This document shows, piece by piece, positions 1 through 64,000 of a stretch of 64,000 bases of DNA. The notes under the pieces are model-generated. The model ran no database searches. It saw only the letters and a program-made list of their open reading frames with translations, and was not told the origin of the DNA. The translations under genes and the position numbers were made by a program. Numbering within the stretch: position 1 is the first letter of the stretch; every line of letters starts with the position of its first letter. Source of the stretch: Pseudodesulfovibrio profundus (GTDB lineage Bacteria; Desulfobacterota; Desulfovibrionia; Desulfovibrionales; Desulfovibrionaceae); the NCBI RefSeq assembly GCF_900217235.1, contig NZ_LT907975.1, forward strand, positions 2,269,001 through 2,333,000. Reading direction: 5' to 3'.

Positions 1-223
1 CGTTGAACTCGAAGGGAACAAGCAGGGATTCCTTTTGGTCGGACAGGGCATTGGTCACGAATCGGAATCCGGTCCGACGTGTGACGCCACCGTGAGGATG
101 GACCAGAAAATTTTCCAGTCGTCGGCAGCCGTTGTAATATTTGGAGAGATCCACTCTCCCTTCCAGACGGGGACTCATCTCCCCTGCGGTGAAATTGGTC
201 AGAATCGGTGTCGATATACTCAT
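1..223 (-). CDS. Phage virion structural protein, 5' part only
   Basis: The first 74 codons of a minus-strand gene that leaves the window at base 1. The start ATG at 223-221 follows a GAGGAG ribosome site. The N-terminus reads MSISTPILTNFTAGEMSPRL, then motifs like YNGCRRLENF and HPHGGVTRRTGFRFV. This matches, from memory, the N-terminus of podovirus/prophage virion-associated (tail or head-completion) proteins, which typically open with SGE(I/M)SPRLxGRVDL and a GGxTRRPG motif. It suggests a prophage or remnant extending left of the window. All genes to the right up to 2989 look chromosomal, so the prophage edge probably lies between 224 and 428. The exact virion role cannot be set from a fragment. 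Confidence 0.7.
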   Translation of the reverse strand, partial: MSISTPILTNFTAGEMSPRLEGRVDLSKYYNGCRRLENFLVHPHGGVTRRTGFRFVTNALSDQKESLLVPFEFN

Positions 224-274
224 GTCGCTCCTCCTCAGGATTTGCGACAGAGCGTATCCCCGGTTTTTTCACCA

Positions 275-338
275 GGATGAAAACGGGTGAAAAAGGGGTG
301 AGACAGGGCGTGAAAAGGGCGTGAATAGGTGTTGACAG
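275..338. repeat. Phased GTGA repeats upstream of the phage gene
   Basis: Six TGA/GTGA-centred units lie at 278, 288, 299, 311, 322 and 333, spaced 10, 11, 12, 11 and 11 bp. The best-conserved units read GGCGTGAAAAG and GGCGTGAATAG. One turn of DNA per unit places all units on the same helix face, as in iteron or multi-operator arrays. They sit 50-115 bp upstream of the phage gene start. Function is inferred; no binding protein is identified. Confidence 0.45.
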
Positions 339-369
339 CCTTTTGGTGTCAGGCGGTGTCCCAACGGGA

Positions 370-405
370 AACGCCCGCCCTCCGATAGATCGGAAAGCGG
401 GCGTT
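370..405 (-). terminator. Hairpin downstream of the 428-715 gene
   Basis: Nine-base perfect arms, AACGCCCGC (370-378) and GCGGGCGTT (397-405), around an 18-base loop. On the minus strand it lies just past the stop of the small Cys-rich gene. The T-run is weak, so terminator activity is likely but not certain. Confidence 0.5.
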
Positions 406-427
406 CACGTATGATAAAACGTCGGGT

Positions 428-715
428 TTAGTTGGCTGTTGCAGGCATTGGCTTGGCTCCGTCCTTTTCACGATTGAGCCTGATGACCTGTGTCGTGAAT
501 GCGGTCTCACCGGGTCGGCAGGATGGGCACCCCTCCGACATGATGACACACCGCTCATCAAGGGAGGCAGGATCTATTTCCGCCATCTTGAGGAGTTTTG
601 TGGTCATGCCATCCTTCCAAATGACAGGGAGTCCGCACTGGGAGCATTCCACGTAGAGCATTTCAGGGTCGAATGTTCTTGTCATGAAACCAGTGTAAGC
701 ATCGCAGAGCTTCAT
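428..715 (-). CDS. Small Cys-rich protein, possible zinc ribbon
   Basis: A 95-residue product with two CxxC knuckles: CSQCG near residue 24 and CPSCR near residue 63. These could bind one zinc ion as in a zinc ribbon. There is no signal peptide or membrane segment. An in-frame ATG at 685 (MTRTFDPEML) would remove ten poorly conserved-looking residues; neither start has a clear ribosome site. It follows the sugar kinase by 30 bp on the same strand and may be in its transcript. I do not recognise the family, and no function is claimed. Confidence 0.6.
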   Translation of the reverse strand: MKLCDAYTGFMTRTFDPEMLYVECSQCGLPVIWKDGMTTKLLKMAEIDPASLDERCVIMSEGCPSCRPGETAFTTQVIRLNREKDGAKPMPATAN

Positions 716-745
716 GACAAGGGTGCAGGCGTTATTATCGTGTAT

Positions 746-1636
746 CTATTCGCTTTTTCTGTCGATATGCATGTCTGCACGCATCTCGGGCATACCTCCG
801 GCATGACGGCAGACATGGGCAGCGACCGTGGCAGCGTATCGGTTGATGGCGTCCAGTTCCAGCCCCTTGTGCCAGCCGAGGGCCAGTGCGGCAGTGAATG
901 AGTCCCCGGCACCGACGGTGTCGACCACAGTGGTAGCGACTCCCGGCAGATCGGATGATGCATTTTCTGTCAGCAGCAGGCTACCGTTCTCACCTCTGGT
1001 CAGCACTGCCAGTTCCAGATCAAATTGGCTCAAAAGAGAGCGCAGGGCGGTTTTTTCATCATCAGGCAATGAAAGCAGACTCGCCACTACGGCAAGCTCT
1101 TCATCATTGATTTTGAGAACATCGGCCATCTGGAGGGAGGAGAGAATGCGTTCCTTGTCGTAAAAAGATTGCCTGAGATTGATGTCGTAAATTTTCAGAG
1201 CGTTTGGAGCATGCCGTAAATATGCTGCAATGGTGTTGCGGGAACGGCTTGAACGCTGGGCCAGTGTGCCGAAGCAGATGATATCGGCTTTGGCCGCCAT
1301 ATTCATGCCATGATCGGTTGGTTCGAGAAAGTCCCAGGCAACATCGTCGGGAAAAGTATAGGTGGCAACACCCTGTTCGTCGATATCGGCGTTGACCGTG
1401 CCGGTGGGATGTTCGATATCGACATCGATCAAGGAAGTGGCAATACCTTTTGCCTGCAAAATATCCAACGCTTCCCGTCCGAGATCGTCTTTACCGATGC
1501 GGGACACCGGAATGCCGGTGCCACCCAGGGCGTTGACGTGGTAAGCGAAGTTAGCCGGAGCACCACCGAGCTTTCGGCCGCCGGGAAGCACGTCCCAGAG
1601 TATCTCTCCCAGTCCGAGGGCGATGGGTGTTTTCAT
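746..1636 (-). CDS. PfkB-family carbohydrate kinase (fructokinase-like)
   Basis: A 296-residue ribokinase/PfkB-fold kinase predicted to phosphorylate a sugar, most likely fructose, with ATP in the cytoplasm. The N-terminus has the substrate motif GEILWDVLPGGRKLGGAPANFA typical of fructokinases (shown here only in part of its span, residues 10-31). The C-terminal PfkB signature is DTVGAGDSFTAALALG near residue 238, where GAGDS supplies the anion hole and the catalytic Asp. Length is normal for the family. It starts 3 bp after the TPR gene stop, so the two are probably translationally coupled. Substrate assignment is by motif similarity only; a related hexose or nucleoside cannot be excluded. 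Confidence 0.85.
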   Translation of the reverse strand: MKTPIALGLGEILWDVLPGGRKLGGAPANFAYHVNALGGTGIPVSRIGKDDLGREALDILQAKGIATSLIDVDIEHPTGTVNADIDEQGVATYTFPDDVAWDFLEPTDHGMNMAAKADIICFGTLAQRSSRSRNTIAAYLRHAPNALKIYDINLRQSFYDKERILSSLQMADVLKINDEELAVVASLLSLPDDEKTALRSLLSQFDLELAVLTRGENGSLLLTENASSDLPGVATTVVDTVGAGDSFTAALALGWHKGLELDAINRYAATVAAHVCRHAGGMPEMRADMHIDRKSE

Positions 1637-1639
1637 GGC

Positions 1640-2989
1640 TTATCCGTTCCGCTCCACCATGGCACGCAACCGTTCTTCGGTCAGGCGGCGCAGATTGTCT
1701 GAGGCAGGGAGCGCTCCCACGGTTCCGAGCAGCACCATGTAGTTGTCCAGAGCCGACTCCATGAGCGGGTGGCTTGGGCCGAGCAGGGTTTCATATACGG
1801 TCAGTCCCTTCTCATAGAGGGCAGCCGCTTCGTCGGTTTTTTCGGTGCTGGAGAGCAGCAGGGCCAGATTGCAATAGGACTGTGCGGTTTCCGTGTGCTC
1901 TTCCCCGAAAAGCCGTTGCCGGATATCCAGACTCTCACGGAAGGCGACTTCCGCAGCATCCAAGTTTCCACCTCGTTCTTGCAGAAGGGCCACGGTGTTG
2001 ATATTGTCGGCTACATCGGGGTGCGCATCACCATGCACGGAGCGGTTGATCTCCAGGGCGCGTTCGGCCAGTCGTAGCGCTTCATCCACGCGCTCGGTGG
2101 CTTCATACAGCAGAGCCATGTTGGAGAGACAGGAAGCGATGGTCGGATGGCCTTCACCGTGGGCCTGCGTCAATACCCGGAGGCACTCCTTGAATGTTGC
2201 TTCGGCTTCATCATATTTTCCGAGGTGTTGCCGGATGACAGCCAGACTGTTCAAAATGGGAGCGGTCACCGGGTTGTCTTCTGTGAAGATTTCGTGTTGC
2301 AGGTCGAGGCAGCCCTTGAAAGCGGCTTCGGCGCGCTCCATCTGGTTCCCGGCCCATAAGACCGTTCCGAGTCCTTCAAGGTCGGCACAGATGTCCGGGT
2401 GCTGTCTGCCTTTGAGTGCCACATCGACGGACAGGGCTTTGTCGAGCAGTTCAGCCGCCTTGCCGTATTGTTGCTGGTGGTAGAGCGAAAATCCGGCCTG
2501 ATGCAGCACGCGGTTGGCAGCCGCCGTATTCACATCCAGTTGATCCACCAGATCACGGCATGCCTGGATGTGGGGCATGAGCCATTCCACGGTCGACCAG
2601 TTCTGCGGCTCGGCATCGGGAAGAATGAGATTCAGGGCATAAATGGCGCGACTGGCCCACTCAACGGCATCTTCAGGTGAAAGGGATTGTCGTATGGCGT
2701 TACGGACATCGTCGTGGAGCTGATAGAGCTGCTCGTCCACATCCGTCTTGATAAGACCTCGATTCACCAGAGGATCGATGGTCGCTGTGGCAGCAAAAAA
2801 TGCAGCCGCAGGATTGATGAGCGACGGGTTGTGCGGGGTGCCCTCGATGGACAGGGCAAAGTCGTAGGGCAACGGCGTTTCTGCCAGCATGGCCGCCATA
2901 TACAGCGCTTCGGCTCCTCCGGGAGCCTCGTTTTCCACCTCTTTGACGGTGGTCAGTATTTCCTCGTCGGTACGGGGGGATGGTGTCAC
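1640..2989 (-). CDS. Tetratricopeptide (TPR) repeat protein, kinesin-light-chain type
   Basis: About 449 residues. From near residue 150 there is a run of about six 42-residue TPR units of the kinesin-light-chain kind (AEAAFKGCLDLQ, DEAEATFKECLRVL, DEALRLAERALEIN, DAAEVAFRESLDI and others), giving a protein-binding superhelix. The N-terminal third lacks clear repeats. No signal peptide or enzyme domain is visible, so it is probably a cytoplasmic adaptor. I chose the GTG at 2989 because AAAGGAG lies 8 bases upstream; the upstream in-frame GTG at 2998 sits on that ribosome site. It heads a minus-strand group with the PfkB kinase, but its partner is unknown. Confidence 0.75.
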   Translation of the reverse strand: MTPSPRTDEEILTTVKEVENEAPGGAEALYMAAMLAETPLPYDFALSIEGTPHNPSLINPAAAFFAATATIDPLVNRGLIKTDVDEQLYQLHDDVRNAIRQSLSPEDAVEWASRAIYALNLILPDAEPQNWSTVEWLMPHIQACRDLVDQLDVNTAAANRVLHQAGFSLYHQQQYGKAAELLDKALSVDVALKGRQHPDICADLEGLGTVLWAGNQMERAEAAFKGCLDLQHEIFTEDNPVTAPILNSLAVIRQHLGKYDEAEATFKECLRVLTQAHGEGHPTIASCLSNMALLYEATERVDEALRLAERALEINRSVHGDAHPDVADNINTVALLQERGGNLDAAEVAFRESLDIRQRLFGEEHTETAQSYCNLALLLSSTEKTDEAAALYEKGLTVYETLLGPSHPLMESALDNYMVLLGTVGALPASDNLRRLTEERLRAMVERNG

Positions 2990-3242
2990 AGTTGCCACTC
3001 CTTTCTTCGCTCAATGGGATTACACGAAACCTCTATCCGGTTTGTCGGTCGAAGACAAGAAACCGTGTATTTCAGTCTCATACTATGAAGATACCGAGAA
3101 GCGGCTGCATGACTGCCGGCTGAATATCGATAAGCGTCAATCGTGAAATGACAAGCCGGGTGGAGGTCTTGCCGGATGGCGATGGGTGATGTTCCGAAAG
3201 AGCCTCGGAAAAGGGGCCAACTCGAGGGAGTAGGATCAAATA

Positions 3243-3272
3243 AAAGCGGCTCGACCTGATGGCCGAGCCGCT
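3243..3272 (-). terminator. flgE terminator
   Basis: Arms AGCGGCTCG (3245-3253) and CGAGCCGCT (3264-3272), followed on the minus strand by TTTTATTT. It lies 21 bp past the flgE stop and is a good intrinsic terminator. The rest of the 2990-3292 interval shows no gene. Confidence 0.8.
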
Positions 3273-3292
3273 GAATCCGTAAAGGAGTATGT

Positions 3293-4906
3293 TTATCGCT
3301 TGATGGTGATGGTCGTGTTGAGGATGGAGTCGGATGTCGTGATGACCTTGGTGTTTGCCTGATAGCCTCGCTGGGTGACGATCATCTTGGCAAACTCTTC
3401 GGCCATATCCACGTTACTCATCTCAAGGGTGGAACCCTGGATGGTGCCGCGTCCGCCTTCTTCGGCCACGCCTTCGATGGGATTACCGGACGCTTCGGTG
3501 GAGACAAAGTTGTTCCCGCCGTCACGACGCAGTCCCCACTCGCTGTTGAAGCGGTACATGGCGATCTGGTAGAAGTCCTCGGTCTGTCCATTGGAAAAAT
3601 GTCCCCGCAAAAATCCTTCCCGGCTGATGCTGGTGTTTTGCAGATATCCCCAGGCGAATCCGTCCTGATTCTGGAACAGGGTTGCCGATCCATCGTCAAA
3701 ACTTGTGGTCGAGCTGATGTCCCGGTTCATACTGGCCAGTGATATGAGGCTGTTGGTGTCGGTTCCGATGCCCGCAATACTGGAGGCTCCCGATTGCCAA
3801 CTGGACGTGTCGGAGTTCAGGCCCACGTCAAAACTCAGGGTCTGTGTTCCACCTGTGGCTGAGCCATCTTCTCCCAGAGTGACGGTGAATTGGGGGATAC
3901 CTTCTTCATTGAAGGAAGCAGGTCCCCAGTTGCTGAGATTCTTTCCGTCAGTCCCATTGAGGGAGTAGGCGGACTGGTTGACAACCTCACCTTCGCCATT
4001 GAATGTCAGTACCCCGACTCCGGCCAATCCTGCGCCGGAAGTGCCGTAGGCCCCGGAACCATCAGAGGATCCAGGAACAGCAATCAGGTATTCCCAGTAC
4101 GTATATCCTGGGTTGGCGTTGGAAATGGAGCTGCTGGAAACCGGGTCAAAATACACGGTCAGATCATGCTGGTTTCCGTCTTCATCATAAATATTGAGAC
4201 TGGACGAGTATGCAGGAAGATTTGATCCAAAAGGAGTGGAGGCTGTTGGGTCGCTGCCATCGTATGCATCCAGCATGGCGAAAAACGGATTATCGGCATT
4301 GGTGTAAAGATCGCCAGCCAGAGCATCTAGGTTGGTTATCATGTCGATGCTGGTTGATGCACGAGGCTCAGATCGGACCAGTCGTGTGGTTTGACCGTTT
4401 GCCATTACGTCCTGATAGGGAAGTTGAACATCCGTGGCAGAACTGGAGACAGTACCTGTTTCCCTGTCAATGGCGTATCCCTGCAACCGATAGCCGCTCG
4501 GGTCCACAAGGTATGCTTCATTGTTGAAGCGGAAATTTCCTGCCCTGGTGTAGTGGGTTGCGCCGGTACCGGTTACGGTGTCACCGACCTTGCGCACTCC
4601 GAAGAAGCCGTTGCCGGTGATAGCCATATCCGTTGACGTGTTGGAGCTTTCCAGCCCGCCTTCTCTGAAAATGCTGCGAATGTCGCCAACAGCCACGCCC
4701 TTGCCTATCTGGCTCGCGCTGTATGCGCCGGATTCGTATCCTGCGCTGCCGGTGGCCATTTGCTGGCTGAGCAGATCGGTGAACTGGGCGTCTGCCCGCT
4801 TGTATCCGACAGTGCTGACATTGGCGAGATTATTGCCAATGACCTGCATTCTGTCACCGTGAGCCACGACGCCTGTCGCGCCCACATACATTGTTGAAAA
4901 ACTCAT
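3293..4906 (-). CDS. flgE: Flagellar hook protein FlgE
   Basis: A 537-residue hook subunit, exported by the flagellar type III apparatus and polymerised into the joint between rod and filament. The N-terminal flagellar rod/hook signature is clear (TGVVAHGDRMQVIGNNLANV, then STVGYKR). The conserved FlgE/F/G middle follows (MAITGNGFFGVR near residue 100), and the C-terminus ends in the coiled-coil motif AEEFAKMIVTQRGYQAN. The central Ser/Thr/Gly/Asn-rich part is longer than in the roughly 400-residue enteric FlgE, as is common in deltaproteobacteria. The start has GGAGGAAGT upstream. The gene is alone between a sigma54-type promoter and its own terminator. Confidence 0.95.
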   Translation of the reverse strand: MSFSTMYVGATGVVAHGDRMQVIGNNLANVSTVGYKRADAQFTDLLSQQMATGSAGYESGAYSASQIGKGVAVGDIRSIFREGGLESSNTSTDMAITGNGFFGVRKVGDTVTGTGATHYTRAGNFRFNNEAYLVDPSGYRLQGYAIDRETGTVSSSATDVQLPYQDVMANGQTTRLVRSEPRASTSIDMITNLDALAGDLYTNADNPFFAMLDAYDGSDPTASTPFGSNLPAYSSSLNIYDEDGNQHDLTVYFDPVSSSSISNANPGYTYWEYLIAVPGSSDGSGAYGTSGAGLAGVGVLTFNGEGEVVNQSAYSLNGTDGKNLSNWGPASFNEEGIPQFTVTLGEDGSATGGTQTLSFDVGLNSDTSSWQSGASSIAGIGTDTNSLISLASMNRDISSTTSFDDGSATLFQNQDGFAWGYLQNTSISREGFLRGHFSNGQTEDFYQIAMYRFNSEWGLRRDGGNNFVSTEASGNPIEGVAEEGGRGTIQGSTLEMSNVDMAEEFAKMIVTQRGYQANTKVITTSDSILNTTITIKR

Positions 4907-5001
4907 ACTTCCTCCAATCCGGTCCCATCCGGATGCGGTGTGGGAATCATCGGGAGACCAATCCCGGCAATAAATTCCCTATTCCTTCTCGGTGTGGATA
5001 A

Positions 5002-5017
5002 AGCAAGCGGTGTGCCA
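5002..5017 (-). promoter_or_regulatory. Sigma54 (-24/-12) promoter of flgE
   Basis: On the minus strand the sequence is TGGCAC-N5-TTGCT, an essentially perfect match to the RpoN consensus TGGCAC-N5-TTGC. The predicted start of transcription is near 4990, leaving a leader of about 85 bases before the flgE ATG. Hook genes are classic RpoN targets in many polarly flagellated bacteria, which supports the call. Confidence 0.8.
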
Positions 5018-5058
5018 CTGAGAAAACGTAATCATACCGGAGGTAAACATTCAGAAAG

Positions 5059-5079
5059 GATAGGCACAACCTGCCTATC
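5059..5079. promoter_or_regulatory. Palindrome, candidate enhancer site for the flgE promoter
   Basis: Perfect 8-base arms GATAGGCA and TGCCTATC separated by CAACC. Its centre is about 80 bp upstream of the predicted flgE transcription start, where sigma54 activators usually bind. It could equally be an operator for the divergent lipoprotein gene. Only the symmetry and position are seen directly. Confidence 0.45.
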
Positions 5080-5167
5080 AATTCACTTGCGTTGTGTGGA
5101 GTCGGTGCGTACTGTGTCCAATCCATAGGAAAGTGACGCTAACAAGAAAAACATGGAGAAAAGACAT

Positions 5168-5701
5168 ATGAAACGGATTATTACCCTGCTTGGTACTACC
5201 CTGTTAGGCCTCATGCTGCTCACCGGCTGTAATCAGCAACAGGAACCGGGCGTCACCATCGGCGTCGTCGATGAAGCTGCCGCATTCCAGAATAACAAAG
5301 TGGCCAGCCAGGCCATGGAATATCTGAAGCAGCTTGGCGAGCCCATGCAGGCCAAGGCCGAAGCCGCTTACAACGCCATGCAGGAAGATCAGACCGAAGA
5401 GAACGTTGCCGCCTACAAGAAGGCCATGGGCGAGTTGCAGCAGTCCATGCAGGGCGAGCAGCAGCGCGTTGTGGCACTCGTGGATGCCAAGTTCCGTGAA
5501 GCGCTTGAGACCTACCGCAAGGACAACGGCCTGACCGTCATCCTCAGCAAGGGTTCTGTGCTTTCTTCTGGAGAGACTGTTGATATCACCGCTGATATCG
5601 TTGCTGCCATGGATGCCATGACCGTGGATTTCGAGCTGCCCAAGCAGCCTGAAGCCGCCCCTGAAGCTGCACCGGAAACGGAAGGCGAACAGGCTCAGTA
5701 G
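5168..5701 (+). CDS. OmpH/Skp-like periplasmic lipoprotein
   Basis: About 177 residues. The lipoprotein signal MKRIITLLGTTLLGLMLLTG is followed by the lipobox cysteine (LLTGC), so it is probably membrane-anchored in the periplasm. The body (IGVVDEAAAFQNNKVASQAM, then a long charged helix of about 80 residues, then LTVILSKGSVL) resembles the OmpH/Skp holdase fold: a short beta core with a helical tentacle. The tail is rich in Pro, Ala and Glu. The ATG at 5168 is preferred over 5153 because GGAGAA lies 7 bases before it and the signal peptide begins there. A periplasmic chaperone role is inferred from fold similarity only. Confidence 0.7.
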   Translation: MKRIITLLGTTLLGLMLLTGCNQQQEPGVTIGVVDEAAAFQNNKVASQAMEYLKQLGEPMQAKAEAAYNAMQEDQTEENVAAYKKAMGELQQSMQGEQQRVVALVDAKFREALETYRKDNGLTVILSKGSVLSSGETVDITADIVAAMDAMTVDFELPKQPEAAPEAAPETEGEQAQ

Positions 5702-5721
5702 TCTGACTCATCTCAGAAAGT

Positions 5722-5756
5722 AAAAGGGTTGCCCGAATCTCGGGCAACCCTTTTTT
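5722..5756. terminator. Bidirectional terminator
   Basis: Arms AAAAGGGTTGCCCGA and TCGGGCAACCCTTTTTT with a 3-base loop. A-run before and T-run after serve both the lipoprotein gene (plus) and the Hpt gene (minus). Confidence 0.9.
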
Positions 5757-5785
5757 GTTGATATATACTGTGCTTCAGGCTGACT

Positions 5786-6130
5786 CTAGTCCTCGACAAA
5801 GGTATGAATTTCCTCGTGGGCTTTGGTGAGGTTTGCATCGAAATCTTCAAACAACTTCTTTGTCTTTTCCAGGTCGTTGTTCTTTGCCGCCTGTTCCATG
5901 TTCAAGGCGAGGTTGACCAGTCTTTCGGCACGGATCACGCCGCACATCCCCTTGAGGGAGTGGGCAAGCCGGGATGCCGCGTCAATGTCACCGGCCTGCA
6001 ACGCCTCGGCAAGAGATTTGTTTCGTTCAGGACTATCCTCAAGAAATGCCGCCAGTAATTCCCGGGCCAGTTCCATGTCATCCGCCAGACTTTGCAGGAA
6101 ACGTTGGGAATCAAATATTTGTTCTTTCAT
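5786..6130 (-). CDS. Hpt (histidine phosphotransfer) domain protein
   Basis: A 114-residue stand-alone Hpt module, an all-helical cytoplasmic relay between a hybrid kinase and a response regulator. The phospho-acceptor motif AHSLKGMCG places the modified histidine at residue 57, with the conserved Lys-Gly two residues on. The rest is the expected amphipathic four-helix pattern. The start is preceded by GGAG 7 bases away. No hybrid kinase is adjacent, so its partners must be elsewhere; several kinases and receivers occur in this window but none is a hybrid. Confidence 0.85.
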   Translation of the reverse strand: MKEQIFDSQRFLQSLADDMELARELLAAFLEDSPERNKSLAEALQAGDIDAASRLAHSLKGMCGVIRAERLVNLALNMEQAAKNNDLEKTKKLFEDFDANLTKAHEEIHTFVED

Positions 6131-6221
6131 AAAAATACTCCATTTCGTGAATCCCTATCATTCCTGTGACCGTAATGAAAGTATAATGACGCGTATTGGT
6201 CCCATCTATATGGTGACTGAT

Positions 6222-7676
6222 CTAGTGCCAGACGTTGCTGCTCATGAACAGGGCGGCGCCGAACAGGGCGATACCGGCTGCACCACAGATGGACAGGATC
6301 GCATACACCCAATTGAAGATCGTCTTGTTGGCATTGGAAAGGCGCAGGGTGGCAGTACGCAGCGCCACGGCCGCCCATGCAAAAAGAGTCGTGGTGATGC
6401 CCATGCCGATTGCCATGGCAAGAATGGCAGCAACTCCGGCCCACAGAACGTTCTGTCCGATGGAAAAGGCCAGGATCACAGCAGCGCCGGGACAGGGGAC
6501 AAGACCGGTCACCATCGAGACTGTCAGTACGCGGCGCATGTTATCCCCCTTGCCGGGCATAATATGTCCTTCGCACGTTGCTTCGGCGAGCATGCCGCCT
6601 TTTGAAAGGTCGTACACAGCCTTGATGGTCAGGAAGATGCCCATCAGGGCCAGCAGCGCATAACTGGCGGGTTGCAGCGCACGGCTTGCTTCCGCAAAAC
6701 CGCCCATGCCGGTGGAAAAGACAAGATAGGCGATGGAAACGGCCACTGCGGCGGAACCCATGTGGACGAAGGTTATGACATTGCCCATGACAGCGCCCGA
6801 GAAGAACGAACCGGGGTTTGCCAGAAAGTAGGAGCAGACCACGGTCTTGCCGTGTCCCGGACCAACCGCGTGAACGATGCCGTACAGAAACGACAGCCCA
6901 AGGAACATCCACAGAGCCTTTCCAAAGGGATCGGTACGGATGTCCATGCCAAACCCATTGAGCTTGAGGGTTAATTCTTTCTGGATGTTACGCACCATGG
7001 TCATGAGTTGCTCGATCGGACCGGGGGATTCCACCTCCATAAGTTCCTCTTCGGGAAAGTCGGTCGGGGCACCGCCTTCTCCGGCAATGGAGAGGTGGAT
7101 CGCTTCAGGGACGATGAACTGCCAGTATGTCTGGTCCTTGGCTGGACGAATGACGTGGCTGACTTGAACCATGCCATCGATTTCAAAGGCGATGTCATCC
7201 TTCATAAGCAGGATGTCGGAGTAGTATTCCTTGTCGAACACAGCCACGCGCAGGTTGGATATCTCGTCAATCGGGAGGTTGAGCGGGACGGTGAAATTGT
7301 ACACGAGGCGACCTTCTTCCAGGGAAGCAGTGAACCCACGGGTTTCCTTGACGGGAATCCGTTTGCCGTTGTTCTCGATGAAAGTGAAGTATCCGTAGTT
7401 GCCCAGATAGTTGAATGCCCCGTCGCGGATTTTTTCCTGTCCGATGGTCGTGGGCAGGGTTTCGGCATTCACTCCCAGGTCACTCATGACAGCGTTGCTG
7501 AATATCTCATCGAACAGCCAGCGTTGATGAATGGAGTCAAGACCCTTTTCGCTCAGCTCAAAGGTCAGGGAAGTGTCAACGTAGACATGGGGATGGGCCT
7601 GGACTTGTGTCGGCATCAGTGCCGCGCCAACCGTCAGCAGGATCAACAGTATCATGGCATGGGGTCTGGAGGTCAT
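6222..7676 (-). CDS. DUF1007 domain fused to NicO/RcnA-type nickel-cobalt transporter
   Basis: About 484 residues. A signal-like segment (MILLILLTVGAALM) precedes AHPHVYVDTSLTFEL, the hallmark start of DUF1007 periplasmic proteins. After roughly residue 250 comes a membrane half with about six segments and the motif YGIVHAVGPGHGKT, corresponding to HAxxPGHGKT of RcnA/NicO nickel-cobalt exporters; MGNVITFVHMGSA and GLVPCPGAAVILAFS are also typical. It probably moves Ni or Co across the inner membrane. DUF1007 and this transporter are often neighbours; here they are one chain. The ATG at 7676 is chosen because the longer reading frame (to 7847) would overlap the divergent gene. Substrate and direction are inferred. 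Confidence 0.8.
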   Translation of the reverse strand: MTSRPHAMILLILLTVGAALMPTQVQAHPHVYVDTSLTFELSEKGLDSIHQRWLFDEIFSNAVMSDLGVNAETLPTTIGQEKIRDGAFNYLGNYGYFTFIENNGKRIPVKETRGFTASLEEGRLVYNFTVPLNLPIDEISNLRVAVFDKEYYSDILLMKDDIAFEIDGMVQVSHVIRPAKDQTYWQFIVPEAIHLSIAGEGGAPTDFPEEELMEVESPGPIEQLMTMVRNIQKELTLKLNGFGMDIRTDPFGKALWMFLGLSFLYGIVHAVGPGHGKTVVCSYFLANPGSFFSGAVMGNVITFVHMGSAAVAVSIAYLVFSTGMGGFAEASRALQPASYALLALMGIFLTIKAVYDLSKGGMLAEATCEGHIMPGKGDNMRRVLTVSMVTGLVPCPGAAVILAFSIGQNVLWAGVAAILAMAIGMGITTTLFAWAAVALRTATLRLSNANKTIFNWVYAILSICGAAGIALFGAALFMSSNVWH

Positions 7677-7774
7677 GGGGCCTTGTAGTGCAGGCCCGTG
7701 TGCATGGCAAGTTTGTGCAATGCCGTGAGGCTGGAAAACTTGCCTTTGGCTGTGCTCGGGGATATGTTTATTAG

Positions 7775-8518
7775 ATGATGGGTAAAGCATGTATTCACTG
7801 GTATATTCTATTGCTTGCGGCCTTTTCGGGTGTTGCCCTGTTTCCATCTAATGGAAATTGTGGAGAGGTACTTGAGGGGTATTCCGCTGCACTGGCTCCC
7901 TATGAGATGGCAAGCGATGGTGCCGTGGATGGCTTGGCGCACGAAATGATGCGGGCTGTGTCCAGAGAGGCCGGTTTCAACTATCGTCCAAAAAAACAAT
8001 TGGGAAATGCTATCGCCGGTATTCCTCCTTGTGGGGAAGGGCATATGCTGCTTGCAGTCGAGTCTCTGGAAGTGGCTCCGTGCTGGGAGCGACTGGGCCC
8101 GGTTTTCACGACGGCGCAAGTCGTTGTCGGCTTGAAGAGAACGCCTCTACGCTCAGTACGGGACGTGCGAGGGAAACGGGTGGCGCTTGTTCGAGCCTCT
8201 TCGTTTGAGCCTGCGCCAACACTAAGTAATGTCGTACTGTATCGAACTGAACAGTATGAGGATTCTCTCCGATTACTGGTGTTGGGCAAGGTTGATTATG
8301 TAATAGGATCACAAGTGGGCATCCAGTGGGCCGCCGGGCAAATGGGGGCGGTCAGCAAAGCCCTCGGAACGCCGTTGGAACTTGGTCGTGAAGAAGTAAC
8401 CGTCTATATTTCCATGGATTCTGTTATCGCTGAAAAAAGGGGGTTGCTCCAAAAGTCGCTGATCCGTGCCATGGAAAAGGGTGTTTTTTTGGAAATATTA
8501 CGAAAATATGGTCTATAA
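7775..8518 (+). CDS. Periplasmic solute-binding protein (family 3-like)
   Basis: A 247-residue protein with an N-terminal export signal (HWYILLLAAFSGVALF). The remainder resembles the amino-acid-type SBP_bac_3 fold: LAPYEMASDGAVDGLAHEMM at the first lobe, then RSVRDVRGKRVALVRASS, and LLVLGKVDYVIGSQVG at the hinge return. No ABC permease or ATPase is nearby. It lies 91 bp upstream of a sensor kinase on the same strand, so a ligand-presenting role for that kinase is plausible. The ligand is unknown. The start lacks a strong ribosome site; 7778 is equally possible. Confidence 0.7.
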   Translation: MMGKACIHWYILLLAAFSGVALFPSNGNCGEVLEGYSAALAPYEMASDGAVDGLAHEMMRAVSREAGFNYRPKKQLGNAIAGIPPCGEGHMLLAVESLEVAPCWERLGPVFTTAQVVVGLKRTPLRSVRDVRGKRVALVRASSFEPAPTLSNVVLYRTEQYEDSLRLLVLGKVDYVIGSQVGIQWAAGQMGAVSKALGTPLELGREEVTVYISMDSVIAEKRGLLQKSLIRAMEKGVFLEILRKYGL

Positions 8519-8609
8519 CAAGGGTGACATGTGAGAGGTGTTTGTGTAGATTCTTCATAATTGATTGGAATTGCCACAGTTACCGGGATTTTTTCCCGGT
8601 GGGAAACAG

Positions 8610-10541
8610 ATGCCCCAAGACAAACCGAAATATAAACGGCCGTTTTTTACCAACCGTTCCATCTCGCGTGACCTGACCCTCAGTCTGGTAGTCATCGTGT
8701 TGTTGATTGCTACTGCCATGGGGGGCTACATCTACTGGCAGCAGACAGAAGAGATGTGGGCGAACGCAGAGGAAAAGGGTGAAGACACCATCACCAGTGT
8801 TGCGGAGATTCTGGCCGTTCCCATCTGGAACCTGGATTACGACAACGCCCGGCTGATCGGTTCCGTTTATACCCACAATGATGTGGTGCAGGGCATTCGC
8901 ATCTACGGCTCCCGCAATGAAGTCGTGTTCGCCCATGAGAAGTTCTCGGGGAATCAGGCTGATTTCAGCAAGGTGCGATCCATTGTTTTTGAAGGCCGTA
9001 CCATCGGTAGGGCGGAAATCGATTTCACTCTCGCCAAGGACAAGAAGCGACTCAACGAACAGATGTTTGTTTCGTCGATGATCATTGTCGTGGCTATCTC
9101 TGTTATCCTGGCCATCACCGGCCTTTTACTTCGTGTTTTTCTGAATAAACCGCTCCAGGTTCTCCAGCAGGGGATCGCCCGCGTCGCCAAGGGTGACTTC
9201 TCCTATGAATTCGGTGAAGTATACCATGCCGAGTTGTTGGAGATAGCCAAGCGATTCAGGCGCATGTCTGCTGAAATTGAAGCGCGTGAGAAAAAGCTTC
9301 AGGCCATGAACAAAACCCTGCAGGAAGCTGAGGAAAAATATCGCGGTATTTTCGAGAACGCCATCGAAGGCATATTCCAGGCCACGCCTGATGGCGTCTT
9401 GCGCCGTGCGAATCCGGCCATGGCACGCATCTTCGGTTATGATTCCCTCGATGAATTTCTGGCTAATGTCCGATCTCTTGGTTCGCGGGTCATGGTCAAT
9501 CCCGAATCCATGCAGGACTTTTACGAGCATGTGCGCGAGCAAGGGGAAGTGAAGCGGTTCGAGGCCGAGTATTACCGTCGTGACGGCAAGACGATCTGGG
9601 GTGCGCTCAATGCCCGGGCTATCTACAACGAGAATAAGGAACTTATTTTCATTGAGGGCATTCTTGAAGACATCACGGACCGCAAAAAGGCCGAGCATGA
9701 TCTTGCCGACTTGAACCGGCACCTTGAGCAGTTGGTCCGTGAACGGACAGAGGACCTCGTCAACAAGGCCCGTGAATTGGAAGACGCCAACCAGCGCTTG
9801 CGTGAACTGGATGAAATGAAGTCGGCATTCCTTTCGTCCGTGTCCCATGAATTGCGCACACCGCTTACCTCGATCCTTGGTTTTTCAAAGCTGCTGCACA
9901 AGGATTTCAAAAAGAACTTCATGCCCCTGGCCAAGAACGACGATCTTCTTGTCCGCAGGGGTAATCGTATCCGCGAGAACCTGACGATCATCAGCCACGA
10001 AGGGGAGCGACTGACGCGCCTTATCAATGATGTACTTGATCTCAACAAGATCGAATCCGGTCGGATGGGTTGGCGCGATGAGCCTATCAACATGGCCGAT
10101 ACCATTGAAATGGCTGTTCAGGCGGTCAAGGGCATGTTCTCCGGCAACTCTCATATTGATCTGATTACAGACGTGGACCATGATCTGCCGTTGATAGTTG
10201 CTGATCCGGATCGAATGCAACAGGTGCTTATCAACCTGCTGAACAATGCTTCCAAGTTCACGGACGAGGGCAGTGTTGTGGTTCGGGCCTTCCCCCGGTT
10301 CGGGCAGGTACGTGTGGAAGTCACGGATACGGGATCAGGTATTGCTACGGAAGATCAGGCACAGATATTCGAGAAGTTCCATCAGACTCGAAATGACACC
10401 ATGGAAGAAAAACCCAAGGGTACTGGTCTGGGGCTCACCATCTGTCGCGAAATCGTGGAACACTACGGTGGCAGGATCTGGGTCGAGTCTGAAATCGGCG
10501 TAGGGTCCACCTTCATCTTCACCATTCCCGCTACATCCTAA
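8610..10541 (+). CDS. Membrane sensor histidine kinase (HAMP-PAS-HisKA-HATPase)
   Basis: About 643 residues. TM1 lies at about 22-40, a periplasmic sensor region of about 110 residues follows, then TM2 at 154-174, HAMP, a coiled coil, PAS (EKYRGIFENAIEGIFQ onwards, about 242-365), a second coiled coil, HisKA with SVSHELRTPLTSILGFS (His413) and a complete HATPase: N-box NLLNNASKFT, G1 DTGSGI, G2 GTGLGL. It is a catalytically complete inner-membrane kinase with no receiver domain. The ATG at 8610 has GGTGGGA upstream and beats the in-frame TTG at 8565. It follows a solute-binding protein gene. No response regulator is adjacent, so the target is unknown. Confidence 0.9.
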   Translation: MPQDKPKYKRPFFTNRSISRDLTLSLVVIVLLIATAMGGYIYWQQTEEMWANAEEKGEDTITSVAEILAVPIWNLDYDNARLIGSVYTHNDVVQGIRIYGSRNEVVFAHEKFSGNQADFSKVRSIVFEGRTIGRAEIDFTLAKDKKRLNEQMFVSSMIIVVAISVILAITGLLLRVFLNKPLQVLQQGIARVAKGDFSYEFGEVYHAELLEIAKRFRRMSAEIEAREKKLQAMNKTLQEAEEKYRGIFENAIEGIFQATPDGVLRRANPAMARIFGYDSLDEFLANVRSLGSRVMVNPESMQDFYEHVREQGEVKRFEAEYYRRDGKTIWGALNARAIYNENKELIFIEGILEDITDRKKAEHDLADLNRHLEQLVRERTEDLVNKARELEDANQRLRELDEMKSAFLSSVSHELRTPLTSILGFSKLLHKDFKKNFMPLAKNDDLLVRRGNRIRENLTIISHEGERLTRLINDVLDLNKIESGRMGWRDEPINMADTIEMAVQAVKGMFSGNSHIDLITDVDHDLPLIVADPDRMQQVLINLLNNASKFTDEGSVVVRAFPRFGQVRVEVTDTGSGIATEDQAQIFEKFHQTRNDTMEEKPKGTGLGLTICREIVEHYGGRIWVESEIGVGSTFIFTIPATS

Positions 10542-10563
10542 TCGCAAGTCTCCGCTTCTTTCT

Positions 10564-10596
10564 CCCTTTTCAGACACCATCTGAAAAGGGTTTCTC
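10564..10596 (+). terminator. Terminator after the sensor kinase
   Basis: Arms CCCTTTTCAG (10564-10573) and CTGAAAAGGG (10581-10590) with TTTCT after. Moderate T-run. Confidence 0.65.
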
Positions 10597-11171
10597 GCAT
10601 TGTTTTTCCATGGTTGCCCGAAGGAGACTCTGTCAGCGCCGAAGAGCTTCTGGTTTCCCCGTAAAGAACACTTATCCCATTTACTGTGGGGTCCACCCCA
10701 TTACCTAATGTAAAAAGTACCGACACCTTCAGGAAGTGAGACAGCCTGTGCAATCCACGCCAATTGCTCCCTCCTGTTCTCCGTAAAAATGATACGCATC
10801 CCTTTTGGGGCTGATTTCGCTTTTCCTTTTCGTTTGGGACATCTGTTGTAGCTTATTCATGAATAAATCGAATTATCACAGCGTTTATCGAAGTGCTGTA
10901 TGATGTTTTTGCAGTATGTTTCGAGCTATATTGTTTTGGCAGTAATGCGGAATGTAAAAAAAGTTGAAATAGTGTGCAAAAAGTGTCGAAATATCAGTCA
11001 GAAATAGTCCACTTTGATAGAAAATGAGAATGTTGATTTTTTAATTTATTCAATAAATACAGTGATTAAATGTGTTGTGCATTGATTTTGCATTCATAAA
11101 GATTACCATTGACAAGGTGCCTCAGTCTCATTACGTGGGACGCTACAAAAATAACAGGAGTCGAAACTCAT
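10597..11171. other. Gene-free stretch, AT-rich in its right half
   Basis: About 575 bp without a convincing gene. The left part (about 10600-10780) is GC-moderate with several short self-complementary pieces (GTGGGGTCCACCCCAT near 10686) and could hold a structured RNA, but matches no RNA family I know. From 10850 to 11110 the DNA becomes clearly AT-rich, with A/T runs and several potential -10 boxes, as in a promoter or a silenced segment before the 3D-domain gene. Short reading frames here lack ribosome sites. Confidence 0.4.
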
Positions 11172-11666
11172 ATGAGGATATTGTTAAACTACACGCTCAC
11201 GCCGGTACTCTGTGCTGCTTTGGCTGTCATGGCCGTGGTCGTTGTGGTGAAGCAGCAAGAGATTGAAGGTCTCGAACATAAGCTTGAGCTTGCCGAACAG
11301 ACGGCCGAGGCTCGAAAGCTCATGGTGGAGGAAACCCGCCTGCTGCAAAAGGCTGTGTCATCTCCACCGGTCAAGACGGTCACCGTCACTGCATATAACC
11401 CCACTACGGATCAGACCGATTCGGACCCGTTGATCGCGGCGTCCATGCGCAAGGTGCGCCTCGGTACCATCGCCGTTTCCCGTGATCTCTTTGATCAGGG
11501 TTGGGTATTCGGGCGCAAGGTGCGCATCGAAGGCCTCGGCATATTCGAAATCAACGACCTGATGAACAAGCGATTCACTCGCCGCATCGATATATTCATG
11601 TGGGATGAGAATCAGGCGCGGCAGTTTGGCAAGAAGAACGTCAAGGTCGCACTGCTTGAGATTTGA
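11172..11666 (+). CDS. 3D-domain (RlpA-like double-psi barrel) membrane-anchored protein
   Basis: About 164 residues: an N-terminal membrane anchor (LLNYTLTPVLCAALAVMAVV), a short coiled coil (residues 27-60), and a C-terminal 3D domain starting at VTVTAYNPTTDQTDSDP, with RLGTIAVSRDLF, GWVFGRKVRIEGLG and ending in RRIDIFMW. The three aspartates that name the domain correspond to residues in DQTDSD, INDLM and RIDIF. Related domains occur in lytic transglycosylases and RlpA, so a cell-wall role in the periplasm is likely. ATG 11172 is chosen because the hydrophobic anchor follows and AGGAG lies 11 bases upstream. Confidence 0.75.
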   Translation: MRILLNYTLTPVLCAALAVMAVVVVVKQQEIEGLEHKLELAEQTAEARKLMVEETRLLQKAVSSPPVKTVTVTAYNPTTDQTDSDPLIAASMRKVRLGTIAVSRDLFDQGWVFGRKVRIEGLGIFEINDLMNKRFTRRIDIFMWDENQARQFGKKNVKVALLEI

Positions 11667-11684
11667 TCAGACACGATGAATAAG

Positions 11685-11720
11685 AAAAAAGGCGCGCCCG
11701 AACGGGGCGCGCCTTTTTTT
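11685..11720. terminator. Bidirectional terminator
   Basis: Arms GGCGCGCCC (11691-11699) and GGGCGCGCC (11705-11713) between an A-run and a T-run. It serves the 3D-domain gene and the convergent nitroreductase gene. Confidence 0.9.
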
Positions 11721-11726
11721 GTGTTC

Positions 11727-12530
11727 TTAATCCAGCCACTCGATATGAGCGTCGCGTCTTGTTGGTATTCGCTGGTAGCGAAATTTGGGATATCCCAGCA
11801 TCAACGCGGCATGGACACCATGTCCCTCTGGGATGTTGAGGCGTTCGCGCAGGGCGTGACAGCCTTCAGCGGCTTCCATCAGAAAGCCGGCCCAGCACGC
11901 ACCGATGCCGCGGGCATGGGCAGCCAGCTCCAGATAGGCAGCGGCCAGTGAGCAGTCTTCGGCAGGATGGAATCCATCTTCCGAAGCATGGGCTATGGCC
12001 ACATGCGGGGCGCCATGCAGGATTTTGTCGATGCCTTTTTTCCAGTTCTTGATGACGCCGGGGAAGACGTTGTTGATGGCCATGTAGTGAACGGTATGTT
12101 CCACCAGTTCCTGCGTTACCTGCGGGGTGCGGGTCACGATCCATCGGGCGGGCTGGCCGTTTTTTGCGCTGGGGGCAAAGGTGGACAGGCGCACCAACTC
12201 CTCGATCTCTTCTTCAGGAATGGTCTTATCCTTGAAGGATCGAATGGAGCGGCGGCTCTTGAGAAACTGATACGCTTCCTCACGGCTGATCCGCAGGTCG
12301 CGTGTCAGATCGCCACAGTCCTCCGGTGCCAGGCGCTGTGCCACAGGCAGTTCCGGCAGGGTCACAGCCTCCACAGGGCAAACGGCCACACAGTGCCCAC
12401 AGGCTATGCAGGTCTTCTTGGCTGCCAGCCTGAGCTTGGGGAACCCTTCCTTGTCCTCTACTATCAACTGATACGGGCATTCGGCAAAACATGCCCCGCA
12501 CCGTTTGCATTTTTCCTTGTCTGCAAACAC
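11727..12530 (-). CDS. Ferredoxin-nitroreductase fusion protein
   Basis: A 267-residue cytoplasmic flavoprotein. The N-terminus holds two [4Fe-4S] clusters: CKRCGACFAECP (about residues 8-19) and CIACGHCVAVCP (about 41-52). From about residue 85 the nitroreductase fold begins (FLKSRRSIRSFKDK, the usual FMN-phosphate Arg motif), with STFAPSAKNGQPARW and GIGACWAGF later. Electrons probably pass from a low-potential donor through the clusters to FMN. Such fusions are common in strict anaerobes. The substrate is unknown. It ends at a shared terminator and has no obvious operon partner. Confidence 0.9.
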   Translation of the reverse strand: MFADKEKCKRCGACFAECPYQLIVEDKEGFPKLRLAAKKTCIACGHCVAVCPVEAVTLPELPVAQRLAPEDCGDLTRDLRISREEAYQFLKSRRSIRSFKDKTIPEEEIEELVRLSTFAPSAKNGQPARWIVTRTPQVTQELVEHTVHYMAINNVFPGVIKNWKKGIDKILHGAPHVAIAHASEDGFHPAEDCSLAAAYLELAAHARGIGACWAGFLMEAAEGCHALRERLNIPEGHGVHAALMLGYPKFRYQRIPTRRDAHIEWLD

Positions 12531-12623
12531 GGCTTGCCTCTTGGGTTGCGTTCTATGATGTAATCGCTGATCAGGCGATGGTCGGCCACACCGGATTCCC
12601 GGGCGGCAGCATTGTCTGTCAGC

Positions 12624-13181
12624 TTATAACTTGCTGCAAATAGTGGGAATGGCGGCTTCGGTTATGCCGCGAAGCGTTTCTTCCAGAATGTCGCTGCGGT
12701 CACCATATCCGGGGACAACGACATCTTCCACCTGGCTGGAAAACTTCTCCGAATGAACAATCTTGCCCTCTTTGGTCAGGATGACCTTGACCGTCACCTT
12801 GCCTTCATAGGTCGTGGTGCCCGTCTGGTTGAGTGCCAATTCGAGAAGCTCGCCACTGACAACGGTTTCATTGCCGGAGGGAAGAGTGGAAGTGCGGTAG
12901 CTCACGTCACAGCCCGAGGCTTTGAGCTCGTCGAAAAATGCCCAGGATACCCAGTCGGCTTCATCGGAAAGAGATTGCAGGGCTTCCCCTGATTTATCCG
13001 TTCCAAGGCGGGTTATGCCCCGTTTGTCCTCAAACTGATGGATGACGGCTTTACCGGGGCATGGGCCGGATGACGGGCCGAGTTTGTAGGTCAGTTTGAC
13101 ACCGCTGCCGGAAGCACATCCGGCGACTATGGAGAGCGCGGTCAGTACCGCGAAGAGAGCAATGGTTTTCATGTGGCGCAT
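12624..13181 (-). CDS. Putative lipoprotein
   Basis: 185 residues. The signal MKTIALFAVLTALSIVAGC ends at a lipobox cysteine (IVAGC). The mature part has small-barrel-like alternation (YKLGPSSGPCPGKAVIHQFEDKRG, LGTDKSG, WVSWAFFDELKASG) and a C-terminal ITEAAIPTICSKL helix, reminiscent of YajG-like or LPS-assembly-associated lipoproteins, but the match is weak. GGAG lies 6 bases before the ATG at 13181. It follows another lipoprotein gene by 11 bp and both are probably one transcript. Function unknown. Confidence 0.75.
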   Translation of the reverse strand: MRHMKTIALFAVLTALSIVAGCASGSGVKLTYKLGPSSGPCPGKAVIHQFEDKRGITRLGTDKSGEALQSLSDEADWVSWAFFDELKASGCDVSYRTSTLPSGNETVVSGELLELALNQTGTTTYEGKVTVKVILTKEGKIVHSEKFSSQVEDVVVPGYGDRSDILEETLRGITEAAIPTICSKL

Positions 13182-13192
13182 GGCATACTCCG

Positions 13193-13648
13193 TTATATCT
13201 GATCACCCTGGGGTGCCGGGGGATCGTCGTTGAGGCGTTTGTCCAATTCTTTTTCCATTTTGTCCAACAGCTTTTGCGTGAGATCCATAAGACGATCAAG
13301 GTTTTTATCGACAAATGTCTTTGCCTTGTCGTTCAGGCTCTCTTCGGAGCTTTCAGGAGTGGGTGTACTTTCTGGCGTATCCGCACTGTCCCTGTTCGCA
13401 TCAAAAGCCTTGGCGCGCTCTGATTCCATTTCGACAATTTCACGAATGGTTTCCAGGCTGAGCTTGATAGAGGCCAACTCCTCTTTCATGACAGTTTCGC
13501 TTTCCTTCAGCGATTGCTTGAGTGCGAGAACCTCATTCTCAAGGGCCGCAAGCCGTTCCTTGTCTCCGTCCGAAGTAGAATCAAAAGAACACCCTGTTGC
13601 GAAAAGCAATCCTGCAATGAGCAGTATTATGACATTGTTCTTCATCAT
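13193..13648 (-). CDS. Coiled-coil lipoprotein
   Basis: About 151 residues. The signal MKNNVIILLIAGLLFATGCS ends in a lipobox. Residues 30-80 form a heptad-rich coiled coil (ERLAALENEVLALKQSLKES and on), then a Ser/Thr/Pro/Glu linker, then a second charged helix (DRLMDLTQKLLDKMEKELDK). The architecture recalls Lpp- or TolA-like periplasmic spacers, but no family is recognised. The start is set by the signal peptide; the reading frame is open to 14080, yet upstream residues look non-coding and overlap the divergent gene. First of a two-lipoprotein unit. Confidence 0.7.
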   Translation of the reverse strand: MMKNNVIILLIAGLLFATGCSFDSTSDGDKERLAALENEVLALKQSLKESETVMKEELASIKLSLETIREIVEMESERAKAFDANRDSADTPESTPTPESSEESLNDKAKTFVDKNLDRLMDLTQKLLDKMEKELDKRLNDDPPAPQGDQI

Positions 13649-13780
13649 GCAGTGGTAATAGCACACGGCGTGGGGCGCTGACAATCGGCCAAGGCGAATC
13701 TTGATTTTCGAGGCCAAGTCCGTACAATACGCCATGCTGCAAAAGGAGCGGCAATCAGAGAAAAGGATGAACGACAGAAC

Positions 13781-14260
13781 ATGAAAAAAGTGTATGGTAT
13801 TATAGTATTGATGGTGTTGCTTTCGATCTCGGGCGTTGCGACCGCCGGAGACTATGTGTCGGTGCCGCCTCCGAGCAGCTTCAGGGGAATGGCCTGGGGA
13901 ACATCCCTTGCCGATTTGCCCGGCATGTTGCCGGTACAGGAGTCCGGCTTCAAAAACACCTATTTCCGAACAGATGAACGGATGACCTTCGGCGATGCAA
14001 CGATTCGCTCTGTTGCCTATTACTTTCGCGAGGGCAGGCTGTATCGGGTCGGGGTCGCCTTTTCCGGGCGGGCCAACCATTTCCTGATCAAGGAACGCCT
14101 CATCTCCATGTACGGGCGAGGCCGTGGGGTCGGCCTACGCTACGGCTGGATGTGGCCGAACTTTTCTGTCGAAATCAATTATGACGACGAGGCCGATTCC
14201 GGCGGTCTGTTTTACACCTATGAGGGAGCCTGGGAGCAGGCGGAAGGGAGCGGATCGTGA
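13781..14260 (+). CDS. Secreted protein of unknown function
   Basis: 159 residues with a cleavable signal (MKKVYGIIVLMVLLSISGVA, cleavage near TAG). The mature part contains SSFRGMAWGTSLADLPGM, a pattern like the FRGIxWG motif that opens several small periplasmic DUF proteins, and a beta-rich remainder with YYFREGRLYRVGVAFSG. No catalytic motif is visible. Its last codons overlap the start of the GGDEF gene by 4 bp, so the two are translationally coupled and this protein may sense something for, or report to, that membrane protein. That link is inference. Confidence 0.75.
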   Translation: MKKVYGIIVLMVLLSISGVATAGDYVSVPPPSSFRGMAWGTSLADLPGMLPVQESGFKNTYFRTDERMTFGDATIRSVAYYFREGRLYRVGVAFSGRANHFLIKERLISMYGRGRGVGLRYGWMWPNFSVEINYDDEADSGGLFYTYEGAWEQAEGSGS

Positions 14261-15033
14261 AGCACGATATTCAGTCGGTTCATTCACTCAAGAAGCGGTA
14301 CACGCTGTATTATGTGTTCAGTCTTGTTGTTCTCGGTCTGCTTTTCTGCGCCAACTTCGGCATCATTTATACGTTGGTCGTGACACCGCCGGACGAGCCT
14401 GCCACGGTCATGAAGTATGTCTACCTGATCATGATCGCGGGTTTCATCCTGCTGGTGGCGCAGGGGCTGCTCGTTTTTACCCGTTTTCTGTCACTTCTGG
14501 GCAATGAAGCTGAAACCATCCGTTCGCTGAATGATGAACTGGAACAGCATTCGGTCCTGGACAGTCTGACCAAGGTGTTCAACCGACACAAGTTTGAGAG
14601 TGTCGCCAATCGTGAGATGCAGAACGTCCGTCGCTACAATAGTCCGTTGACTGGAATCATGTTTGATGTGGATGGATTCAAGGGGATCAACGAGGAGTAT
14701 GGATACGGAACCGGCGACCGTCTTCTGGCGAATATGGCCCAGTACATCAAGGGCAAGCTCCGTAACTCGGACTATATATTTCGCTGGCGTGGCGGGAAGT
14801 TCATCATCCTTGCTCCGCACACCGATGCAGAGAAGGCGGTCATGCTCGCAGAAAAACTGCGCCAGATGATCGGACACAAGCTCTTTGGCGGAAAGATCCG
14901 CATGACGTTGTCTCTGGGGGTGGTGCAAGCCACTCAGGAGGATACGCTCGAAACCTTTCTGCAGCGGATCCAGTCTGCATTGACCGCTGCCAAAAGCAAG
15001 GGAAAGAACCGCGTGGTCCTTGGTGAGCGGTAG
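14257..15033 (+). CDS. Membrane GGDEF-domain protein with degenerate active site
   Basis: 258 residues: two membrane segments (about 22-44 and 54-76) with almost no periplasmic loop, a short coiled coil, then a GGDEF domain from DSLTKVFNRHKFESVANREM to the C-terminus. The signature GG(D/E)EF reads RGGKF (178-182), so the residues that bind metal and GTP are lost and cyclase activity is unlikely. The inhibitory I-site RxxD is intact as RNSD (169-172), five residues before, as in canonical enzymes. It could therefore be a c-di-GMP receptor. It overlaps the upstream secreted-protein gene by 4 bp. Confidence 0.85.
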   Translation: MKHDIQSVHSLKKRYTLYYVFSLVVLGLLFCANFGIIYTLVVTPPDEPATVMKYVYLIMIAGFILLVAQGLLVFTRFLSLLGNEAETIRSLNDELEQHSVLDSLTKVFNRHKFESVANREMQNVRRYNSPLTGIMFDVDGFKGINEEYGYGTGDRLLANMAQYIKGKLRNSDYIFRWRGGKFIILAPHTDAEKAVMLAEKLRQMIGHKLFGGKIRMTLSLGVVQATQEDTLETFLQRIQSALTAAKSKGKNRVVLGER

Positions 15034-15060
15034 TTCGTCAGGAGCAGAGCGTTTTCAATG

Positions 15061-15096
15061 AAAAGCCGAGCTGGAAATACATCCAGCCCGGCTTTT
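15061..15096. terminator. Terminator between convergent genes
   Basis: Arms AAAAGCCGAGCTGG and CCAGCCCGGCTTTT with one mismatch. It serves the GGDEF gene and the FlgM-like gene; T-runs are short. Confidence 0.7.
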
Positions 15097-15117
15097 CGTT
15101 CGGAGAAATGTTGCGGC

Positions 15118-15345
15118 TTACAGCATGGGGTCCATGGCCGAGGTGAGCAGTCTGGCGATGTCGTGAACATCGGCCTGATACTCTCCTGATTTGACCTCCT
15201 GCTTGAGCCGGGCGATCTTCCGTGCTCTCTCTTCGGCCTCGGACCTGCCGGTCCTGTCCGATTGAGTCGCATCGAACTCGTTGAAAACGCGCTCGGTCTC
15301 AATATTGGTGGCATCACGGATGCCACTTTCATCATAACCCTTCAT
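15118..15345 (-). CDS. FlgM-like anti-sigma-28 factor
   Basis: 75 residues, hydrophilic and probably disordered in the first half. The C-terminal half KIARLKQEVKSGEYQADVHD plus IARLL resembles the FlgM sigma28-binding region, whose usual pattern is (R)VxxIKxxIxxGxYxVDxxxIAxxLL. FlgM holds FliA inactive until the hook is complete and FlgM is exported. Length is somewhat below typical (about 90-100). No flagellar neighbour is immediately adjacent, though flgE and motAB are in the window. The similarity is clear by eye but short. Confidence 0.55.
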   Translation of the reverse strand: MKGYDESGIRDATNIETERVFNEFDATQSDRTGRSEAEERARKIARLKQEVKSGEYQADVHDIARLLTSAMDPML

Positions 15346-15687
15346 TAACCCCTCCCTGGGCTATTGAAGTCAGGGGAAGGATCTCCCAATCCTTCCCTAT
15401 TCTCCCTTCCCGTTACGGCAGCCTCGACACACATCCTGTGCGTCTCTTCTTCCGCAACCTGCGGATGCCCTTGCCGTGGCCTGGTGCATCCGCTGCAGTT
15501 GATTCTCTTATCGGACAGAAAGCCGGGAATACTTAGGGTGTATTTCCGAAAAAACAATATTTAAATAAAGACATACAATTACAGCGTGTTGGTGTTTGCA
15601 TGCGGTTTGCCTCCTGGTATGCCGAGAATCAGGGCTGGCCAAACGATAGCGATGACAAAGGGCGGCGATTCGGGGTATAGGCTTGCC
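15346..15687. other. Intergenic region between flgM-like and glycosyltransferase genes
   Basis: About 340 bp, divergent promoters expected. It holds one hairpin, GGGAAGGA (15375-15382) and TCCTTCCC with a short loop, and an AT-rich tract near 15550-15580 that may be promoter DNA. No small gene with a convincing ribosome site is seen. Confidence 0.35.
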
Positions 15688-17346
15688 ATGACCGTCATAC
15701 GCAAACTCTGTTTCATCGATCCCAAGCCTCAGTTGGTCGCTGCTGCCGAAGAGGCCGGATACGAATTGTTGCTGTTGCGAACAGGCAAGCAGCCCTTTTT
15801 CGATCTGGCCGCCGCTCTCGATGAGCACGGGTTCGAGCCGGAGCTCGTCATGCAGACCGAAACGTTGGCTGATCGGACCATCGTCACCGGGCTCGACACA
15901 GTGGATTGCCCAACGATGTTCTGGGCCATGGATCCTCACCTGAATGCCTATTGGCATAGCGCCTATGCACGACTGTTTGATGTGACCTGCTCGACCCAGC
16001 GGCACTGGATACCGCGTATCAAGCGGCAAGGCGCCACGGATGTTCGCTGGCTGCCTATCTTCGGCAGGGCCGAACCATGGAAACCCATGGCTGAGCGACA
16101 GCTGGACATGGCGTTTGTCGGTCGCATCACTCCCCAGCGACCGGCGCGACAGTGGATGGTGAAATTCCTCCGTGAAAAGGCGCAAGGGCATACCTTGTCC
16201 ATTGAAGACAATCTTACGTATACCAAGATGATGGAATTGTATGGAGATTCACGAATCATTCCCAACGAATCCATTTTCGGCGAAGTGAACTTCCGTCTTT
16301 TTGAAGCGGCTTCCTGCGGTTGTCTGGTCATGAGTCAGGACCTTGGCGAAGAGCAGGAGGCGCTGTTTGAGCCGGGACGGGAGTTTGATACCTATGCGGA
16401 TGTGGTTGAATTGGATCACAAGCTTTCCTGGTATCTGGATAATCCGCGTCTGGTGCAGGCCATGGGCATGGCTGCCCGTGAGCGGGTACTGTCGGAACAC
16501 CTACCGGAGCATCGGCTTGCACGGTTGGTGTCGATCGCTTCGGAAGCAACCAGATGCCGTGTTACCGGAGTTGAAGTCAGCAAATGGGAAACACTCACGG
16601 CTGTCGCCATGTGGGAAGCTGGACTGCTCGTTCAACCCGTCAAAACGATCCTCGCCAGACTGGCTGATTTGGATCAGGACGGTGATATTGTCGCCGCATT
16701 GTTGCGCGTACAAAGTGGCGCCAAGTTGAACAAGGCCATGAGTGACAATCTCAAGGTCATTCTTACCAATAATATCTGTTGTGATGTGTTGGACGTCAAT
16801 CTGGCCGGTTCCATGGCTGCATTGCGGCTGGATGAATGGGATTGGGCCAAGTCGTTCTGGTACAGGCATTTGCGTAGTGGCCCGGAGCGACGGCTGGCAC
16901 CTCCTACAGACAAATTTTCCCTCCTGACCCTGTGGGCAAAGGAGCTGAAACGGGCGGATCGAGTGGTGCGGGCCGGATTCTCATTCAATGTGGAGCACCA
17001 CCTGCCCATGAGCGCCACAGATTGTCTGATGACAATCCTTAGTGAAGAACCGGAACACCTTCCTACTCTTCGTCTGCTGGATACGATGTTACGCCCTATC
17101 ATGGGTCTTGAGCAGGCCCGTGTAGGGTTTCTTTCCATCCTTACGCTGTTCGAGCGGACTGATTGGCGGCTGGCTCTTGAAATAGCCCTTGCCAACCTGC
17201 GCTCCTATCGTCTGGAATCAGGGCTTGAGGAGTTGGAGCTTGCCCAATCCATGGCCCGGGAGCAGGGACAGGAGTCTCTGTTCAGGAAAGCCCTTGCAAC
17301 AAGGGACAGGGCCGGGTTGCTGTCACGTCATCTGGCAAAGGGATAA
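15688..17346 (+). CDS. CgeB-like glycosyltransferase
   Basis: About 552 residues. The first 320 residues fit the CgeB/glycosyl transferase group-1-like fold: an N-terminal domain with FWAMDPHLNAYWHSAYARLFD, a second Rossmann domain with MAFVGRITPQRPARQWMVKFL, and the nucleotide-sugar motif FGEVNFRLFEAASCGCLVMS. The last 230 residues are helical and of unknown type. Proteins of this kind sit near flagellar genes in desulfovibrios and may glycosylate surface proteins; that role is inferred. The start at 15688 matches the family's beginning; upstream in-frame codons (from 15586) lack family-like residues and a ribosome site. Confidence 0.75.
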   Translation: MTVIRKLCFIDPKPQLVAAAEEAGYELLLLRTGKQPFFDLAAALDEHGFEPELVMQTETLADRTIVTGLDTVDCPTMFWAMDPHLNAYWHSAYARLFDVTCSTQRHWIPRIKRQGATDVRWLPIFGRAEPWKPMAERQLDMAFVGRITPQRPARQWMVKFLREKAQGHTLSIEDNLTYTKMMELYGDSRIIPNESIFGEVNFRLFEAASCGCLVMSQDLGEEQEALFEPGREFDTYADVVELDHKLSWYLDNPRLVQAMGMAARERVLSEHLPEHRLARLVSIASEATRCRVTGVEVSKWETLTAVAMWEAGLLVQPVKTILARLADLDQDGDIVAALLRVQSGAKLNKAMSDNLKVILTNNICCDVLDVNLAGSMAALRLDEWDWAKSFWYRHLRSGPERRLAPPTDKFSLLTLWAKELKRADRVVRAGFSFNVEHHLPMSATDCLMTILSEEPEHLPTLRLLDTMLRPIMGLEQARVGFLSILTLFERTDWRLALEIALANLRSYRLESGLEELELAQSMAREQGQESLFRKALATRDRAGLLSRHLAKG

Positions 17347-17348
17347 GA

Positions 17349-17984
17349 CTATCCTTTCATGGACATGATGTCATGCACCTGCTCATTGGTTGGATCAATG
17401 AACATCAGTCCCATCCCATAGTGACCCGGGCGTTCGGTTCGTCCCCATCGAATGCTCGAAAAAATAGGTCGTGAGCACGAGAGTTCAGGAATCTGGAGAT
17501 GGACGAATAACTCCTGCGACATGTCCCACTTGGTCTCCACAAAACAGCCGCCGGGGGATATGTCCCTGATGGTGCCATCTATGGTTTTTGCCATGCTCGG
17601 ATCGTCTTCAGTCGATAGACGACAATCTAGCTGAACTGCATGGCGCTCATGATTTCGTGCCTTGTCTCCTGACGCTTTTTCCAAGTTGATGAAGAACGCC
17701 TGCCGGGAATCCATATAGGTGATGAAGTCGAGTCGGGTATTGGCACGGGTGCGAAGAACAGGGAAATAGCCGATGTAATTGAAAAGCCTGTCTCGTTCCC
17801 TGCGCTTGGCTTTCATGACCTTGTCGATTTCCAGCACGAGTCCGGCCATGGAAATGTCTTTGAGTCGCTTGAGAAGTCCGCCGATGGTTTTGACGTATAC
17901 CGGTACTATATCCTTGTGAATCAAGGTGTTGCCGTACAGGTCGGGTGTGTCGGTCAGTACATATATTGTGTGGTGTGTTGTCAT
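17349..17984 (-). CDS. PilZ-domain (c-di-GMP receptor) protein
   Basis: About 211 residues. The C-terminal PilZ domain has both ligand motifs: RNHER (the RxxxR switch, near residue 110) and DISPGGCF (the (D/N)xSxxG motif). It ends with WGRTERPGHYGMGLMF, the usual last strand. The N-terminal 100 residues are unlike known domains and probably carry the output function. ATG 17984 has GGGGAG 5 bases upstream and is better than the TTG at 17999. With the GGDEF and HD-GYP-like genes in the window it forms a c-di-GMP network, though targets are not evident. Confidence 0.85.
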   Translation of the reverse strand: MTTHHTIYVLTDTPDLYGNTLIHKDIVPVYVKTIGGLLKRLKDISMAGLVLEIDKVMKAKRRERDRLFNYIGYFPVLRTRANTRLDFITYMDSRQAFFINLEKASGDKARNHERHAVQLDCRLSTEDDPSMAKTIDGTIRDISPGGCFVETKWDMSQELFVHLQIPELSCSRPIFSSIRWGRTERPGHYGMGLMFIDPTNEQVHDIMSMKG

Positions 17985-18068
17985 TGAATCTCCCCACAAG
18001 CATCATCTTCACCCTGCCAATGAAAGGCAATTAGATTTTGGCAAAAGTTGTTTGAAGAGGTGGGTGGC

Positions 18069-18173
18069 ATGCCTTTCAGCAATAATTCGTCACATGGTCG
18101 ACATGAAGCGTGGTCTGATTTGGGACATCTTCTATCTAGACTTTTTCTCGAAAAGAATTCATGTTCAGTATAG
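18069..18173 (+). other. Possible 34-residue ORF, or start of a broken gene
   Basis: ATG with a good ribosome site (GAGGTGGGTGGC) opens a 34-codon frame ending in TAG. The same frame then stays open for another 58 codons. This could be a gene interrupted by an amber stop, a short peptide, or chance. No family is recognised. It lies in the 299-bp gap between the PilZ and PhoH genes, which otherwise shows nothing. Confidence 0.2.
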
Positions 18174-18283
18174 CTCTGGAAAACCGAAGTGGGAGGCGCA
18201 GATGAAATTGATTCGCTGATTCCCGGCAGCCGGGATACCGTGTCGAAGCCCTGTGAATCAACGTTCAACACCGGACGGGGGAT

Positions 18284-19474
18284 ATGGCCCAGAAGCATTT
18301 CGTCCTCGATACCAACGTCCTTATTGAAAATCCCAAATGCATCACCGCTCTGAGAAACGGGGCGGAAAACAAGATTTACATTCCGTATACCGTCCTGACC
18401 GAACTGGACGGGCTCAAAAAAGACCCGCGCATAGGGCATATCGTGTCCCAGGCCGTGCGCGCCATCCTCGACGACGATCAACTCACCATCTTCCCACCGG
18501 ATTTCGCCCTCACGCTCACCGATGACGTGATGGATGACCGTATCCTCAAGGAAATACTGCACATGGCACCCGAAGAAGGGACGCTCATAACCAATGATCG
18601 AATCCTTCAGATCAAGGCGTCATGCTATGGCATTCCCAGTGAGGAGTACCGTGATTCAGACCCGTTCCGCTCGGAGTCGCAACGGTATACGGGATTTGTG
18701 GATGAGGGAGATCCGCCGGAAAACAACTGCTTCATGTGGGAGGCCGGAACCCCGGTTTTTCATGGCCCGGAAGGGCCGAAGCCCATCAATTACACGCATG
18801 AGATATGGGGCGTAAAACCCCGATCAGTCTATCAGAATCTGGCACTGGAGCTGATGCTTCAGGAGGGCATTGATCTCATCTCGATTCAGTCCGAGGCCGG
18901 GTATGGAAAGACATTCCTGTCTCTGGCGGCCGCTCTGTATTTGATGCTTGAGCGCAAGGACAATCCCTACCGCAAGATATATCTGGTCAAGCCGGTAGTC
19001 GAGATCGGATCAAAAATGGGCTACCTGCCAGGTGACATTGAGGAGAAGATGCTGCCGTACATCAAGTACGTTCAGGATCTGCTTATCAAGCTCCATGATA
19101 TTCGCCCCTGTAATCGCCTATGGGCCGACCCGCAGAGTGAAACACTCAAGTTCAACAGGAAAAGGATCGAAGTGCAGCCGGTGGCATTTATTCGTGGTAT
19201 GAACATTGAAAACGCCGTGGTCATTGTGGATGAAATGCAGAATCTCTCCCGTGGCGAGACCCGTGCCCTCCTGACCCGCATGGGCGAAGGCGTCAAATGT
19301 ATCTGCCTCGGGGATACGCGTCAGGTGGATCATCCGTATCTTAATGAATCAAATAACGGGCTGAACTGGACAGTAAGAAAGCTGAAAGGCTATAAGAATT
19401 ATGCTCACATGGTTTTGAAAGGGGATCGATCGCGAGGTCCCATCACGGATATCGTATTGAAATCCAAACTCTAA
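18284..19474 (+). CDS. PIN-PhoH family ATPase
   Basis: 396 residues. The N-terminal PIN domain (KHFVLDTNVLIENPKCI, with later acidic residues in TVLTELDGL and LITNDR) is joined to a PhoH-type P-loop ATPase. Walker A reads SEAGYGKT instead of GxxGxGKT, so the first Gly is Ser; Walker B is VVIVDEMQN and the following RG-ETRALLTRMGEG and CLGDTRQVD motifs are normal. Such PIN-PhoH proteins are thought to be RNA helicase-nucleases. The start has GGGGGAT upstream. It appears to be alone or followed by the transglycosylase 43 bp downstream. Confidence 0.9.
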   Translation: MAQKHFVLDTNVLIENPKCITALRNGAENKIYIPYTVLTELDGLKKDPRIGHIVSQAVRAILDDDQLTIFPPDFALTLTDDVMDDRILKEILHMAPEEGTLITNDRILQIKASCYGIPSEEYRDSDPFRSESQRYTGFVDEGDPPENNCFMWEAGTPVFHGPEGPKPINYTHEIWGVKPRSVYQNLALELMLQEGIDLISIQSEAGYGKTFLSLAAALYLMLERKDNPYRKIYLVKPVVEIGSKMGYLPGDIEEKMLPYIKYVQDLLIKLHDIRPCNRLWADPQSETLKFNRKRIEVQPVAFIRGMNIENAVVIVDEMQNLSRGETRALLTRMGEGVKCICLGDTRQVDHPYLNESNNGLNWTVRKLKGYKNYAHMVLKGDRSRGPITDIVLKSKL

Positions 19475-19517
19475 CAGATACCCCATGCCGATTATTCGGT
19501 GTCGGGCATTGGTACCA

Positions 19518-20633
19518 ATGAGAATGAAAAGGTTATGGGGAATCCCGTTTTTGGCGGGATTCTTCCTTCTTGCATGGGCAGGGCTTGGTCTGGCGGCATC
19601 GCATGAAACGTCACACCCCATGGAGTCGTCCCAGTTTCCCTCCCTTGAGTCGGCCATTCGGCTCAAGGGACCGATCTACTTTTGCGGTGAGCGGGTCCCC
19701 ATCGACAACCCCGACATCCGTGAACGTTTGGAGAAAGAACTCCTCCTGATGCTCTGGGACCGTGCCCAGGTTATTCTCTGGCTCAAACGCACCGGGCGCT
19801 ACTTTCCCCATATCGAAACCGTCCTTCGAGGCGCGGGGATGCCTGACGATCTCAAATATATTGCGGTCATCGAGTCCGCCCTCAAGCCGCTGGCCGGTTC
19901 CAGCCGAGGTGCTCGCGGTATCTGGCAGTTCATTCCATCAACTGGGCGAAACTATGGTCTCACTGTAGACAGATACACGGATGAACGACGAAATTTCCAT
20001 CTCGCAACCAAAGCCGCAGTCGCTTACTTCACTGATTTGCACGACATGTTCGGATCATGGTCCATGGCCTGCGCTGCCTACAACATGGGAGAAAAGGGAC
20101 TGGAACGCCGCGTTGAGCAGCAGGAAGTGGATGAATATTACAAGCTGGATTTGCCTACGGAGACTGAGCGCTACGTGTTGCGCGCTGTAGCCGCCAAGCT
20201 GATTCTGGCCGATCCGTCGCGGTACGGTTTCAAGATGATGCCCGAGGATTACTACCAGCCGCGCCGGTTCGACAGGGTTCGGCTCAAGCACACGCTCCCC
20301 ACCCCGGTCAGTGTCGTGGCCAAGGCCGCAGGGTCCTACTATAAGCAGATTTGTGATTTGAACCCCCAACTGCTGCGCGGAGTGGTGCCTCCCGGTGACA
20401 CCGTGATCTTCCTGCCCGAAGATAGTGCCAAGCGGTTTGCCAGGAACTATCAGCAACTGGTGGACGAGTACCGAGCAAAGAACCGCACAAAGACCTATGT
20501 CGTCTGCCGCGGCGATACGCTGACCAGCATCGCTTCTCGCAACAATCTGCCCCTCTGGAAGCTGCTGAAAATGAACGATTTGAAATATCGTTCGGTGATA
20601 CAGCCCGGCCAAGAGCTTGTTGTTTCACAATAA
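19518..20633 (+). CDS. MltD-like lytic transglycosylase with LysM
   Basis: About 371 residues. A signal peptide (MKRLWGIPFLAGFFLLAWAG) targets the periplasm. The SLT domain has the catalytic Glu in YIAVIESALKPLA and the motifs GARGIWQFIPSTGRNYGL and CAAYNMGEKG. A LysM peptidoglycan-binding module ends the protein (TYVVCRGDTLTSIASRNNL). It cleaves the MurNAc-GlcNAc bond with formation of the 1,6-anhydro product. One LysM is fewer than in E. coli MltD. The start is uncertain: ATG 19485, 19518 and 19524 all lack a strong ribosome site; 19518 puts the signal peptide first. Confidence 0.9.
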   Translation: MRMKRLWGIPFLAGFFLLAWAGLGLAASHETSHPMESSQFPSLESAIRLKGPIYFCGERVPIDNPDIRERLEKELLLMLWDRAQVILWLKRTGRYFPHIETVLRGAGMPDDLKYIAVIESALKPLAGSSRGARGIWQFIPSTGRNYGLTVDRYTDERRNFHLATKAAVAYFTDLHDMFGSWSMACAAYNMGEKGLERRVEQQEVDEYYKLDLPTETERYVLRAVAAKLILADPSRYGFKMMPEDYYQPRRFDRVRLKHTLPTPVSVVAKAAGSYYKQICDLNPQLLRGVVPPGDTVIFLPEDSAKRFARNYQQLVDEYRAKNRTKTYVVCRGDTLTSIASRNNLPLWKLLKMNDLKYRSVIQPGQELVVSQ

Positions 20634-20843
20634 ATCGATGAAGTGAGATATCGATTTAACGATCAGTCGAGCTTTGGTTGATTCCCTCTTGCGTCAATCG
20701 TCAATCCTCGTTACAACGAAATTGGTTGGGCCAATTTTGGCCTGTCTGTGTTCCGCAGCGCATGACATGAATCCGGTACAGATATCCTGTGCCGCCCCGG
20801 GAGTGGCAGCCTGAGGGAAAGACCGAATCACGAGGAGACGCCG

Positions 20844-23006
20844 ATGTCAGATAGAGTCAGTGTTGGCAGATTGAGTATTGCCAAACCCTTGCACGAGCTG
20901 GTTGAAAACAGCGTTGCCCCGGGTACAGGGGTGACCCCGGATGCCTTTTGGAAGGCTTTTGAGGAAGTGCTTTCGGAACTGGCCCCCAAAAACAGGGAGT
21001 TACTTGATATTCGCGATGACATGCAGGCGAAAATTGATGCCTACCATGTTGAGAATCGGGGAAAAGACCATGACCCTGCCGCATATAAACAATTTCTCGA
21101 ATCCATTGGATACCTTGTCCCCGAAGGGGAAGACTTCACCATAACCACCGACAATGTTGACCCGGAAATCGCAACGGTTGCCGGTCCGCAACTGGTCGTG
21201 CCGGTCACCAATGCCCGTTACGCCCTCAACGCAGCCAATGCTCGTTGGGGCAGCCTGTATGATGCGCTGTACGGTACCGATGTCATCTCCGAGGAGAGTG
21301 GCGCAGAAAAGGGCGGAGAATACAATCCCGTCCGTGGTCAGCGTGTCATGGCTTATTCTTCAAAATTTCTGGATGCCGTGGTTCCGCTCAAGGAAGGCAG
21401 CCATGCCAAGGCCGCGGGGTACAAGGTTACCGGCGGTGGACTGGGCGTACTGCTCACCGATGGCACTGTGGTCGGTCTTGCGGATTCAACCCAGTTTGCC
21501 GGGTATACAGGCGGCAACACCCCGTCTTCCGTGCTTTTCAAAAACAATGGCCTGCACATCGAATTGTTGATCGATCCCACCCATCCGGTGGGCAAGGATC
21601 ATCCGGCGGGCGTCAAGGATGTGCTGCTGGAATCGGCAGTCACGACAATCTGCGACTGCGAAGACTCCATCGCTGCCGTGGATGGTGAGGACAAGGCGCT
21701 GGCCTATGGCAATTGGCTCGGCCTGATCAAGGGCGACCTGACCACCGAGATGTCCAAGGGCGGTAAGACTTTTGTCCGCAAGTTGGAAGAGAACCGTACA
21801 TACAAGACGCTGGGCGATTCGGAACTGTCTCTGTCCGGTCGTTCCATGCTGCTGATCCGCAATGTCGGGCATCTCATGACAACCGACGCTGTCCTGATGG
21901 ATGGCGAAGAGGTACCCGAAGGCATGCTCGATGCCATGATGACCGGTTTCATCTCCCTGCATGAAGCCAAGGGAACCTGTCGTTACGGCAACTCCGCCAC
22001 CGGCTCGACCTACATCGTAAAACCCAAGATGCATGGCCCGGATGAGGTCGCCTTCACCTGCGAACTCTTTGCCATGGTCGAAGACAAGCTCGGCCTGGCA
22101 TCCAAGTCGCTCAAAGTCGGGATCATGGACGAGGAACGCCGGACAACGGTCAACCTCAAGGAGTGCATCCGGGCGGCGTCCGATCGCGTTATTTTCATTA
22201 ACACCGGCTTCCTTGATCGCACGGGCGACGAGATTCATACCTCCATGGAGGCCGGTCCCATGGTGCGCAAGAATGATATGAAGGCGCAGCCGTGGATCGT
22301 GGCCTATGAAGATTGGAATGTGGATACCGGACTGGCTGCCGGATTTACGGGTGTTGGACAAATCGGCAAGGGCATGTGGCCCAAGCCGGACATGATGGCC
22401 GAGATGGTGGAAACCAAGGACGTTCACCCCAAAGCGGGCGCCAACTGCGCCTGGGTGCCTTCTCCCACGGCTGCCACGCTGCACGCCATGCATTACCACT
22501 ATGTGGATGTCTTTGCCGTTCAGAAGGATTTGCTGAAAGCCGGAGGCCGAGCCTCACTTGATGACCTGCTGACTATCCCTCTGCTGACTGAAGAGCTGGC
22601 ACCCGAGGATGTTCAGGCGGAACTGGAAAACAATGCCCAGGGCATCCTCGGCTATGTTGTCCGCTGGGTAGACCAGGGTATCGGTTGCTCCAAAGTGCCG
22701 GACATCACCGACGTCGGGCTCATGGAAGACAGAGCCACACTGCGTATCTCCAGCCAGTACCTCGCCAACTGGATTCACCATGGCGTGTGCTCGGAACAAC
22801 AGGTGCTGGATACGCTCAAAAAGATGGCCGCAGTTGTTGATCGCCAGAACCAAGGTGACCCCCTGTACAAACCAATGGCTGCGGACTTCGATAACAGCGT
22901 CGCATTCCAGGCTGCCTGCGATCTCGTATTCAAGGGGTGCGAACAGCCCAGTGGCTACACCGAACCGATCCTGCATGCCCGCCGTCGCGAGGCCAAAGGA
23001 CAATAA
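20844..23006 (+). CDS. glcB: Malate synthase G
   Basis: 720 residues, the full size of the monomeric G isoform, which condenses glyoxylate and acetyl-CoA to malate. Family landmarks include [39 protein letters not shown], the metal/glyoxylate segment [18 protein letters not shown] and [20 protein letters not shown] precedes the ATG. No isocitrate lyase or glycolate oxidase gene is nearby, so the glyoxylate source is not shown by context. The gene stands alone with a terminator after it. Carbon assimilation from two-carbon compounds or glyoxylate detoxification are the likely roles. Confidence 0.97.
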
Positions 23007-23043
23007 TCATCGGTTTTCAGGATACCTTGCAGAGAACGACTAC

Positions 23044-23080
23044 AAGCGCTCCGGTCAATTGGCTGGAGCGCTTGTTTATT
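23044..23080 (+). terminator. glcB terminator
   Basis: Arms AAGCGCTCC and GGAGCGCTT followed by GTTTATT. Weak T-run. Confidence 0.6.
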
Positions 23081-23207
23081 AAAAGTAGGGATGAGCGGTA
23101 GAAAAATCGATCTTCATCACGATTTTTGTGCCCATAGGCTTGAAAAAAAAGGTGAAATAAGCCAAGACATAGACTGGCTATAATAAGTAACCGGTGTGGT
23201 GTAACAG

Positions 23208-23576
23208 ATGTTTGATTACCAGTTGGAAGAAAAAGAATCCTATCTTCTGGCCAAAGGACGTGGGGACTCCGTCAGCCATGAAGAGTGGAATTTCAATGCG
23301 GAGAAACTCCTCAGAGAGACCTGCGAACGCGGCCACAAGCGGTTGCTTATTGATCGTCTCGGCGTGGAATTGCAGGTCGATGCATTTGATGTTGTCACTG
23401 TTGCCGACCATCTTGCAGAAATGGGCTTGCACCAATTGGGACTACGGATTGCCGTGGTATCGGATGGAGACAACGCACTCTTTTGCATGCTGGAAACAGC
23501 CATGACCAACCGCTCCTTTGTCTACAAGGTTTTTCGGGATGTTGATGCGGCAAGAGAATGGTTGTTGAATTGTTGA
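23208..23576 (+). CDS. Small STAS/SpoIIAA-like protein
   Basis: 122 residues with the beta-alpha pattern of the SpoIIAA-like (STAS/CRAL-TRIO-type) fold: a first strand pair YQLEEKESYLLAKGRG, helix HEEWNFNAEKLLRETCERG, central strand KRLLIDRLGVEL and second half GLRIAVVSDGDN followed by RSFVYKVFRDVDAAREWL. The phosphorylatable Ser of anti-sigma antagonists is not evident. Probably cytoplasmic; partner unknown. No strong ribosome site precedes the ATG (TGTAACAG). Monocistronic, ending in a strong terminator. Confidence 0.7.
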   Translation: MFDYQLEEKESYLLAKGRGDSVSHEEWNFNAEKLLRETCERGHKRLLIDRLGVELQVDAFDVVTVADHLAEMGLHQLGLRIAVVSDGDNALFCMLETAMTNRSFVYKVFRDVDAAREWLLNC

Positions 23577-23599
23577 TCTTTTGCTTGAGTAACGAAAGC

Positions 23600-23637
23600 A
23601 AAAAGGCGCGTCCTCTCATGAGGACGCGCCTTTTTTA
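23600..23637. terminator. Bidirectional terminator
   Basis: Arms AAAAGGCGCGTCCT and AGGACGCGCCTTTTTT around CTCATG. It serves the STAS-like gene and htpG. Confidence 0.92.
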
Positions 23638-23654
23638 TTTAAGATAACTCCCGG

Positions 23655-25544
23655 CTACTCGCCGCTTTTTACATACCATCCGCTGGATTTGGTCAGCAGA
23701 TCCTGAACCCGACCCACCAGGGCATGGGGATCGGTGAGGTAGCCTTCGAGCAGGAGTGCGGATTCGTACAACTGGTTGGCAGCCTGATCGATGAACGGAT
23801 CGTTCTCGTCCTTCTCAAAAATGGTGATCATGTTGCGAACCAGTGCGTGATCCGGATTGATCTCAAGGACCTTCTGCGGAATGGAGGTGTCCTTGGAGAC
23901 CACACGCATGATCTTGTCCATGGATGAGGTGACATTGCCATCCGGGTTGGCAAGGCAGACCGGCGAGTTGGACAGGCGCTTGGAGCTTTTCACTTCGGTG
24001 ACAGCATCGCCGAGTGTCTCTTTAATGCGGGCCATGAGCTTGTCGAGGGTGGTCTGCTGATCGTCGGAGAGCGCTTCAGGCTTTTCTTCCTTCTCCAGTG
24101 ACTCGAACTGGTCCAGCTTGGCCATGTCAGCATGTTCCGCCGAAACAAGGGTGAAGCCATCCACATCGCGGACAGCGTCCATGACGAACTCGTCGATAGG
24201 CTCGTAGAGGTAGAGCACTTCGATGCCCTTGCGACGGAATACCTCAAGGTACGGGGACAGCCCAAGCGCTTCGCGGCTGGGACCGTACGCGTAGTAGATT
24301 TCCTTCTGTCCTTCCTTGGCACGAGAGATGTAATCGGTAAAGGAGGTCAGACCCTTTGCGTCATCCTTGGCAGAGGAGTTGAAACGGACCAGCGAGCTGA
24401 ACTTGTCCTTGTTCAGGAAATCCATGTAACCGGCTTTGAAAATCGTTCCGTGCGAATGCCAGAATTCGTCGTAGCGCTCGGCATTGTCCTTGGCCATTTT
24501 CTCTAGATGACCGAGCACCTGCTTGACCAGGGTGGAGCTGATCTTGCGGATCAGTACATTGTCCTGCAGGGTCTCGCGGGAGATATTGAGCGGCAGGTCT
24601 TCGGTGTCGACCACACCTTTGACGAATCCGAGATATTCGGGGAGCAGGTCCTTGTTCTGCTTCTCGATGAGCACGCGACGGACGTACAGGTCGAGTCCGC
24701 GATTTTCACGGCCCATGCCGAAAGGATCTTCATCGGTCTTCGGGATGAACATCAGCGCGTTGAACTGCACCGGGGCGTCAACGGAGGTGTGCAGGGTGTC
24801 GAAGGGATCTTCGGAATCGTAGGTCAGGAATTTGTAGAATTCCGCATACTGCTCATCCTTGATCTGGAACTTCGGCTCACGCCACAGCGCCGTGACCGTG
24901 TTGACTTTCTCTTCGCCCACGTAAATGGGGAAGTTGATGAAATTGGAGTGCTTCTTGATGATGTTCTTGAGGGCAGCCTCGTTGGCGAAGCGGCTCTTCA
25001 TCTCTTCGGTGAGTTTGACTTCGATGGTCGTGCCGCGTGCAACGTCTTCTTCAAGCTCCTGGAGCTTGTAGTCGTTCTTGCCGTCGGAAATCCATTTGAC
25101 GGGCTTGGCGTCTTCCTCGATGGAACGGGTGGTGACAGTTACCTCGTCAGCGACCATGTAGACGGAGTAGAAGCCGACACCAAAACGGCCGATGAGCGAA
25201 TCAAGGGACTCCTTGCCTTCTTTGGCCATGCGGGTCAGTTCGGCAGTACCCGAATGAGCGATGGTACCGATGTTGCGCATCAGCTCTTCGCGGGTCATGC
25301 CAACACCCGTGTCGGTGATGGTCACGGTACCGGCTTCTTCGTTGGCGGAAATGCGGATTTCCGGAGTGACGGTGTCTTCACTGCCTTCGCTGGTGGATTT
25401 GAATCGGACTTTTTCCAGTGCGTCGGAAGCATTGGATACCAACTCCCGCAGGAATATTTCCTTGTTCGTGTACAGAGAGTGAACAAGGATATCGAGCAGT
25501 TGACTGACTTCAGCCTTGAATTTGTGAGTGGTCTTTTTACCCAT
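23655..25544 (-). CDS. htpG: Chaperone HtpG (Hsp90)
   Basis: 629 residues, the usual bacterial Hsp90 length. The N-terminal ATPase domain shows KAEVSQLLDILVHSLYTNKEIFLRELVSNASDALEK (in its span, residues 9-44), DTGVGMTREEL and GRFGVGFYSVYMVADEV, all Bergerat-fold motifs. The middle and dimerisation domains follow without breaks. GGAGGAACCACA precedes the ATG. A MerR-type regulator gene lies 129 bp upstream on the same strand, and a strong leader hairpin lies between them. Regulation by heat is likely but the usual CIRCE element is absent. Confidence 0.97.
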   Translation of the reverse strand: MGKKTTHKFKAEVSQLLDILVHSLYTNKEIFLRELVSNASDALEKVRFKSTSEGSEDTVTPEIRISANEEAGTVTITDTGVGMTREELMRNIGTIAHSGTAELTRMAKEGKESLDSLIGRFGVGFYSVYMVADEVTVTTRSIEEDAKPVKWISDGKNDYKLQELEEDVARGTTIEVKLTEEMKSRFANEAALKNIIKKHSNFINFPIYVGEEKVNTVTALWREPKFQIKDEQYAEFYKFLTYDSEDPFDTLHTSVDAPVQFNALMFIPKTDEDPFGMGRENRGLDLYVRRVLIEKQNKDLLPEYLGFVKGVVDTEDLPLNISRETLQDNVLIRKISSTLVKQVLGHLEKMAKDNAERYDEFWHSHGTIFKAGYMDFLNKDKFSSLVRFNSSAKDDAKGLTSFTDYISRAKEGQKEIYYAYGPSREALGLSPYLEVFRRKGIEVLYLYEPIDEFVMDAVRDVDGFTLVSAEHADMAKLDQFESLEKEEKPEALSDDQQTTLDKLMARIKETLGDAVTEVKSSKRLSNSPVCLANPDGNVTSSMDKIMRVVSKDTSIPQKVLEINPDHALVRNMITIFEKDENDPFIDQAANQLYESALLLEGYLTDPHALVGRVQDLLTKSSGWYVKSGE

Positions 25545-25578
25545 TGTGGTTCCTCCAGAACTATGGTGTTCACACGCC

Positions 25579-25610
25579 CGCCGACCAAGCCCTGCAATGC
25601 TTGATCGGCG
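25579..25610 (-). promoter_or_regulatory. Hairpin in the htpG leader
   Basis: Twelve-base arms (GCCGATCAAGC against GCTTGGTCGGC plus a flanking G-C pair) with one G-T wobble and an 8-base loop, ending about 35 bases before the htpG start codon. No T-run follows, so it is not a standard terminator for the upstream gene. It could stabilise the mRNA, act as an attenuator or take part in thermosensing. Confidence 0.4.
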
Positions 25611-25673
25611 GATCTCAATATAAGAGTGTGATTAAGGGAAATATTATCCGCTTACGCGGCTTCCAAGTTCTGG

Positions 25674-26279
25674 TTAGGTAGTTACAGACTTGATTTTGTC
25701 AAGGAGGTACTTTTCCATTTCGCGTCGATCCTTGCGAAGACGGATCATTTCAGCTTCCATGATTCTGAGCTTTTCCTTGAGCACATCATTTTCACGTCGC
25801 AACTCATGGGTCTCTTCCATGGCAGACGTGATGCGCAAGGCGGCTTCCTCCAGCCCTTCCTTTACCTCGCCGAGGTCCTGTCCGTTGACGGCTTCAGGAC
25901 TCAGTACGTTACGGATGCCTTCTCCGACGGATTTCGCTATTTCCATTCCGATGGCAGCGGCCATCTGCATGGCAGGTTCCATGGAGTGTGAAGTGTAGGT
26001 GGTGCTTGGAACCGCGGCGTTATCAGGCATTGCATCAGCCTGGAGAGGGTAGGACTGTGATAGCTGTTCCATGACGTCGCGAGCAGTGTGTCCTTCCTTG
26101 AGCAGGCGGGATATGTTGGCAAAAATCTCCAGGGCCTCGGGTTTGAAGCGTTTCTGGCGTCCGCGTCCGATGCTTGGCAGATGTTGGGCGAATCGGTTCT
26201 TCCAATAATGGACGGTCGACTCGGGAAGTTCCAACTCTCTGGCTATTTCAGCGACGGAAAGCACTTTTTTGCCGGACAT
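25674..26279 (-). CDS. MerR-family regulator upstream of htpG
   Basis: 201 residues. The N-terminal winged helix is MerR-like: LSVAEIARELELPESTVHYW then KNRF and an arm ending in GRQKRFKPEALEIFANISRL. The middle is Ala/Met-rich and the C-terminus a long coiled coil (about 140-195, RRENDVLKEKLRIMEAEMIR), suggesting dimerisation rather than a metal-binding site; there are no cysteines. The reading frame continues upstream to 26468 inside the IS, but GGAGAGGAAACT before ATG 26279 fixes the start. An HspR-like role over htpG is suggested by position only. The IS insertion is 51 bp upstream. Confidence 0.8.
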   Translation of the reverse strand: MSGKKVLSVAEIARELELPESTVHYWKNRFAQHLPSIGRGRQKRFKPEALEIFANISRLLKEGHTARDVMEQLSQSYPLQADAMPDNAAVPSTTYTSHSMEPAMQMAAAIGMEIAKSVGEGIRNVLSPEAVNGQDLGEVKEGLEEAALRITSAMEETHELRRENDVLKEKLRIMEAEMIRLRKDRREMEKYLLDKIKSVTT

Positions 26280-26330
26280 AGTTTCCTCTCCTTGGATACA
26301 TGTTGTGCGACTTTGTTGTTCTTCATTGTA

Positions 26331-27598
26331 GAGACCTCTGCGCATCCCCTTTTCGCGTCCGTGCCTTGCGCTCCGCACCCAATTTGATGTTCTGACCGCA
26401 CCCCAGCTTGGGCTCATTCCCGGCCTTTTCCTGCCATTTCTGGCCGAAATGCCGGATTTTGGACGCACCTCTCCCTTCAGGCTCGCGCCAGTCGAACAGC
26501 TTTTTTCAAATTGAACGCCATGGCGAGGATGTGGAACTCTCCCTCCACCTTCTCACGACCCACGTATCGGGACCGAAAGAATGCGTAGCCACGTTTGAGT
26601 GTGCCGAAGGCCCGCTCGACTATTTGCCGAATGCTGCTGATGTCACGGTTGCGGGTCTTTTCGAAGTCTGTCAGCCTGCCGCCACGAGGCGTCTTGTCCA
26701 TGGTTCCGTCCTCCAAATCGCGATCAAACAGAATGTCCCGGTTCTTCCCGCTGCAATAGCCCTTGTCCGCATAAACCCGTGCGCCGGGATCAAGGCCGAC
26801 GCCATTCACGAGCCGCTCGAATTCGCCCGTGTCCGAATGGTTCGCGGGAGTGATGTGACCACAGAGCAGAAACCCGTCTCGACTGTCCGTCGCGGCATGG
26901 AGCTTGTAGCCGTAATAGGCCCGATTTCTCTTGCGGAGCCAGGCCGCCTCCTCGTCATCCGAATAGCTGACCCGGCAGTCCACCGGCCCATCCTGTTCTT
27001 CGGCGTCCTCGGAACGGTCCTCAGGCATCACGTCGATAACCTTGCGCGGCCGCCGCTGCGACTCGACTACCGAGGCGTCCACCACGGCTCCCTCACGGAC
27101 AAGAAGCCCTTGTCCTTCAAGCTGGCGGTTAAGCATGTCGAGCAAGGAGTCCAGCACCTTCAGGCGGATCAAACCGTTACGGAAACGGCATATGGTGGTC
27201 TCGTCCGGCACGTCGTCCTCGATGGAAAAACCGGTAAATCTGACAAAGGAGAGCCGGTCGAGCAGCGCCTGCTCCACGCCCGGATCACTCAGGTTGTACC
27301 AACGCTGCAAGAGCAGAATCTTGAACATCGCCAGAGGCGGATAGGCGGGATTGCCCACGGCGTTGGCCTTGCGCCTGATCTTCTTGCACAGAAAGGCGTT
27401 GATGGGCTGCCAGTCGATGAGTTCGTTGATCTCATCCAGAAATGTGGTCTTGGTTCTGCGGTGCCCCAGGAAGTAATCACCCAACCGAGGTCCTTTCTGC
27501 CGAATAGCCATGCCTTCCTCCTTTGGATGGAGAAATAATAGCATAATAAATCAAATAGTTAAAGAGTAAAAGTGTGGGATTTGCCGTGCAGAGGTCTC
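26331..27598 (-). mobile_element. Complete IS5-family insertion sequence
   Basis: 1268 bp. The ends are inverted: GAGACCTCTGC at 26331-26341 and GCAGAGGTCTC at 27588-27598, with weaker similarity further in. TGTA flanks both sides (26327-26330 and 27599-27602), a 4-bp target duplication, so the insertion is intact and probably recent. One DDE transposase gene fills most of it. It lies between the MerR-type regulator and the MauE-like gene and probably split the promoter region of the former. Transposase transcription points toward the regulator. Confidence 0.92.
26477..27511 (-). CDS. IS5-family transposase
   Basis: About 344 residues. The N-terminal DUF772-like domain has PAYPPLAMFKILLLQRWYNL and DETTICRFRNGL. 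The DDE catalytic core has its first Asp in GAVVDASVVES, the second in RVYADKGYCSGKNRD and the Glu in RQIVERAFGTLKR. All three acidic residues are present and there is no frameshift, so it should be active. AAAGGAGGAAGGC directly before ATG 27511 is a strong ribosome site; the frame extends to 27544 but without one. Confidence 0.93.
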   Translation of the reverse strand: MAIRQKGPRLGDYFLGHRRTKTTFLDEINELIDWQPINAFLCKKIRRKANAVGNPAYPPLAMFKILLLQRWYNLSDPGVEQALLDRLSFVRFTGFSIEDDVPDETTICRFRNGLIRLKVLDSLLDMLNRQLEGQGLLVREGAVVDASVVESQRRPRKVIDVMPEDRSEDAEEQDGPVDCRVSYSDDEEAAWLRKRNRAYYGYKLHAATDSRDGFLLCGHITPANHSDTGEFERLVNGVGLDPGARVYADKGYCSGKNRDILFDRDLEDGTMDKTPRGGRLTDFEKTRNRDISSIRQIVERAFGTLKRGYAFFRSRYVGREKVEGEFHILAMAFNLKKAVRLARA

Positions 27599-27699
27599 TG
27601 TAGTACAACAACCAACTAAGTAAAACAAGATATAATAGGCTATATCCTGTTGAGTTGCGCCGTAAAAACAGAGGGGTACACGCTATTGCTCTGGAGATC

Positions 27700-27725
27700 T
27701 TGACAATTTCTAGACTTTGTTATCT
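27700..27725 (+). promoter_or_regulatory. Possible promoter of the MauE/rhodanese pair
   Basis: TTGACA (27700-27705) with TATCTG 15 bases later. Spacing is short, so this is weak. The TATAAT at about 27630, next to the IS end, is an alternative -10 without a good -35. Confidence 0.25.
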
Positions 27726-27856
27726 GTCCGCAATAGAGTTGTTTTTTCGCTAAAAAAGCGTCTTTCAATAGCTTTTATCAATTTGTGGAATAGATTACTA
27801 CTATGGTAAGAATCTCGGGTCCGTCCCGAATCTCGTCCCCGGACGGTATGGAGAGT

Positions 27857-28339
27857 ATGATGCATTTGTTGTTTTCCAAACCTGTGTATATTGCGCTGCG
27901 TTTGATTATCGGCAGTATTTTCATTGTGGCTGGTGCCACAAAGATCATGGATGTCGATACCTTTGCCATGGCCATTGATGGATATGGACTGGTTTCGTGG
28001 CGCATAGCGAATGTTATCGCAAGAACCCTTCCCGCTCTGGAAATAGTAGCCGGATTGGGATTGGTTTTCGATGTTCGCGGCTCATTGGGGACGATTGTTG
28101 TGCAGTTGTTGGGGTTCATGGGCGTGCTTGCCTATGGGATCTACATGGGATTGGACGTGGATTGCGGTTGCTTCGGCCCTGGTGATCCCGGTTCTGGGGA
28201 ACCTGGCGGGCTGTGGGGAACCTTTATCCGTGACGCGTTCATGCTGGGCGCGTGTCTGCTGATGTACTGGCAGCGGCAGGTGGCTGGCTATACGCCCCTT
28301 TCGCTCACCCGTTTTATCCAATCCAGAAAAGAGGAGTGA
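27857..28339 (+). CDS. MauE/DoxX-like membrane protein
   Basis: About 160 residues with four membrane segments, starting FSKPVYIALRLIIGSIFIVAG. Family motifs are GATKIMD after the first segment, and LEIVAGLGLV in the second. A conserved-looking CGC (DVDCGCFGPGDP) sits near the membrane edge; in MauE/DsbB-like proteins such cysteines can exchange disulfides. It is followed 3 bp later by a rhodanese lipoprotein gene, suggesting a joint sulfur or redox task in the envelope. GGAG precedes ATG 27857/27860; the frame is open to 27803. Confidence 0.75.
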   Translation: MMHLLFSKPVYIALRLIIGSIFIVAGATKIMDVDTFAMAIDGYGLVSWRIANVIARTLPALEIVAGLGLVFDVRGSLGTIVVQLLGFMGVLAYGIYMGLDVDCGCFGPGDPGSGEPGGLWGTFIRDAFMLGACLLMYWQRQVAGYTPLSLTRFIQSRKEE

Positions 28340-28342
28340 CCC

Positions 28343-28858
28343 ATGAAGAAAGTGTGTTTGACTATCCTGGCCTGCGCCGTACTGTTGACGGGCTGCCTTG
28401 GAGGAGAAGACAAATTCGTGCGTGAAGTGACGAAAGAAGCCGAAGCCGTCAAGCTCGCCAAGGAAACCGTGCGTGGCGGGTACGATCTGATCACTGTATC
28501 CGAGCTGAAGGGACTGATGGATCAGAACAAGGATATGCTGATCATCGACACCATGCCTCTTGAGGCCAGCTACAACAAGAATCACATCCCGGGCGCGGTA
28601 CAATTTCTTTTCCCCATCAAGCCGATGAACGAGTGGAATGCTGCTGAAACCGACAACAAGACTGCAGAGCAGTATGTTGAGTTGCTCGGTCCTGACAAGG
28701 ATCGCCTTATTGTAGTATATTGCGGTTTCGTGAAATGCGGCCGTTCCGACAACGGTGCTGTGTGGGCGAAAAAACTCGGTTATACCAACGTCAAACGACT
28801 TCCCGGTGGCATTTTCGCCTGGAAGGGAGCCGAGTATCCCGTTGGTACTGCCGGCTAG
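28343..28858 (+). CDS. Rhodanese-domain lipoprotein
   Basis: 171 residues. The signal MKKVCLTILACAVLLTGC has a lipobox. The rhodanese domain spans about 50-165: LIIDTMPLEASYNKNHIPGA, then the active-site loop VVYCGFVKCGRSDNG with the catalytic Cys after VVY, and a final LPGGIFAWKGAEYP. It probably handles sulfane sulfur in the periplasm. GAGGAGTGACCC precedes the ATG, overlapping the MauE-like stop region. The pairing with the CGC-containing membrane protein is notable. Confidence 0.88.
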   Translation: MKKVCLTILACAVLLTGCLGGEDKFVREVTKEAEAVKLAKETVRGGYDLITVSELKGLMDQNKDMLIIDTMPLEASYNKNHIPGAVQFLFPIKPMNEWNAAETDNKTAEQYVELLGPDKDRLIVVYCGFVKCGRSDNGAVWAKKLGYTNVKRLPGGIFAWKGAEYPVGTAG

Positions 28859-28877
28859 ACGATACACAATATCAAAT

Positions 28878-28912
28878 AAAAGCCGGGTATCATGGATGCC
28901 CGGCTTTTTTTT
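28878..28912 (+). terminator. Terminator after the rhodanese gene
   Basis: Arms AAAAGCCGGGTAT and ATGCCCGGCTTTT with an 8-T run. Confidence 0.92.
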
Positions 28913-29048
28913 ATGTTTTCCGATGGTTGCCTGATTTCAAGTCGTGCTTTTTTAAAATACCTCACTTGACATGACATGAACGATTCTTCATGAAGTAAGT
29001 GGTGGTACTGTTTTACAAATCATCCAATCACTTGGAAATCGACAAAAT

Positions 29049-29681
29049 ATGAATGAATCCAGACATATGAAATCACAGAATTCGGGTGAAGTGGCGCAGA
29101 TACTTCAGACTCTATCCCGGCTATATGCAAAACACGATTACGAGGCCATCACCATGGAAATGGTGGAGAAGAACTTGAATGGACTCGACCTGTACAAGCA
29201 TTTTGGCTCCAAGGAAGAGTTGTTTCTCCATCTGCTGATGCAGGACATCATTGATTGGATCACGGCTGTCCGTGAGAGCTTCGATGACGGCCCATACACA
29301 GTGGAGGAGTTTGCCTCAAAGTGGACACAACTTGTGACGAACCGCATGCGCTTGTTTCGGTTGTTGACGCTGTTATACGTCGTTCTTGAGAAGAATGTGT
29401 CTGTGGACAGCCTGACGTGGTTCCGGCTGTCATACAAGGATGAGCTGACAAGCATGTGTTCTTACCTGAGCAAGGTGTTGCCCTTCATGAATCCGGTGCA
29501 GGCCGAAGAATTCCTTTATTTTCAGGTGGCCCTTGGCAATGGACTTCAAGCCATGACCAACCTTTCGCCCAAACATCTTCAGGCATTTGAGAATGCCAAT
29601 GCCTGCTCACTCAACGGATTGTTTGAGGAACGTTTCAAGTCGGCCATCAGTAACTATCTCAAGGGAATAACCAGTCAATAA
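29049..29681 (+). CDS. TetR-family transcriptional regulator
   Basis: 210 residues. The N-terminal helix-turn-helix is TetR-like (EVAQILQTLSRLYAKHDYEA, ITMEMVEKNLNGLDLYKHFGSKEELFLHL in its span, about 15-62), with the LYKHFGSKEELF motif nearly canonical. The larger C-terminal half is helical (ligand and dimer domain) with no recognisable ligand signature. The start lacks a clear ribosome site; ATG 29067 is an alternative. It is convergent with ald and shares its terminator. Its targets are unknown. Confidence 0.8.
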   Translation: MNESRHMKSQNSGEVAQILQTLSRLYAKHDYEAITMEMVEKNLNGLDLYKHFGSKEELFLHLLMQDIIDWITAVRESFDDGPYTVEEFASKWTQLVTNRMRLFRLLTLLYVVLEKNVSVDSLTWFRLSYKDELTSMCSYLSKVLPFMNPVQAEEFLYFQVALGNGLQAMTNLSPKHLQAFENANACSLNGLFEERFKSAISNYLKGITSQ

Positions 29682-29736
29682 TACGGATTTTATTTTGCTG
29701 ACTCATGGAGCGATAGTGTCGCTTCGATCAGATATG

Positions 29737-29774
29737 AAAAAGCCCCTCGCAACGAATTGCGAGGGGCTTTTTTA
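29737..29774. terminator. Bidirectional terminator
   Basis: Arms AAAAAGCCCCTCGCAA and TTGCGAGGGGCTTTTTT. It serves the TetR gene and ald. Confidence 0.93.
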
Positions 29775-29785
29775 GCAAGTGGAGT

Positions 29786-30889
29786 CTAGAGAACGTCTTC
29801 AGGCTTCAGGGAATCAATGCCGAAGGCTTCACCTACTGCGGGGCAGGTCAGCTTGCCCTTGTAGGTGTTCAGACCCAGGGCCAGTCCCGGATCATCCTTG
29901 AGAGCGGCAACGCCTTTGGCAGCAAGGCGCATGGCGTACGGAGTGGTCTGGTTGACGAGTGCAAAGGTGGAAGTGCGGGGTACAGCACCGGGCATGTTGG
30001 CCACGCCGTAGTGAACCACGCCGTCCACGATGTAGGTCGGGTTATCGTGCGTGGTGGGCTTAATGGTCTCAACGCAACCGCCCTGATCCACAGCTACGTC
30101 GACGATGACGGAACCTTCTTTCATGATCCCCAGCATGTCGCGGGTGATCAGCTTCGGGGCCTTGGCTCCGGGCAGAAGAACGCCGCCGATGACAAGGTCG
30201 GCTCGCTGAACCATTTCGCGAATATTGGCTTCGGTGGACATCATGGTGGTGATGCGTCCGTTGAAGACATCGTCAAGGTATTGCAGGCGACCATGAGAAA
30301 GGTCGAGGATGGTGACGCGAGCGCCCATGCCCATGGCAATGCGTGCGGCGTTGGTGCCGACGACACCGCCGCCGAGGACCAGCACTTCCGCGGGAGAAAC
30401 GCCGGGAACACCGCCGAGCAGGATGCCGCGACCGCCCTGGGTCTTTTCAAGGTAGTGCGCACCGACCTGTGTTGCCATGCGTCCGGCCACTTCGGACATG
30501 GGAGTCAGCAAGGGCAGGGTGCGATCCGGAGATTCAACGGTTTCGTAGGCGATGCCAATGGTCCCGGATTCGAGCAGGGCGTTAGTCAGGTCTTCGGCTG
30601 CGGCAAGGTGGAGGTAGGTGAAAAGGATGAGATCCTTGCGCAGGTACTGGAATTCGGAAGGCAGGGGTTCTTTGACCTTGATGACCATCTCGGCGCCCCA
30701 GGCTTCAGCGGCAGAAACCATTTTTGCGCCGGCGGCCTGATACTCTTCGTCGGTGAGACCGCTACCGAGACCGGCACCGCTCTCTACCAGGACTTCATTG
30801 CCCTGACGGATAAGTGAACCGACAGCGCCGGGAGTCATGGAAACGCGATTCTCCAGGGTTTTGATCTCTTTCGGGATACCAATAATCAT
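29786..30889 (-). CDS. ald: Alanine dehydrogenase
   Basis: About 367 residues. It opens [20 protein letters not shown], as in all Ald enzymes, with the substrate Lys in [12 protein letters not shown], the catalytic His in LFTYLHLA and the NAD-binding Rossmann motif [15 protein letters not shown]. It interconverts L-alanine and pyruvate plus ammonia with NAD. GAGAGGAGAGAGT precedes ATG 30889, so the longer frame to 30979 is not used. It follows an Lrp-type regulator by 44 bp on the same strand and is probably controlled by it, as with AldR in other bacteria. Confidence 0.97.
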
Positions 30890-30933
30890 ACTCTCTCTCC
30901 TCTCATGAAAGTTTATTGCGTTACGGGTTGTGA

Positions 30934-31416
30934 TCAGTCGATGAACTGTTCGACTACGGCGTCGGGCAGGCACAGCCATTTGCGCCGTGACTTCATGACC
31001 ACGAATGATTCACTGGAATTGATGCCGCCCACCTGGGACAGATCCTGATCCAGAAAGTCGTACAGATCACCAATATCGTCGGAACAAACGATTTCAACAA
31101 TTATATCGTAACGACCCGTAACCACCGCGCACCAATTGACGCGTGGCAGGGAGCCGATCTGATCGAGTTTTTCATCAAGTTGTTCGTGGCTGTTGAGTGA
31201 AATGCCGACCAGCGCGACGGTCAACCCCTTGGCTTTCATGGGATTGAGCAGTCCGGCGACCTTGAGGGCGCCTGCGGTGATCAGGTTTTTCATGCGCGAG
31301 CGAACCGTGGGGGCTGTCACGCCGATTTCGTCAGCTATTTTGGCGGGAGACAACTGGCCGTCGCGAGTGAGTGCGGCGACCATGCGCTTGTCATTCTGGT
31401 CAAGGCTACTTTTCAT
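30934..31416 (-). CDS. Lrp/AsnC-family regulator
   Basis: About 160 residues. The N-terminal helix-turn-helix is [20 protein letters not shown] then [20 protein letters not shown], and the C-terminal RAM ligand domain has [19 protein letters not shown] and the last-strand [23 protein letters not shown] before ATG 31416 fixes the start. Lrp-type proteins often bind an amino acid and control the adjacent catabolic gene; here ald is 44 bp downstream. Two perfect palindromes in its own upstream region are likely binding sites. Confidence 0.9.
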
Positions 31417-31468
31417 TATGGCCTCTCTTTGTGTTCGATTCTTCAGAAGTGAAAATCGAGACAAAGAA

Positions 31469-31489
31469 TTTTTATCAAAAAGATAAAAA
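31469..31489. promoter_or_regulatory. Palindrome proximal to lrp
   Basis: Perfect arms TTTTTATC and GATAAAAA around five A. It covers the probable -10 of a minus-strand promoter with TTGACT about 18 bases upstream, so binding here would repress. Candidate autoregulatory operator. Confidence 0.5.
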
Positions 31490-31519
31490 ACAAGTCAAAC
31501 ATTTTTTGAGAAGTCGGGG

Positions 31520-31542
31520 AAATTTACAGAAAAGGTAAATTT
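31520..31542. promoter_or_regulatory. Palindrome distal to lrp
   Basis: Perfect arms AAATTTAC and GTAAATTT separated by 7 bases. Its centre is 52 bp (five helix turns) from the proximal palindrome, a spacing suited to an Lrp octamer. Binding is inferred. Confidence 0.5.
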
Positions 31543-31610
31543 GATCGGGAGGATGGGTTTTGTCGGCGGAAACCGCCAATGTAAAAGTAGGTTTTGAAAG
31601 AAAAGCTGGT

Positions 31611-31659
31611 GGCCGATGCGCATGGCGCTATTGGGATGGTGCGCCATGTCACATCGGCC
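31611..31659. repeat. Long imperfect hairpin
   Basis: Arms of about 18 bases: GGCCGATGCGCATGGCGC against GCGCCATG-TCA-CATCGGCC, with a 12-base loop. It lies 46 bp past the stop of the glycine-zipper lipoprotein gene on the minus strand, so it may end that transcript (a T-rich stretch follows on that strand), but it is longer than usual. Confidence 0.5.
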
Positions 31660-31704
31660 TCTGTCAAGAGAACCCTTAGCGGGTTGGAATAGTCTATGTG
31701 GTGG

Positions 31705-32148
31705 TTATTGGACCAGTTGCCAGGTGCCGTCCGGCTGACGGTATGCCTTGGCGTATATGGTTTCCATGTTGCCGTCGGCCATTCTGGCTCGCAGGGTCAC
31801 GTCACGCTCGATGCGGCCACTGTCGTACTGTCTCACCGGAGCCGGAGTGGCCTCATATCGAGTTCTGGTATCGGGGTTGACCCAGGTCGTGGTCTGGCCG
31901 GAAGGGGTATATTCCAGTGTACGGCCTACCTGTTGTTGGTCATACTTTTCCATCTCGTTACCGATGATGTAGCCGACCAGCAGGCCGGAACCTGCTCCGA
32001 TGGCCGCGCCGGAAACCTTGTTGTTGAAAGTCAGGGCGCCGAGGGTGGCTCCGGCAAGAGAGCCGAACATGGCGCTGTTCTGGGCCTTGGTGGTCTGGCA
32101 CCCGGCCAATACGGTGATCATTATAAGTAATGCTGCGATGGTTCTCAT
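31705..32148 (-). CDS. Glycine-zipper lipoprotein
   Basis: About 147 residues. The signal MRTIAALLIMITVLAGC has a lipobox. A glycine-zipper hairpin follows (FGSLAGATLGALTFNNKV then GAAIGAGSGLLVGYIIGNE), the pattern of SlyB/OsmB-like outer-membrane lipoproteins. The C-terminus is a small beta domain (TTTWVNPDTRTRYEATP and ETIYAKAYRQPDGTWQLV), related to surface-antigen-like tails. CAGGAGGACACC precedes the ATG. A structural or stress role in the outer membrane is likely. Confidence 0.85.
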   Translation of the reverse strand: MRTIAALLIMITVLAGCQTTKAQNSAMFGSLAGATLGALTFNNKVSGAAIGAGSGLLVGYIIGNEMEKYDQQQVGRTLEYTPSGQTTTWVNPDTRTRYEATPAPVRQYDSGRIERDVTLRARMADGNMETIYAKAYRQPDGTWQLVQ

Positions 32149-32303
32149 GGTGTCCTCCTGTCTGCACTTGTTGCAATAGAAGTAGCAACGTGCGTGCCGA
32201 AATTTCTTCAACCGCAACATGCTGTAAATATTGACAATGAAAACCATGAGGATAGGGCGTGCGCAAAGTCGGTGCGCACGCAGATGCAATTATTGCTCAG
32301 AGA

Positions 32304-33455
32304 CTACAAAATGAATGCGGAGATCAGGGAGCCGGCCAGTACGACCTTGATGATATCGATACGCAGTCGGAGTGCTATGAAAGCAGTAAGCGCTATGAGC
32401 GCCTGTATGATACCCCAGTCCATTGCGACCCCGAAGCGGGCGGCGACTGCGGCCATCAGGCCCACTAGCGTGATGAGGCTCCCTTTGAGCGCTCGTTGTG
32501 CAATGGGGGAAGCAGACAATTTGTCTGCAAACGGGGTGGCCGCGCAGACAAAAATCAGTGAAGGGGTGAAGACCGAAATGGTTGCCACCACGGCACCAAC
32601 AACTCCCTGCATCAGATAGCCCACAAAGGCACCGGTCATGACGATAGGCCCGGGTGTTACCTGCCCGAGAGCAATGCCGTCCATGAACTGCTGTGGCGAC
32701 AGCCAACCTCGGACCTCGACGACTTCATGCAGCATGATTGGTACGGAAACATAGCCGCCGCCAAAGGCGAAGCAGTCGATTTTTACCATGAGCAGGGCCA
32801 GGTCTCCCAGTTCAGGGAAAAAGAACCAGAGCAACCCCAGAAACGCCATAAAGGTCGATGAGATTATTACAGCCGCTCGAAATGGGTGCTGACTTTTACT
32901 GTGCTCGTTTGGCACATGTCGCCCTTGCTCATTGCGAAATAGAAAAATGGAAATGATGCAGGCAGCGACAAGGGCGAGGATGGGGTTGCCTTTGAGCCCC
33001 AGCCAGATGCCGGTCGTGCATGCCAGCAGTTTGGAGGGCATGGAGTCCAGATATTGGCGGGAAAAATCAATGGCAGCGCTGAGTACAAGGGCGACCACCA
33101 TCAGTTGCAGTCCACTGAATGCCGCGGCAATGGCTGGAATATCCTGTGATGTGGCATACAGGAAGGTCAGCCCCAGCATGAGCAGGAAGGCCGGGAGTCC
33201 GAATCCGACATACGCGGCCAGCGCCCCAAAACCGCCCCGACTGCGCAAACCGACATACGCCGCGATCTGCATGGCCGTGGCGCCGGGTATAACCTGAATA
33301 GTCGACATGCCAAGCCGGAATGATTCTTCACTTATCCATCGTTCATCCTCCACCGCCATCCGTCGGATGTACGGCACCATGGCCGGGCCGCCGAAAGCGG
33401 TGAGACCCAGCTTGAGAAATCGGGTGAATATTTGAGTAATTGTCGGTTTGTTCAT
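32304..33455 (-). CDS. chrA: Chromate transporter family protein ChrA
   Basis: 383 residues, the normal size of the two-domain CHR family. The first half has FLKLGLTAFGGPAMVPYIRR and STIQVIPGATAMQIAAYVG; the second half repeats the theme as DCFAFGGGYVSVPIMLHEVV and IALGQVTPGPIVMTGAFVG. About ten to twelve membrane segments. Members export chromate or, in some cases, act on sulfate-like anions; in a sulfate reducer either is possible. AAGGAACGCTGC precedes the ATG. Monocistronic as far as can be seen. Confidence 0.9.
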   Translation of the reverse strand: MNKPTITQIFTRFLKLGLTAFGGPAMVPYIRRMAVEDERWISEESFRLGMSTIQVIPGATAMQIAAYVGLRSRGGFGALAAYVGFGLPAFLLMLGLTFLYATSQDIPAIAAAFSGLQLMVVALVLSAAIDFSRQYLDSMPSKLLACTTGIWLGLKGNPILALVAACIISIFLFRNEQGRHVPNEHSKSQHPFRAAVIISSTFMAFLGLLWFFFPELGDLALLMVKIDCFAFGGGYVSVPIMLHEVVEVRGWLSPQQFMDGIALGQVTPGPIVMTGAFVGYLMQGVVGAVVATISVFTPSLIFVCAATPFADKLSASPIAQRALKGSLITLVGLMAAVAARFGVAMDWGIIQALIALTAFIALRLRIDIIKVVLAGSLISAFIL

Positions 33456-33575
33456 GCAGCGTTCCTTGTGCCACGAGCAGCAGAGCGTGGCAAGTAGGTG
33501 GAGTCGGTGCTTTCACATACTTGATGAATACAGAATGAATCGGGAAATGAAGGATGCTGGAAGAGGACAGAAAAA

Positions 33576-33599
33576 AGCCCCCGGAAGTTCCAGGGGCTC
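33576..33599 (-). terminator. serB terminator
   Basis: Arms AGCCCCCGG and CCAGGGGCT (one mismatch), followed on the minus strand by TTTTTT. Confidence 0.88.
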
Positions 33600-33609
33600 A
33601 ATGAAGTGC

Positions 33610-34827
33610 TTATTCGGATTGTTCGAGGTCTCTGTCACTCAATCCGATCAGATAGAGAATGGAGTCGAGACCCAGTGTCGAAATGGCCTGGCGCGCACCT
33701 TCCTTGACCTTGGGCTTGGCGTGATAGGCGATACCAAGACCGGCCAGGTTGAGCATGGGAAGGTCGTTGGCGCCATCGCCAACAGCAATGACCTGCTGCA
33801 GGGAGATGGACTCTTCTGCCGCAATCTTCTGCAACAGCTCGGCCTTTATCTCTGCGTCCACGATTTCACCCAGTGGCTTGCCGGTCAGTTTGCCGTCGAT
33901 GATTTCAAGCTCGTTGGCGTAGACGTAATCAATGCCGAGTTTTTCCCGCAGGATATTGCCGAAGTAAGTGAATCCGCCGGAGAGAATGGCGATGGTGTAG
34001 CCGAGGTTCTTGAGCGTGGAAATGAGTTTCTCTGCTCCTTCGGTGAGCGGCAGGCGATCCGCGACCTTGGAGAGAACGGATTCATCCAGTCCTTCAAGGA
34101 GTGCCAGCCGTTTGCGCAGGGACTGCTTGAAGTCCAGCTCGCCGCGCATGGCGGCCTCGGTGATGGCAGCCACTTCGTCGCCCACTCCGGCTTCCTTGGC
34201 CAGTTCGTCGATGACCTCGGCCTGAATGAGGGTCGAGTCCATGTCAAAGCAGACAAGGCGGCGGTTGCGCCGGAACACATTGTCTTCCTGAAATGCGATA
34301 TCAGCGCCAAGTTCAGCAGAGATATCGAGAAATTTGAGTCGAATGTCCGTGATGTCTGTCGGGGTGCCTCGGACTGAGAATTCCACGCAGGCCCGCGAGC
34401 ACTCATAGCCGTTGCAATCCAGAGGGACCCGGCCGGACAGTCGGTGGATGGTGTCGATGTTCAGTCCCGATTCGCTGACGACCTTGGTGATGGCAGCGAT
34501 CTGCTCGGATGACAGGGAACGTGCAAGCAGGGTGATGATGTGGCGTGGTCTGTCGGCAGCGTCCACCCACGAGCAGTAGTTGTTTTCATCAAGGGGATGC
34601 AGCTTGATGGAGACACCCAGCTCGTGCGCCTTGAAGAGCAACTCCTTGAGCACAGGGCGGGAGTCGGATTGCAGTCGGATGAGAATGCCGAGGGTCAGAA
34701 AGTTGTGAATGACCACCTGACCGATGTCGAGGATATCCACGTCGAACTCGGCCAGAACATTAGTCAGCTCGGCAGTCAGTCCACAACGGTCGCCGCCGGT
34801 GACATGCACCAGAATAATCTTTTCCAT
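33610..34827 (-). CDS. serB: Phosphoserine phosphatase with N-terminal ACT domains
   Basis: 405 residues. The N-terminal 180 residues form one or two ACT-like regulatory domains (ILVHVTGGDRCGLTAELTNV at the start). The HAD catalytic part begins VCFDMDSTLIQAEVIDELAK, where the first Asp is the nucleophile; ILSGGFTYFGNIL holds the conserved Ser/Gly site and AVGDGANDLPML the metal-binding acidic pair. It makes L-serine from phosphoserine. GGGAGAG precedes the ATG 6 bases away. The ACT part may give serine feedback control. Confidence 0.95.
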   Translation of the reverse strand: MEKIILVHVTGGDRCGLTAELTNVLAEFDVDILDIGQVVIHNFLTLGILIRLQSDSRPVLKELLFKAHELGVSIKLHPLDENNYCSWVDAADRPRHIITLLARSLSSEQIAAITKVVSESGLNIDTIHRLSGRVPLDCNGYECSRACVEFSVRGTPTDITDIRLKFLDISAELGADIAFQEDNVFRRNRRLVCFDMDSTLIQAEVIDELAKEAGVGDEVAAITEAAMRGELDFKQSLRKRLALLEGLDESVLSKVADRLPLTEGAEKLISTLKNLGYTIAILSGGFTYFGNILREKLGIDYVYANELEIIDGKLTGKPLGEIVDAEIKAELLQKIAAEESISLQQVIAVGDGANDLPMLNLAGLGIAYHAKPKVKEGARQAISTLGLDSILYLIGLSDRDLEQSE

Positions 34828-34901
34828 GAAGAACTCTCCCTTGCGAATTGCAAGCGGACTCTCTCATAAAATCTGACGGTCGTAAACGGCGTGAATGGGG
34901 G

Positions 34902-36251
34902 TCAGGCGAGCAAATTCCCCTGGAGCCATCGGTCGCAGTAGACATCCACCTTGAATTTTCTGCGGCAGCCATTTTCATTCATGTACCGGACCGACCCGTA
35001 AATGGGACGGGTCTGCCACGGCCTGTCATGGACGCCCGCCAACGACCACAGCACACCCACATACCCATTGGGGTCGCGCCCATCGAGCTGATAGCTATCA
35101 TTGAGGGTGATGGCCGTATCATATGCTTCCTCGGGAGTTGCGGACCATTCAAGAATCTTTTTGGCCCAGAACATCCGCATGTATCCGTGCATGGTGCCGG
35201 ACCGCAGCAATTGCGTCTGGGCGGCGTTCCAGAGGCGCGAATGGGTAGCGGCTTGCTCAAACTGTTTATAGCTGTAGGTGTAGGGACGAGGATCTTCACG
35301 GTGTTCATCCAGCGTCTTGAGCGCCCAGTCCGGTGCTCCTTTCAGCGAATCGTAATGAGGATTATACAGGCAGAAGTTGTCGGAGAGTTCCCGTCGGATG
35401 ATTAGTTCCTCAAGGTAGGCGGCCTGACCTTCCCCTTTTCCGGTGGCAGCCACCTCAAGGGCGGCTCGCTGGGGAGCGAGTTGTCCGAAGTGATAATAGG
35501 GAGAGAGGCCGGAAGTGGCTTCGGCTGTGGGATCGTTTCGACGCTCTGCGTAGTCCTGAAGGTCGTTGCGAATGAAAGCTTTCAGCGCCTTGTGGGCTGC
35601 CTTTTCACCGGGAGTGATAGAGACCGGGGCGACGGAAGTGTCCACTTTGATGGATTGGCGTACCTTTTCCCAATCTATGGGGGTGGCTTCCATGGTTTGA
35701 GCCGGAGGCGTCAACTTGGGGAATGGTTCCAGAAAAATTTCAGAGTTGCGATGAATCTTCGGCCGAATGGTACGGGCGGCATATTCCTGTTTGTCGGAAA
35801 CCACGCGGGCCGGAACCACGTTATGCCCGTCGACCTCGATCATCGATACCGGGATGGCTTTGGCTACGGCCTGCTGCCATTGCTGCTTGATACGCAATGG
35901 GTCGAAATCAGTGACTACGCATCCGGCGTTCAGCTCTCGAACGAGGGAAACCATCTCTTTTGCAGGGTCGCCCAGTCGAAGATGAAAGCCGATTCCCAGC
36001 TTCTTGAGGGATTGTTCGACTTCCTCCAAGCCACGGAGCATGAAATCGTATTGGCGTAGTGTTGCACCGAGAAATGTCGGTACAAGGCAGAATCCCACTA
36101 CGAGCGGTGCGTTCCCGGCCAGCTCCCGCGCATGGAGCAGGGACCAGTTGTCCTGTACTCGTTGTTCCCGGCTCATCCAGTAGATAACCGGCCCGGGTCT
36201 TTGCTCTTTTTGATTGAGGAAGTACGTTCGTTGCGTATTGATTGGTCTCAT
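34902..36251 (-). CDS. phrB: Class II deoxyribodipyrimidine (CPD) photolyase
   Basis: About 449 residues. The N-terminal photolyase domain starts GPVIYWMSREQRVQDNWSLL, the class II opening; the FAD-binding region has SPYYHFGQLAPQRAALE, ELIIRRELSDNFCLYNP, and the class II motif MHGYMRMFWAKKILEWSATP with LDGRDPNGYVGVLWSLAG. It uses blue light to split cyclobutane pyrimidine dimers. ATG 36251 has AGGA 8 bases upstream; 36260 is possible. Light repair suggests at least occasional exposure in shallow water or sediment. Confidence 0.95.
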   Translation of the reverse strand: MRPINTQRTYFLNQKEQRPGPVIYWMSREQRVQDNWSLLHARELAGNAPLVVGFCLVPTFLGATLRQYDFMLRGLEEVEQSLKKLGIGFHLRLGDPAKEMVSLVRELNAGCVVTDFDPLRIKQQWQQAVAKAIPVSMIEVDGHNVVPARVVSDKQEYAARTIRPKIHRNSEIFLEPFPKLTPPAQTMEATPIDWEKVRQSIKVDTSVAPVSITPGEKAAHKALKAFIRNDLQDYAERRNDPTAEATSGLSPYYHFGQLAPQRAALEVAATGKGEGQAAYLEELIIRRELSDNFCLYNPHYDSLKGAPDWALKTLDEHREDPRPYTYSYKQFEQAATHSRLWNAAQTQLLRSGTMHGYMRMFWAKKILEWSATPEEAYDTAITLNDSYQLDGRDPNGYVGVLWSLAGVHDRPWQTRPIYGSVRYMNENGCRRKFKVDVYCDRWLQGNLLA

Positions 36252-36398
36252 GCCAAGCATCCTAACAAACTTGAATCATCAGGCCAATGTCATAACTGCT
36301 CAATGTAATAACAGATCAGCTTGTTAAAGCAGTCATGAGTAGGTATGGTGCAGATACTGAAAAAAATATGAGTAGCGAAGAATGGAGGAGGTCTGGCG

Positions 36399-37811
36399 AT
36401 GCCGGATGACCGGGACGACGCGCACAATGGCTTGACGAGCGACGGGTATACCACGGAAGAAGAGCGCAATGCCTATGTGATTAAGCGCATTGAGGAAAAA
36501 CTTGATGACTATCAGGGGTATGATTTCTCAATGCGGGAAGTGCGTGCGCTCAATATATTTTTCGAACTGGCGCAGGAATTCCGTGGGCGTGACATGTTTT
36601 ATGCTGTCTGCATGATGATCCCCCGTTCGCTGTTCGGGCTGGAGTGCAATATTTATCTGCTGGAAGATGAAGAAACTTTCGCTCTGGCCGGTTGTTCCAC
36701 CAGTTCGTGCGATGTTGATCGTACCTACACATGGAATAATCGGTTCACCAATCGGGTCGTCCGCCATGAAGACCGCCTGTATATCCCCATCAACTGCAAT
36801 CCCGAATTCGCTGATCTGCTTCCTTTCAATCCTCCGCACAATATTATCGGTTCCTTTGAATTTTTTCCTTGTAATGAAATCGATGACAACGCTCTGCTTT
36901 TTCTTGAGAAGTTCGTCAATCGTGTGGGTTTTCAACTGCATCATCGTATCATTCGCTCCCGCAATCGCGAGCATCTGCAATTCATCAAATCCATGGTGCA
37001 GGATATCGGGCATAACGTCATTGTTCCCAATATGTACTTCAAGCTCTATTTCAATCGACTGAAGCGGCAGATTGAACAACTGCACGTCATTACCGAGAAA
37101 GTCCTGAGCATGATGGTGGTTTGCTCCACGCCGGATTGTGTTGAGCAGGGCAACAGCCTTGCCCGGACAACAGCCTCCATCGAGCGCCAGTACAAGGAGA
37201 TCTACCGACACTATGAAACGACCTCCATGTTCCTTGAGACACTTCTTCGGCGCAGGCATTTTGAGGAAGGCCGTTACGTATTGGTGAAGCGAGAGGTAAA
37301 CCTGCGTGTTCAGGTGCTGGAGCCGCAACTGGAACGGTATCGCCAACGGCTGGATGAGCGGGGGATCGAGCTGAATTTTGCCATGGGCGGTGCGCCAGAC
37401 CAGATGATACGGCTCGTCATGGACCCCGGCCTCATCGCGCAGGTCTATGCCAACTTCTTTTCCAATGCCATCAAGTACACCAAGAAATCCACGCTGCCGG
37501 ATGGCCGGACGGGCAAGTTCGTGTCGTATGGCTGGGAGGTCATCAAGGATTTCTTTGGCGAGGGAGCGCCGGGGATTCGGATGTGGGTGACCTCTACGGG
37601 CAACTCCTTGAATCTGGAAGACCCTTTGGATGTGTTCAAGCCGGGGTACCGCGCAGGCAATGTCGCCAGTGAGAGCGGTACCGGGCGTGGGTTGTATTTC
37701 GTTCGGCAGGTCGTTGAGCTGCACAAGGGAACGGTCGGTTATCGCCACACGCAATACGGCAACGAGTTTTCTTTCACCCTGCCGTTCGAGCAACGGGTCG
37801 AGCCGGATTAG
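36399..37811 (+). CDS. Soluble sensor histidine kinase, GAF-like input
   Basis: 470 residues, no membrane segment. Residues 45-190 look like a GAF-type sensory domain. A helix with the acceptor motif QDIGHNVIVPNMYFKL (His205) follows, then a long coiled coil, then an ATPase with N-box NFFSNAIKYTKKS and G2 motif SGTGRGLYFVRQVVELHKG. The G1 box, normally DxGxG, reads TSTGNS, so nucleotide binding may be altered. GGAGG lies 13 bases before the ATG. It is divergent from the photolyase gene and 63 bp before a LysE-type exporter gene. Confidence 0.8.
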   Translation: MPDDRDDAHNGLTSDGYTTEEERNAYVIKRIEEKLDDYQGYDFSMREVRALNIFFELAQEFRGRDMFYAVCMMIPRSLFGLECNIYLLEDEETFALAGCSTSSCDVDRTYTWNNRFTNRVVRHEDRLYIPINCNPEFADLLPFNPPHNIIGSFEFFPCNEIDDNALLFLEKFVNRVGFQLHHRIIRSRNREHLQFIKSMVQDIGHNVIVPNMYFKLYFNRLKRQIEQLHVITEKVLSMMVVCSTPDCVEQGNSLARTTASIERQYKEIYRHYETTSMFLETLLRRRHFEEGRYVLVKREVNLRVQVLEPQLERYRQRLDERGIELNFAMGGAPDQMIRLVMDPGLIAQVYANFFSNAIKYTKKSTLPDGRTGKFVSYGWEVIKDFFGEGAPGIRMWVTSTGNSLNLEDPLDVFKPGYRAGNVASESGTGRGLYFVRQVVELHKGTVGYRHTQYGNEFSFTLPFEQRVEPD

Positions 37812-37874
37812 AACCCATTTCAAAGTAGTGTAAATGTCTGTTACTGATCCCCGTGAAGGGGAGCGGAGATTGTT

Positions 37875-38498
37875 ATGCCCATTGAAACCTATTGTGCCTT
37901 TCTGGTCGCCTCCATTGTTATTTTGATCATTCCCGGGCCGACCATCATGCTGGTGGTGAGTTGCTCTCTGGCACAGGGAAAACGTGCGGCACTGCCGTTG
38001 GCGCTTGGTGTCGGGTTGGGCGATATGGTGGCGCTGATCGCGTCCATGGTCGGCCTTGGAGCACTGCTGGCAACATCGGCTGCCATGTTCACGATCCTGA
38101 AGTGGATCGGGGCAATCTACCTGATGTATCTCGGTATCAAGATGTGGCGTACCAGGCAGGAAGTGGGGGCATCCATGGCGAATATGCGCGCTGAATCCCG
38201 TCGGTCCCATGTGCTCAGGGCGTTTGTCGTGACTGCCACAAACCCCAAATCAATCGCTTTTTTCTGCGCTTTCCTGCCGCAATTCATTGATCATTCAATG
38301 CCGGTGTTGCCACAGGTCTGCATACTCGGCGTGACCTTTGTGACGCTGGCCGTGATCAATGCCGCCCTGTATGCGCTGCTGGCTGTTCGCGCGCGGGCCG
38401 CGGTCTCCAGCCCTTATGCCATGAAAATGGTCAATCGGACTGGTGGAACCGCCCTCATCGGAGCCGGGCTGCTTACAGCGGCCCTGCGTCGGGCCTAA
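37875..38498 (+). CDS. LysE/RhtB-family exporter
   Basis: 207 residues with about six membrane segments. It starts with YCAFLVASIVILIIPGPTIM, the family signature, followed by QGKRAALPLALGVGLGDM and GAIYLMYLGIKMWR. Such carriers export amino acids or related small molecules with the proton gradient. The substrate is unknown. It follows a kinase gene on the same strand and ends 13 bp from the convergent AI-2E family gene. Confidence 0.9.
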   Translation: MPIETYCAFLVASIVILIIPGPTIMLVVSCSLAQGKRAALPLALGVGLGDMVALIASMVGLGALLATSAAMFTILKWIGAIYLMYLGIKMWRTRQEVGASMANMRAESRRSHVLRAFVVTATNPKSIAFFCAFLPQFIDHSMPVLPQVCILGVTFVTLAVINAALYALLAVRARAAVSSPYAMKMVNRTGGTALIGAGLLTAALRRA

Positions 38499-38511
38499 TC
38501 GGTGGCGAGCA

Positions 38512-39621
38512 TCAACTGTTGGCCTGCTTTCGTTGTGCCAGCAGACGCCTGTAGTAGGACAGGAACAGGCAGGTCATGGGCAGGGCGATGAGCAGGCCGA
38601 GGAATCCGAGCAGCTTCCCCCACACCGAAAGTGCCAGCAGGATGAGCCACGGAGAAAGGCCGAGGCTCTTTCCCTGAATTTTCGGAACAAGAAAGCCGTC
38701 CTGTATGGCCTGAACCACACCGAACACAAGCAGCACCAGTGCCATGCCCACCCAAGGGGAGTTGCCGGCCTCTATGGCACTGAGAGCGCCCAGCGGAATG
38801 GCTGGAATCAGGCCGATGATCGTCAAGTACGGTGCGATATTGAGCATACCTGCGAACATGCCGAGGACCAATGCCATGGGCAGTCCTATGATGATGAAGC
38901 CGATGGACAGCAGCACACCCACGATAAAAGCGATCAGTATCTGGCTGCGGAAATAGCGGCTCATGGTCAATTCGAACTCATCCAGAAATTCCACGATTCC
39001 CTTGCGGTAGTCTTCGGGAAGATATTCCTGCCAACTGTTCTTGATACGACCGAAATCGGCCAGCAGAAAGACCATGTACAGCAGGACGATGGCGATGCCG
39101 ATAATGCTGGTTGCAAAGCTGGTCGCTCCACGGACAATCCCCTTGATGCCGGGAACCAGTTTGTCGAACGTGCCTTGAATCATCTCAAGGGCGCCATCGG
39201 AAGTGAAGACGCGCTGCAAGTCTTTGTCCTGTATAATGGCCTGCAGGTCGTCCCACAGGTCGGGCGGAATGTATTCGAGCACCCGCTGGGCGTAGTCCTT
39301 GTTGTTCGCCAGTTCCTTGAGCACCGTGCCCATATGGGAAAATTCGGCCAGCATGGTGGGGATGACAGTCATGATGACGGCGGCAACCGTGATCAGGGTC
39401 AAGAGCATGGTCGCAAAAACCGCTACCCCTCTGCTGTTGACCTTGCGTTCGATGAAGTCGGTCAATGGATTGAGCAGATAGGCCAGCAGCAGGGCGGTCA
39501 CAAAGGGGATGAGAGCACTGGAAAGGTAGCCGAGCAGCCAGATCATGCTGACGATGAAACCGGCTGAAAGGACCATGCGGACCACGCTATCGAGAGTATA
39601 TGGTTTGTCTGAATTGAACAT
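38512..39621 (-). CDS. AI-2E family transporter (PerM-like)
   Basis: 369 residues with about eight membrane segments. It has LLAYLLNPLTDFIERKVNSRG near the start, a large hydrophilic section (about 90-190), then DFGRIKNSWQEYLPEDYRK and GMFAGMLNIAPYLTIIGLIPA, the family's second signature, ending in GLLIALPMTCLFLSYYRR. Members move autoinducer-2, Na or other solutes; the substrate cannot be read from sequence. It appears monocistronic. Confidence 0.88.
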   Translation of the reverse strand: MFNSDKPYTLDSVVRMVLSAGFIVSMIWLLGYLSSALIPFVTALLLAYLLNPLTDFIERKVNSRGVAVFATMLLTLITVAAVIMTVIPTMLAEFSHMGTVLKELANNKDYAQRVLEYIPPDLWDDLQAIIQDKDLQRVFTSDGALEMIQGTFDKLVPGIKGIVRGATSFATSIIGIAIVLLYMVFLLADFGRIKNSWQEYLPEDYRKGIVEFLDEFELTMSRYFRSQILIAFIVGVLLSIGFIIIGLPMALVLGMFAGMLNIAPYLTIIGLIPAIPLGALSAIEAGNSPWVGMALVLLVFGVVQAIQDGFLVPKIQGKSLGLSPWLILLALSVWGKLLGFLGLLIALPMTCLFLSYYRRLLAQRKQANS

Positions 39622-39778
39622 TCGCTTGTCCTGTTTGGATACGTTTCGTTTGGGTTAGCAGGCTGTGGCGGTTTCTTCAATCATGAGAAGAAATCAGGTA
39701 TATATCCTGATAGCATGGTCGGCCTTTTCTGCACATCGCTTTCTCGTTGTTTCAGGAAGGCAGGCCCTATGCATGCAG

Positions 39779-39801
39779 AACCCCGGCAGGTGCCGGGGTT
39801 T
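39779..39801 (-). terminator. Hairpin after the lyxose isomerase gene
   Basis: Arms AACCCCGGC and GCCGGGGTT with a 3-base loop, directly past the stop on the minus strand. T-run is weak. Confidence 0.6.
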
Positions 39802-39804
39802 GAG

Positions 39805-40476
39805 TTAGATATAGTTTGGGTAATCCGTACAGAGCAGATGCAGCGGTTTCTCGTCCTCTTCAATGTCGGGGAAACGCGGTTGCGGCTGATGAAAGCGGTT
39901 ATCCGTGTTGTCGTCGTTGACCGAGGAAACCTCACCCACCAGCACTTTGCCCTTGCCCGAAGCGCCATAAAAACGATGATACATGCCCTGTTCAAGGAAT
40001 ATGGATTCACCGGGGGAGAGGACCACCTTGCCACCCGGTTTCACTGTCCGGGGGATGCCGTCGACCAGAACGGTGATGGGCTCATCTCCCAGGTCTTCCT
40101 CCGGAGTTGACCCGTACAGCTCGATGACCAGATCACCGCCGCCGCGATTGATGATGTCCTCGGTCTTGGCCCAGTGGAAATGCATGGGGCATATCTGATT
40201 TTCACGCACGATCATTATCTTTTCCGCATACTTCTTGGGATGACCAGCGGCCAGATTGCCGTTGCGGATTGTGAAAAGGATCAGGCCGCGCTTCTCGAAA
40301 TCGCCAGCGCCATAGTCGGTGAGGTCCCACCCGAGTTGGTTGCGGACCACTTCCAGATCCCCCTTGCCTTGCCAGTCGTCCGGGCCCCAGAAGGCCCACG
40401 GCGGCAACTTGAATTGGAAGGAGTCGAAAAAGTCCTTGGCGTCACGGATGAGGGCGTTGATTTCACTTCGTTTCAT
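39805..40476 (-). CDS. D-lyxose isomerase (cupin)
   Basis: 223 residues, the size of the D-lyxose isomerase family that interconverts D-lyxose and D-xylulose (and D-mannose with D-fructose). It opens MKRSEINALIRDAKDFFDSF and has PPWAFWGPDDW. Metal ligands are in CPMHFHWAKTEDI (two His and Glu) with a later His in QGMYHRF. The neighbouring motor genes give no metabolic hint. With the PfkB kinase at 746 it could feed sugars to fructose 6-phosphate, but they are 38 kb apart. Confidence 0.88.
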   Translation of the reverse strand: MKRSEINALIRDAKDFFDSFQFKLPPWAFWGPDDWQGKGDLEVVRNQLGWDLTDYGAGDFEKRGLILFTIRNGNLAAGHPKKYAEKIMIVRENQICPMHFHWAKTEDIINRGGGDLVIELYGSTPEEDLGDEPITVLVDGIPRTVKPGGKVVLSPGESIFLEQGMYHRFYGASGKGKVLVGEVSSVNDDNTDNRFHQPQPRFPDIEEDEKPLHLLCTDYPNYI

Positions 40477-40547
40477 AATGTGAATTTATGGAAGCGCTTC
40501 TGAGTCGTCAAGCAGGGAATGCGACAACTGGCGTGGCACAAGCTGGG

Positions 40548-41258
40548 CTACCTGTCAGCCGGACTGACCAGAATGACCACCCGACGGTTGAGCGACTGGT
40601 TGTCCGGGATCGGGGTGCCGCTTGCATCGACATTGGGAGCCAGCGGTTGCGTATCGGCGAGTCCCATGACCCGGATATCGTCCTTGGGGAATCCCTGCGC
40701 AATGAAGTAGCGGGCAACAGATGAGGCCCGGGCTGATGATAATTCCCAGTTCGACGGGAAATGCTCGGATTGAATAGGCAGGTTGTCCGAATGCCCTTCA
40801 ATGGTCAGCTTGTAGTGGGCCTCGGTGAGCGGGGCTGCCAGCCGTTCAAGTATGCGCAGGGCATCGCTGGTCAGATTGGCGCTACCCAATTGAAAAAACA
40901 CGCCGCCCTTCAAATTGATGGCCACTGCGTCTGGTCGCAGCTTGAGATTGACCGCTTTGGTCTCGGTTCCAATCAGCTTGGCAAGCTCCAGTTGCAGCTC
41001 GAACAGGTTTTTGGATTTCTTGTCCACAGCATGTCGTGCTTCCGTGGCTTCCCGTTTGCTGGGTGCCGCCTTGCCCTGCATTGCTTCGGCCAGCACATCA
41101 GACATGGTTTCATAGCGGTTGGTATCCACTTTGGAGATGGAAACGATGATGACGAAAAAGCACAGCAGCAGCGTCATCATGTCGGCCAGTGTCAACGACC
41201 AGCCGGTTTCATGGCGGTGTTGTTTCTTTTTGGGCTGGAAGCTCTTTGAATACTGCAT
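40548..41258 (-). CDS. motB: Flagellar motor stator protein MotB
   Basis: About 236 residues. A short cytoplasmic tail leads into the single membrane helix SLTLADMMTLLLCFFVIIVS, in which Asp26 is the proton- or Na-binding residue. The OmpA-like peptidoglycan-binding domain has LTIEGHSDNLPIQSEHFPSN and NRRVVI. GGGGCC precedes ATG 41258; the frame extends to 41324. It is 17 bp after motA in a three-gene operon led by a cyclic-nucleotide-binding protein. Confidence 0.93.
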   Translation of the reverse strand: MQYSKSFQPKKKQHRHETGWSLTLADMMTLLLCFFVIIVSISKVDTNRYETMSDVLAEAMQGKAAPSKREATEARHAVDKKSKNLFELQLELAKLIGTETKAVNLKLRPDAVAINLKGGVFFQLGSANLTSDALRILERLAAPLTEAHYKLTIEGHSDNLPIQSEHFPSNWELSSARASSVARYFIAQGFPKDDIRVMGLADTQPLAPNVDASGTPIPDNQSLNRRVVILVSPADR

Positions 41259-41275
41259 GTCGGCCCCTTGTGCTC

Positions 41276-42070
41276 TTATCCTGCGCGCTTCTTGGACGGG
41301 CGCGTCCGGCTGATGGACGACCAACTGCGCGGCGGCAGATATCCCTTGAGCTTGTCAAAGATGATCGGTGCCGGGGTCTTGTCCTTGATGAACAGGATGC
41401 CGTCCCTGATCACGCACATGAGGATGGTCCGCTCTTCAACGCGCCGTTCCACTTTGGTGGCGATGGGCGTGTAGATCATGTTGGCAAAGAGCGCGCCGTA
41501 CAGGGTGGTGGTCAGGGCAGTAGCCATGGCCGGACCGATGCGGGCCACGTCATCACCCATGGTCTGCATCATGGCGATCAGGCCGATGAGTGTGCCGATA
41601 ATGCCAAAGGCCGGAGACAGGGACGCCATGGTCCGGTATATACCGGCCGCATTGGTCTCCTGATCATGGTACTGCTGGATGCGGTTGTTCAGAATTTCTT
41701 CCAGCTCTTCCTTGGAATATCCGTCCACCAGCATCTGCAATCCGTCCCTCAGGAATTCGTTATCCGTGGCCTTGATGGCGCGCTCAAGCTCTGCCTCACC
41801 TCGAGCGGCGTTCTTGGAGATGGTGACGATGTCCTTGATGTAGTTGCCGATGGGAAGCTCCTCAGCCGTGAAGGCCGTGACGAACAAGCCCATGACGCGG
41901 GCGACTTCCCGTAATGGGTAGCAGATAAATGTGGCCGCAATGGTTCCGCCGAGCACTATGGCCAGTCCCGGCCCGTTGAGAAAGACGGCCACGGAATCCG
42001 TAGCCGCGTAAGTGGCGGCACAGAGGACGAAAATACCGACGATGATGCCGAAAATGGTGGCGATATTCAT
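41276..42070 (-). CDS. motA: Flagellar motor stator protein MotA
   Basis: 264 residues with four membrane segments. Segments 1-2 are at the N-terminus (IATIFGIIVGIFVLCAATYA and GLAIVLGGTIAATFICYP), and segments 3-4 contain SPAFGIIGTLIGLIAMMQ and GPAMATALTTTLYGALFANM. The cytoplasmic loop with charged residues contacts FliG. Its start codon shares one base with the stop of the upstream cyclic-nucleotide-binding gene (TGATG), so the two are translationally coupled. Confidence 0.95.
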   Translation of the reverse strand: MNIATIFGIIVGIFVLCAATYAATDSVAVFLNGPGLAIVLGGTIAATFICYPLREVARVMGLFVTAFTAEELPIGNYIKDIVTISKNAARGEAELERAIKATDNEFLRDGLQMLVDGYSKEELEEILNNRIQQYHDQETNAAGIYRTMASLSPAFGIIGTLIGLIAMMQTMGDDVARIGPAMATALTTTLYGALFANMIYTPIATKVERRVEERTILMCVIRDGILFIKDKTPAPIIFDKLKGYLPPRSWSSISRTRPSKKRAG

Positions 42071-43236
42071 CAGGCGTTCACTCCTTTGGCCGCTTTGATC
42101 ATTTCAATGAGTTCATCGGACACATCCTCGGCTTCCACCGGATCGACAGGGCCGCGAGCCTCGGCTTCCCCTTCGACGATAGAGGCGATCTTTTTGGCGA
42201 GGTTGCCCAGTATCTTTTGCCGTGCATCGTCGTCAGCCATGGAGAGGAGCACGCCGAGCTTGTAGTATCCCAGCTTGGCAAAGACCTCCTTGCATGTGCC
42301 GTTGTCTACGAAGACGATATCGTTGACATCTTCCAGATCCTTGATGGCCTTCTTTTTACGCTTTACGCGCTTGAAGAAGTTCTCCTCCTGCCCCTGCGCC
42401 CAGTTGAGAACGGAGTTTCGGTGAAAGAAGAACAGGGTTTCCGGTATCTCCATGTTGCCGATTTTCTTGTAGAGAATGGTCGGGTCTGCCTCGACCTCCT
42501 CGGCAAGTGCATGGATGTCGATGTATTCCAGCTCCGGTTCCAGAGCACTGGTTTTGGATAACTCCTTGTGCAGGTTGACCGCCACTTGAAAGAAAGAGTC
42601 CATGTCCTTGATGGCAATGTACCGCTCGCTAAACGCCTTGCCTGATCCGTGTTTGGTTATCTCGATGATCTTGAGGGCGGCAAGTTGGTCGAGGGCATTG
42701 TCGATCTCCAACTGCGAGACCAACAGGATGTTCTTGACCTGTTTGGAAAATTCGCTGGCCGCCAATCCATGGTTGTGGCCGGGGATTTTCTTGGCCTCTG
42801 CCGGACGCATTGACGTATGGCACTTGTACGCCATTTCAAGAATGCGGCAGATGGAAAGGAATGAATTCTTGTGGGCTTTTAAGGTGGCGTTGGCGCTCTT
42901 GCGGATACGTTTGATGAGAATCTGCGTGATGTGCTGAATGGTTTTCGGGCAACGACCGAGCATGGTTTGTATGACGTGCTCGGTGAGCAGGAGCAGGTCG
43001 CAGTATTCAGCGGCTTCCGCCGAACTGGAGCGCTCCTGGCCGCTGAGTGGTCCCATCTCGCCGAATATCTCGCCTTTGCCCAGTCGGTCGATGACGGTTT
43101 TGCGCCCGTCAACGGTGCGGTAGATGTTGACCGTCCCCTTTTTGATCATGTAGGCGACGGTACCCTTTTGGCCTTCCTTGTATATGGTCTGGCCCTTGAA
43201 ATACGATTTGATGTTTTGCGTGCTTGAGTCGGCCAT
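42070..43236 (-). CDS. Cyclic-nucleotide-binding domain protein linked to motAB
   Basis: 388 residues. The N-terminal 130 residues are a CAP_ED domain: GQTIYKEGQKGTVAYMIKKG, then DRLGKGEIFGEMGPLSGQER, the phosphate-binding cassette (GEMGPLSG-x-RSS). The middle third is helical and could include a winged helix. The C-terminal third (NIEDV-type segment with KRVKRKKKAIKDLEDVNDI, then ANLYKLG-like helices) is unrecognised. The operon places it directly before motA with a one-base overlap, suggesting control of the stator by a nucleotide. Ligand unknown. Confidence 0.85.
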   Translation of the reverse strand: MADSSTQNIKSYFKGQTIYKEGQKGTVAYMIKKGTVNIYRTVDGRKTVIDRLGKGEIFGEMGPLSGQERSSSAEAAEYCDLLLLTEHVIQTMLGRCPKTIQHITQILIKRIRKSANATLKAHKNSFLSICRILEMAYKCHTSMRPAEAKKIPGHNHGLAASEFSKQVKNILLVSQLEIDNALDQLAALKIIEITKHGSGKAFSERYIAIKDMDSFFQVAVNLHKELSKTSALEPELEYIDIHALAEEVEADPTILYKKIGNMEIPETLFFFHRNSVLNWAQGQEENFFKRVKRKKKAIKDLEDVNDIVFVDNGTCKEVFAKLGYYKLGVLLSMADDDARQKILGNLAKKIASIVEGEAEARGPVDPVEAEDVSDELIEMIKAAKGVNA

Positions 43237-43541
43237 CGTGTTCGTTATCCTCTGGGTGGAGTGTGAAACGCGGAAGTCAAAAATTTATAGATGGTTCTCA
43301 CCCTAGTCATTTTCAGAGAAAAGTACAACAAGGCAGCACTTTCATACAATTAGAAAGGCTGACTTTCATGACGGATCAGTGGCGTTTTGATCGTTTGCCC
43401 ATGCCTGATCCCTCCATAGTCCCATGACAAAAAAAAGTGGCAATTCATCCAAGGCAGGGGTATAGGAACTGTCTGCTCTGGACGATATGGCTGGTTCCGT
43501 GGACGGAGGTTTTCTCCACCGCGAACTACGAGGTGTAACTT
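43237..43541. other. Divergent promoter region
   Basis: About 305 bp between the motAB operon (minus) and the bactofilin gene (plus). It is moderately AT-rich near 43290-43370. A 19-codon frame at 43369 exists but is too short to call. No sigma54 or sigma28 consensus was found by eye. Confidence 0.35.
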
Positions 43542-44015
43542 ATGGGTCTTTTCGGAAGTAAAGCCAACGAAGGTAACAGTTCGGAACTGAACGCCTTTCT
43601 TGGTGTAGGAACAGAATATAAAGGAAAGCTCGACTTTGTGGGAACCGTTCGTATTGACGGTTGCTTCGAAGGCGAGATCACTACTGACGGCGATCTGATT
43701 CTTGGCCGCAAGGCGTCCATCACCGGCTCTGTCCGTGTGGGCAAATTGACATCCAATGGTCGGATCGAAGGGGAAGTGGTGGTCAAAGAGCATGCCGTTT
43801 TGGAAAAAACGTCTGTCCTGAATGGTTCGTTGAGCACGCCTTCACTTGTTGTACAGGAAGGCGCCATCATCGAGGGTGGCATTGTCATGACAAAGGAAGG
43901 GGAAGAGGCCCGGTCCAAGGTTGTCTCTGCTGACTTCAGCAGCAAAACCGAGCCGATTGCTCCTTCTGCCGATGCAACCATCGCCAAAACCGGATCGGAC
44001 GATTCTACTATCTAG
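43542..44015 (+). CDS. Bactofilin family protein
   Basis: 157 residues. The central DUF583 beta-helix runs from about 25 to 125 with turns such as GTVRIDGCFEGEITTDGDLI, SVRVGKLTSNGRIEGEVVVKE and PSLVVQEGAIIEGGIVM. The N- and C-terminal tails are short and disordered, as is typical for bactofilins, which polymerise into cytoskeletal filaments without nucleotide. GAGGTGTAACTT precedes the ATG. Followed 14 bp later by a tiny gene, probably in the same transcript. Confidence 0.93.
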   Translation: MGLFGSKANEGNSSELNAFLGVGTEYKGKLDFVGTVRIDGCFEGEITTDGDLILGRKASITGSVRVGKLTSNGRIEGEVVVKEHAVLEKTSVLNGSLSTPSLVVQEGAIIEGGIVMTKEGEEARSKVVSADFSSKTEPIAPSADATIAKTGSDDSTI

Positions 44016-44029
44016 CAACGAGGTGAGAC

Positions 44030-44188
44030 ATGTTTGAACTGGTCATCCAAAACAATGAAACAGAGTTCGTTCTTTACTCCGATAAAGACGTGCGTCTGGT
44101 TGAGTTGATGCGTCAACGTCACTGCCGCTCCCTTGCTGTGGGAGAAGCGGTCATTCGTGAAACGAAGACAGAAGACAAATCCAAGTAG
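44030..44188 (+). CDS. 52-residue protein downstream of bactofilin
   Basis: A 52-codon frame starting MFELVIQNNETEFVLYSDKD, with MRQRHCRSLAVGEAVIRE near the end and a Lys-rich tail. GAGGTGAGAC is a good ribosome site 2-8 bases before the ATG. It lies 14 bp after the bactofilin stop and before a strong terminator, so it is very probably a real gene of a two-gene operon. No known family; the sequence looks soluble with one Cys. Confidence 0.6.
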   Translation: MFELVIQNNETEFVLYSDKDVRLVELMRQRHCRSLAVGEAVIRETKTEDKSK

Positions 44189-44226
44189 TTTGTCGACATG
44201 TATTTCGACGCATGAGGCGTCTGGAA

Positions 44227-44260
44227 AGGAGAGTCCCTTGAGTGGCTCTCCTTTTTTTTT
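44227..44260 (+). terminator. Terminator of the bactofilin operon
   Basis: GGAGAG against CTCTCC followed by nine T. Confidence 0.85.
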
Positions 44261-44338
44261 GTGCTTGAGATTTATCCAGGCGTGATCCGGCTCGACTTCA
44301 GCAGGGAGTCTGTGTTGTTGAACGACCATCCAAACGGT

Positions 44339-44362
44339 GAAAGGCCGCTTGCGCGGCCTTTC
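44339..44362. terminator. Second hairpin, possible terminator for the minus-strand unit
   Basis: Arms GAAAGGCCGC and GCGGCCTTTC around TTGC. On the minus strand it is about 90 bp past the stop of the small ORF 44454-44654. Confidence 0.5.
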
Positions 44363-44453
44363 TGGGGGTTTTCGTGTTCAACTTTGGTTTTGAGGAGGGT
44401 TGAGGTTTTTCAGAACTGCATTTTACTTCTTAAGGGAGGTATGGATGTATATG

Positions 44454-44654
44454 CTAAAGGCCCTCACGGTTTCGATCGTTCCGCCCTGCGCGATGGGGGC
44501 TTTGCGCTTTGACGGGAATCGGAACCAAGGCCGTTGTGCCATCGTTCTCATACACTCCCCGAACGTCACGGGTGACGTCCGGGGGGGTGAGGAGGGATCG
44601 CCGCAACAACGCGACGATCAAAAGGATGAGAGTAATGGTGACTGCATCGTGCAT
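44454..44654 (-). CDS. Candidate small membrane protein under palindrome control
   Basis: A 66-residue frame beginning with a hydrophobic helix (MHDAVTITLILLIVALLRRS) followed by a basic soluble tail. It lies downstream of a good minus-strand promoter (TTGTCT-N18-TAATAT) and a palindrome cluster, and upstream of a hairpin, which favours a real transcription unit. The ribosome site is weak. A plus-strand frame over the same DNA (ATG near 44445 after AAGGGAGG, 73 residues) competes and cannot be excluded. No family recognised in either case. Confidence 0.35.
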   Translation of the reverse strand: MHDAVTITLILLIVALLRRSLLTPPDVTRDVRGVYENDGTTALVPIPVKAQSPHRAGRNDRNREGL

Positions 44655-44689
44655 GGTTCTCTATAAGCACAGCGTGTGCCAAAATGTTA

Positions 44690-44735
44690 TACATTTGATA
44701 TTATTGCATTTTATTGTTTATAGACAAGAATTGTT
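44690..44735 (-). promoter_or_regulatory. Sigma70-like promoter facing the small ORF
   Basis: On the minus strand TTGTCT is followed 18 bases later by TAATAT. Predicted start is near 44690, about 35-40 bases before the ATG at 44654. The palindrome cluster begins about 15 bases upstream of the -35. Confidence 0.5.
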
Positions 44736-44745
44736 GCATGTTCAA

Positions 44746-44798
44746 CTTGTGCAATTTGCACAAGGTTGCACAATTCGACATGCACATTTGCACAAGGT
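44746..44798. promoter_or_regulatory. TTGCACAA operator cluster with a perfect palindrome
   Basis: A perfect 19-bp palindrome CTTGTGCAA-T-TTGCACAAG (44746-44764), a further TTGCACAA at 44766-44773, and a second exact copy of ATTTGCACAAGGT (44754-44766 repeated at 44786-44798, 32 bp or three turns apart). This density of one 8-mer points to cooperative binding of a dimeric repressor or activator. The protein is not identified. Confidence 0.6.
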
Positions 44799-44819
44799 GC
44801 ACCACAAAAAGAGCAGAAA

Positions 44820-44849
44820 AAAGCGCCAGGCTTAAGAGTCTGGCGCTTT
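44820..44849 (-). terminator. rnhA terminator
   Basis: Arms AAAGCGCCAGGC and GTCTGGCGCTTT with a T-run on the minus strand. Confidence 0.9.
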
Positions 44850-44871
44850 GAAGTTGATAGTGGGAAGCTGG

Positions 44872-45369
44872 TTATTCTTCGGTGTCATCCAGCAGGTCTG
44901 GGCCACTGGCAGCATTTCTGGCAAGGTCGTCGACCCGTTCGTTAAGCAGTTGGCCGGAGTGTCCTTTGACCCACTTGAAGGTCACATCATGCTTTTCGAT
45001 AAGCGGGATGAGTTGGCGCCACAGGTCCTGATTCTTGACGGGCTTTTTAGCAGCGGTTTTCCATCCGTTTTTCAGCCAGTTTTTCAACCAGCTCTTGGTA
45101 ATGGCCTGCTGCACATATTTGGAGTCGGTCCATAGTTCGACTTCGCATGGGCGTTTCAGGGCCTCCAGGGCCACGATAACCGCGCGAAGCTCCATCCTGT
45201 TGTTGGTGGTGTTGCGGTAGCCCTGGGCGAGCTCCTTGTAGTTATCGGCGTTTTCGCCCTTGTATTCGCCATAGATGAGAATGGCGCCGTAGCCACCGGG
45301 ACCGGGGTTACCGAGGCATGACCCATCGGTATATATAATCACTTTACTCACTGGGAGTTGTTCCTTCAT
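44872..45369 (-). CDS. rnhA: Ribonuclease HI
   Basis: 165 residues. The active-site acidic residues are visible: Asp in [17 protein letters not shown], Glu in [15 protein letters not shown], Asp in [10 protein letters not shown], and the last Asp in [12 protein letters not shown]; the basic [13 protein letters not shown] is present. It degrades RNA in RNA-DNA hybrids. The start at 45369 overlaps the upstream gene by 26 bp; GTG 45351, preceded by AAGGA, gives a length closer to other RnhA proteins and is a real alternative. Confidence 0.95.
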
Positions 45370-45859
45370 TTAATTGGGTGAGTCTGTCAAAGATGGTCAA
45401 AAGCACCACCTGTATTTCCTGTGGCCAGTCATTGTACTTGAATGACGGCAGAAAATGTTCCGTTTTCAGCATCTGGATGAACTCATCGCCCAGCGCCTGC
45501 CGCATGAGCGTCGGGAATCGGATTTCCACCTCGTTTATGGAAGGGGCCAGCCCTATGTACAGGGTCTTCGAGTCCAGATCAGGGACCACGAAGTCGCCCC
45601 CGTATATCTGAATCTTCGAATCAAGCCCGAACTCGTCCTTGAGCGTTCGGGTAAATGAGATGATAAATTTCTTTTGCTCCGTATCAAGGGTCTTGGTCTC
45701 ATCGTAGACCGCGGCCTGTTGATTGAGCATGTTGACGACGCGTTCATTGTTTTTGGTGAACGCCCATATGACGGCGGCAAAGACGAGGATCAGCGCTACG
45801 GTGCGGATGATCTTTTCTTTGGGCGACGCGCCATGCACTTTGGGGATGATTATTCTCAT
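45344..45859 (-). CDS. Membrane-anchored protein of unknown function
   Basis: 171 residues with one N-terminal membrane segment ([19 protein letters not shown]) preceded by a basic stretch, so the rest probably faces the periplasm. The soluble part is alpha/beta with [20 protein letters not shown] and a [16 protein letters not shown] strand. No family recognised. Its end overlaps rnhA, implying co-transcription, but a shared function is not evident. Confidence 0.75.
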
Positions 45860-45954
45860 GTCCTGCTTCCCGTTTACGCGTTGTGGTGCGGCATACCCCG
45901 TCTACCGTGTGGAGGCAGATCCGGCAAGCCCGATCAATACTGATGGGATAAAAA

Positions 45955-45980
45955 AAGACCGACCCACTTGGGTCGGCCTT
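45955..45980 (-). terminator. Terminator of the chemoreceptor gene
   Basis: Arms CCGACCCA and TGGGTCGG (outer AAG/CTT pairs added) with T-run on the minus strand. Confidence 0.9.
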
Positions 45981-45990
45981 ATGATTTGGG

Positions 45991-48228
45991 CTAGAATCGT
46001 TCGAACTCATCATCCGCGTCGTCCCGGGAGTTCCCAATGGCTTTGGGTGGCGACTTGATTACGCTTGCTCGCCGTTTCTGGGCTGATTTGATAGCCGAAT
46101 CCGAGAGGCTGAAGTAGGTCATGGCTTGCATCAACTGCTCTGACTGTCCTGAAAGCTCCTCAGCGGTGGAGGCCACCTCTTCGGATGCCGATGCGTTTTG
46201 CTGTACCACGGAATCAAGCTGCAACATGGCCTTGGATATCTGCTCTGCACCCGAGTCCTGTTCGGCACAGGCTGTTGATATCTCCTGTACCAGCTCAGCC
46301 GTTTGATTGATGTTGGGCAGAATTCTGGCGAGCAGATCACCGGCTTCTTCAGCAATGGCGAGACTTTCCGTAGAGAGCTGGCTGATCTCTCCGGCTGCCG
46401 TGCCGGATTTTTCCGCCAGTTTACGAACTTCAGAGGCGACAACGGCAAACCCCTTGCCATGCTCACCGGCTCGTGCCGCTTCAATGGCCGCATTCAATGC
46501 GAGCAGGTTGGTCTGTCTTGCGATCTCCTCGATGATGGAGATTCGTTCGGCAATATTCTGCATGGCAATAACCGTCTTCTGCACGGCCTTGCCGCCCTTT
46601 TCGGTATCGGCTGCACTGAGCAGCGCCATCTCTTCCGTCTTTTTTGCGTTCTCTGCATTCATTCGAATGGAGGAAGCGATTTCCTCAACCGAGGAACTGA
46701 CCTGATCCACGGAGGCGGACTGTTCTGTTGCACCTTGCGCAAGCGCCTGTGAAGTGGACGCAAGCTGCTCGCTGCCCGAGGCAACATTCTCCGAGCTCTC
46801 TCGGACCTCGCTGACAACGGATTGTAACTGTTCCGTCATTTCCTTCATGGAAGCGTATACGCCCGTGGTTCCCTTTTTACCTTCTTCAAAGCGTTGATTC
46901 AGGTCACCTGTGGCAACCTTGCGCGCGATCTCATTAATAATCTCTGGCTCGTTGCCCAGTTGTCTGAGCAGACGCACGGAAACGATCACGGCAATGGACA
47001 CCACTCCTATGATTAGGATCACGGAGACCACGCCAATGCTCATCAGCAGGGTGTTGATGGGCGCGTTGACCTCTGCCTCGTCTATTTCTGCGAGCAAGGC
47101 CCATCTGTGCCCGAGAACGTCAATGGGTGCGTAGGCGGAGAGGACGGGCTGACCATTATAGTCTTTGGTAATCTTCTCACCGCTTTCTCCCGATAAGGCG
47201 AGGCGTGCCGCTTCCGTGTCAACGCTGCCGTTGGTGGGGTTGTGGAATGATGCGTTGACGCTTCGGTTTTCCGGGTCAAGGTAGGAGTCGGAACGCATCA
47301 GCTTGTCCGAACCTACAAGGTATGTTTCTCCGGTTTCACCCAGGCCAGCGCGCTCTCGCATGATGGTATTCAGGCGATCGATTGGCATCTGGAAAATGGC
47401 GATGCCCATCTTCTTGTCTCCCTTGTATATGGGAGAGGCGATGAATCCGGCCGGTGCTTCATACGATGGGACATACGGCTTGTAGTCCACCATGAATACG
47501 GCGTGCTTGTCGTCAGTGTTGTTCGCCAGTTCAAAGGCTCTGGCAAGCCCGGAATTAGCGAATGGTCCGTTCTTGAGCGACGTGGCGAAGTCCAGTTCCT
47601 TATACACAGAATAGACGACATATCCGTTTTCAGGCTCTACGAGAAAAATGTCGTAAAATCCGAATTCTTCGAGATAGTGTTTGATGATTGGATGGAAACG
47701 CTCATGAAGCAGGCTGTAGTCGGAGTAGTCGTCCGCGACGTTGAGCAGGTGCTTTGAGCCAAGTGGGTGTTCATTCTTCCATATGTATTGATGTTGCAGC
47801 GCGATGGCATCCGGGGAAAGCTGGGCAAAGAGAGCGTCACTGTTGACGGATTTGCCGTCATTTCGTTTGCTGAACTCCCTAGAAAACTGTTCGGTGTAAT
47901 ACCTTTTTAGCTCGCTGGTAATGGTATTCAGTTCGGCGTCGTGTATTTCATTTTGTGCTCTGAAAGTGGGGAAGGAGTGCGCCATTCTGCGCATGGTTTC
48001 CGCCACCATTGAGCTTTCCGAAAAAGTGATGAGCTGGCTTTCAATCGTGTTGAAATAACGTTCGATGGCGCTTTTTTTGACCGTACGTAGTGATTGGAGC
48101 TGTCCATAGGCACTGCGGGTCAAAGCATTGGTGGACTGATATGCGGAAAGTCCCGCAATAATAATTGTAGGAATGAGACCCGCTGCTAAAAACAGACAGA
48201 TCATCTTATTTTTAAGCCCCATACGCAC
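45991..48228 (-). CDS. Methyl-accepting chemotaxis protein (dCache)
   Basis: 745 residues. TM1 is at about 9-29 and TM2 near 400 ([20 protein letters not shown]). Between them lies a periplasmic region of about 360 residues with dCache-like motifs ([40 protein letters not shown]). A HAMP domain and the signalling hairpin follow, with [20 protein letters not shown] at the tip. There is no C-terminal methyltransferase-docking pentapeptide. The minus-strand TTGGCAC upstream lacks a -12 match, so it is not a sigma54 promoter. Ligand unknown. Confidence 0.95.
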
Positions 48229-48356
48229 TCCTCTTGAGCTGTGCCAACGTCTTTTTTAACTGTTTTTGTTTTATTCCGCCTTTAAATGAAAGAATAGTAT
48301 TTTATTATATTTCATTTTTGTCAAGAAGGTGATAATGTCGCCGCCCAAAAAAATAT

Positions 48357-48385
48357 AATACTACAAAAATGTGGTTTGTAGTATT
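48357..48385 (-). terminator. Terminator of the export operon
   Basis: Perfect arms AATACTACAAA and TTTGTAGTATT; T-run on the minus strand. A second hairpin, TTCGGCA/TGCCGAA at about 48392-48411, sits just before it. Confidence 0.8.
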
Positions 48386-48428
48386 TTGATGGGTTCGGCA
48401 GCCTTTTGCCGAAAAAAAGAAAAGGGGA

Positions 48429-49661
48429 CTATCCGTCGCCGCGAAGCGCTTGGATGGGATCGAGGTCGGCGGCCTGCTTGGCAGGCTTCAAGCCGAATAT
48501 GAGGCCGACTACCTGGGAACCGGCAAGGGCCATGAGGAATGCTTTCCAGGAGAACTGGATGGTCAGGATGTCGAGGCGTGAGAGGAATTGGCCCAGCCCG
48601 AGGCCGAGAAAGAGGCCAAGAATACCTCCCATGAGGGTCAGGGCACATGCTTCCACAAGGAATTGGAGCATGATCGACGAACTGCGCGCTCCCAGTGCTT
48701 TTTTGAGACCGATTTCTTCGGCGCGTTCGCTGACGGATATGGAAAAGAGGTTGGCGAGTACGAATCCGCCCACCAGCATGGCGATCGTTGCGGTAACACC
48801 GAGAAAGATCGTCAATCCGCCCTTGAACATGGACAGGAAGCGCAGCACTTCATCAGCCGTCAGGATGGTAAAGTCATCGTCCTCGGTTTCGCCAAGCTTG
48901 TGTTGGTGGCGTAGAAAGGAACGCAGGTTTTCAGTATGCGCTTCCATGTAGTCGGCTTCATGGAATTTCACCCGAAGGGCGCGGTGGTATTTGCGATCGA
49001 GATTATAGCGCTGCAACAGTGTGGAGAGTGGGATGATGATTCGGTTGTCGATATCCCCACCGCCGCCGGTGGTGAATCCGCGGTACATCAGTCTGCCGAC
49101 CACTTGAAACGGGATGTTGGAAATATATATGACCTTGCCGATGGGCGACTCATCGCCGAATAGCTCCCGGGCAGGCTTGTCGCCGAGCAGGGCGACCTTG
49201 GTTCCACGTTCTTCGTCCTCGGCAGTGAGATCACGGCCTTCAACCAGCGGCCAGTCCCACGAATCCGAATAATCCTGGGTGGTGCCGAGTATCAGTACAT
49301 CAGGATAGTTGCGGTTGCCGTACTTGACGGTCTGGCCGCGTTTAGCTCGCATGGGGAGCACTTGATACACGCCAGGCAGCGAATCGCGCATGCGCGCCTC
49401 ATCTTCCCTGGTGAGCGTCAAGGTGCGCATGCCTACGGCGCGTTTCTTGAAATTGCCGCCGAATATCAGGGCGGAATTCGGCCCGAACATGTCGACGATT
49501 TCCATGGCCTTGCGGTTCGCGCCATCCACAGCGGTCACGATCAGCGTCAGGCTGGCAATCCCGAGAGCAACCCCGAGCACCACGAACAGCGAACGGAGCT
49601 TGAAAGCCCATACGGCTTCAAGTCCCATTCCGGTCACTCGTGATATCAACCGTGGTCTCAT
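48429..49661 (-). CDS. MacB-type ABC transporter permease
   Basis: 410 residues with the MacB-PCD/FtsX layout: TM1 at about 25-45 (LFVVLGVALGIASLTLIVTA), a periplasmic domain of about 230 residues, and three C-terminal membrane segments (FLGVTATIAMLVGGFVLANL, ALTLMGGILGLFLGLGLGQF, AFLMALAGSQVVGLIFGL). The motif SERAEEIGLKKALGA is the coupling helix. It pairs with the ATPase and adaptor genes upstream as a tripartite exporter. Substrate unknown; macrolides, peptides or lipoprotein-type cargo are possible. Confidence 0.92.
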   Translation of the reverse strand: MRPRLISRVTGMGLEAVWAFKLRSLFVVLGVALGIASLTLIVTAVDGANRKAMEIVDMFGPNSALIFGGNFKKRAVGMRTLTLTREDEARMRDSLPGVYQVLPMRAKRGQTVKYGNRNYPDVLILGTTQDYSDSWDWPLVEGRDLTAEDEERGTKVALLGDKPARELFGDESPIGKVIYISNIPFQVVGRLMYRGFTTGGGGDIDNRIIIPLSTLLQRYNLDRKYHRALRVKFHEADYMEAHTENLRSFLRHQHKLGETEDDDFTILTADEVLRFLSMFKGGLTIFLGVTATIAMLVGGFVLANLFSISVSERAEEIGLKKALGARSSSIMLQFLVEACALTLMGGILGLFLGLGLGQFLSRLDILTIQFSWKAFLMALAGSQVVGLIFGLKPAKQAADLDPIQALRGDG

Positions 49662-49749
49662 GGTGATTACCTATTCATTAGATACGTGTTTTGTGCACCT
49701 GTCAGATGCTTTGTACGCGCTGTTCATAGCCGATTCGGACGCCAGTCGA

Positions 49750-50466
49750 TTACAGCCGAGTGTCTTCAGCTATCTTTCCGTCATGCAGTTTGATGATCCG
49801 TTCCGCCTCTAGCGCCACGTTTTCATCATGGGTCACCAGCACGATGGTTTTGCCGCTCTGGTGGACGGTATGGAACAGCTTCATGATTTCGCTTGAGGTT
49901 GAAGAGTCCAACTGCCCCGTAGGCTCATCGGCAAGGATGATGTCCGGTTCATTGAGCATGGCCCGGGCCATGGCAACACGCTGCTGTTGACCTCCCGAAA
50001 GACGGGAAGGCCGAAAATCCATGCGGTCCGCCAGCCCGACCTGTTCCAGCAGTGACTCTGCGCGTGCTGTCAGTTCTGCACGGGGTTTGCCCGAGTACAG
50101 ACCCGGCAGGGTGACGTTCTCCAATGCCGTGGCATAGGGGATGAGGTAAAATGACTGGAATATGAATCCGAGGGTTTTATTGCGCAGGTCGGATTGGCTG
50201 TCATCGTCCAGCGTGGACGTGTCATTGCCGTTGAGTCGGTATTGCCCTTCGGTCGGCCGATCGAGCAGGCCGATGATATGCAGCAGGGTGGACTTGCCTG
50301 AGCCGGACGTACCCTGCAAGGCAACGAACTCACCATGATTGATGTCGGTGGTGATTCCCTTGAGAACCTTGATGCCGGGCTGTTCACCGCCATTTTTCCC
50401 TTCTGCCATTTGGGCAAAGGTCTTGGTGATGCCGTTCAGTGAGATGGCTGTGGACATGTTATTCAT
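49750..50466 (-). CDS. MacB/LolD-type ABC transporter ATPase
   Basis: 238 residues. Walker A GTSGSGKST, Q-loop IFQSF, signature LSGGQQQRVAMARAM, Walker B IILADEPTG and the H-loop VTHDE are complete. Family features place it with LolD/MacB exporters. It overlaps the adaptor gene by 8 bp and precedes the permease gene by 88 bp. ATG 50457 is an alternative start. Confidence 0.95.
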   Translation of the reverse strand: MNNMSTAISLNGITKTFAQMAEGKNGGEQPGIKVLKGITTDINHGEFVALQGTSGSGKSTLLHIIGLLDRPTEGQYRLNGNDTSTLDDDSQSDLRNKTLGFIFQSFYLIPYATALENVTLPGLYSGKPRAELTARAESLLEQVGLADRMDFRPSRLSGGQQQRVAMARAMLNEPDIILADEPTGQLDSSTSSEIMKLFHTVHQSGKTIVLVTHDENVALEAERIIKLHDGKIAEDTRL

Positions 50467-51550
50467 CGTCCTTGGCTATCTTGGAACCGGGAAGCACCAA
50501 CTGTGTGGCGACCTTGTCGCCTTCCTTCAGGCCCGAGATCACCTCGCTGGAAGTGAGACCGACAAGGCCGAGTTCAGGAAGGACTTCCGTTGGCTCGGCG
50601 TCGGGATTGTCGCTGACAACGAAAACGACCTGGCGATTTTTCACCCACTTGAGGGCGTTGTTTGGAACAGCCAGCACATCCTGCTTGGTTTCAACGACGA
50701 TTTTACACTGGGTGGTCATTTCCGGGCGGAGATATTCGGATTGATCGCGCGTCACTTCCACCAACGTTCTGTAGTAAACGATGTTGTCGCGAATTTCGGG
50801 CTCGGGGTAGATGCGGGCAACCGTGCCTTCAAATACCCTATTACGATAGGCGTCGACCGTATAGCGGACCGGGAGTCCTTCGCGGACTCGTCCGATATCG
50901 GTCTCGTCCACGTAAATCCACATCTCAAGTCGGGTGGGGTCGAGTACGGTGATCAGGTTGGAAACGGAAAGGCCTGATACAATTGTTTCCCCCTCCTGAG
51001 CCGCAACCTGTGAGACCACTCCATCTATAGGGGAGTAAATTTTTGTGTAGGAAAGCTGGACTTCGAGAGTCCTGAGTCGTGCTCGAGAGGAAGCAACAGC
51101 GTGTCGTGCTGTTTCGGCATTCTGATTCGCTTCGTCCAGAGAGTCCTGCGGTTCGAGGTTCTTTTGAACCAGAGTGCGTTTTCTGGGCAGACTCTTTTCC
51201 ATGTACTCAAGGCGAGCTTCTTCCTGACGCAGATTGGCTCTTGCTTCAGCTATGCGCGATTGCAATTCCCGTGCGTCGATTTGTGCGATGAGATCGCCCT
51301 TGCGAACCGGGTCGCCGACCTTGACCGGGACGGATTCCAGCACACCGGTGGCCTGAGCACCGATTTTGACCTGTGCGCCGACCTGTGCTTTGACGATGCC
51401 GGTGGCTTCGAGAATCTTAGCAACATCGCCACGGGTAATGGTGGCGGTTTCAAGAACCTTGATTTTGTCCGCTTTGCCAGAGTTGGTAAAGTACCAGATG
51501 CCGCCGCCTGTAATGCAGAGGGCAAGAAGAATGAAGAGGAGTTTTTTCAT
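50459..51550 (-). CDS. MacA-like periplasmic adaptor (membrane fusion) protein
   Basis: 363 residues. A signal anchor (KKLLFILLALCITGGGIWYF) precedes the lipoyl half-motifs (ILEATGIVKAQVGAQVKIGA and YSPIDGVVSQVAAQEGETI), an alpha-hairpin of about 60 residues (LQSRIAEARANLRQEEARLE), and beta-barrel domains. It should connect the inner-membrane permease to an outer-membrane channel, which is not encoded here. It overlaps the ATPase gene. Confidence 0.92.
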   Translation of the reverse strand: MKKLLFILLALCITGGGIWYFTNSGKADKIKVLETATITRGDVAKILEATGIVKAQVGAQVKIGAQATGVLESVPVKVGDPVRKGDLIAQIDARELQSRIAEARANLRQEEARLEYMEKSLPRKRTLVQKNLEPQDSLDEANQNAETARHAVASSRARLRTLEVQLSYTKIYSPIDGVVSQVAAQEGETIVSGLSVSNLITVLDPTRLEMWIYVDETDIGRVREGLPVRYTVDAYRNRVFEGTVARIYPEPEIRDNIVYYRTLVEVTRDQSEYLRPEMTTQCKIVVETKQDVLAVPNNALKWVKNRQVVFVVSDNPDAEPTEVLPELGLVGLTSSEVISGLKEGDKVATQLVLPGSKIAKDDE

Positions 51551-51557
51551 ATGGTCG

Positions 51558-52028
51558 CTACTTGTGAACCTGTTTGATTTCCTGTTTCAGTACTTCAGAG
51601 AATTCGGGTGTGCGTACGGGTTTACGGCGCAGCAGGATGTCCCTGAATGAAACCGACTTGAACCGGAATCCACAATCCGGCCCAATCCAGCCTCCTTGGT
51701 AATATAATGATTTGGTCGGATAATTTCTACATAAAGGAAGGCGATCTTCATAGCATGTGCAAAGGCCGTCACTTCCCTGCAATGTGCAGGCGAAAACAAG
51801 GTGACCGTAATCGTCCTTGCCGGTCACGGTAAAACGCTCATGTCCGGGTTCGCTTTTGCAAAGCTTTCTGAATCCCTTCGTGTTCTTTATCCATCCGCCG
51901 TCACGCAATAGAATACCGTTGCAGCAGGAACCGCACATCCTGCATTGGCCAACAATCTGAACCTCACGCCGCAGAACCATGGCTCGGAAGCGGCGAAACA
52001 ATCCGCGTGACAGACGAAGGAACGGCAT
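51558..52028 (-). CDS. YkgJ-like cysteine-cluster protein
   Basis: 156 residues. Cys pattern CRMCGSCCNGI near residue 30, then CTLQGSDGLCTCYEDRLPLCRNYP, is the CxxCxxCC...C...CxxYxxRPxxC arrangement of the YkgJ/UPF0153 family, thought to bind zinc or an Fe-S cluster. Role unknown. ATG 52028 shares one base with the phosphohexomutase stop (TGATG), so translation is coupled. A GTG just upstream is not needed. Confidence 0.85.
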   Translation of the reverse strand: MPFLRLSRGLFRRFRAMVLRREVQIVGQCRMCGSCCNGILLRDGGWIKNTKGFRKLCKSEPGHERFTVTGKDDYGHLVFACTLQGSDGLCTCYEDRLPLCRNYPTKSLYYQGGWIGPDCGFRFKSVSFRDILLRRKPVRTPEFSEVLKQEIKQVHK

Positions 52029-53398
52029 CACTGCTCTTCAAGCTCCTGTATCCATTGCATGATCGGGTCCTCGATGGTCTCACGGATTTCTTTCAGTCGC
52101 TCCTCGGATTCCGCCTCGAATCGAAAAACCAGTGCGCCCTGGGTGTTGGATGCGCGAACAAGGCCCCATCCGTCACCGAACTCGACACGTGCGCCATCCA
52201 TATCGATGACGTCGAAGCGTTCCTTGAAGTAGGCCTGAGCCCGCTCGACCACCTCGAACTTGATATCCTCAGGACAGTCCATACGGATTTCCGGGGTGTT
52301 GAACGTGGTTGGCCAGTCGTCAAGGTACGTGGAAAGCGGCTTGCTCTGTTTGCTGATGATTTCAGCGAGCTTGAGCGCGGCAAACGTGGCATCGTCAAAC
52401 CCGTGATACCCGTGGAAAAAGAACATATGCCCGGACATTTCGCCGCCGATGGCAGCGCCTGTCTCAAGCATCCGTCCCTTCATGATGGAGTGGCCGGTGG
52501 TGCACATTTCGGAAGTGCCGCCGTGGGCCTCTACATCTTTGAAAAGCAGGTGCGAACATTTGACGTCAGCGATGACACGCGCACCGGGCAGGGTTTCCAG
52601 AAGGTCCCGCGCATAAATGGCGAGGAGTTGGTCGCCGAACATCAGTCGTCCTGTCTCGTCAACTGCACCTATGCGGTCGCCGTCGCCGTCAAGCCCGATG
52701 CCTGCCTCGGCACCGGTCTCCGTGACCTTGGCCATGAGGTCACGGGCGTTGGCTTCGACTACCGGGTCCGGGTGATGGTTCGGGAATGAGCCGTCCGGTT
52801 CGCAGTACAACCGAACGACATCGGCCCCGGCAGCTTCAAGAATGTCGGCCGTGAGATCGCCGGACGCGCCATTGCCTCCGTCCACAACGACCTTGACGGG
52901 GCGTTGGAGCGTGCAGCGGGAGAGCAGGTCTTCCTTGTAGCTGGGGATGATGTCGTGGCGCGAGATGAACCCGTTCCCTGTGGGGAAATCGCCTTTGCAC
53001 ATGATGTCGTAAATGGTTTGAATCGCGTCGCCGTACACGGTGGACTCGCCGCCCCAGACCTTGAATCCGTTGTACTCGCTGGGATTGTGGCTGGCAGTGA
53101 TCATTATCCCGGCCTTGTAGCCCAGATGTTTGGCTGCATAATAGAAAACAGGCGAGGAAACACGATCCAGACAGACCACATCCAGTCCTGTCTCGGCCAA
53201 CGCCTTTGCCATGGCTGCCTGATACCCGGGAGAGGTGTCACGGCAGTCATGGCCGAGCAGTGCCCGGTTCCAGCCATTGCGCAGAAAGTAGGTTCCACAT
53301 GCTCTGGCAAGGGTGGCAACCCATTCAACATCAAAATCCGTATCGACGATGCCTCGGATATCGTAGGCGCGAAATATGCTTTTATTTATTGGTTTCAT
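52028..53398 (-). CDS. Phosphomannomutase/phosphoglucomutase
   Basis: 456 residues. Alpha-D-phosphohexomutase motifs: AYDIRGIVDTDFD at the start, the phosphoserine loop ITASHNPSEYNGFKV, metal-binding GLDGDGDRIGAVDE, sugar-binding GEMSGHMFF and phosphate-binding VRASNTQGALVFRFEA. It interconverts mannose- or glucose-6-phosphate and 1-phosphate for surface polysaccharides. The start at 53398 matches the family; GGAGAAGGGC lies upstream. It leads the operon with YkgJ and the MacAB-like exporter. Confidence 0.95.
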   Translation of the reverse strand: MKPINKSIFRAYDIRGIVDTDFDVEWVATLARACGTYFLRNGWNRALLGHDCRDTSPGYQAAMAKALAETGLDVVCLDRVSSPVFYYAAKHLGYKAGIMITASHNPSEYNGFKVWGGESTVYGDAIQTIYDIMCKGDFPTGNGFISRHDIIPSYKEDLLSRCTLQRPVKVVVDGGNGASGDLTADILEAAGADVVRLYCEPDGSFPNHHPDPVVEANARDLMAKVTETGAEAGIGLDGDGDRIGAVDETGRLMFGDQLLAIYARDLLETLPGARVIADVKCSHLLFKDVEAHGGTSEMCTTGHSIMKGRMLETGAAIGGEMSGHMFFFHGYHGFDDATFAALKLAEIISKQSKPLSTYLDDWPTTFNTPEIRMDCPEDIKFEVVERAQAYFKERFDVIDMDGARVEFGDGWGLVRASNTQGALVFRFEAESEERLKEIRETIEDPIMQWIQELEEQ

Positions 53399-53523
53399 GG
53401 ATGCGAGTTTGCCCTTCTCCGGGGGACAATTCAAGTAATCTTCCGCCTACAGGGGTATAAGAATGTATATTTCGACGAAGTAATCTTGACCTGACACTTC
53501 AGAGAGCCTATTTCTGAGTCATT

Positions 53524-54597
53524 ATGAACTGGGACTGGGAAAAGTTACAAAAGCAACAACAGGGGCGTCACGGTGGCGGCAAGCCACCGAATTTTGATGA
53601 TTTCCAGCAGCAGTTTGACAAGTTCAAACATTTCAAGCTGCCTGGTTGGAAACTCATAGTACCTTTAATCGTCATCCTTTGGATAGCTTCCGGATTCTAT
53701 ATTGTAGAGCCGGATGAGGTTGGCGTGGTAAAGCAATTTGGTCAATTCAATCGCATAACTACTGCGGGACCGAACTACCACATACCCTATCCGATTGAGA
53801 GTGTCCTGACACCGAAGGTCACGCAGATCCGGCGAGTCGAGTTCGGATTTCGTTCTTCAGGCAGAGCTCGTGTTCAGCAGTTTCAGCAGGGCGTGAGCCG
53901 GGAAGTTCCCGAAGAGGCTTTGATGCTCACTGGTGACGAGAACATCGTTTCCGTGCAGTTCATCGTCCAGTACATGATCAAGGATGCCAAGAATTACCTG
54001 TTCAATGTTTTTGATCCTGCCAAGACCATCGTGCATGCCGGTGAGGCCGCCATGCGTGAAGTCATCGGTAACGGCAAGATCGATGATGCTTTGACCACAG
54101 GTAAGATGGAAATTCAGATTGAGACCCGCGACTTGATGCAGCATATCCTCGATATGTACGAAACCGGTATCAATATCGTGGCTGTGCAGATGCAGAACGT
54201 ACATCCGCCGGAACAGGTGGTTGACGCGTTTAAGGACGTTGCCTCCGCTCGCGAAGACAAGAGCCGTTTCATCAACGAAGCGGAAGCGTATCAGCGAGAC
54301 ATCCTGCCCAAGGCGCGTGGTGAGGCTTCTCGCATAGTCAATGCGGCCCAGGCCTACAAGCAGACCAAGGTCCGCAAGGCCGAAGGTGATGCCTCACGTT
54401 TCCTCGCCGTGCTCTCCGAGTACAACAAGGCCAAGGACATCACTCGTGAGCGACTGTATCTGGAAACCATGGAAAGCATCCTTTCCAACCCCGAGGTTGA
54501 AAAGTTGATTATGGCTGACGACGCTCTCAAACAAACTGTTCCCTACCTGCCTTTGGGCCAGACTCCCAAGTCCGGCGTGAACAGGGAAAAGAACTAG
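53524..54597 (+). CDS. hflK: Membrane protease modulator HflK
   Basis: 357 residues. A Gly/Gln-rich N-terminus (KQQQGRHGGGKPPNFDDFQQ) is followed by one membrane segment (LIVPLIVILWIASGFYIVEP) and a SPFH/Band 7 domain with VGVVKQFGQFNRITTAGPNY and a coiled coil ending near 320. With HflC it forms a large periplasm-facing cage around FtsH. It is 12 bp before hflC. TTGACC-N17-TATTTC upstream may be the promoter. Confidence 0.95.
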   Translation: MNWDWEKLQKQQQGRHGGGKPPNFDDFQQQFDKFKHFKLPGWKLIVPLIVILWIASGFYIVEPDEVGVVKQFGQFNRITTAGPNYHIPYPIESVLTPKVTQIRRVEFGFRSSGRARVQQFQQGVSREVPEEALMLTGDENIVSVQFIVQYMIKDAKNYLFNVFDPAKTIVHAGEAAMREVIGNGKIDDALTTGKMEIQIETRDLMQHILDMYETGINIVAVQMQNVHPPEQVVDAFKDVASAREDKSRFINEAEAYQRDILPKARGEASRIVNAAQAYKQTKVRKAEGDASRFLAVLSEYNKAKDITRERLYLETMESILSNPEVEKLIMADDALKQTVPYLPLGQTPKSGVNREKN

Positions 54598-54609
54598 GGC
54601 TGGAGTATC

Positions 54610-55461
54610 ATGAAGAAAAGAACAGTAATATTCATGGTCCTCATCGTGCTGGGCGCGTTTGCATTGACTCAGTCAGCGTTCACCGTCGATCAGACGGAGA
54701 AGGCTATCGTCATTCAACTCGGTAAGCCGGTAGGGGACAAGGCTTTGGGGCCGGGGCTGCACTTCAAGCTGCCCCTCGTACAGAATGTGGTTTTCTTTGA
54801 TGCCCGTATTCTGGACTTCGACGCCAAACCCGAAGAGATCACAACCACTGACAAGAAATACATGAAGGTCGACTCCTATACCAAATGGCGTATAGTCGAG
54901 CCGCTCACCTTCTACACCAAAGTACGGACCATTCAGGGCGGGCAGGCCCGCCTGGATGACATCATCCGCTCCCAGCTGCGCGTGGCACTGGGCCGGTACA
55001 CGCTCATTGAAGTCGTGTCGCACAAGCGTCAGGAAATCATGGACACCGTGACCGCTCGCTCCCGTGAACTGCTGGAACCGTATGGAATCGATGTTATCGA
55101 CGTTCGCATCAAACGAACCGATCTGCCGGCGGAAAACGCCCGAGCAATTTTCGGTCGCATGAAGGCTGAACGTGAACGTCAGGCAAAACAGTACCGCTCC
55201 GAAGGTCGTGAGGTTTCTGCAAGAATCATTGCAGAGGCGGACAAGGAACGGTCCATCATTTTGGCTGATGCGGAAAAAGAATCTGAGATCATCCGAGGTG
55301 AAGGTGATGCCATGGCAACGAAAATCTATGCTGATGCATTGGGTCGTTCGCCGGAATTCTACGCATTCACCCGCAGCCTGGAAGCATACAGGAAAAGTCT
55401 CAAAGACAACTCCCGTCTGATTATGACGCCGAAATCTCCCTTCCTCAAGTACATGAAGTAA
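54610..55461 (+). CDS. hflC: Membrane protease modulator HflC
   Basis: 283 residues with one N-terminal membrane segment (TVIFMVLIVLGAFALTQSAF) and a SPFH domain: FTVDQTEKAIVIQLGKPVGD, ALGPGLHFKLPLVQNVVFFD, then YGIDVIDVRIKRTDLPAENA and a long coiled coil. Partner of HflK. GGAG lies in GGGCTGGAGTATC before the ATG. Confidence 0.95.
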   Translation: MKKRTVIFMVLIVLGAFALTQSAFTVDQTEKAIVIQLGKPVGDKALGPGLHFKLPLVQNVVFFDARILDFDAKPEEITTTDKKYMKVDSYTKWRIVEPLTFYTKVRTIQGGQARLDDIIRSQLRVALGRYTLIEVVSHKRQEIMDTVTARSRELLEPYGIDVIDVRIKRTDLPAENARAIFGRMKAERERQAKQYRSEGREVSARIIAEADKERSIILADAEKESEIIRGEGDAMATKIYADALGRSPEFYAFTRSLEAYRKSLKDNSRLIMTPKSPFLKYMK

Positions 55462-55485
55462 ACATTGTTCGTGAGTACAGGTAGT

Positions 55486-55523
55486 TGAGCGGATGCAAGG
55501 CTGTATGGCCCTGCATCCGCTCA
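55486..55523 (+). terminator. hflKC terminator
   Basis: Arms TGAGCGGATGCA and TGCATCCGCTCA; T-run weak (ATTTGTTG). Confidence 0.7.
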
Positions 55524-55554
55524 TGTGATTTGTTGTATATAAAGAACAAACATC

Positions 55555-55602
55555 TTGACAGAATCGGGAAAAACTCCCAATTTTCCTGGGAAAAAATCCC
55601 AG
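55555..55602. promoter_or_regulatory. TTGACA promoter box with two GGGA-N5-TCCC operators
   Basis: TTGACA (55555-55560) followed by two operators: GGGA-AAAAC-TCCC (55566-55578) and CTGGGA-AAAAA-TCCCAG (55586-55602). Their centres are 22 bp apart, two helix turns. A single GGGA half-site follows at 55616. The first operator falls in the spacer of the TTGACA promoter, so occupancy would block it. The nearest regulator gene is the S24 repressor 120 bp downstream, suggesting autoregulation. Confidence 0.6.
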
Positions 55603-55724
55603 TGTCTTTGACGTTGGGAATACGAAGTTTTTTTTTGTTAGAAAAAATAACTGCAATTGGTTATCATCAAGAATAAGTTACTTAGTATTGCGATACTGCC
55701 AATTGTATCAAAAGGGGAACCATT

Positions 55725-56447
55725 ATGCCCAAAAAGAAAAGACAGTGTGATGAGGCACAACTAAAATGGTTCGAGGAGGCCCTTGAGCGTATCAAAAAGG
55801 CAACAGGTGCTCGCACACAAGTGCAGCTTGCAGAAGTTCTGGACGTTAGACAATCGTCTATTTCCGATGCCAAACGACGTTGCTCCATTCCTGCTGAATG
55901 GTTTTTGAAGCTCTATCGCAGCCACGGACTGGACCCGGATTGGCTTTCAGATGGCGTTGAGCCGGTATATCTGAATGAATCCAAAGCAAAGATCCCTGCA
56001 GACACGTTGTTGCGGGAATCGCCGGCTCCGTATGGTCGGATGAACTCACGCGGACGCGTGTTGCCTGTCTCCACTATGGCCGGGAGCAGGAAGGAAAATC
56101 CCACCTGGGAACCTAATCCGATCGAAGAACTCTCCGTGCCCGAATCGTTTTGCCGCCCGAAATTGCAGGTGGTCAAAGTTGATTCGGCAAGCATGGAACC
56201 GGTAATCGCCAGAGGTGCATTCGTGGGGATCGATTGCGCCCAGAAGGAACATCCGGACGGAGATTTGTGCGCAGTGCACTTCCCGCATCAGGGATTAACC
56301 ATTCGCCGGGTTTTCATGCAGGGCGATTCATTTGTTCTCAAAGCCGAGAACGACAAACACTCAGACCTGACCATCCCGGCTGCCGAGATGGAAGATCGCA
56401 CGGTTGGGCGCGTGGTGTGGGTATTGCAAAACGTATCGCCTCTTTAG
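55725..56447 (+). CDS. CI-like repressor with S24 peptidase domain, likely non-cleaving
   Basis: 240 residues. The helix-turn-helix is at about 30-55 (VQLAEVLDVRQSSISDAKRR). The C-terminal LexA/CI fold has a cleavage-site-like MAG (Ala119-Gly120), the catalytic Ser in DSASMEP (Ser156), but where the Lys of LexA-type VKRL should be there is LTIRRVF (Arg194). Self-cleavage is therefore doubtful. No phage genes are next to it: hflC is before and a solute-binding protein after. AAGGGGAACC precedes the ATG. It may be a phage repressor kept as a host regulator. Confidence 0.88.
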   Translation: MPKKKRQCDEAQLKWFEEALERIKKATGARTQVQLAEVLDVRQSSISDAKRRCSIPAEWFLKLYRSHGLDPDWLSDGVEPVYLNESKAKIPADTLLRESPAPYGRMNSRGRVLPVSTMAGSRKENPTWEPNPIEELSVPESFCRPKLQVVKVDSASMEPVIARGAFVGIDCAQKEHPDGDLCAVHFPHQGLTIRRVFMQGDSFVLKAENDKHSDLTIPAAEMEDRTVGRVVWVLQNVSPL

Positions 56448-56467
56448 TCGAAACATAATTGCAGAAT

Positions 56468-56505
56468 AAAAGCTGGGGGCCGTTAAACGCCTCCAGCTTT
56501 TTTTT
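56468..56505 (+). terminator. Terminator of the S24 regulator gene
   Basis: Arms AAAGCTGG/CCAGCTTT with inner GGGC/GCCT, followed by T8. Confidence 0.92.
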
Positions 56506-56822
56506 GTGGTCAATGCCACTTTCCAATAAGAACACCACCTCTCACTGCTCTTCGTTGTACTGATTTTTGGCCAACACGGCCTCCTTTCATACGCGTCTTA
56601 TCCCACTACAAATGGGGCCTCTTTCTCTCTCTGTTTTTTCCTGTCTAATTATCATGCGTTGCTACCATAAAATATGCTATGCGATGAAATAATAGTTGTC
56701 TTACGATATGAATGTAAGTCGTGATCAGGCTTGCGTATATTGCTCTGAAGTGTCTCTTGGGGCCATGATTTTGGACGGGAGACCCTGATAATGCTGAATC
56801 TGTAATGGCTTCGGAGGCGGGC
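56506..56822. other. Promoter region of the sensing cassette
   Basis: About 317 bp, AT-rich between 56640 and 56720, with several possible -10 boxes but no strong -35. No GGGA-N5-TCCC operator is present here. No gene is seen. Confidence 0.35.
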
Positions 56823-58142
56823 ATGGGTTGGAAACGGTTGGAAGAGGGAAGCTACTCTAACAAGTGGAGTGGAAGGTTCGTCATTGCCTTCATATATCCT
56901 GCAGGGGTGGCGATATGGTGGTTGAGCATGCTGCTCGCTTTGAGTTTTGGTGCCATCTTCGTCACATCAACCAACTCTCAAGCCGTTTCCCCGAAAGCGC
57001 CCCTTCGCCTATATCTTGATGTGGACCTGACCGGAGCACGGGCATCCGGTGTGGCCATTGAACAGGGCGTACGAACAGCCTTGGCCCAGGACGGAGGCCG
57101 TTTCGGGGATCGTCCGGTGCAACTGGTGGTACTGGATAATCACGGCAACTCTTCCCGCAGTCTGGCGAATCTGAAGCAATTTCAAACTGACCCCAACGGG
57201 TTGGCTATTATCGGTGGTCAACACTCGGCTCCTTTACTCGCGCATCGGAATTACATCAATGATAACAAAATTTTGATGCTTGTTCCGTGGGCGACAGCTG
57301 CTCCAATTACACGTCCCAAGGAGCAAAATAATTGGATATTTCGCCTCTCCATCGATGACCAAATGGTTGGCGAGGCTCTGGTAGGCCGTGCTGTGGATGA
57401 GAGAGGATTTTCCCGCCTCGCCTTGCTGCTGGAGGAGAGCGATTGGGGCAAGTCCAATTTCCACCGAATGAACGACAGCCTCAAGGATCGAGGGTTGGTT
57501 CCGGTCAGCACCTCCTATCTCGCCTGGGGGGTGTCGGTCCCATCGGCAAATATTTTGCTGCGCGAAATATACAGGTCAGGAGCAGACGCCATCCTCATGG
57601 ATGCAACTGCCCAGGAAGAGTTGGCTGTTTTGCAGGCAATGCTCAATCAGCCGGAAGACGAGCGCCTCCCTGTGATCAGTCACTGGAGAGTGACGGGTGT
57701 CGACGTATCCGGAGCCCTGCCTCATCATGCGCGAAAAAAACTGGATTTGGAGTTCGTCCAGACACGTTTTTCGTTTCTGGACATGGAACAGGGCAGTTTG
57801 GGCAGGCAGGTTTTTGAGCAAGCGCAGACGCTGTTCCCTGACATAAAGCGTCCCAGCGATATCACGCCGCCCAATGGGTTCACCCATGCCTACGACATAA
57901 CCAGAATTTTGCAGGCAGCTGTCAGGCAGAGTGGATTGACAGGCGATGTGGCCCAGGATCGTGCCGCGGTCCGTGCTGCCCTGGAAAACCTTGGTGAGCC
58001 GGTGGAGGGTCTCATAAAAGTTTATCGCAAACCTTTTGCTCCGTTTGATGCAGAATCTACTGACGGACATGAAGCCCTGAACTTGAACGATTATACCTTT
58101 GGAAGGTTTAACGAGCATGACGCAATCATCCTCTCCCGATAA
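56823..58142 (+). CDS. Branched-chain-type solute-binding protein linked to a sensor kinase
   Basis: About 439 residues with an N-terminal membrane segment (AIWWLSMLLALSFGAIF), which may be an uncleaved anchor. The rest is a type I periplasmic-binding (Peripla_BP_6/LivJ-like) fold: LRLYLDVDLTGARASGVAIE, LAIIGGQHSAPLLAHRNYI, then WIFRLSIDDQMVGEALVGRA and FTHAYDITRILQAAV. No ABC transporter genes are near. It overlaps the kinase gene by 26 bp, so it probably presents a ligand to that kinase. GGAGGCGGGC precedes ATG 56823; 56805 is also in frame. Confidence 0.85.
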   Translation: MGWKRLEEGSYSNKWSGRFVIAFIYPAGVAIWWLSMLLALSFGAIFVTSTNSQAVSPKAPLRLYLDVDLTGARASGVAIEQGVRTALAQDGGRFGDRPVQLVVLDNHGNSSRSLANLKQFQTDPNGLAIIGGQHSAPLLAHRNYINDNKILMLVPWATAAPITRPKEQNNWIFRLSIDDQMVGEALVGRAVDERGFSRLALLLEESDWGKSNFHRMNDSLKDRGLVPVSTSYLAWGVSVPSANILLREIYRSGADAILMDATAQEELAVLQAMLNQPEDERLPVISHWRVTGVDVSGALPHHARKKLDLEFVQTRFSFLDMEQGSLGRQVFEQAQTLFPDIKRPSDITPPNGFTHAYDITRILQAAVRQSGLTGDVAQDRAAVRAALENLGEPVEGLIKVYRKPFAPFDAESTDGHEALNLNDYTFGRFNEHDAIILSR

Positions 58143-60306
58143 TGGCATGGAAGTTCTGGAGAAAACGCAGAAGGAATCACAATCGTCGTTTTCCCGGCTG
58201 TTCAGTCGTTTCCTGTTGGCCTTCTTTGTGGTTCAGGTTGTTGTAGGCGGTGCCGTTATTATTTTTGTTATCGGTAGCGAAATGTCCGCCATGCAGAAGG
58301 AAGGAGTGCGCAAGGAGCTGGAGAGCCATCGGCATGTCGTGGAATCGTATCTGGAAAATCGCGTATCCTTCCTGGCAGAATATGCAAAGGCACCAGCCCT
58401 GGTGGCAGGGGTTCTGAATCCGGACGATCAACTGGCGAATACGGTTGATCAGTTGGAGTCGCTGGCCATGATGAATAAGAGTGTCCGGTTTGCGCTGCAG
58501 GATTTTCAGGGAAGCATTGTTTATTCCAATTGGCTTTTCCGAAATGACACCCCTTCCGCTGATTTTCAGCGTTTGATGCAGGGCGATCAGGATCACACCG
58601 TGACCATCATTGAAGCCCGAGAAGGGGCTGTGGAGGGCTGGTACTGGAAGATCAGTGTTCCGGTCTTCTATCATGATCAGCCAGAGGGAGTCCTCTCTGC
58701 GTATATTCCCATTCACCTGCAAGATATTATGGGAACGAATGGAGAAAATCTGCGCCTGACGTTGAAGTTCGCCGATAGCGCCGTAGTCTCATACGGGACT
58801 GCTGAAGAACCGGTTGTCTCTATGGAAACAACCACTGTTTACCCCGAAATCACCCTCCAGCAGGAAGTGAGTCAGGCTGTCGTCTATAATCGATTGAAAT
58901 ACCTGATCACAGTGCTGACCCTGTCTTTTATCGGGTGTACGGGCATGGTCCTGTTCGTAGTCCATCGGATGGGCAAGCAGATGTTGCTGGTCCCCCATGA
59001 GCGACTGGAAACTCTGCGCGATGAGCTTGAAAAGGAAGTGGAAGCCCAAACCGCTGATCTGAAGATGCGGACGGTGCAACTCTCCATTGAGATTCGGGAA
59101 CGGCGCGAGGCGGAAATCGAAGCGCGGGAAACCGGCCAGCTGGTTTCTGCTTTGCTGGAAGGTATCGGGGCCGGGTTTTATATCATCAACCCGAAAACCC
59201 AGCAGATTATTCGTTCAAATGCGGTCATACACAAACTGTTTGGCCTTTCACCGTGGCAACTGTCTCAACGTGAGTGCACGGAAGCTTTCGGCAACTATTC
59301 TCAGACAATGATTGGCCTGGCCTGTCCTGAAACCGTTAGTAGCGAAACGTACATGGAAGGTGTGGCTCGACATGTCGATGGTCACTCGTTCCCCATAGCC
59401 CGCTATCTGGTGCCGGTGGAGATTCGCGGCGAGGAGCATGTCGGCGTTATCGTGCTGGACATCACGGACCGCAAAAACCTCGAACGTCGGCTCAATGTGG
59501 CCCAGAAGCTTGAATCCATCGGCGAGCTGGCATCGGGTATCGCACACGAAATCAATACACCTATCCAGTATGTCGGAGACAGCATCCGTTTTGTTCAGGA
59601 AGCTGCAGAAGACATCATCTCCATTCTGGAGGCCGAAGGAAAACTCATTGCTCGTTGCAGGGAAGACGGGAAGTACCCTGACCTTATCGAGGAAATTGAA
59701 GAGTCGTGGGACGATGCCGACCTGGAATTCATTGTGGAAGAAATCCCCAAGGCCTGCACCAGAGCTCTTGAGGGGACCGACAGAGTGGCGGTGATCGTCC
59801 GGGCCATGAAAAATTTCGCGCATCCCGGAACCGAGGGAATGTCCTCGCTTGATGTCAACGATTCCCTTGAGAATACCATTTTAGTCTCAAAGAACGAATG
59901 GAAATACGTGGCTGAAATCGAGAAGGATTTTGAATTTGTGCCCACGGTGAAGTGCATGCCGGGAGACATCAATCAGGTATTTCTCAATGTTCTGGTCAAT
60001 GCGGCCCATGCGGTTGGAGATGTGGTGAAGAATTCCGGTGACAAAGGGACGATCACCCTCTCCACACGGGAGGAAGGGGATATGGTGCTCATCAGTATCA
60101 GTGACACCGGTACAGGTATCCCGGAAGCAATTAGAGAAAAAATATTTGATCCGTTCTTCACCACCAAGGAGGTGGGCAGGGGAACTGGTCAGGGGCTGGC
60201 CATCGTTCACGACATAGTGGTTGAACGGCATGGGGGCTCCATCGATATTGAAACAGAAGAAGGAAAAGGGACGACGTTCAAAATACGTCTTCCTGCCAAT
60301 AAGTAA
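58117..60306 (+). CDS. Membrane sensor histidine kinase (PAS-HisKA-HATPase)
   Basis: 729 residues. TM1 is at about 36-60 ([20 protein letters not shown]), a periplasmic sensor of about 200 residues follows, TM2 is at about 262-285, then a coiled coil, PAS ([20 protein letters not shown]), HisKA with [20 protein letters not shown] (His477) and a complete ATPase ([28 protein letters not shown]). No receiver domain. It overlaps the solute-binding protein gene and is followed 10 bp later by a REC-HDOD gene, its likely target. Confidence 0.93.
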
Positions 60307-60316
60307 TGAGCGTGCT

Positions 60317-61531
60317 ATGAAAAAGAAACATACCGTATTGTTTGTTGATGACGAGCAGAGTGCCCTGGATGGGTTCAGAACGATGATGCATTCTGTCCGT
60401 AAGGAGGTGAAGTGCTTCTTTGCGCCAAGCGGTCCCGAGGGTCTGGAGCTGTTGCAAAAGCAGTCTGTGGACGTGGTGATTGCAGACATGCGAATGCCGG
60501 GAATGGATGGTGCCGAGTTCCTGTCGCGCGTGACCAGACTGTATCCGGGGACCATACGTATCGTCCTGTCCGGATATTCCGACAATCCGTCACTGTTCAA
60601 ATCAACCCGCGTTGCCCACCAGTTTTTGACCAAACCGTGCAACTCGGAAAAAATTATCGAAACCATCCGCAAGGTGACAGCCCTCAATGATGTCTTCGTG
60701 AACGAAAATGTGAGGAAGACTGTGGCCAAGTTGGATTCACTGCCTGTCCTGCCTGATCGGTTGGCGGATCTGTCTGCCGAATTGGATTCACCTGATCCGA
60801 ATCTCAAGAGAATAAGTCAGTTGGTTGAGTTGGATACGGGCATGTCCACCACCTTGATGAAGGTGGCCAATTCATCCTTCTTCGGGTTCTTTGAAAATGT
60901 GACCACACCATCGCGGGCAGTGACGCTGCTTGGTTCGGAAACAGTCAGGGGCCTGGTGCTGAGAGAGCACCTTATTGACAAGATAGATCTGACAGGTCTT
61001 GAGAACTACTCCGTGGAGAAGCTCTGGCGGCATACCCTGGAAACGGGATATTGCGCCAAAGCCATCGCCACGCATGAAAAAGCCGACAAGAAATTTATCG
61101 ATTCATGCTTTCTTGCTGGAATTTTGCACGATGTAGGTAAACTGGCTCTCCTTACCAAAATGAAGGATGTGTATGAGCCTGTCCTTGAATGCGTCAGAGA
61201 AGAGGACGGCCCCATCCGAAAGTGTGAACTGAAAAAGCTGAATGTCGATCATGCCATGGTTGGTGCGTACCTCCTCGGATTATGGGGATTCAAGGAAGAC
61301 ATAGTCAAAGGAGTCTTTCTGCATCATCGTCCACAGCACGGAGGCAAGGGGTTGACCGTGCCGCTGGTGGTTCATGTCGCAAACACCCTTCAGCATGAGA
61401 CACGCGAGTTTACTTCGGATGGGTATGCGCATTCATCGCTGAACACGTTCTGGTTGGCTGAACAGGGATTGAACCGGCGTGTCGACGACTGGCGTGCCGC
61501 ATGTATTGAAAAGTGGAGTGCAAATGACTAA
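60317..61531 (+). CDS. Response regulator REC-HDOD
   Basis: 404 residues. REC (about 1-120): VLFVDDEQSALDGF supplies the acidic pair, VVIADMRMPGMDG the phospho-Asp, and FLTKPC the Lys. The HDOD domain (about 140-350) has LDTGMSTTLMKVANSSFFGF, ILHDVGKLALL and the H-x-x-V motif VDHAMVGAYLLGLWG. HDOD domains usually bind partners rather than cleave nucleotides, despite an HD-like pair. Its last codons overlap the next gene by 8 bp. Confidence 0.93.
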   Translation: MKKKHTVLFVDDEQSALDGFRTMMHSVRKEVKCFFAPSGPEGLELLQKQSVDVVIADMRMPGMDGAEFLSRVTRLYPGTIRIVLSGYSDNPSLFKSTRVAHQFLTKPCNSEKIIETIRKVTALNDVFVNENVRKTVAKLDSLPVLPDRLADLSAELDSPDPNLKRISQLVELDTGMSTTLMKVANSSFFGFFENVTTPSRAVTLLGSETVRGLVLREHLIDKIDLTGLENYSVEKLWRHTLETGYCAKAIATHEKADKKFIDSCFLAGILHDVGKLALLTKMKDVYEPVLECVREEDGPIRKCELKKLNVDHAMVGAYLLGLWGFKEDIVKGVFLHHRPQHGGKGLTVPLVVHVANTLQHETREFTSDGYAHSSLNTFWLAEQGLNRRVDDWRAACIEKWSAND

Positions 61532-62645
61532 ACGCCGTAAAGTCCTCTTCGTTGATGATGAGCAGAATATACTGGATACCTTTCGGGCTTCCCTTCGCAA
61601 ACGCTTCAAGGTCGAGACAGCCCTTGGGCCGCTGGAAGGGGTGGAAAAAATCAAAACGTCCGGCCCCTATGCCGTGGTGGTTTCCGATCTGAAAATGCCG
61701 GATATGGACGGCATCACCTTTCTTTCCAAGGTACAGGAACTGTCGCCCGATTCGGTCAGGATCATGCTGACAGGACATGCTGATCTCAACTCCGCAATCT
61801 CGGCTGTCAACGACGGGGCTGTCTTTCGGTTTCTAACCAAGCCGAGTCCGATGGAAGTGATGATCCGCACTCTGGAAATCGCGACCAAGCAGTATTCTCT
61901 TGTGGTGGCAGAGCGTGAGTTGTTGCGTGGCACACTCCGGGGGTGCATCAAGGTGCTGACGGATATTCTCAGCCTGGTCAATCCTGAAGCCTTTGGTCGC
62001 AGCGAGCGAGTCAGGAGGTTGTCCGATTACGTTGGTAAACACCTCAATCTCAAGCATCAACTGTTCCTCGACCTGGCAGCCATGCTGTGCCAATTGGGTT
62101 GTGTCACCCTCACTGATACCGTCATGAACAAGGTGTACGAAGGCAAGGAATTGTCGGCGGAAGAACAGCAGATTTACGCCATGCACCCCTCGATTACCGC
62201 CGGAATGCTCTCCCAGATTCCACGGATGGATAAAGTCTCGGAAATTATCCTGAACCAGAATGTGAGTCTGGCTGACGATCCGACTCTTTCAGTGGAAGCG
62301 CGCGTCCTGAAAGCCTGTCTCGATTATGACTCACTGATCCAGAACGGTATGGAAAAACAGGATGCCATTGATGAGTTGCGCAAACGGGAAGGGGTGTATG
62401 ATTCCAAGGTTATTGACGTGCTCGAAAGGGGCACTGCCGGAGAGGAAGGATACGTCCGAAGGGAATTGCTGCTGTCGGAACTGCGCCCACGCATGATTTT
62501 GGAAGAGGCGCTCTGGAGCACGGACAAGGTCCATATCATGGCGGAGGGTACAGAGGTGACGGAAACGGCACTCATGCGAATTGCCAACTTCATGAAAGCC
62601 AAGCGCTTGCCTGAAACCATTAGGGCATTGGTACCTATTGAGTGA
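61524..62645 (+). CDS. Response regulator with degenerate HD-GYP-like domain
   Basis: 373 residues. REC (about 1-120) is complete: VLFVDDEQNILDTF, VVVSDLKMPDMDG, FLTKPS. The second half follows the RpfG/HD-GYP pattern (NPEAFGRSERVRRLSDYVGK, then LFLDLAAMLCQLGCVTL and IYAMHPSITAGML), but the metal-binding HD of LLHDIGK is CQLGC and no GYP is found, so c-di-GMP hydrolysis is unlikely. GGAGTGCAA precedes ATG 61524. It completes the four-gene cassette. Confidence 0.88.
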   Translation: MTKRRKVLFVDDEQNILDTFRASLRKRFKVETALGPLEGVEKIKTSGPYAVVVSDLKMPDMDGITFLSKVQELSPDSVRIMLTGHADLNSAISAVNDGAVFRFLTKPSPMEVMIRTLEIATKQYSLVVAERELLRGTLRGCIKVLTDILSLVNPEAFGRSERVRRLSDYVGKHLNLKHQLFLDLAAMLCQLGCVTLTDTVMNKVYEGKELSAEEQQIYAMHPSITAGMLSQIPRMDKVSEIILNQNVSLADDPTLSVEARVLKACLDYDSLIQNGMEKQDAIDELRKREGVYDSKVIDVLERGTAGEEGYVRRELLLSELRPRMILEEALWSTDKVHIMAEGTEVTETALMRIANFMKAKRLPETIRALVPIE

Positions 62646-62815
62646 TCGCCGGATTCTCCTCGGCCAAATATAGCATGATTAGGGTAGGGTCTCTTTTTGC
62701 GCCTTGTACGCCTGCTTCAGTCTCGTTCAGTCATCATTAGATAAAGACATGTGATTCCTATTCCTGTATTGAGACCTCTCTTCAACCAACCATGAACGGA
62801 GTAGAGGGGACAGAT

Positions 62816-64000
62816 ATGAGCGAATCAGCAAAAATCCTCGTGGTGGAGGACAGCCGATTCTTTGCCTCGTTGCTGACACAACAAATACAGGATGGGCTTG
62901 GGCTGGCTGTGGATTGGGTGTCCACCTACAGTGAAGCGTGCTCCATTATCGATACCCGTAAGGATGAGTACCTCCTTGCCCTGCTCGATGCCAATCTACC
63001 GGATGCGCCAAACGGAGAAGCAATAGAATACGCTTGTAAAATGGGGCTCCCTGCCATTGTTTTTACCAGTGGTATTGATGATACCATGCGCAATCGCTTT
63101 CTTTCCTGGAACCTGCTTGATTATATACTCAAGGATTCCGGCAACTCCATGGAGGTCATGCTGGACTCCATCAGTCGGGCCATCAGCAATCGGCACATCA
63201 AAGTCGCAGTGGTCGAAGACTCATCCACCACGCGGGAAGCAGTGAGAAGAATGCTCCAGTCCCAGCTGTTTCAGGTTTTTGAGGCCGAGAACGGGCAGAA
63301 GGCTCTTGAACTGCTGGAGGCCAATCCCGATATCAAGCTTGTGGTCACGGACTATGACATGCCCGTCATGGACGGCTTCGAGTTGATTCGTGCCGTGCGT
63401 CAGAATCATTCACGGGATGAACTGGGTATCATCGGTATGTCGGCGAGCGGCGACCCTCTGCTCTCCGCTCAGCTCCTCAAGTCCGGCGCTGACGACTATG
63501 TCAGCAAGCCGTTTTTGGTGGAGGAGTTTATCTGCCGGGTGAATAAATCCATAGAGATGCTGCAACACATCGAAACCATACGAGAATTGTCGTATCGAGA
63601 TCCTCTGACCGGATTGCGTAATCGACGGTATTTCTTTGAAAACGCTCCCGGGTTTATCGAGTCCTGTCAAAGCGAAGGCGTAGCCTGTTCTCTTGCGATG
63701 ATGGATGTGGACTTTTTCAAGAGCGTCAACGACAGCTTTGGTCATGATGGTGGTGATGCTGTTTTGAAACTTCTTTCGCACCTGTTCAAAGAGCATTTTG
63801 GCGAAAACTCCATAATCAGCCGCTTTGGGGGCGAAGAGTTTTGCGTACTTGTCCGGCATGAAAGCGGGGCGAACGCCAGTGAGTTGTTCGAGCCGCTCCG
63901 TGAGCGCATCGAGCGGACACCAGCGCTCTATAAGGGGGCGGAACTTCGGGTGACCATATCCATCGGGGTCAGTTCAAGGCAGGATGGTCTGGATGCCATG
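62816..64000 (+). CDS. REC-REC-GGDEF diguanylate cyclase, 3' end cut
   Basis: 395 codons up to the right edge, no stop yet. REC1 (about 1-120): ILVVEDSRFFASLL, ALLDANLPDAP, YILKDS. REC2 (about 125-245): VAVVEDSSTTREAV, LVVTDYDMPVMDG, YVSKPF. The GGDEF domain starts DPLTGLRNRRYFFENA and has an intact SRFGGEEFCVL, so it should make c-di-GMP; no RxxD inhibitory site precedes it. GAGGGG lies before ATG 62816; an in-frame ATG at 62792 is weaker. It is the third signalling output after the kinase cassette, 170 bp downstream. Confidence 0.93.
   Translation, partial: MSESAKILVVEDSRFFASLLTQQIQDGLGLAVDWVSTYSEACSIIDTRKDEYLLALLDANLPDAPNGEAIEYACKMGLPAIVFTSGIDDTMRNRFLSWNLLDYILKDSGNSMEVMLDSISRAISNRHIKVAVVEDSSTTREAVRRMLQSQLFQVFEAENGQKALELLEANPDIKLVVTDYDMPVMDGFELIRAVRQNHSRDELGIIGMSASGDPLLSAQLLKSGADDYVSKPFLVEEFICRVNKSIEMLQHIETIRELSYRDPLTGLRNRRYFFENAPGFIESCQSEGVACSLAMMDVDFFKSVNDSFGHDGGDAVLKLLSHLFKEHFGENSIISRFGGEEFCVLVRHESGANASELFEPLRERIERTPALYKGAELRVTISIGVSSRQDGLDAM

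Follow-up and report, generated by a model that had tools for sequence, protein, structure and literature searches.

A solute-binding protein paired with a tandem-PDC sensor kinase and two receiver proteins in Pseudodesulfovibrio profundus: comparison with LuxP/LuxQ and related receptors

According to the available part of PMC9602780, about 10 sensor kinases activated by a solute-binding protein (SBP) have been characterised. In LuxP/LuxQ, the AI-2 receptor of Vibrio, the partner protein binds the signal and the PDC domains do not, while the sensor of TorS is all-helical (both from the accessible part of PMC8534201). TorT/TorS and BctC/BctE are further cases in which a periplasmic binding protein activates a kinase, BctC being described as part of a transporter in the available text of PMC9602780. 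Gene neighbourhood alone does not prove docking, as three SBPs encoded near sensor kinases in P. aeruginosa showed no interaction with them (PMC11113362, in the part available). On the output side, HnoK/HnoD of Shewanella and NosK/NosR of Burkholderia combine a kinase with a regulator consisting of a receiver (REC) and a degenerate HD-GYP domain. HnoD acts on another c-di-GMP enzyme (PMC6335343) and NosR has been proposed to do so (PMC12570481); the input is nitric oxide in both cases, and the accessible portions of these two descriptions mention no SBP. Desulfovibrio vulgaris, a related sulfate reducer, has a REC-HDOD protein, DVU0330, and a REC-HD-GYP protein, DVU1181, comparable to the present ones by domain type alone, and neither is assigned c-di-GMP activity in the available part of PMC4114195. 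No description of the SBP-kinase pair reported here was found in the searchable literature.

The locus comprises four genes (Table 1) within the window, i.e., the whole 64,000-nucleotide stretch of Pseudodesulfovibrio profundus DNA that was analysed. Their tight packing, a 26 bp overlap between SBP and kinase, a 10 bp gap before REC-HDOD and an 8 bp overlap between the two receiver genes, was re-read from the sequence and is as the sequence-only reading had claimed. All four genes were found in unchanged order in five further genomes of the genus, which bears out the earlier view that they form one unit. The start of the SBP gene is uncertain (56805, 56823 or further in), and the orthologues start nearer the signal peptide. 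A gene for a REC-REC-GGDEF protein (62792–64000) was rejected as a fifth member, being separated by 146 bp and absent from the conserved contexts of relatives.

Table 1. Coordinates of the genes and of selected kinase positions, numbered from the first letter of the window.
Feature	Position	Strand	Remarks
SBP gene	56823..58142 (alternative start 56805)	+	Peripla_BP_6, type I binding-protein fold; without cognate transporter
Kinase gene	58117..60306	+	membrane sensor histidine kinase, ATG at 58117
Sensor part, kinase residues 24-287	58186..58977	+	TM, tandem-PDC (dCACHE-type) domain, TM
Kinase residue 100	58414..58416	+	Met in 95% of paired sensors; Leu in window kinase
Kinase D111	58447..58449	+	candidate SBP-contact residue
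Kinase Y185	58669..58671	+	candidate SBP-contact residue
Kinase E190	58684..58686	+	candidate SBP-contact residue
REC-HDOD gene	60317..61531	+	Pfam: Response_reg + HDOD
REC + degenerate HD-GYP gene	61524..62645	+	Pfam: Response_reg + HD_5

The protein encoded last matches HD_5 (1.9e-23) and Response_reg in Pfam, and its phosphoacceptor D55 is kept together with K106 in 6/6 sequences. Alignment with three intact HD-GYP regulators revealed the replacement of GH by GR, of HDxGK by CQLGC and of HHERxDGxGYP by NQNVSLADD with an 8-column deletion, so that the HD pair, distal His pair and GYP motif of an HD-GYP phosphodiesterase are not found together. With the alignment columns that we take to be metal ligands, the earlier description of a fold without its metal ligands holds for most of the catalytic motifs and is slightly too strong, as one His (in 'HP') and one Asp (in DYD) remain. 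In four of five comparisons this is the most conserved of the four gene products (72–82% identity against 48–55% for the SBP), the fifth, with genome G013, giving 47%; such conservation despite mostly lost enzyme motifs argues for a real non-catalytic role. A phmmer search with the HD region alone gave no match. One HD-region query spanned ~80 receiver residues, and some of the 153 genomes matched by it may have intact HD-GYP regulators only. Against the NosR model the protein scored 189.8 bits, the cut-off being 400 bits.

The REC-HDOD protein matches HDOD (1.9e-48) and Response_reg (3e-20), and retains the phosphoacceptor D57 and K106 in 8/8 orthologues. The HD-type residues H239, H271, D272, K275, H312, H336 and H337 are likewise invariant in 8/8 orthologues, and for this reason 'no enzyme' is unproven for it. 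The proposal that the switch acts by protein binding rather than by c-di-GMP hydrolysis is therefore likely to be right for the degenerate HD-GYP protein and unproven for its neighbour. The retained residues would suit an enzymatic output, in which REC-HDOD is a metal-dependent phosphohydrolase and the degenerate HD-GYP protein its regulatory partner. In the available part of PMC4114195, the isolated domain of an HDOD regulator of D. vulgaris, apparently DVU0330, was weakly active on bis-pNPP; nevertheless, the same domain was inactive on c-di-GMP and the other substrates tried, and GsmR, another HDOD regulator, showed neither phosphatase nor phosphodiesterase activity. We consider an enzymatic output rather unlikely.

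The SBP of the window matches Peripla_BP_6 with an E-value of 1.2e-23, and this family (PF13458) is matched by 75/75 members of the SBP set, from which L060, L076, L086, L089, L096, L097, L098, L104, L113, L115 and L121 were omitted as near-copies, truncated, of odd length, or with the ORF not picked. Further families matched by the 75 SBPs at E up to 0.01 are ANF_receptor, Peripla_BP_5 and, once, HisG. Structure comparison of the AF2 model (pLDDT 94) revealed the fold of branched-chain amino-acid binders, with a match to 4q6w (Z 38.0, rmsd 2.8, 356 aligned). The SBP of the window deviates at 14/84 near-invariant positions, the most of any row, and may for that reason be drifting or re-tuned. 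No fusion of SBP, sensor and kinase was found among the 79 scored loci, where the longest SBP ORF has 554 aa. In the entry 5ere (Desulfohalobium retbaense, 540 residues), a matching dCACHE domain lies at entry residues 352–593; 5ere was not among the matches listed for phmmer with the SBP of L145.

The pairing was followed in 80 loci, taken from 113 relatives and spanning 12 phyla by record title, of which 79 could be scored (the SBP ORF of L060 is missing). The SBP gene is followed directly by a same-strand kinase-profile gene in 77/79 loci, with gaps of -89 to +74 bp in 76/79, and HATPase_c is present in 72 of the 74 following proteins (set without L060–L062, L065, L086 and L130). The periplasmic domain is of similar length, and a profile built from 7 rows of the genus matches 78/78 of them with E at most 8.3e-7, 3 of the 78 being rows of the profile itself. 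In 39 genomes, every one of the 42 sensor hits scoring below E 1e-40 adjoins an SBP, and 42/44 SBPs adjoin a sensor; the SBPs of L130 and G641:C11 lack an adjoining sensor, and four further sensor matches, all weak, lack an SBP. The SBP-kinase pair is thus a real unit reaching far past Desulfovibrionales. Conserved synteny, as expected by the sequence-only reading, does extend beyond the source genome; the widespread part is the two-gene core, whereas all four genes together were observed in a single genus. Under strict settings, the SBP profile found 2 of 296 other genomes of the phylum (E 1e-60) and the sensor profile none of the other genomes (1e-15), and from these profile searches the family looks sparse in the phylum. 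The pair at 7775–10541, once cited as a sign of a recurring design, has another design: the small protein there falls into a different SBP class (weak match to SBP_bac_3 only, E 0.032, below the Pfam cut-off) and the kinase carries HAMP and HisKA. Better parallels are provided by at least three other SBP-receptor pairs elsewhere in the genome, with which the idea of recurrence stands.

The kinase consists of a TM segment, a periplasmic domain of ~210 aa, a second TM segment, a weakly matching PAS domain and an H-box/HATPase part. Pfam detects HATPase_c (3.2e-26) and no HisKA, yet a 13-residue H-box-like stretch is present. The sensor model (pLDDT 93.5) matches the folds of KinD (Z 17.3), DctB (Z 16.2) and, lower, LuxQ (3c38, Z 13.7), all of them tandem-PDC, which gives the periplasmic domain the same fold. 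By Pfam, dCache_1 is matched by 36/76 members of the sensor family (set without L060, L086, L098, L121 and L130) and not by that of the window, and at E up to 0.1 the 76 sensors together matched 24 families, from which LuxQ-periplasm, presumably a model of the library, is missing. When the N-terminal region of the kinase was compared with the PDB by phmmer, no match was obtained.

Evolutionary distances of SBP and sensor are correlated with r 0.82, compared with 0.68 for SBP and kinase core, and the partial correlations are 0.63 and 0.07, respectively (65 loci). None of 1000 permutations reached the SBP-sensor correlation (63 loci); when near pairs were excluded, the values dropped to 0.56 for the sensor and 0.36 for the core. 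These distances indicate coevolution of SBP and sensor over and above that accounted for by the kinase core. Among 14 sensor positions conserved at ≥80%, M100, D111, Y185 and E190 are kept at 92–96% in 83 paired sensors, percentages that do not come from independent sequences, as two pairs of rows (L061/L159, L062/L153) are identical and numerous Colwellia rows are close to one another. The same four residues are lost in 6/6 same-genus homologues without SBP, one of whose genomes (G008) is 82% complete, while L86, L127, D129, G132, G191 and L193 are retained in 6/6 and the four other positions are lost in 2 to 5 of 6. Because of this loss M100, D111, Y185 and E190 are likely docking residues, although they could belong to a ligand pocket instead of a docking face. 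As candidate contacts they fit the expectation of a periplasmic surface compatible with the binding protein. The six sensors without SBP should not be counted as independent events; the best tree has three changes, and a single change is also compatible. No interface signal was obtained from SBPs without sensors, that of L130 having just 3/84 conserved positions changed.

Ligand binding by the domain itself is common among dCACHE domains, and the sensor may detect its own ligand, with the SBP as a helper, a scavenger or carrier delivering or sequestering the same compound outside any signalling complex. The fold relatives DctB and KinD bind small ligands, as far as the titles of their entries tell, and the existence of homologous kinases without SBP within the genus, in six genomes, means that the sensor can function without it. 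Nevertheless, strong sensor matches and SBPs hardly ever occur apart in the 39 genomes, the coevolution exceeds that with the kinase core, and it is precisely in the sensors without SBP that the four conserved residues are missing; direct sensing by the dCACHE domain with the SBP as a helper appears distinctly improbable.

That the SBP belongs to an ABC transporter whose genes lie elsewhere, its proximity to the kinase merely coupling uptake to regulation, is very hard to sustain: several Liv-type transporter operons are present in the genome and the SBP has a branched-chain amino-acid binder fold, but a Liv-type permease match was found in 0/80 loci (4.6–21.3 kb a locus; queries from this genome only), and it is SBP and sensor, not SBP and transporter, that are conserved jointly across the 12 phyla. 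In a control on this genome, the permeases of four loci were recovered at E 1e-31 to 1e-100 with queries taken from the remaining loci, and a fifth locus gave a weak match (1.3e-5). ABC ATPases occur in four loci, 5.7–9.0 kb away, and within these stretches no permease and ATPase genes share an operon with the SBP gene, which is coupled to the kinase gene instead, as the sequence-only reading had it. With respect to the ligand, the family differs from leucine-bound 4n0q at some motifs of the printed alignment, presumably ligand contacts in LivJ, and a branched-chain amino acid is accordingly not a safe guess. Gene neighbours were too scattered to name a ligand: one Colwellia pair lies close to the gene for a GlmS-like enzyme, and phosphoglucomutase families are matched by 4/68 neighbour genes at most (per locus at most 1 upstream and 2 downstream, same strand, within 150 bp, ≥100 aa; one extra for L068; L060–L062 and L086 omitted).

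The reading that we regard as probable is a LuxP/LuxQ-like, binding-protein-dependent receptor feeding two receivers, in which physical docking of the SBP, its dependence on a ligand, the transfer of phosphate to both receivers and a binding-only output are inferred. The SBP would capture a small molecule in the periplasm and dock on the dCACHE-type domain around D111, Y185 and E190, shifting the kinase between active states; the kinase would then control phosphorylation of both receivers encoded next to it. The phosphorylated REC-degenerate HD-GYP protein would act by binding partners, e.g., c-di-GMP enzymes as for HnoD, and REC-HDOD would either do likewise or act through its retained HD-type site. 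The likeness to LuxP/LuxQ lies in a binding protein and a kinase with a tandem-PDC periplasmic domain, but the sensors here fit KinD and DctB better and the outputs differ. LuxP is of the Peripla_BP_4 type; these SBPs match Peripla_BP_6, ANF_receptor or Peripla_BP_5. TorS differs by its all-helical sensor, BctC by its link to a transporter, which does not adjoin the SBP here, and the Hno and Nos systems by their input. The SBP-dependent receptor is best read as sensing in the manner of LuxP/LuxQ by a different family.

More tentatively, and as a possibility that we would not yet favour in all its parts jointly, the pair may represent an undescribed, phylum-spanning two-protein receptor, in which an SBP subfamily and a dCACHE-type sensor form a nearly obligate pair for a common environmental chemical and dock through D111, Y185 and E190. 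This front end would be coupled to a wide range of outputs (REC-HD-GYP, REC-HDOD, REC-SpoIIE, sigma-54 regulators, hybrid phosphorelays), the output pair of Pseudodesulfovibrio relatives being mainly protein-binding and the SBP of the window beginning a ligand change. With many natural pairs and natural SBP-less cases pointing to specific contact residues, the question of docking is directly testable. Moreover, since 37 SBP columns are invariant across the 75 members, the identification of one ligand could account for receptors across records of a dozen phyla.

The four genes for a solute-binding protein (SBP), a membrane sensor kinase, a REC-HDOD protein and a receiver protein with a degenerate HD-GYP domain lie where the sequence-only reading had placed them, as confirmed by ORFs, sequence and Pfam domains (see table). 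The start codon of the SBP is ambiguous in the window, and the starts of its orthologues sit near the signal peptide. The hairpin scan found 11 terminator-like sites against 6.1 expected, and therefore any single site means little. A REC-REC-GGDEF gene (window 62792-64000) follows directly after the set.

Features of the four-gene set in the window
Feature	Position	Strand	Basis
SBP	ends 58142, start uncertain (56823 in feature listing)	+	Pfam Peripla_BP_6
Kinase	58117-60306	+	Pfam HATPase_c
REC-HDOD	60317-61531	+	Pfam Response_reg + HDOD
REC-HD-GYP-like	61524-62645	+	Pfam Response_reg + HD_5
Terminator-like hairpin, upstream of set	56468-56501		hairpin scan

The front end, that is, the SBP and its kinase, is found far outside the genus. 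Scanning the SBP alignment against one genome per species (84,980 species) gave 113 confirmed relatives, 80 of which were kept; by their records these span 12 phyla (Pseudomonadota accounts for 54, the other 11 phyla together for 23, and 3 lack an assignment), and many come from metagenome bins. The next same-strand gene after the SBP matches the kinase profile in 77 of the 79 scored loci. Among 74 proteins following the SBP, HATPase_c was found in 72 and HisKA in 67, and their cytoplasmic parts vary (REC in 15, PAS_9 in 11, Hpt in 9). No kinase domain was found in L084, where the sensor is followed by PAS only, and L129, where it is followed by CHASE. Domains of 68 neighbouring genes, counted among the best 25 of 58 families, include receiver (31), HD_5 (6), sigma-54 interaction (5), GGDEF (4), SpoIIE (3) and HDOD (3); the pair precedes motif-intact HD-GYP regulators in L066, L068 and L069 and REC-HDOD in L110. 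The proposal of a binding protein working without an ABC transporter is supported, as a Liv-type permease match was obtained in none of the 80 loci (4.6-21.3 kb of DNA each, queries all from the window's genome). A phmmer control that left out each locus's own queries recovered the permeases of L140, L141, L142 and L149, SBP loci elsewhere in the window's genome, at E 1e-31 to 1e-100 and matched that of L148 weakly.

The exclusiveness of the pairing was surveyed in 39 genomes reached via SBP loci (SBP profile E <1e-30, sensor profile E <1e-8), which hold 44 SBP places and 46 sensor places. All 42 sensor places below 1e-40 adjoin an SBP; the other four (~1e-12 to 1e-13, in four genomes) do not, and two SBPs have no adjoining sensor. 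Unpaired forms are under-sampled in these counts, because the genomes were picked for the SBP and SBP-adjacent sensors supplied the sensor profile; such forms do exist, namely kinases of the same genus (see below).

AlphaFold2 models of both partners were obtained with pLDDT of 94 (SBP) and 93.5 (sensor). The predicted SBP fold is that of type I binding proteins, 4q6w matching best (Z 38.0, rmsd 2.8, 356 aligned), and the modelled sensor resembles tandem-PDC domains, with KinD at Z 17.3 (3.2 Å, 191 aligned), DctB at Z 16.2 (2.9 Å, 194 aligned) and LuxQ (3c38) at Z 13.7 (4.1 Å, 179 aligned). In one published listing LuxQ figures among the Cache domains that have no ligand, whereas 5ERE is entered as a dCache that has cytosine (PMC8694187). 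Pfam dCache_1 matches 36 of 76 family members, the window row not among them. A profile made from seven genus rows detects 78 of 78 sensors, all of them cognate and three of them its own rows. SBP distances correlate more strongly with those of the sensor (0.82) than with those of the kinase core (0.68; partial 0.07); leaving out near pairs lowers the two correlations to 0.56 and 0.36. No description of this SBP-sensor family was recognised among the papers that searches of an open-access library listed, most of them judged from titles and abstract openings.

The sensors lacking an SBP bear on the residues proposed to contact it. Six same-genus genomes (G020, G008, G026, G004, G015, G003) carry a homologous kinase sensor and no SBP; an SBP match was absent from the fetched neighbourhoods of five of them, all but G008 (82% complete). 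Comparison of 14 sensor positions, at least 80% conserved in 83 paired sensors, with the six SBP-less sensors revealed that the candidate contact residues M100, D111, Y185 and E190 are lost in all six, L86, L127, D129, G132, G191 and L193 are retained in all six, and the remaining four are intermediate. In the eight paired genus sensors Y185 and E190 are invariant, and M100 and D111 occur in seven each, the exceptions being L100 in the window and E111 in G001. The G020 sensor is 39% identical to that of the window, against 35-46% for paired sensors; it is thus as similar as the paired ones, and the residue loss is not explained by general divergence. The best tree takes three changes for SBP absence, and one change remains compatible. 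In the predicted secondary structure, Y185 and E190 flank an inter-strand turn and D111 lies in a helix. Kinases with homologous sensors and the same output genes, without the SBP, were seen in L040, L043, L044, L050 and L051. The G020 locus contains apparent phosphonate genes, as read by eye. Upstream in G004, G015 and G003 lies another degenerate HD-GYP-like gene, its motifs likewise GRS and SQLGC.

Conserved synteny of the whole set holds in part. Of 35 other genus genomes searched, 7 contain an SBP orthologue with 48% identity or more; the search of 24 further genomes from the order added a single relative, G049, at 33%. The complete order is present in the window and five other genus genomes (G001, G019, G029, G013, G014), whereas in G018 and G023 the SBP, kinase and HDOD genes are present with the fourth gene absent from the locus, and in G049 a 1118-aa hybrid kinase comes after the SBP. 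Of the set, the fourth gene shows the highest similarity in four of the five other genomes with all four genes (72-82% vs 48-55% for the SBP), the exception being G013 (47% vs 50%). The G014 kinase (L035:7611-9849) reads as split over two ORFs that overlap, apparently through a frameshift. Of 84 positions at which at least 93% of 75 SBPs agree, 14 differ in the window SBP, the most of any row (next row 9), and its closest orthologue, G001, retains all 14; from sequence, the window SBP may be relaxing or may have switched to another ligand.

Twelve PF13458 matches, window SBP included, are present in the window's genome. Liv-type permeases stand beside the SBP in L140, L141, L142 and L149. The matches at L146:4981-6954 and L149:3814-6277 each adjoin a 355-aa ORF, transposase-like by eye, with identical first 45 residues, and appear to be two fragments of one Liv-type SBP gene; L148 reads as a ribose-type operon, and the L150 match is below cut-off. 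The suggestion of a recurring design finds support in three loci where the SBP gene overlaps its partner, an sCache kinase gene (L143:4941-8883), a dCache hybrid kinase gene (L145:2758-6097) and, for a Peripla_BP_6 protein, an sCache-HAMP-PAS-GGDEF-EAL gene (L147:2314-6104), the last apparently wiring a binding protein straight to a c-di-GMP enzyme. L144, where a stop interrupts the SBP frame and a kinase comes next, is possibly receptor-coupled too. The window pair first offered as the second example (7775-10541), however, consists of a small weakly SBP_bac_3-like protein and a HAMP-PAS-HisKA kinase, which may form a sensor pair of another class.

On the output side, both receivers retain the acceptor Asp and Lys, and seven HD-type residues of the HDOD domain are conserved in 8 of 8 orthologues. 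In the HD-GYP fold, described earlier as devoid of metal ligands, the HD pair, GYP and the distal pair of His residues are indeed gone, but the 'HP' His and, further along, an Asp remain. A degenerate HD-GYP regulator of Shewanella, HnoD, is described as suppressing a phosphodiesterase by direct interaction (PMC6335343). REC-GGDEF genes adjoin the SBP in G014, G018 and G023 (L006, L036, L037); together with the REC-REC-GGDEF gene of the window, these make a c-di-GMP link of the set plausible. A passage on c-di-GMP networks names SBP_bac_3 as the only binding-protein family that had been studied in such networks (PMC8846402). Searching the order with the HD-GYP-like protein, starting at residue 43 of its receiver (E <1e-40), gave matches in 153 of the 348 genomes covered, a count that pools degenerate and any intact forms. 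REC-HDOD and HD-GYP-like domains occur together in 18 of 20 sampled places, an HDOD match being absent from L053 and L054, and an SBP match at E 1e-3 was found in none of the 20. REC-HDOD and the HD-GYP-like protein are a module of their own, and since this module occurs with various kinases and without the SBP, the SBP-kinase front end is the special feature here.
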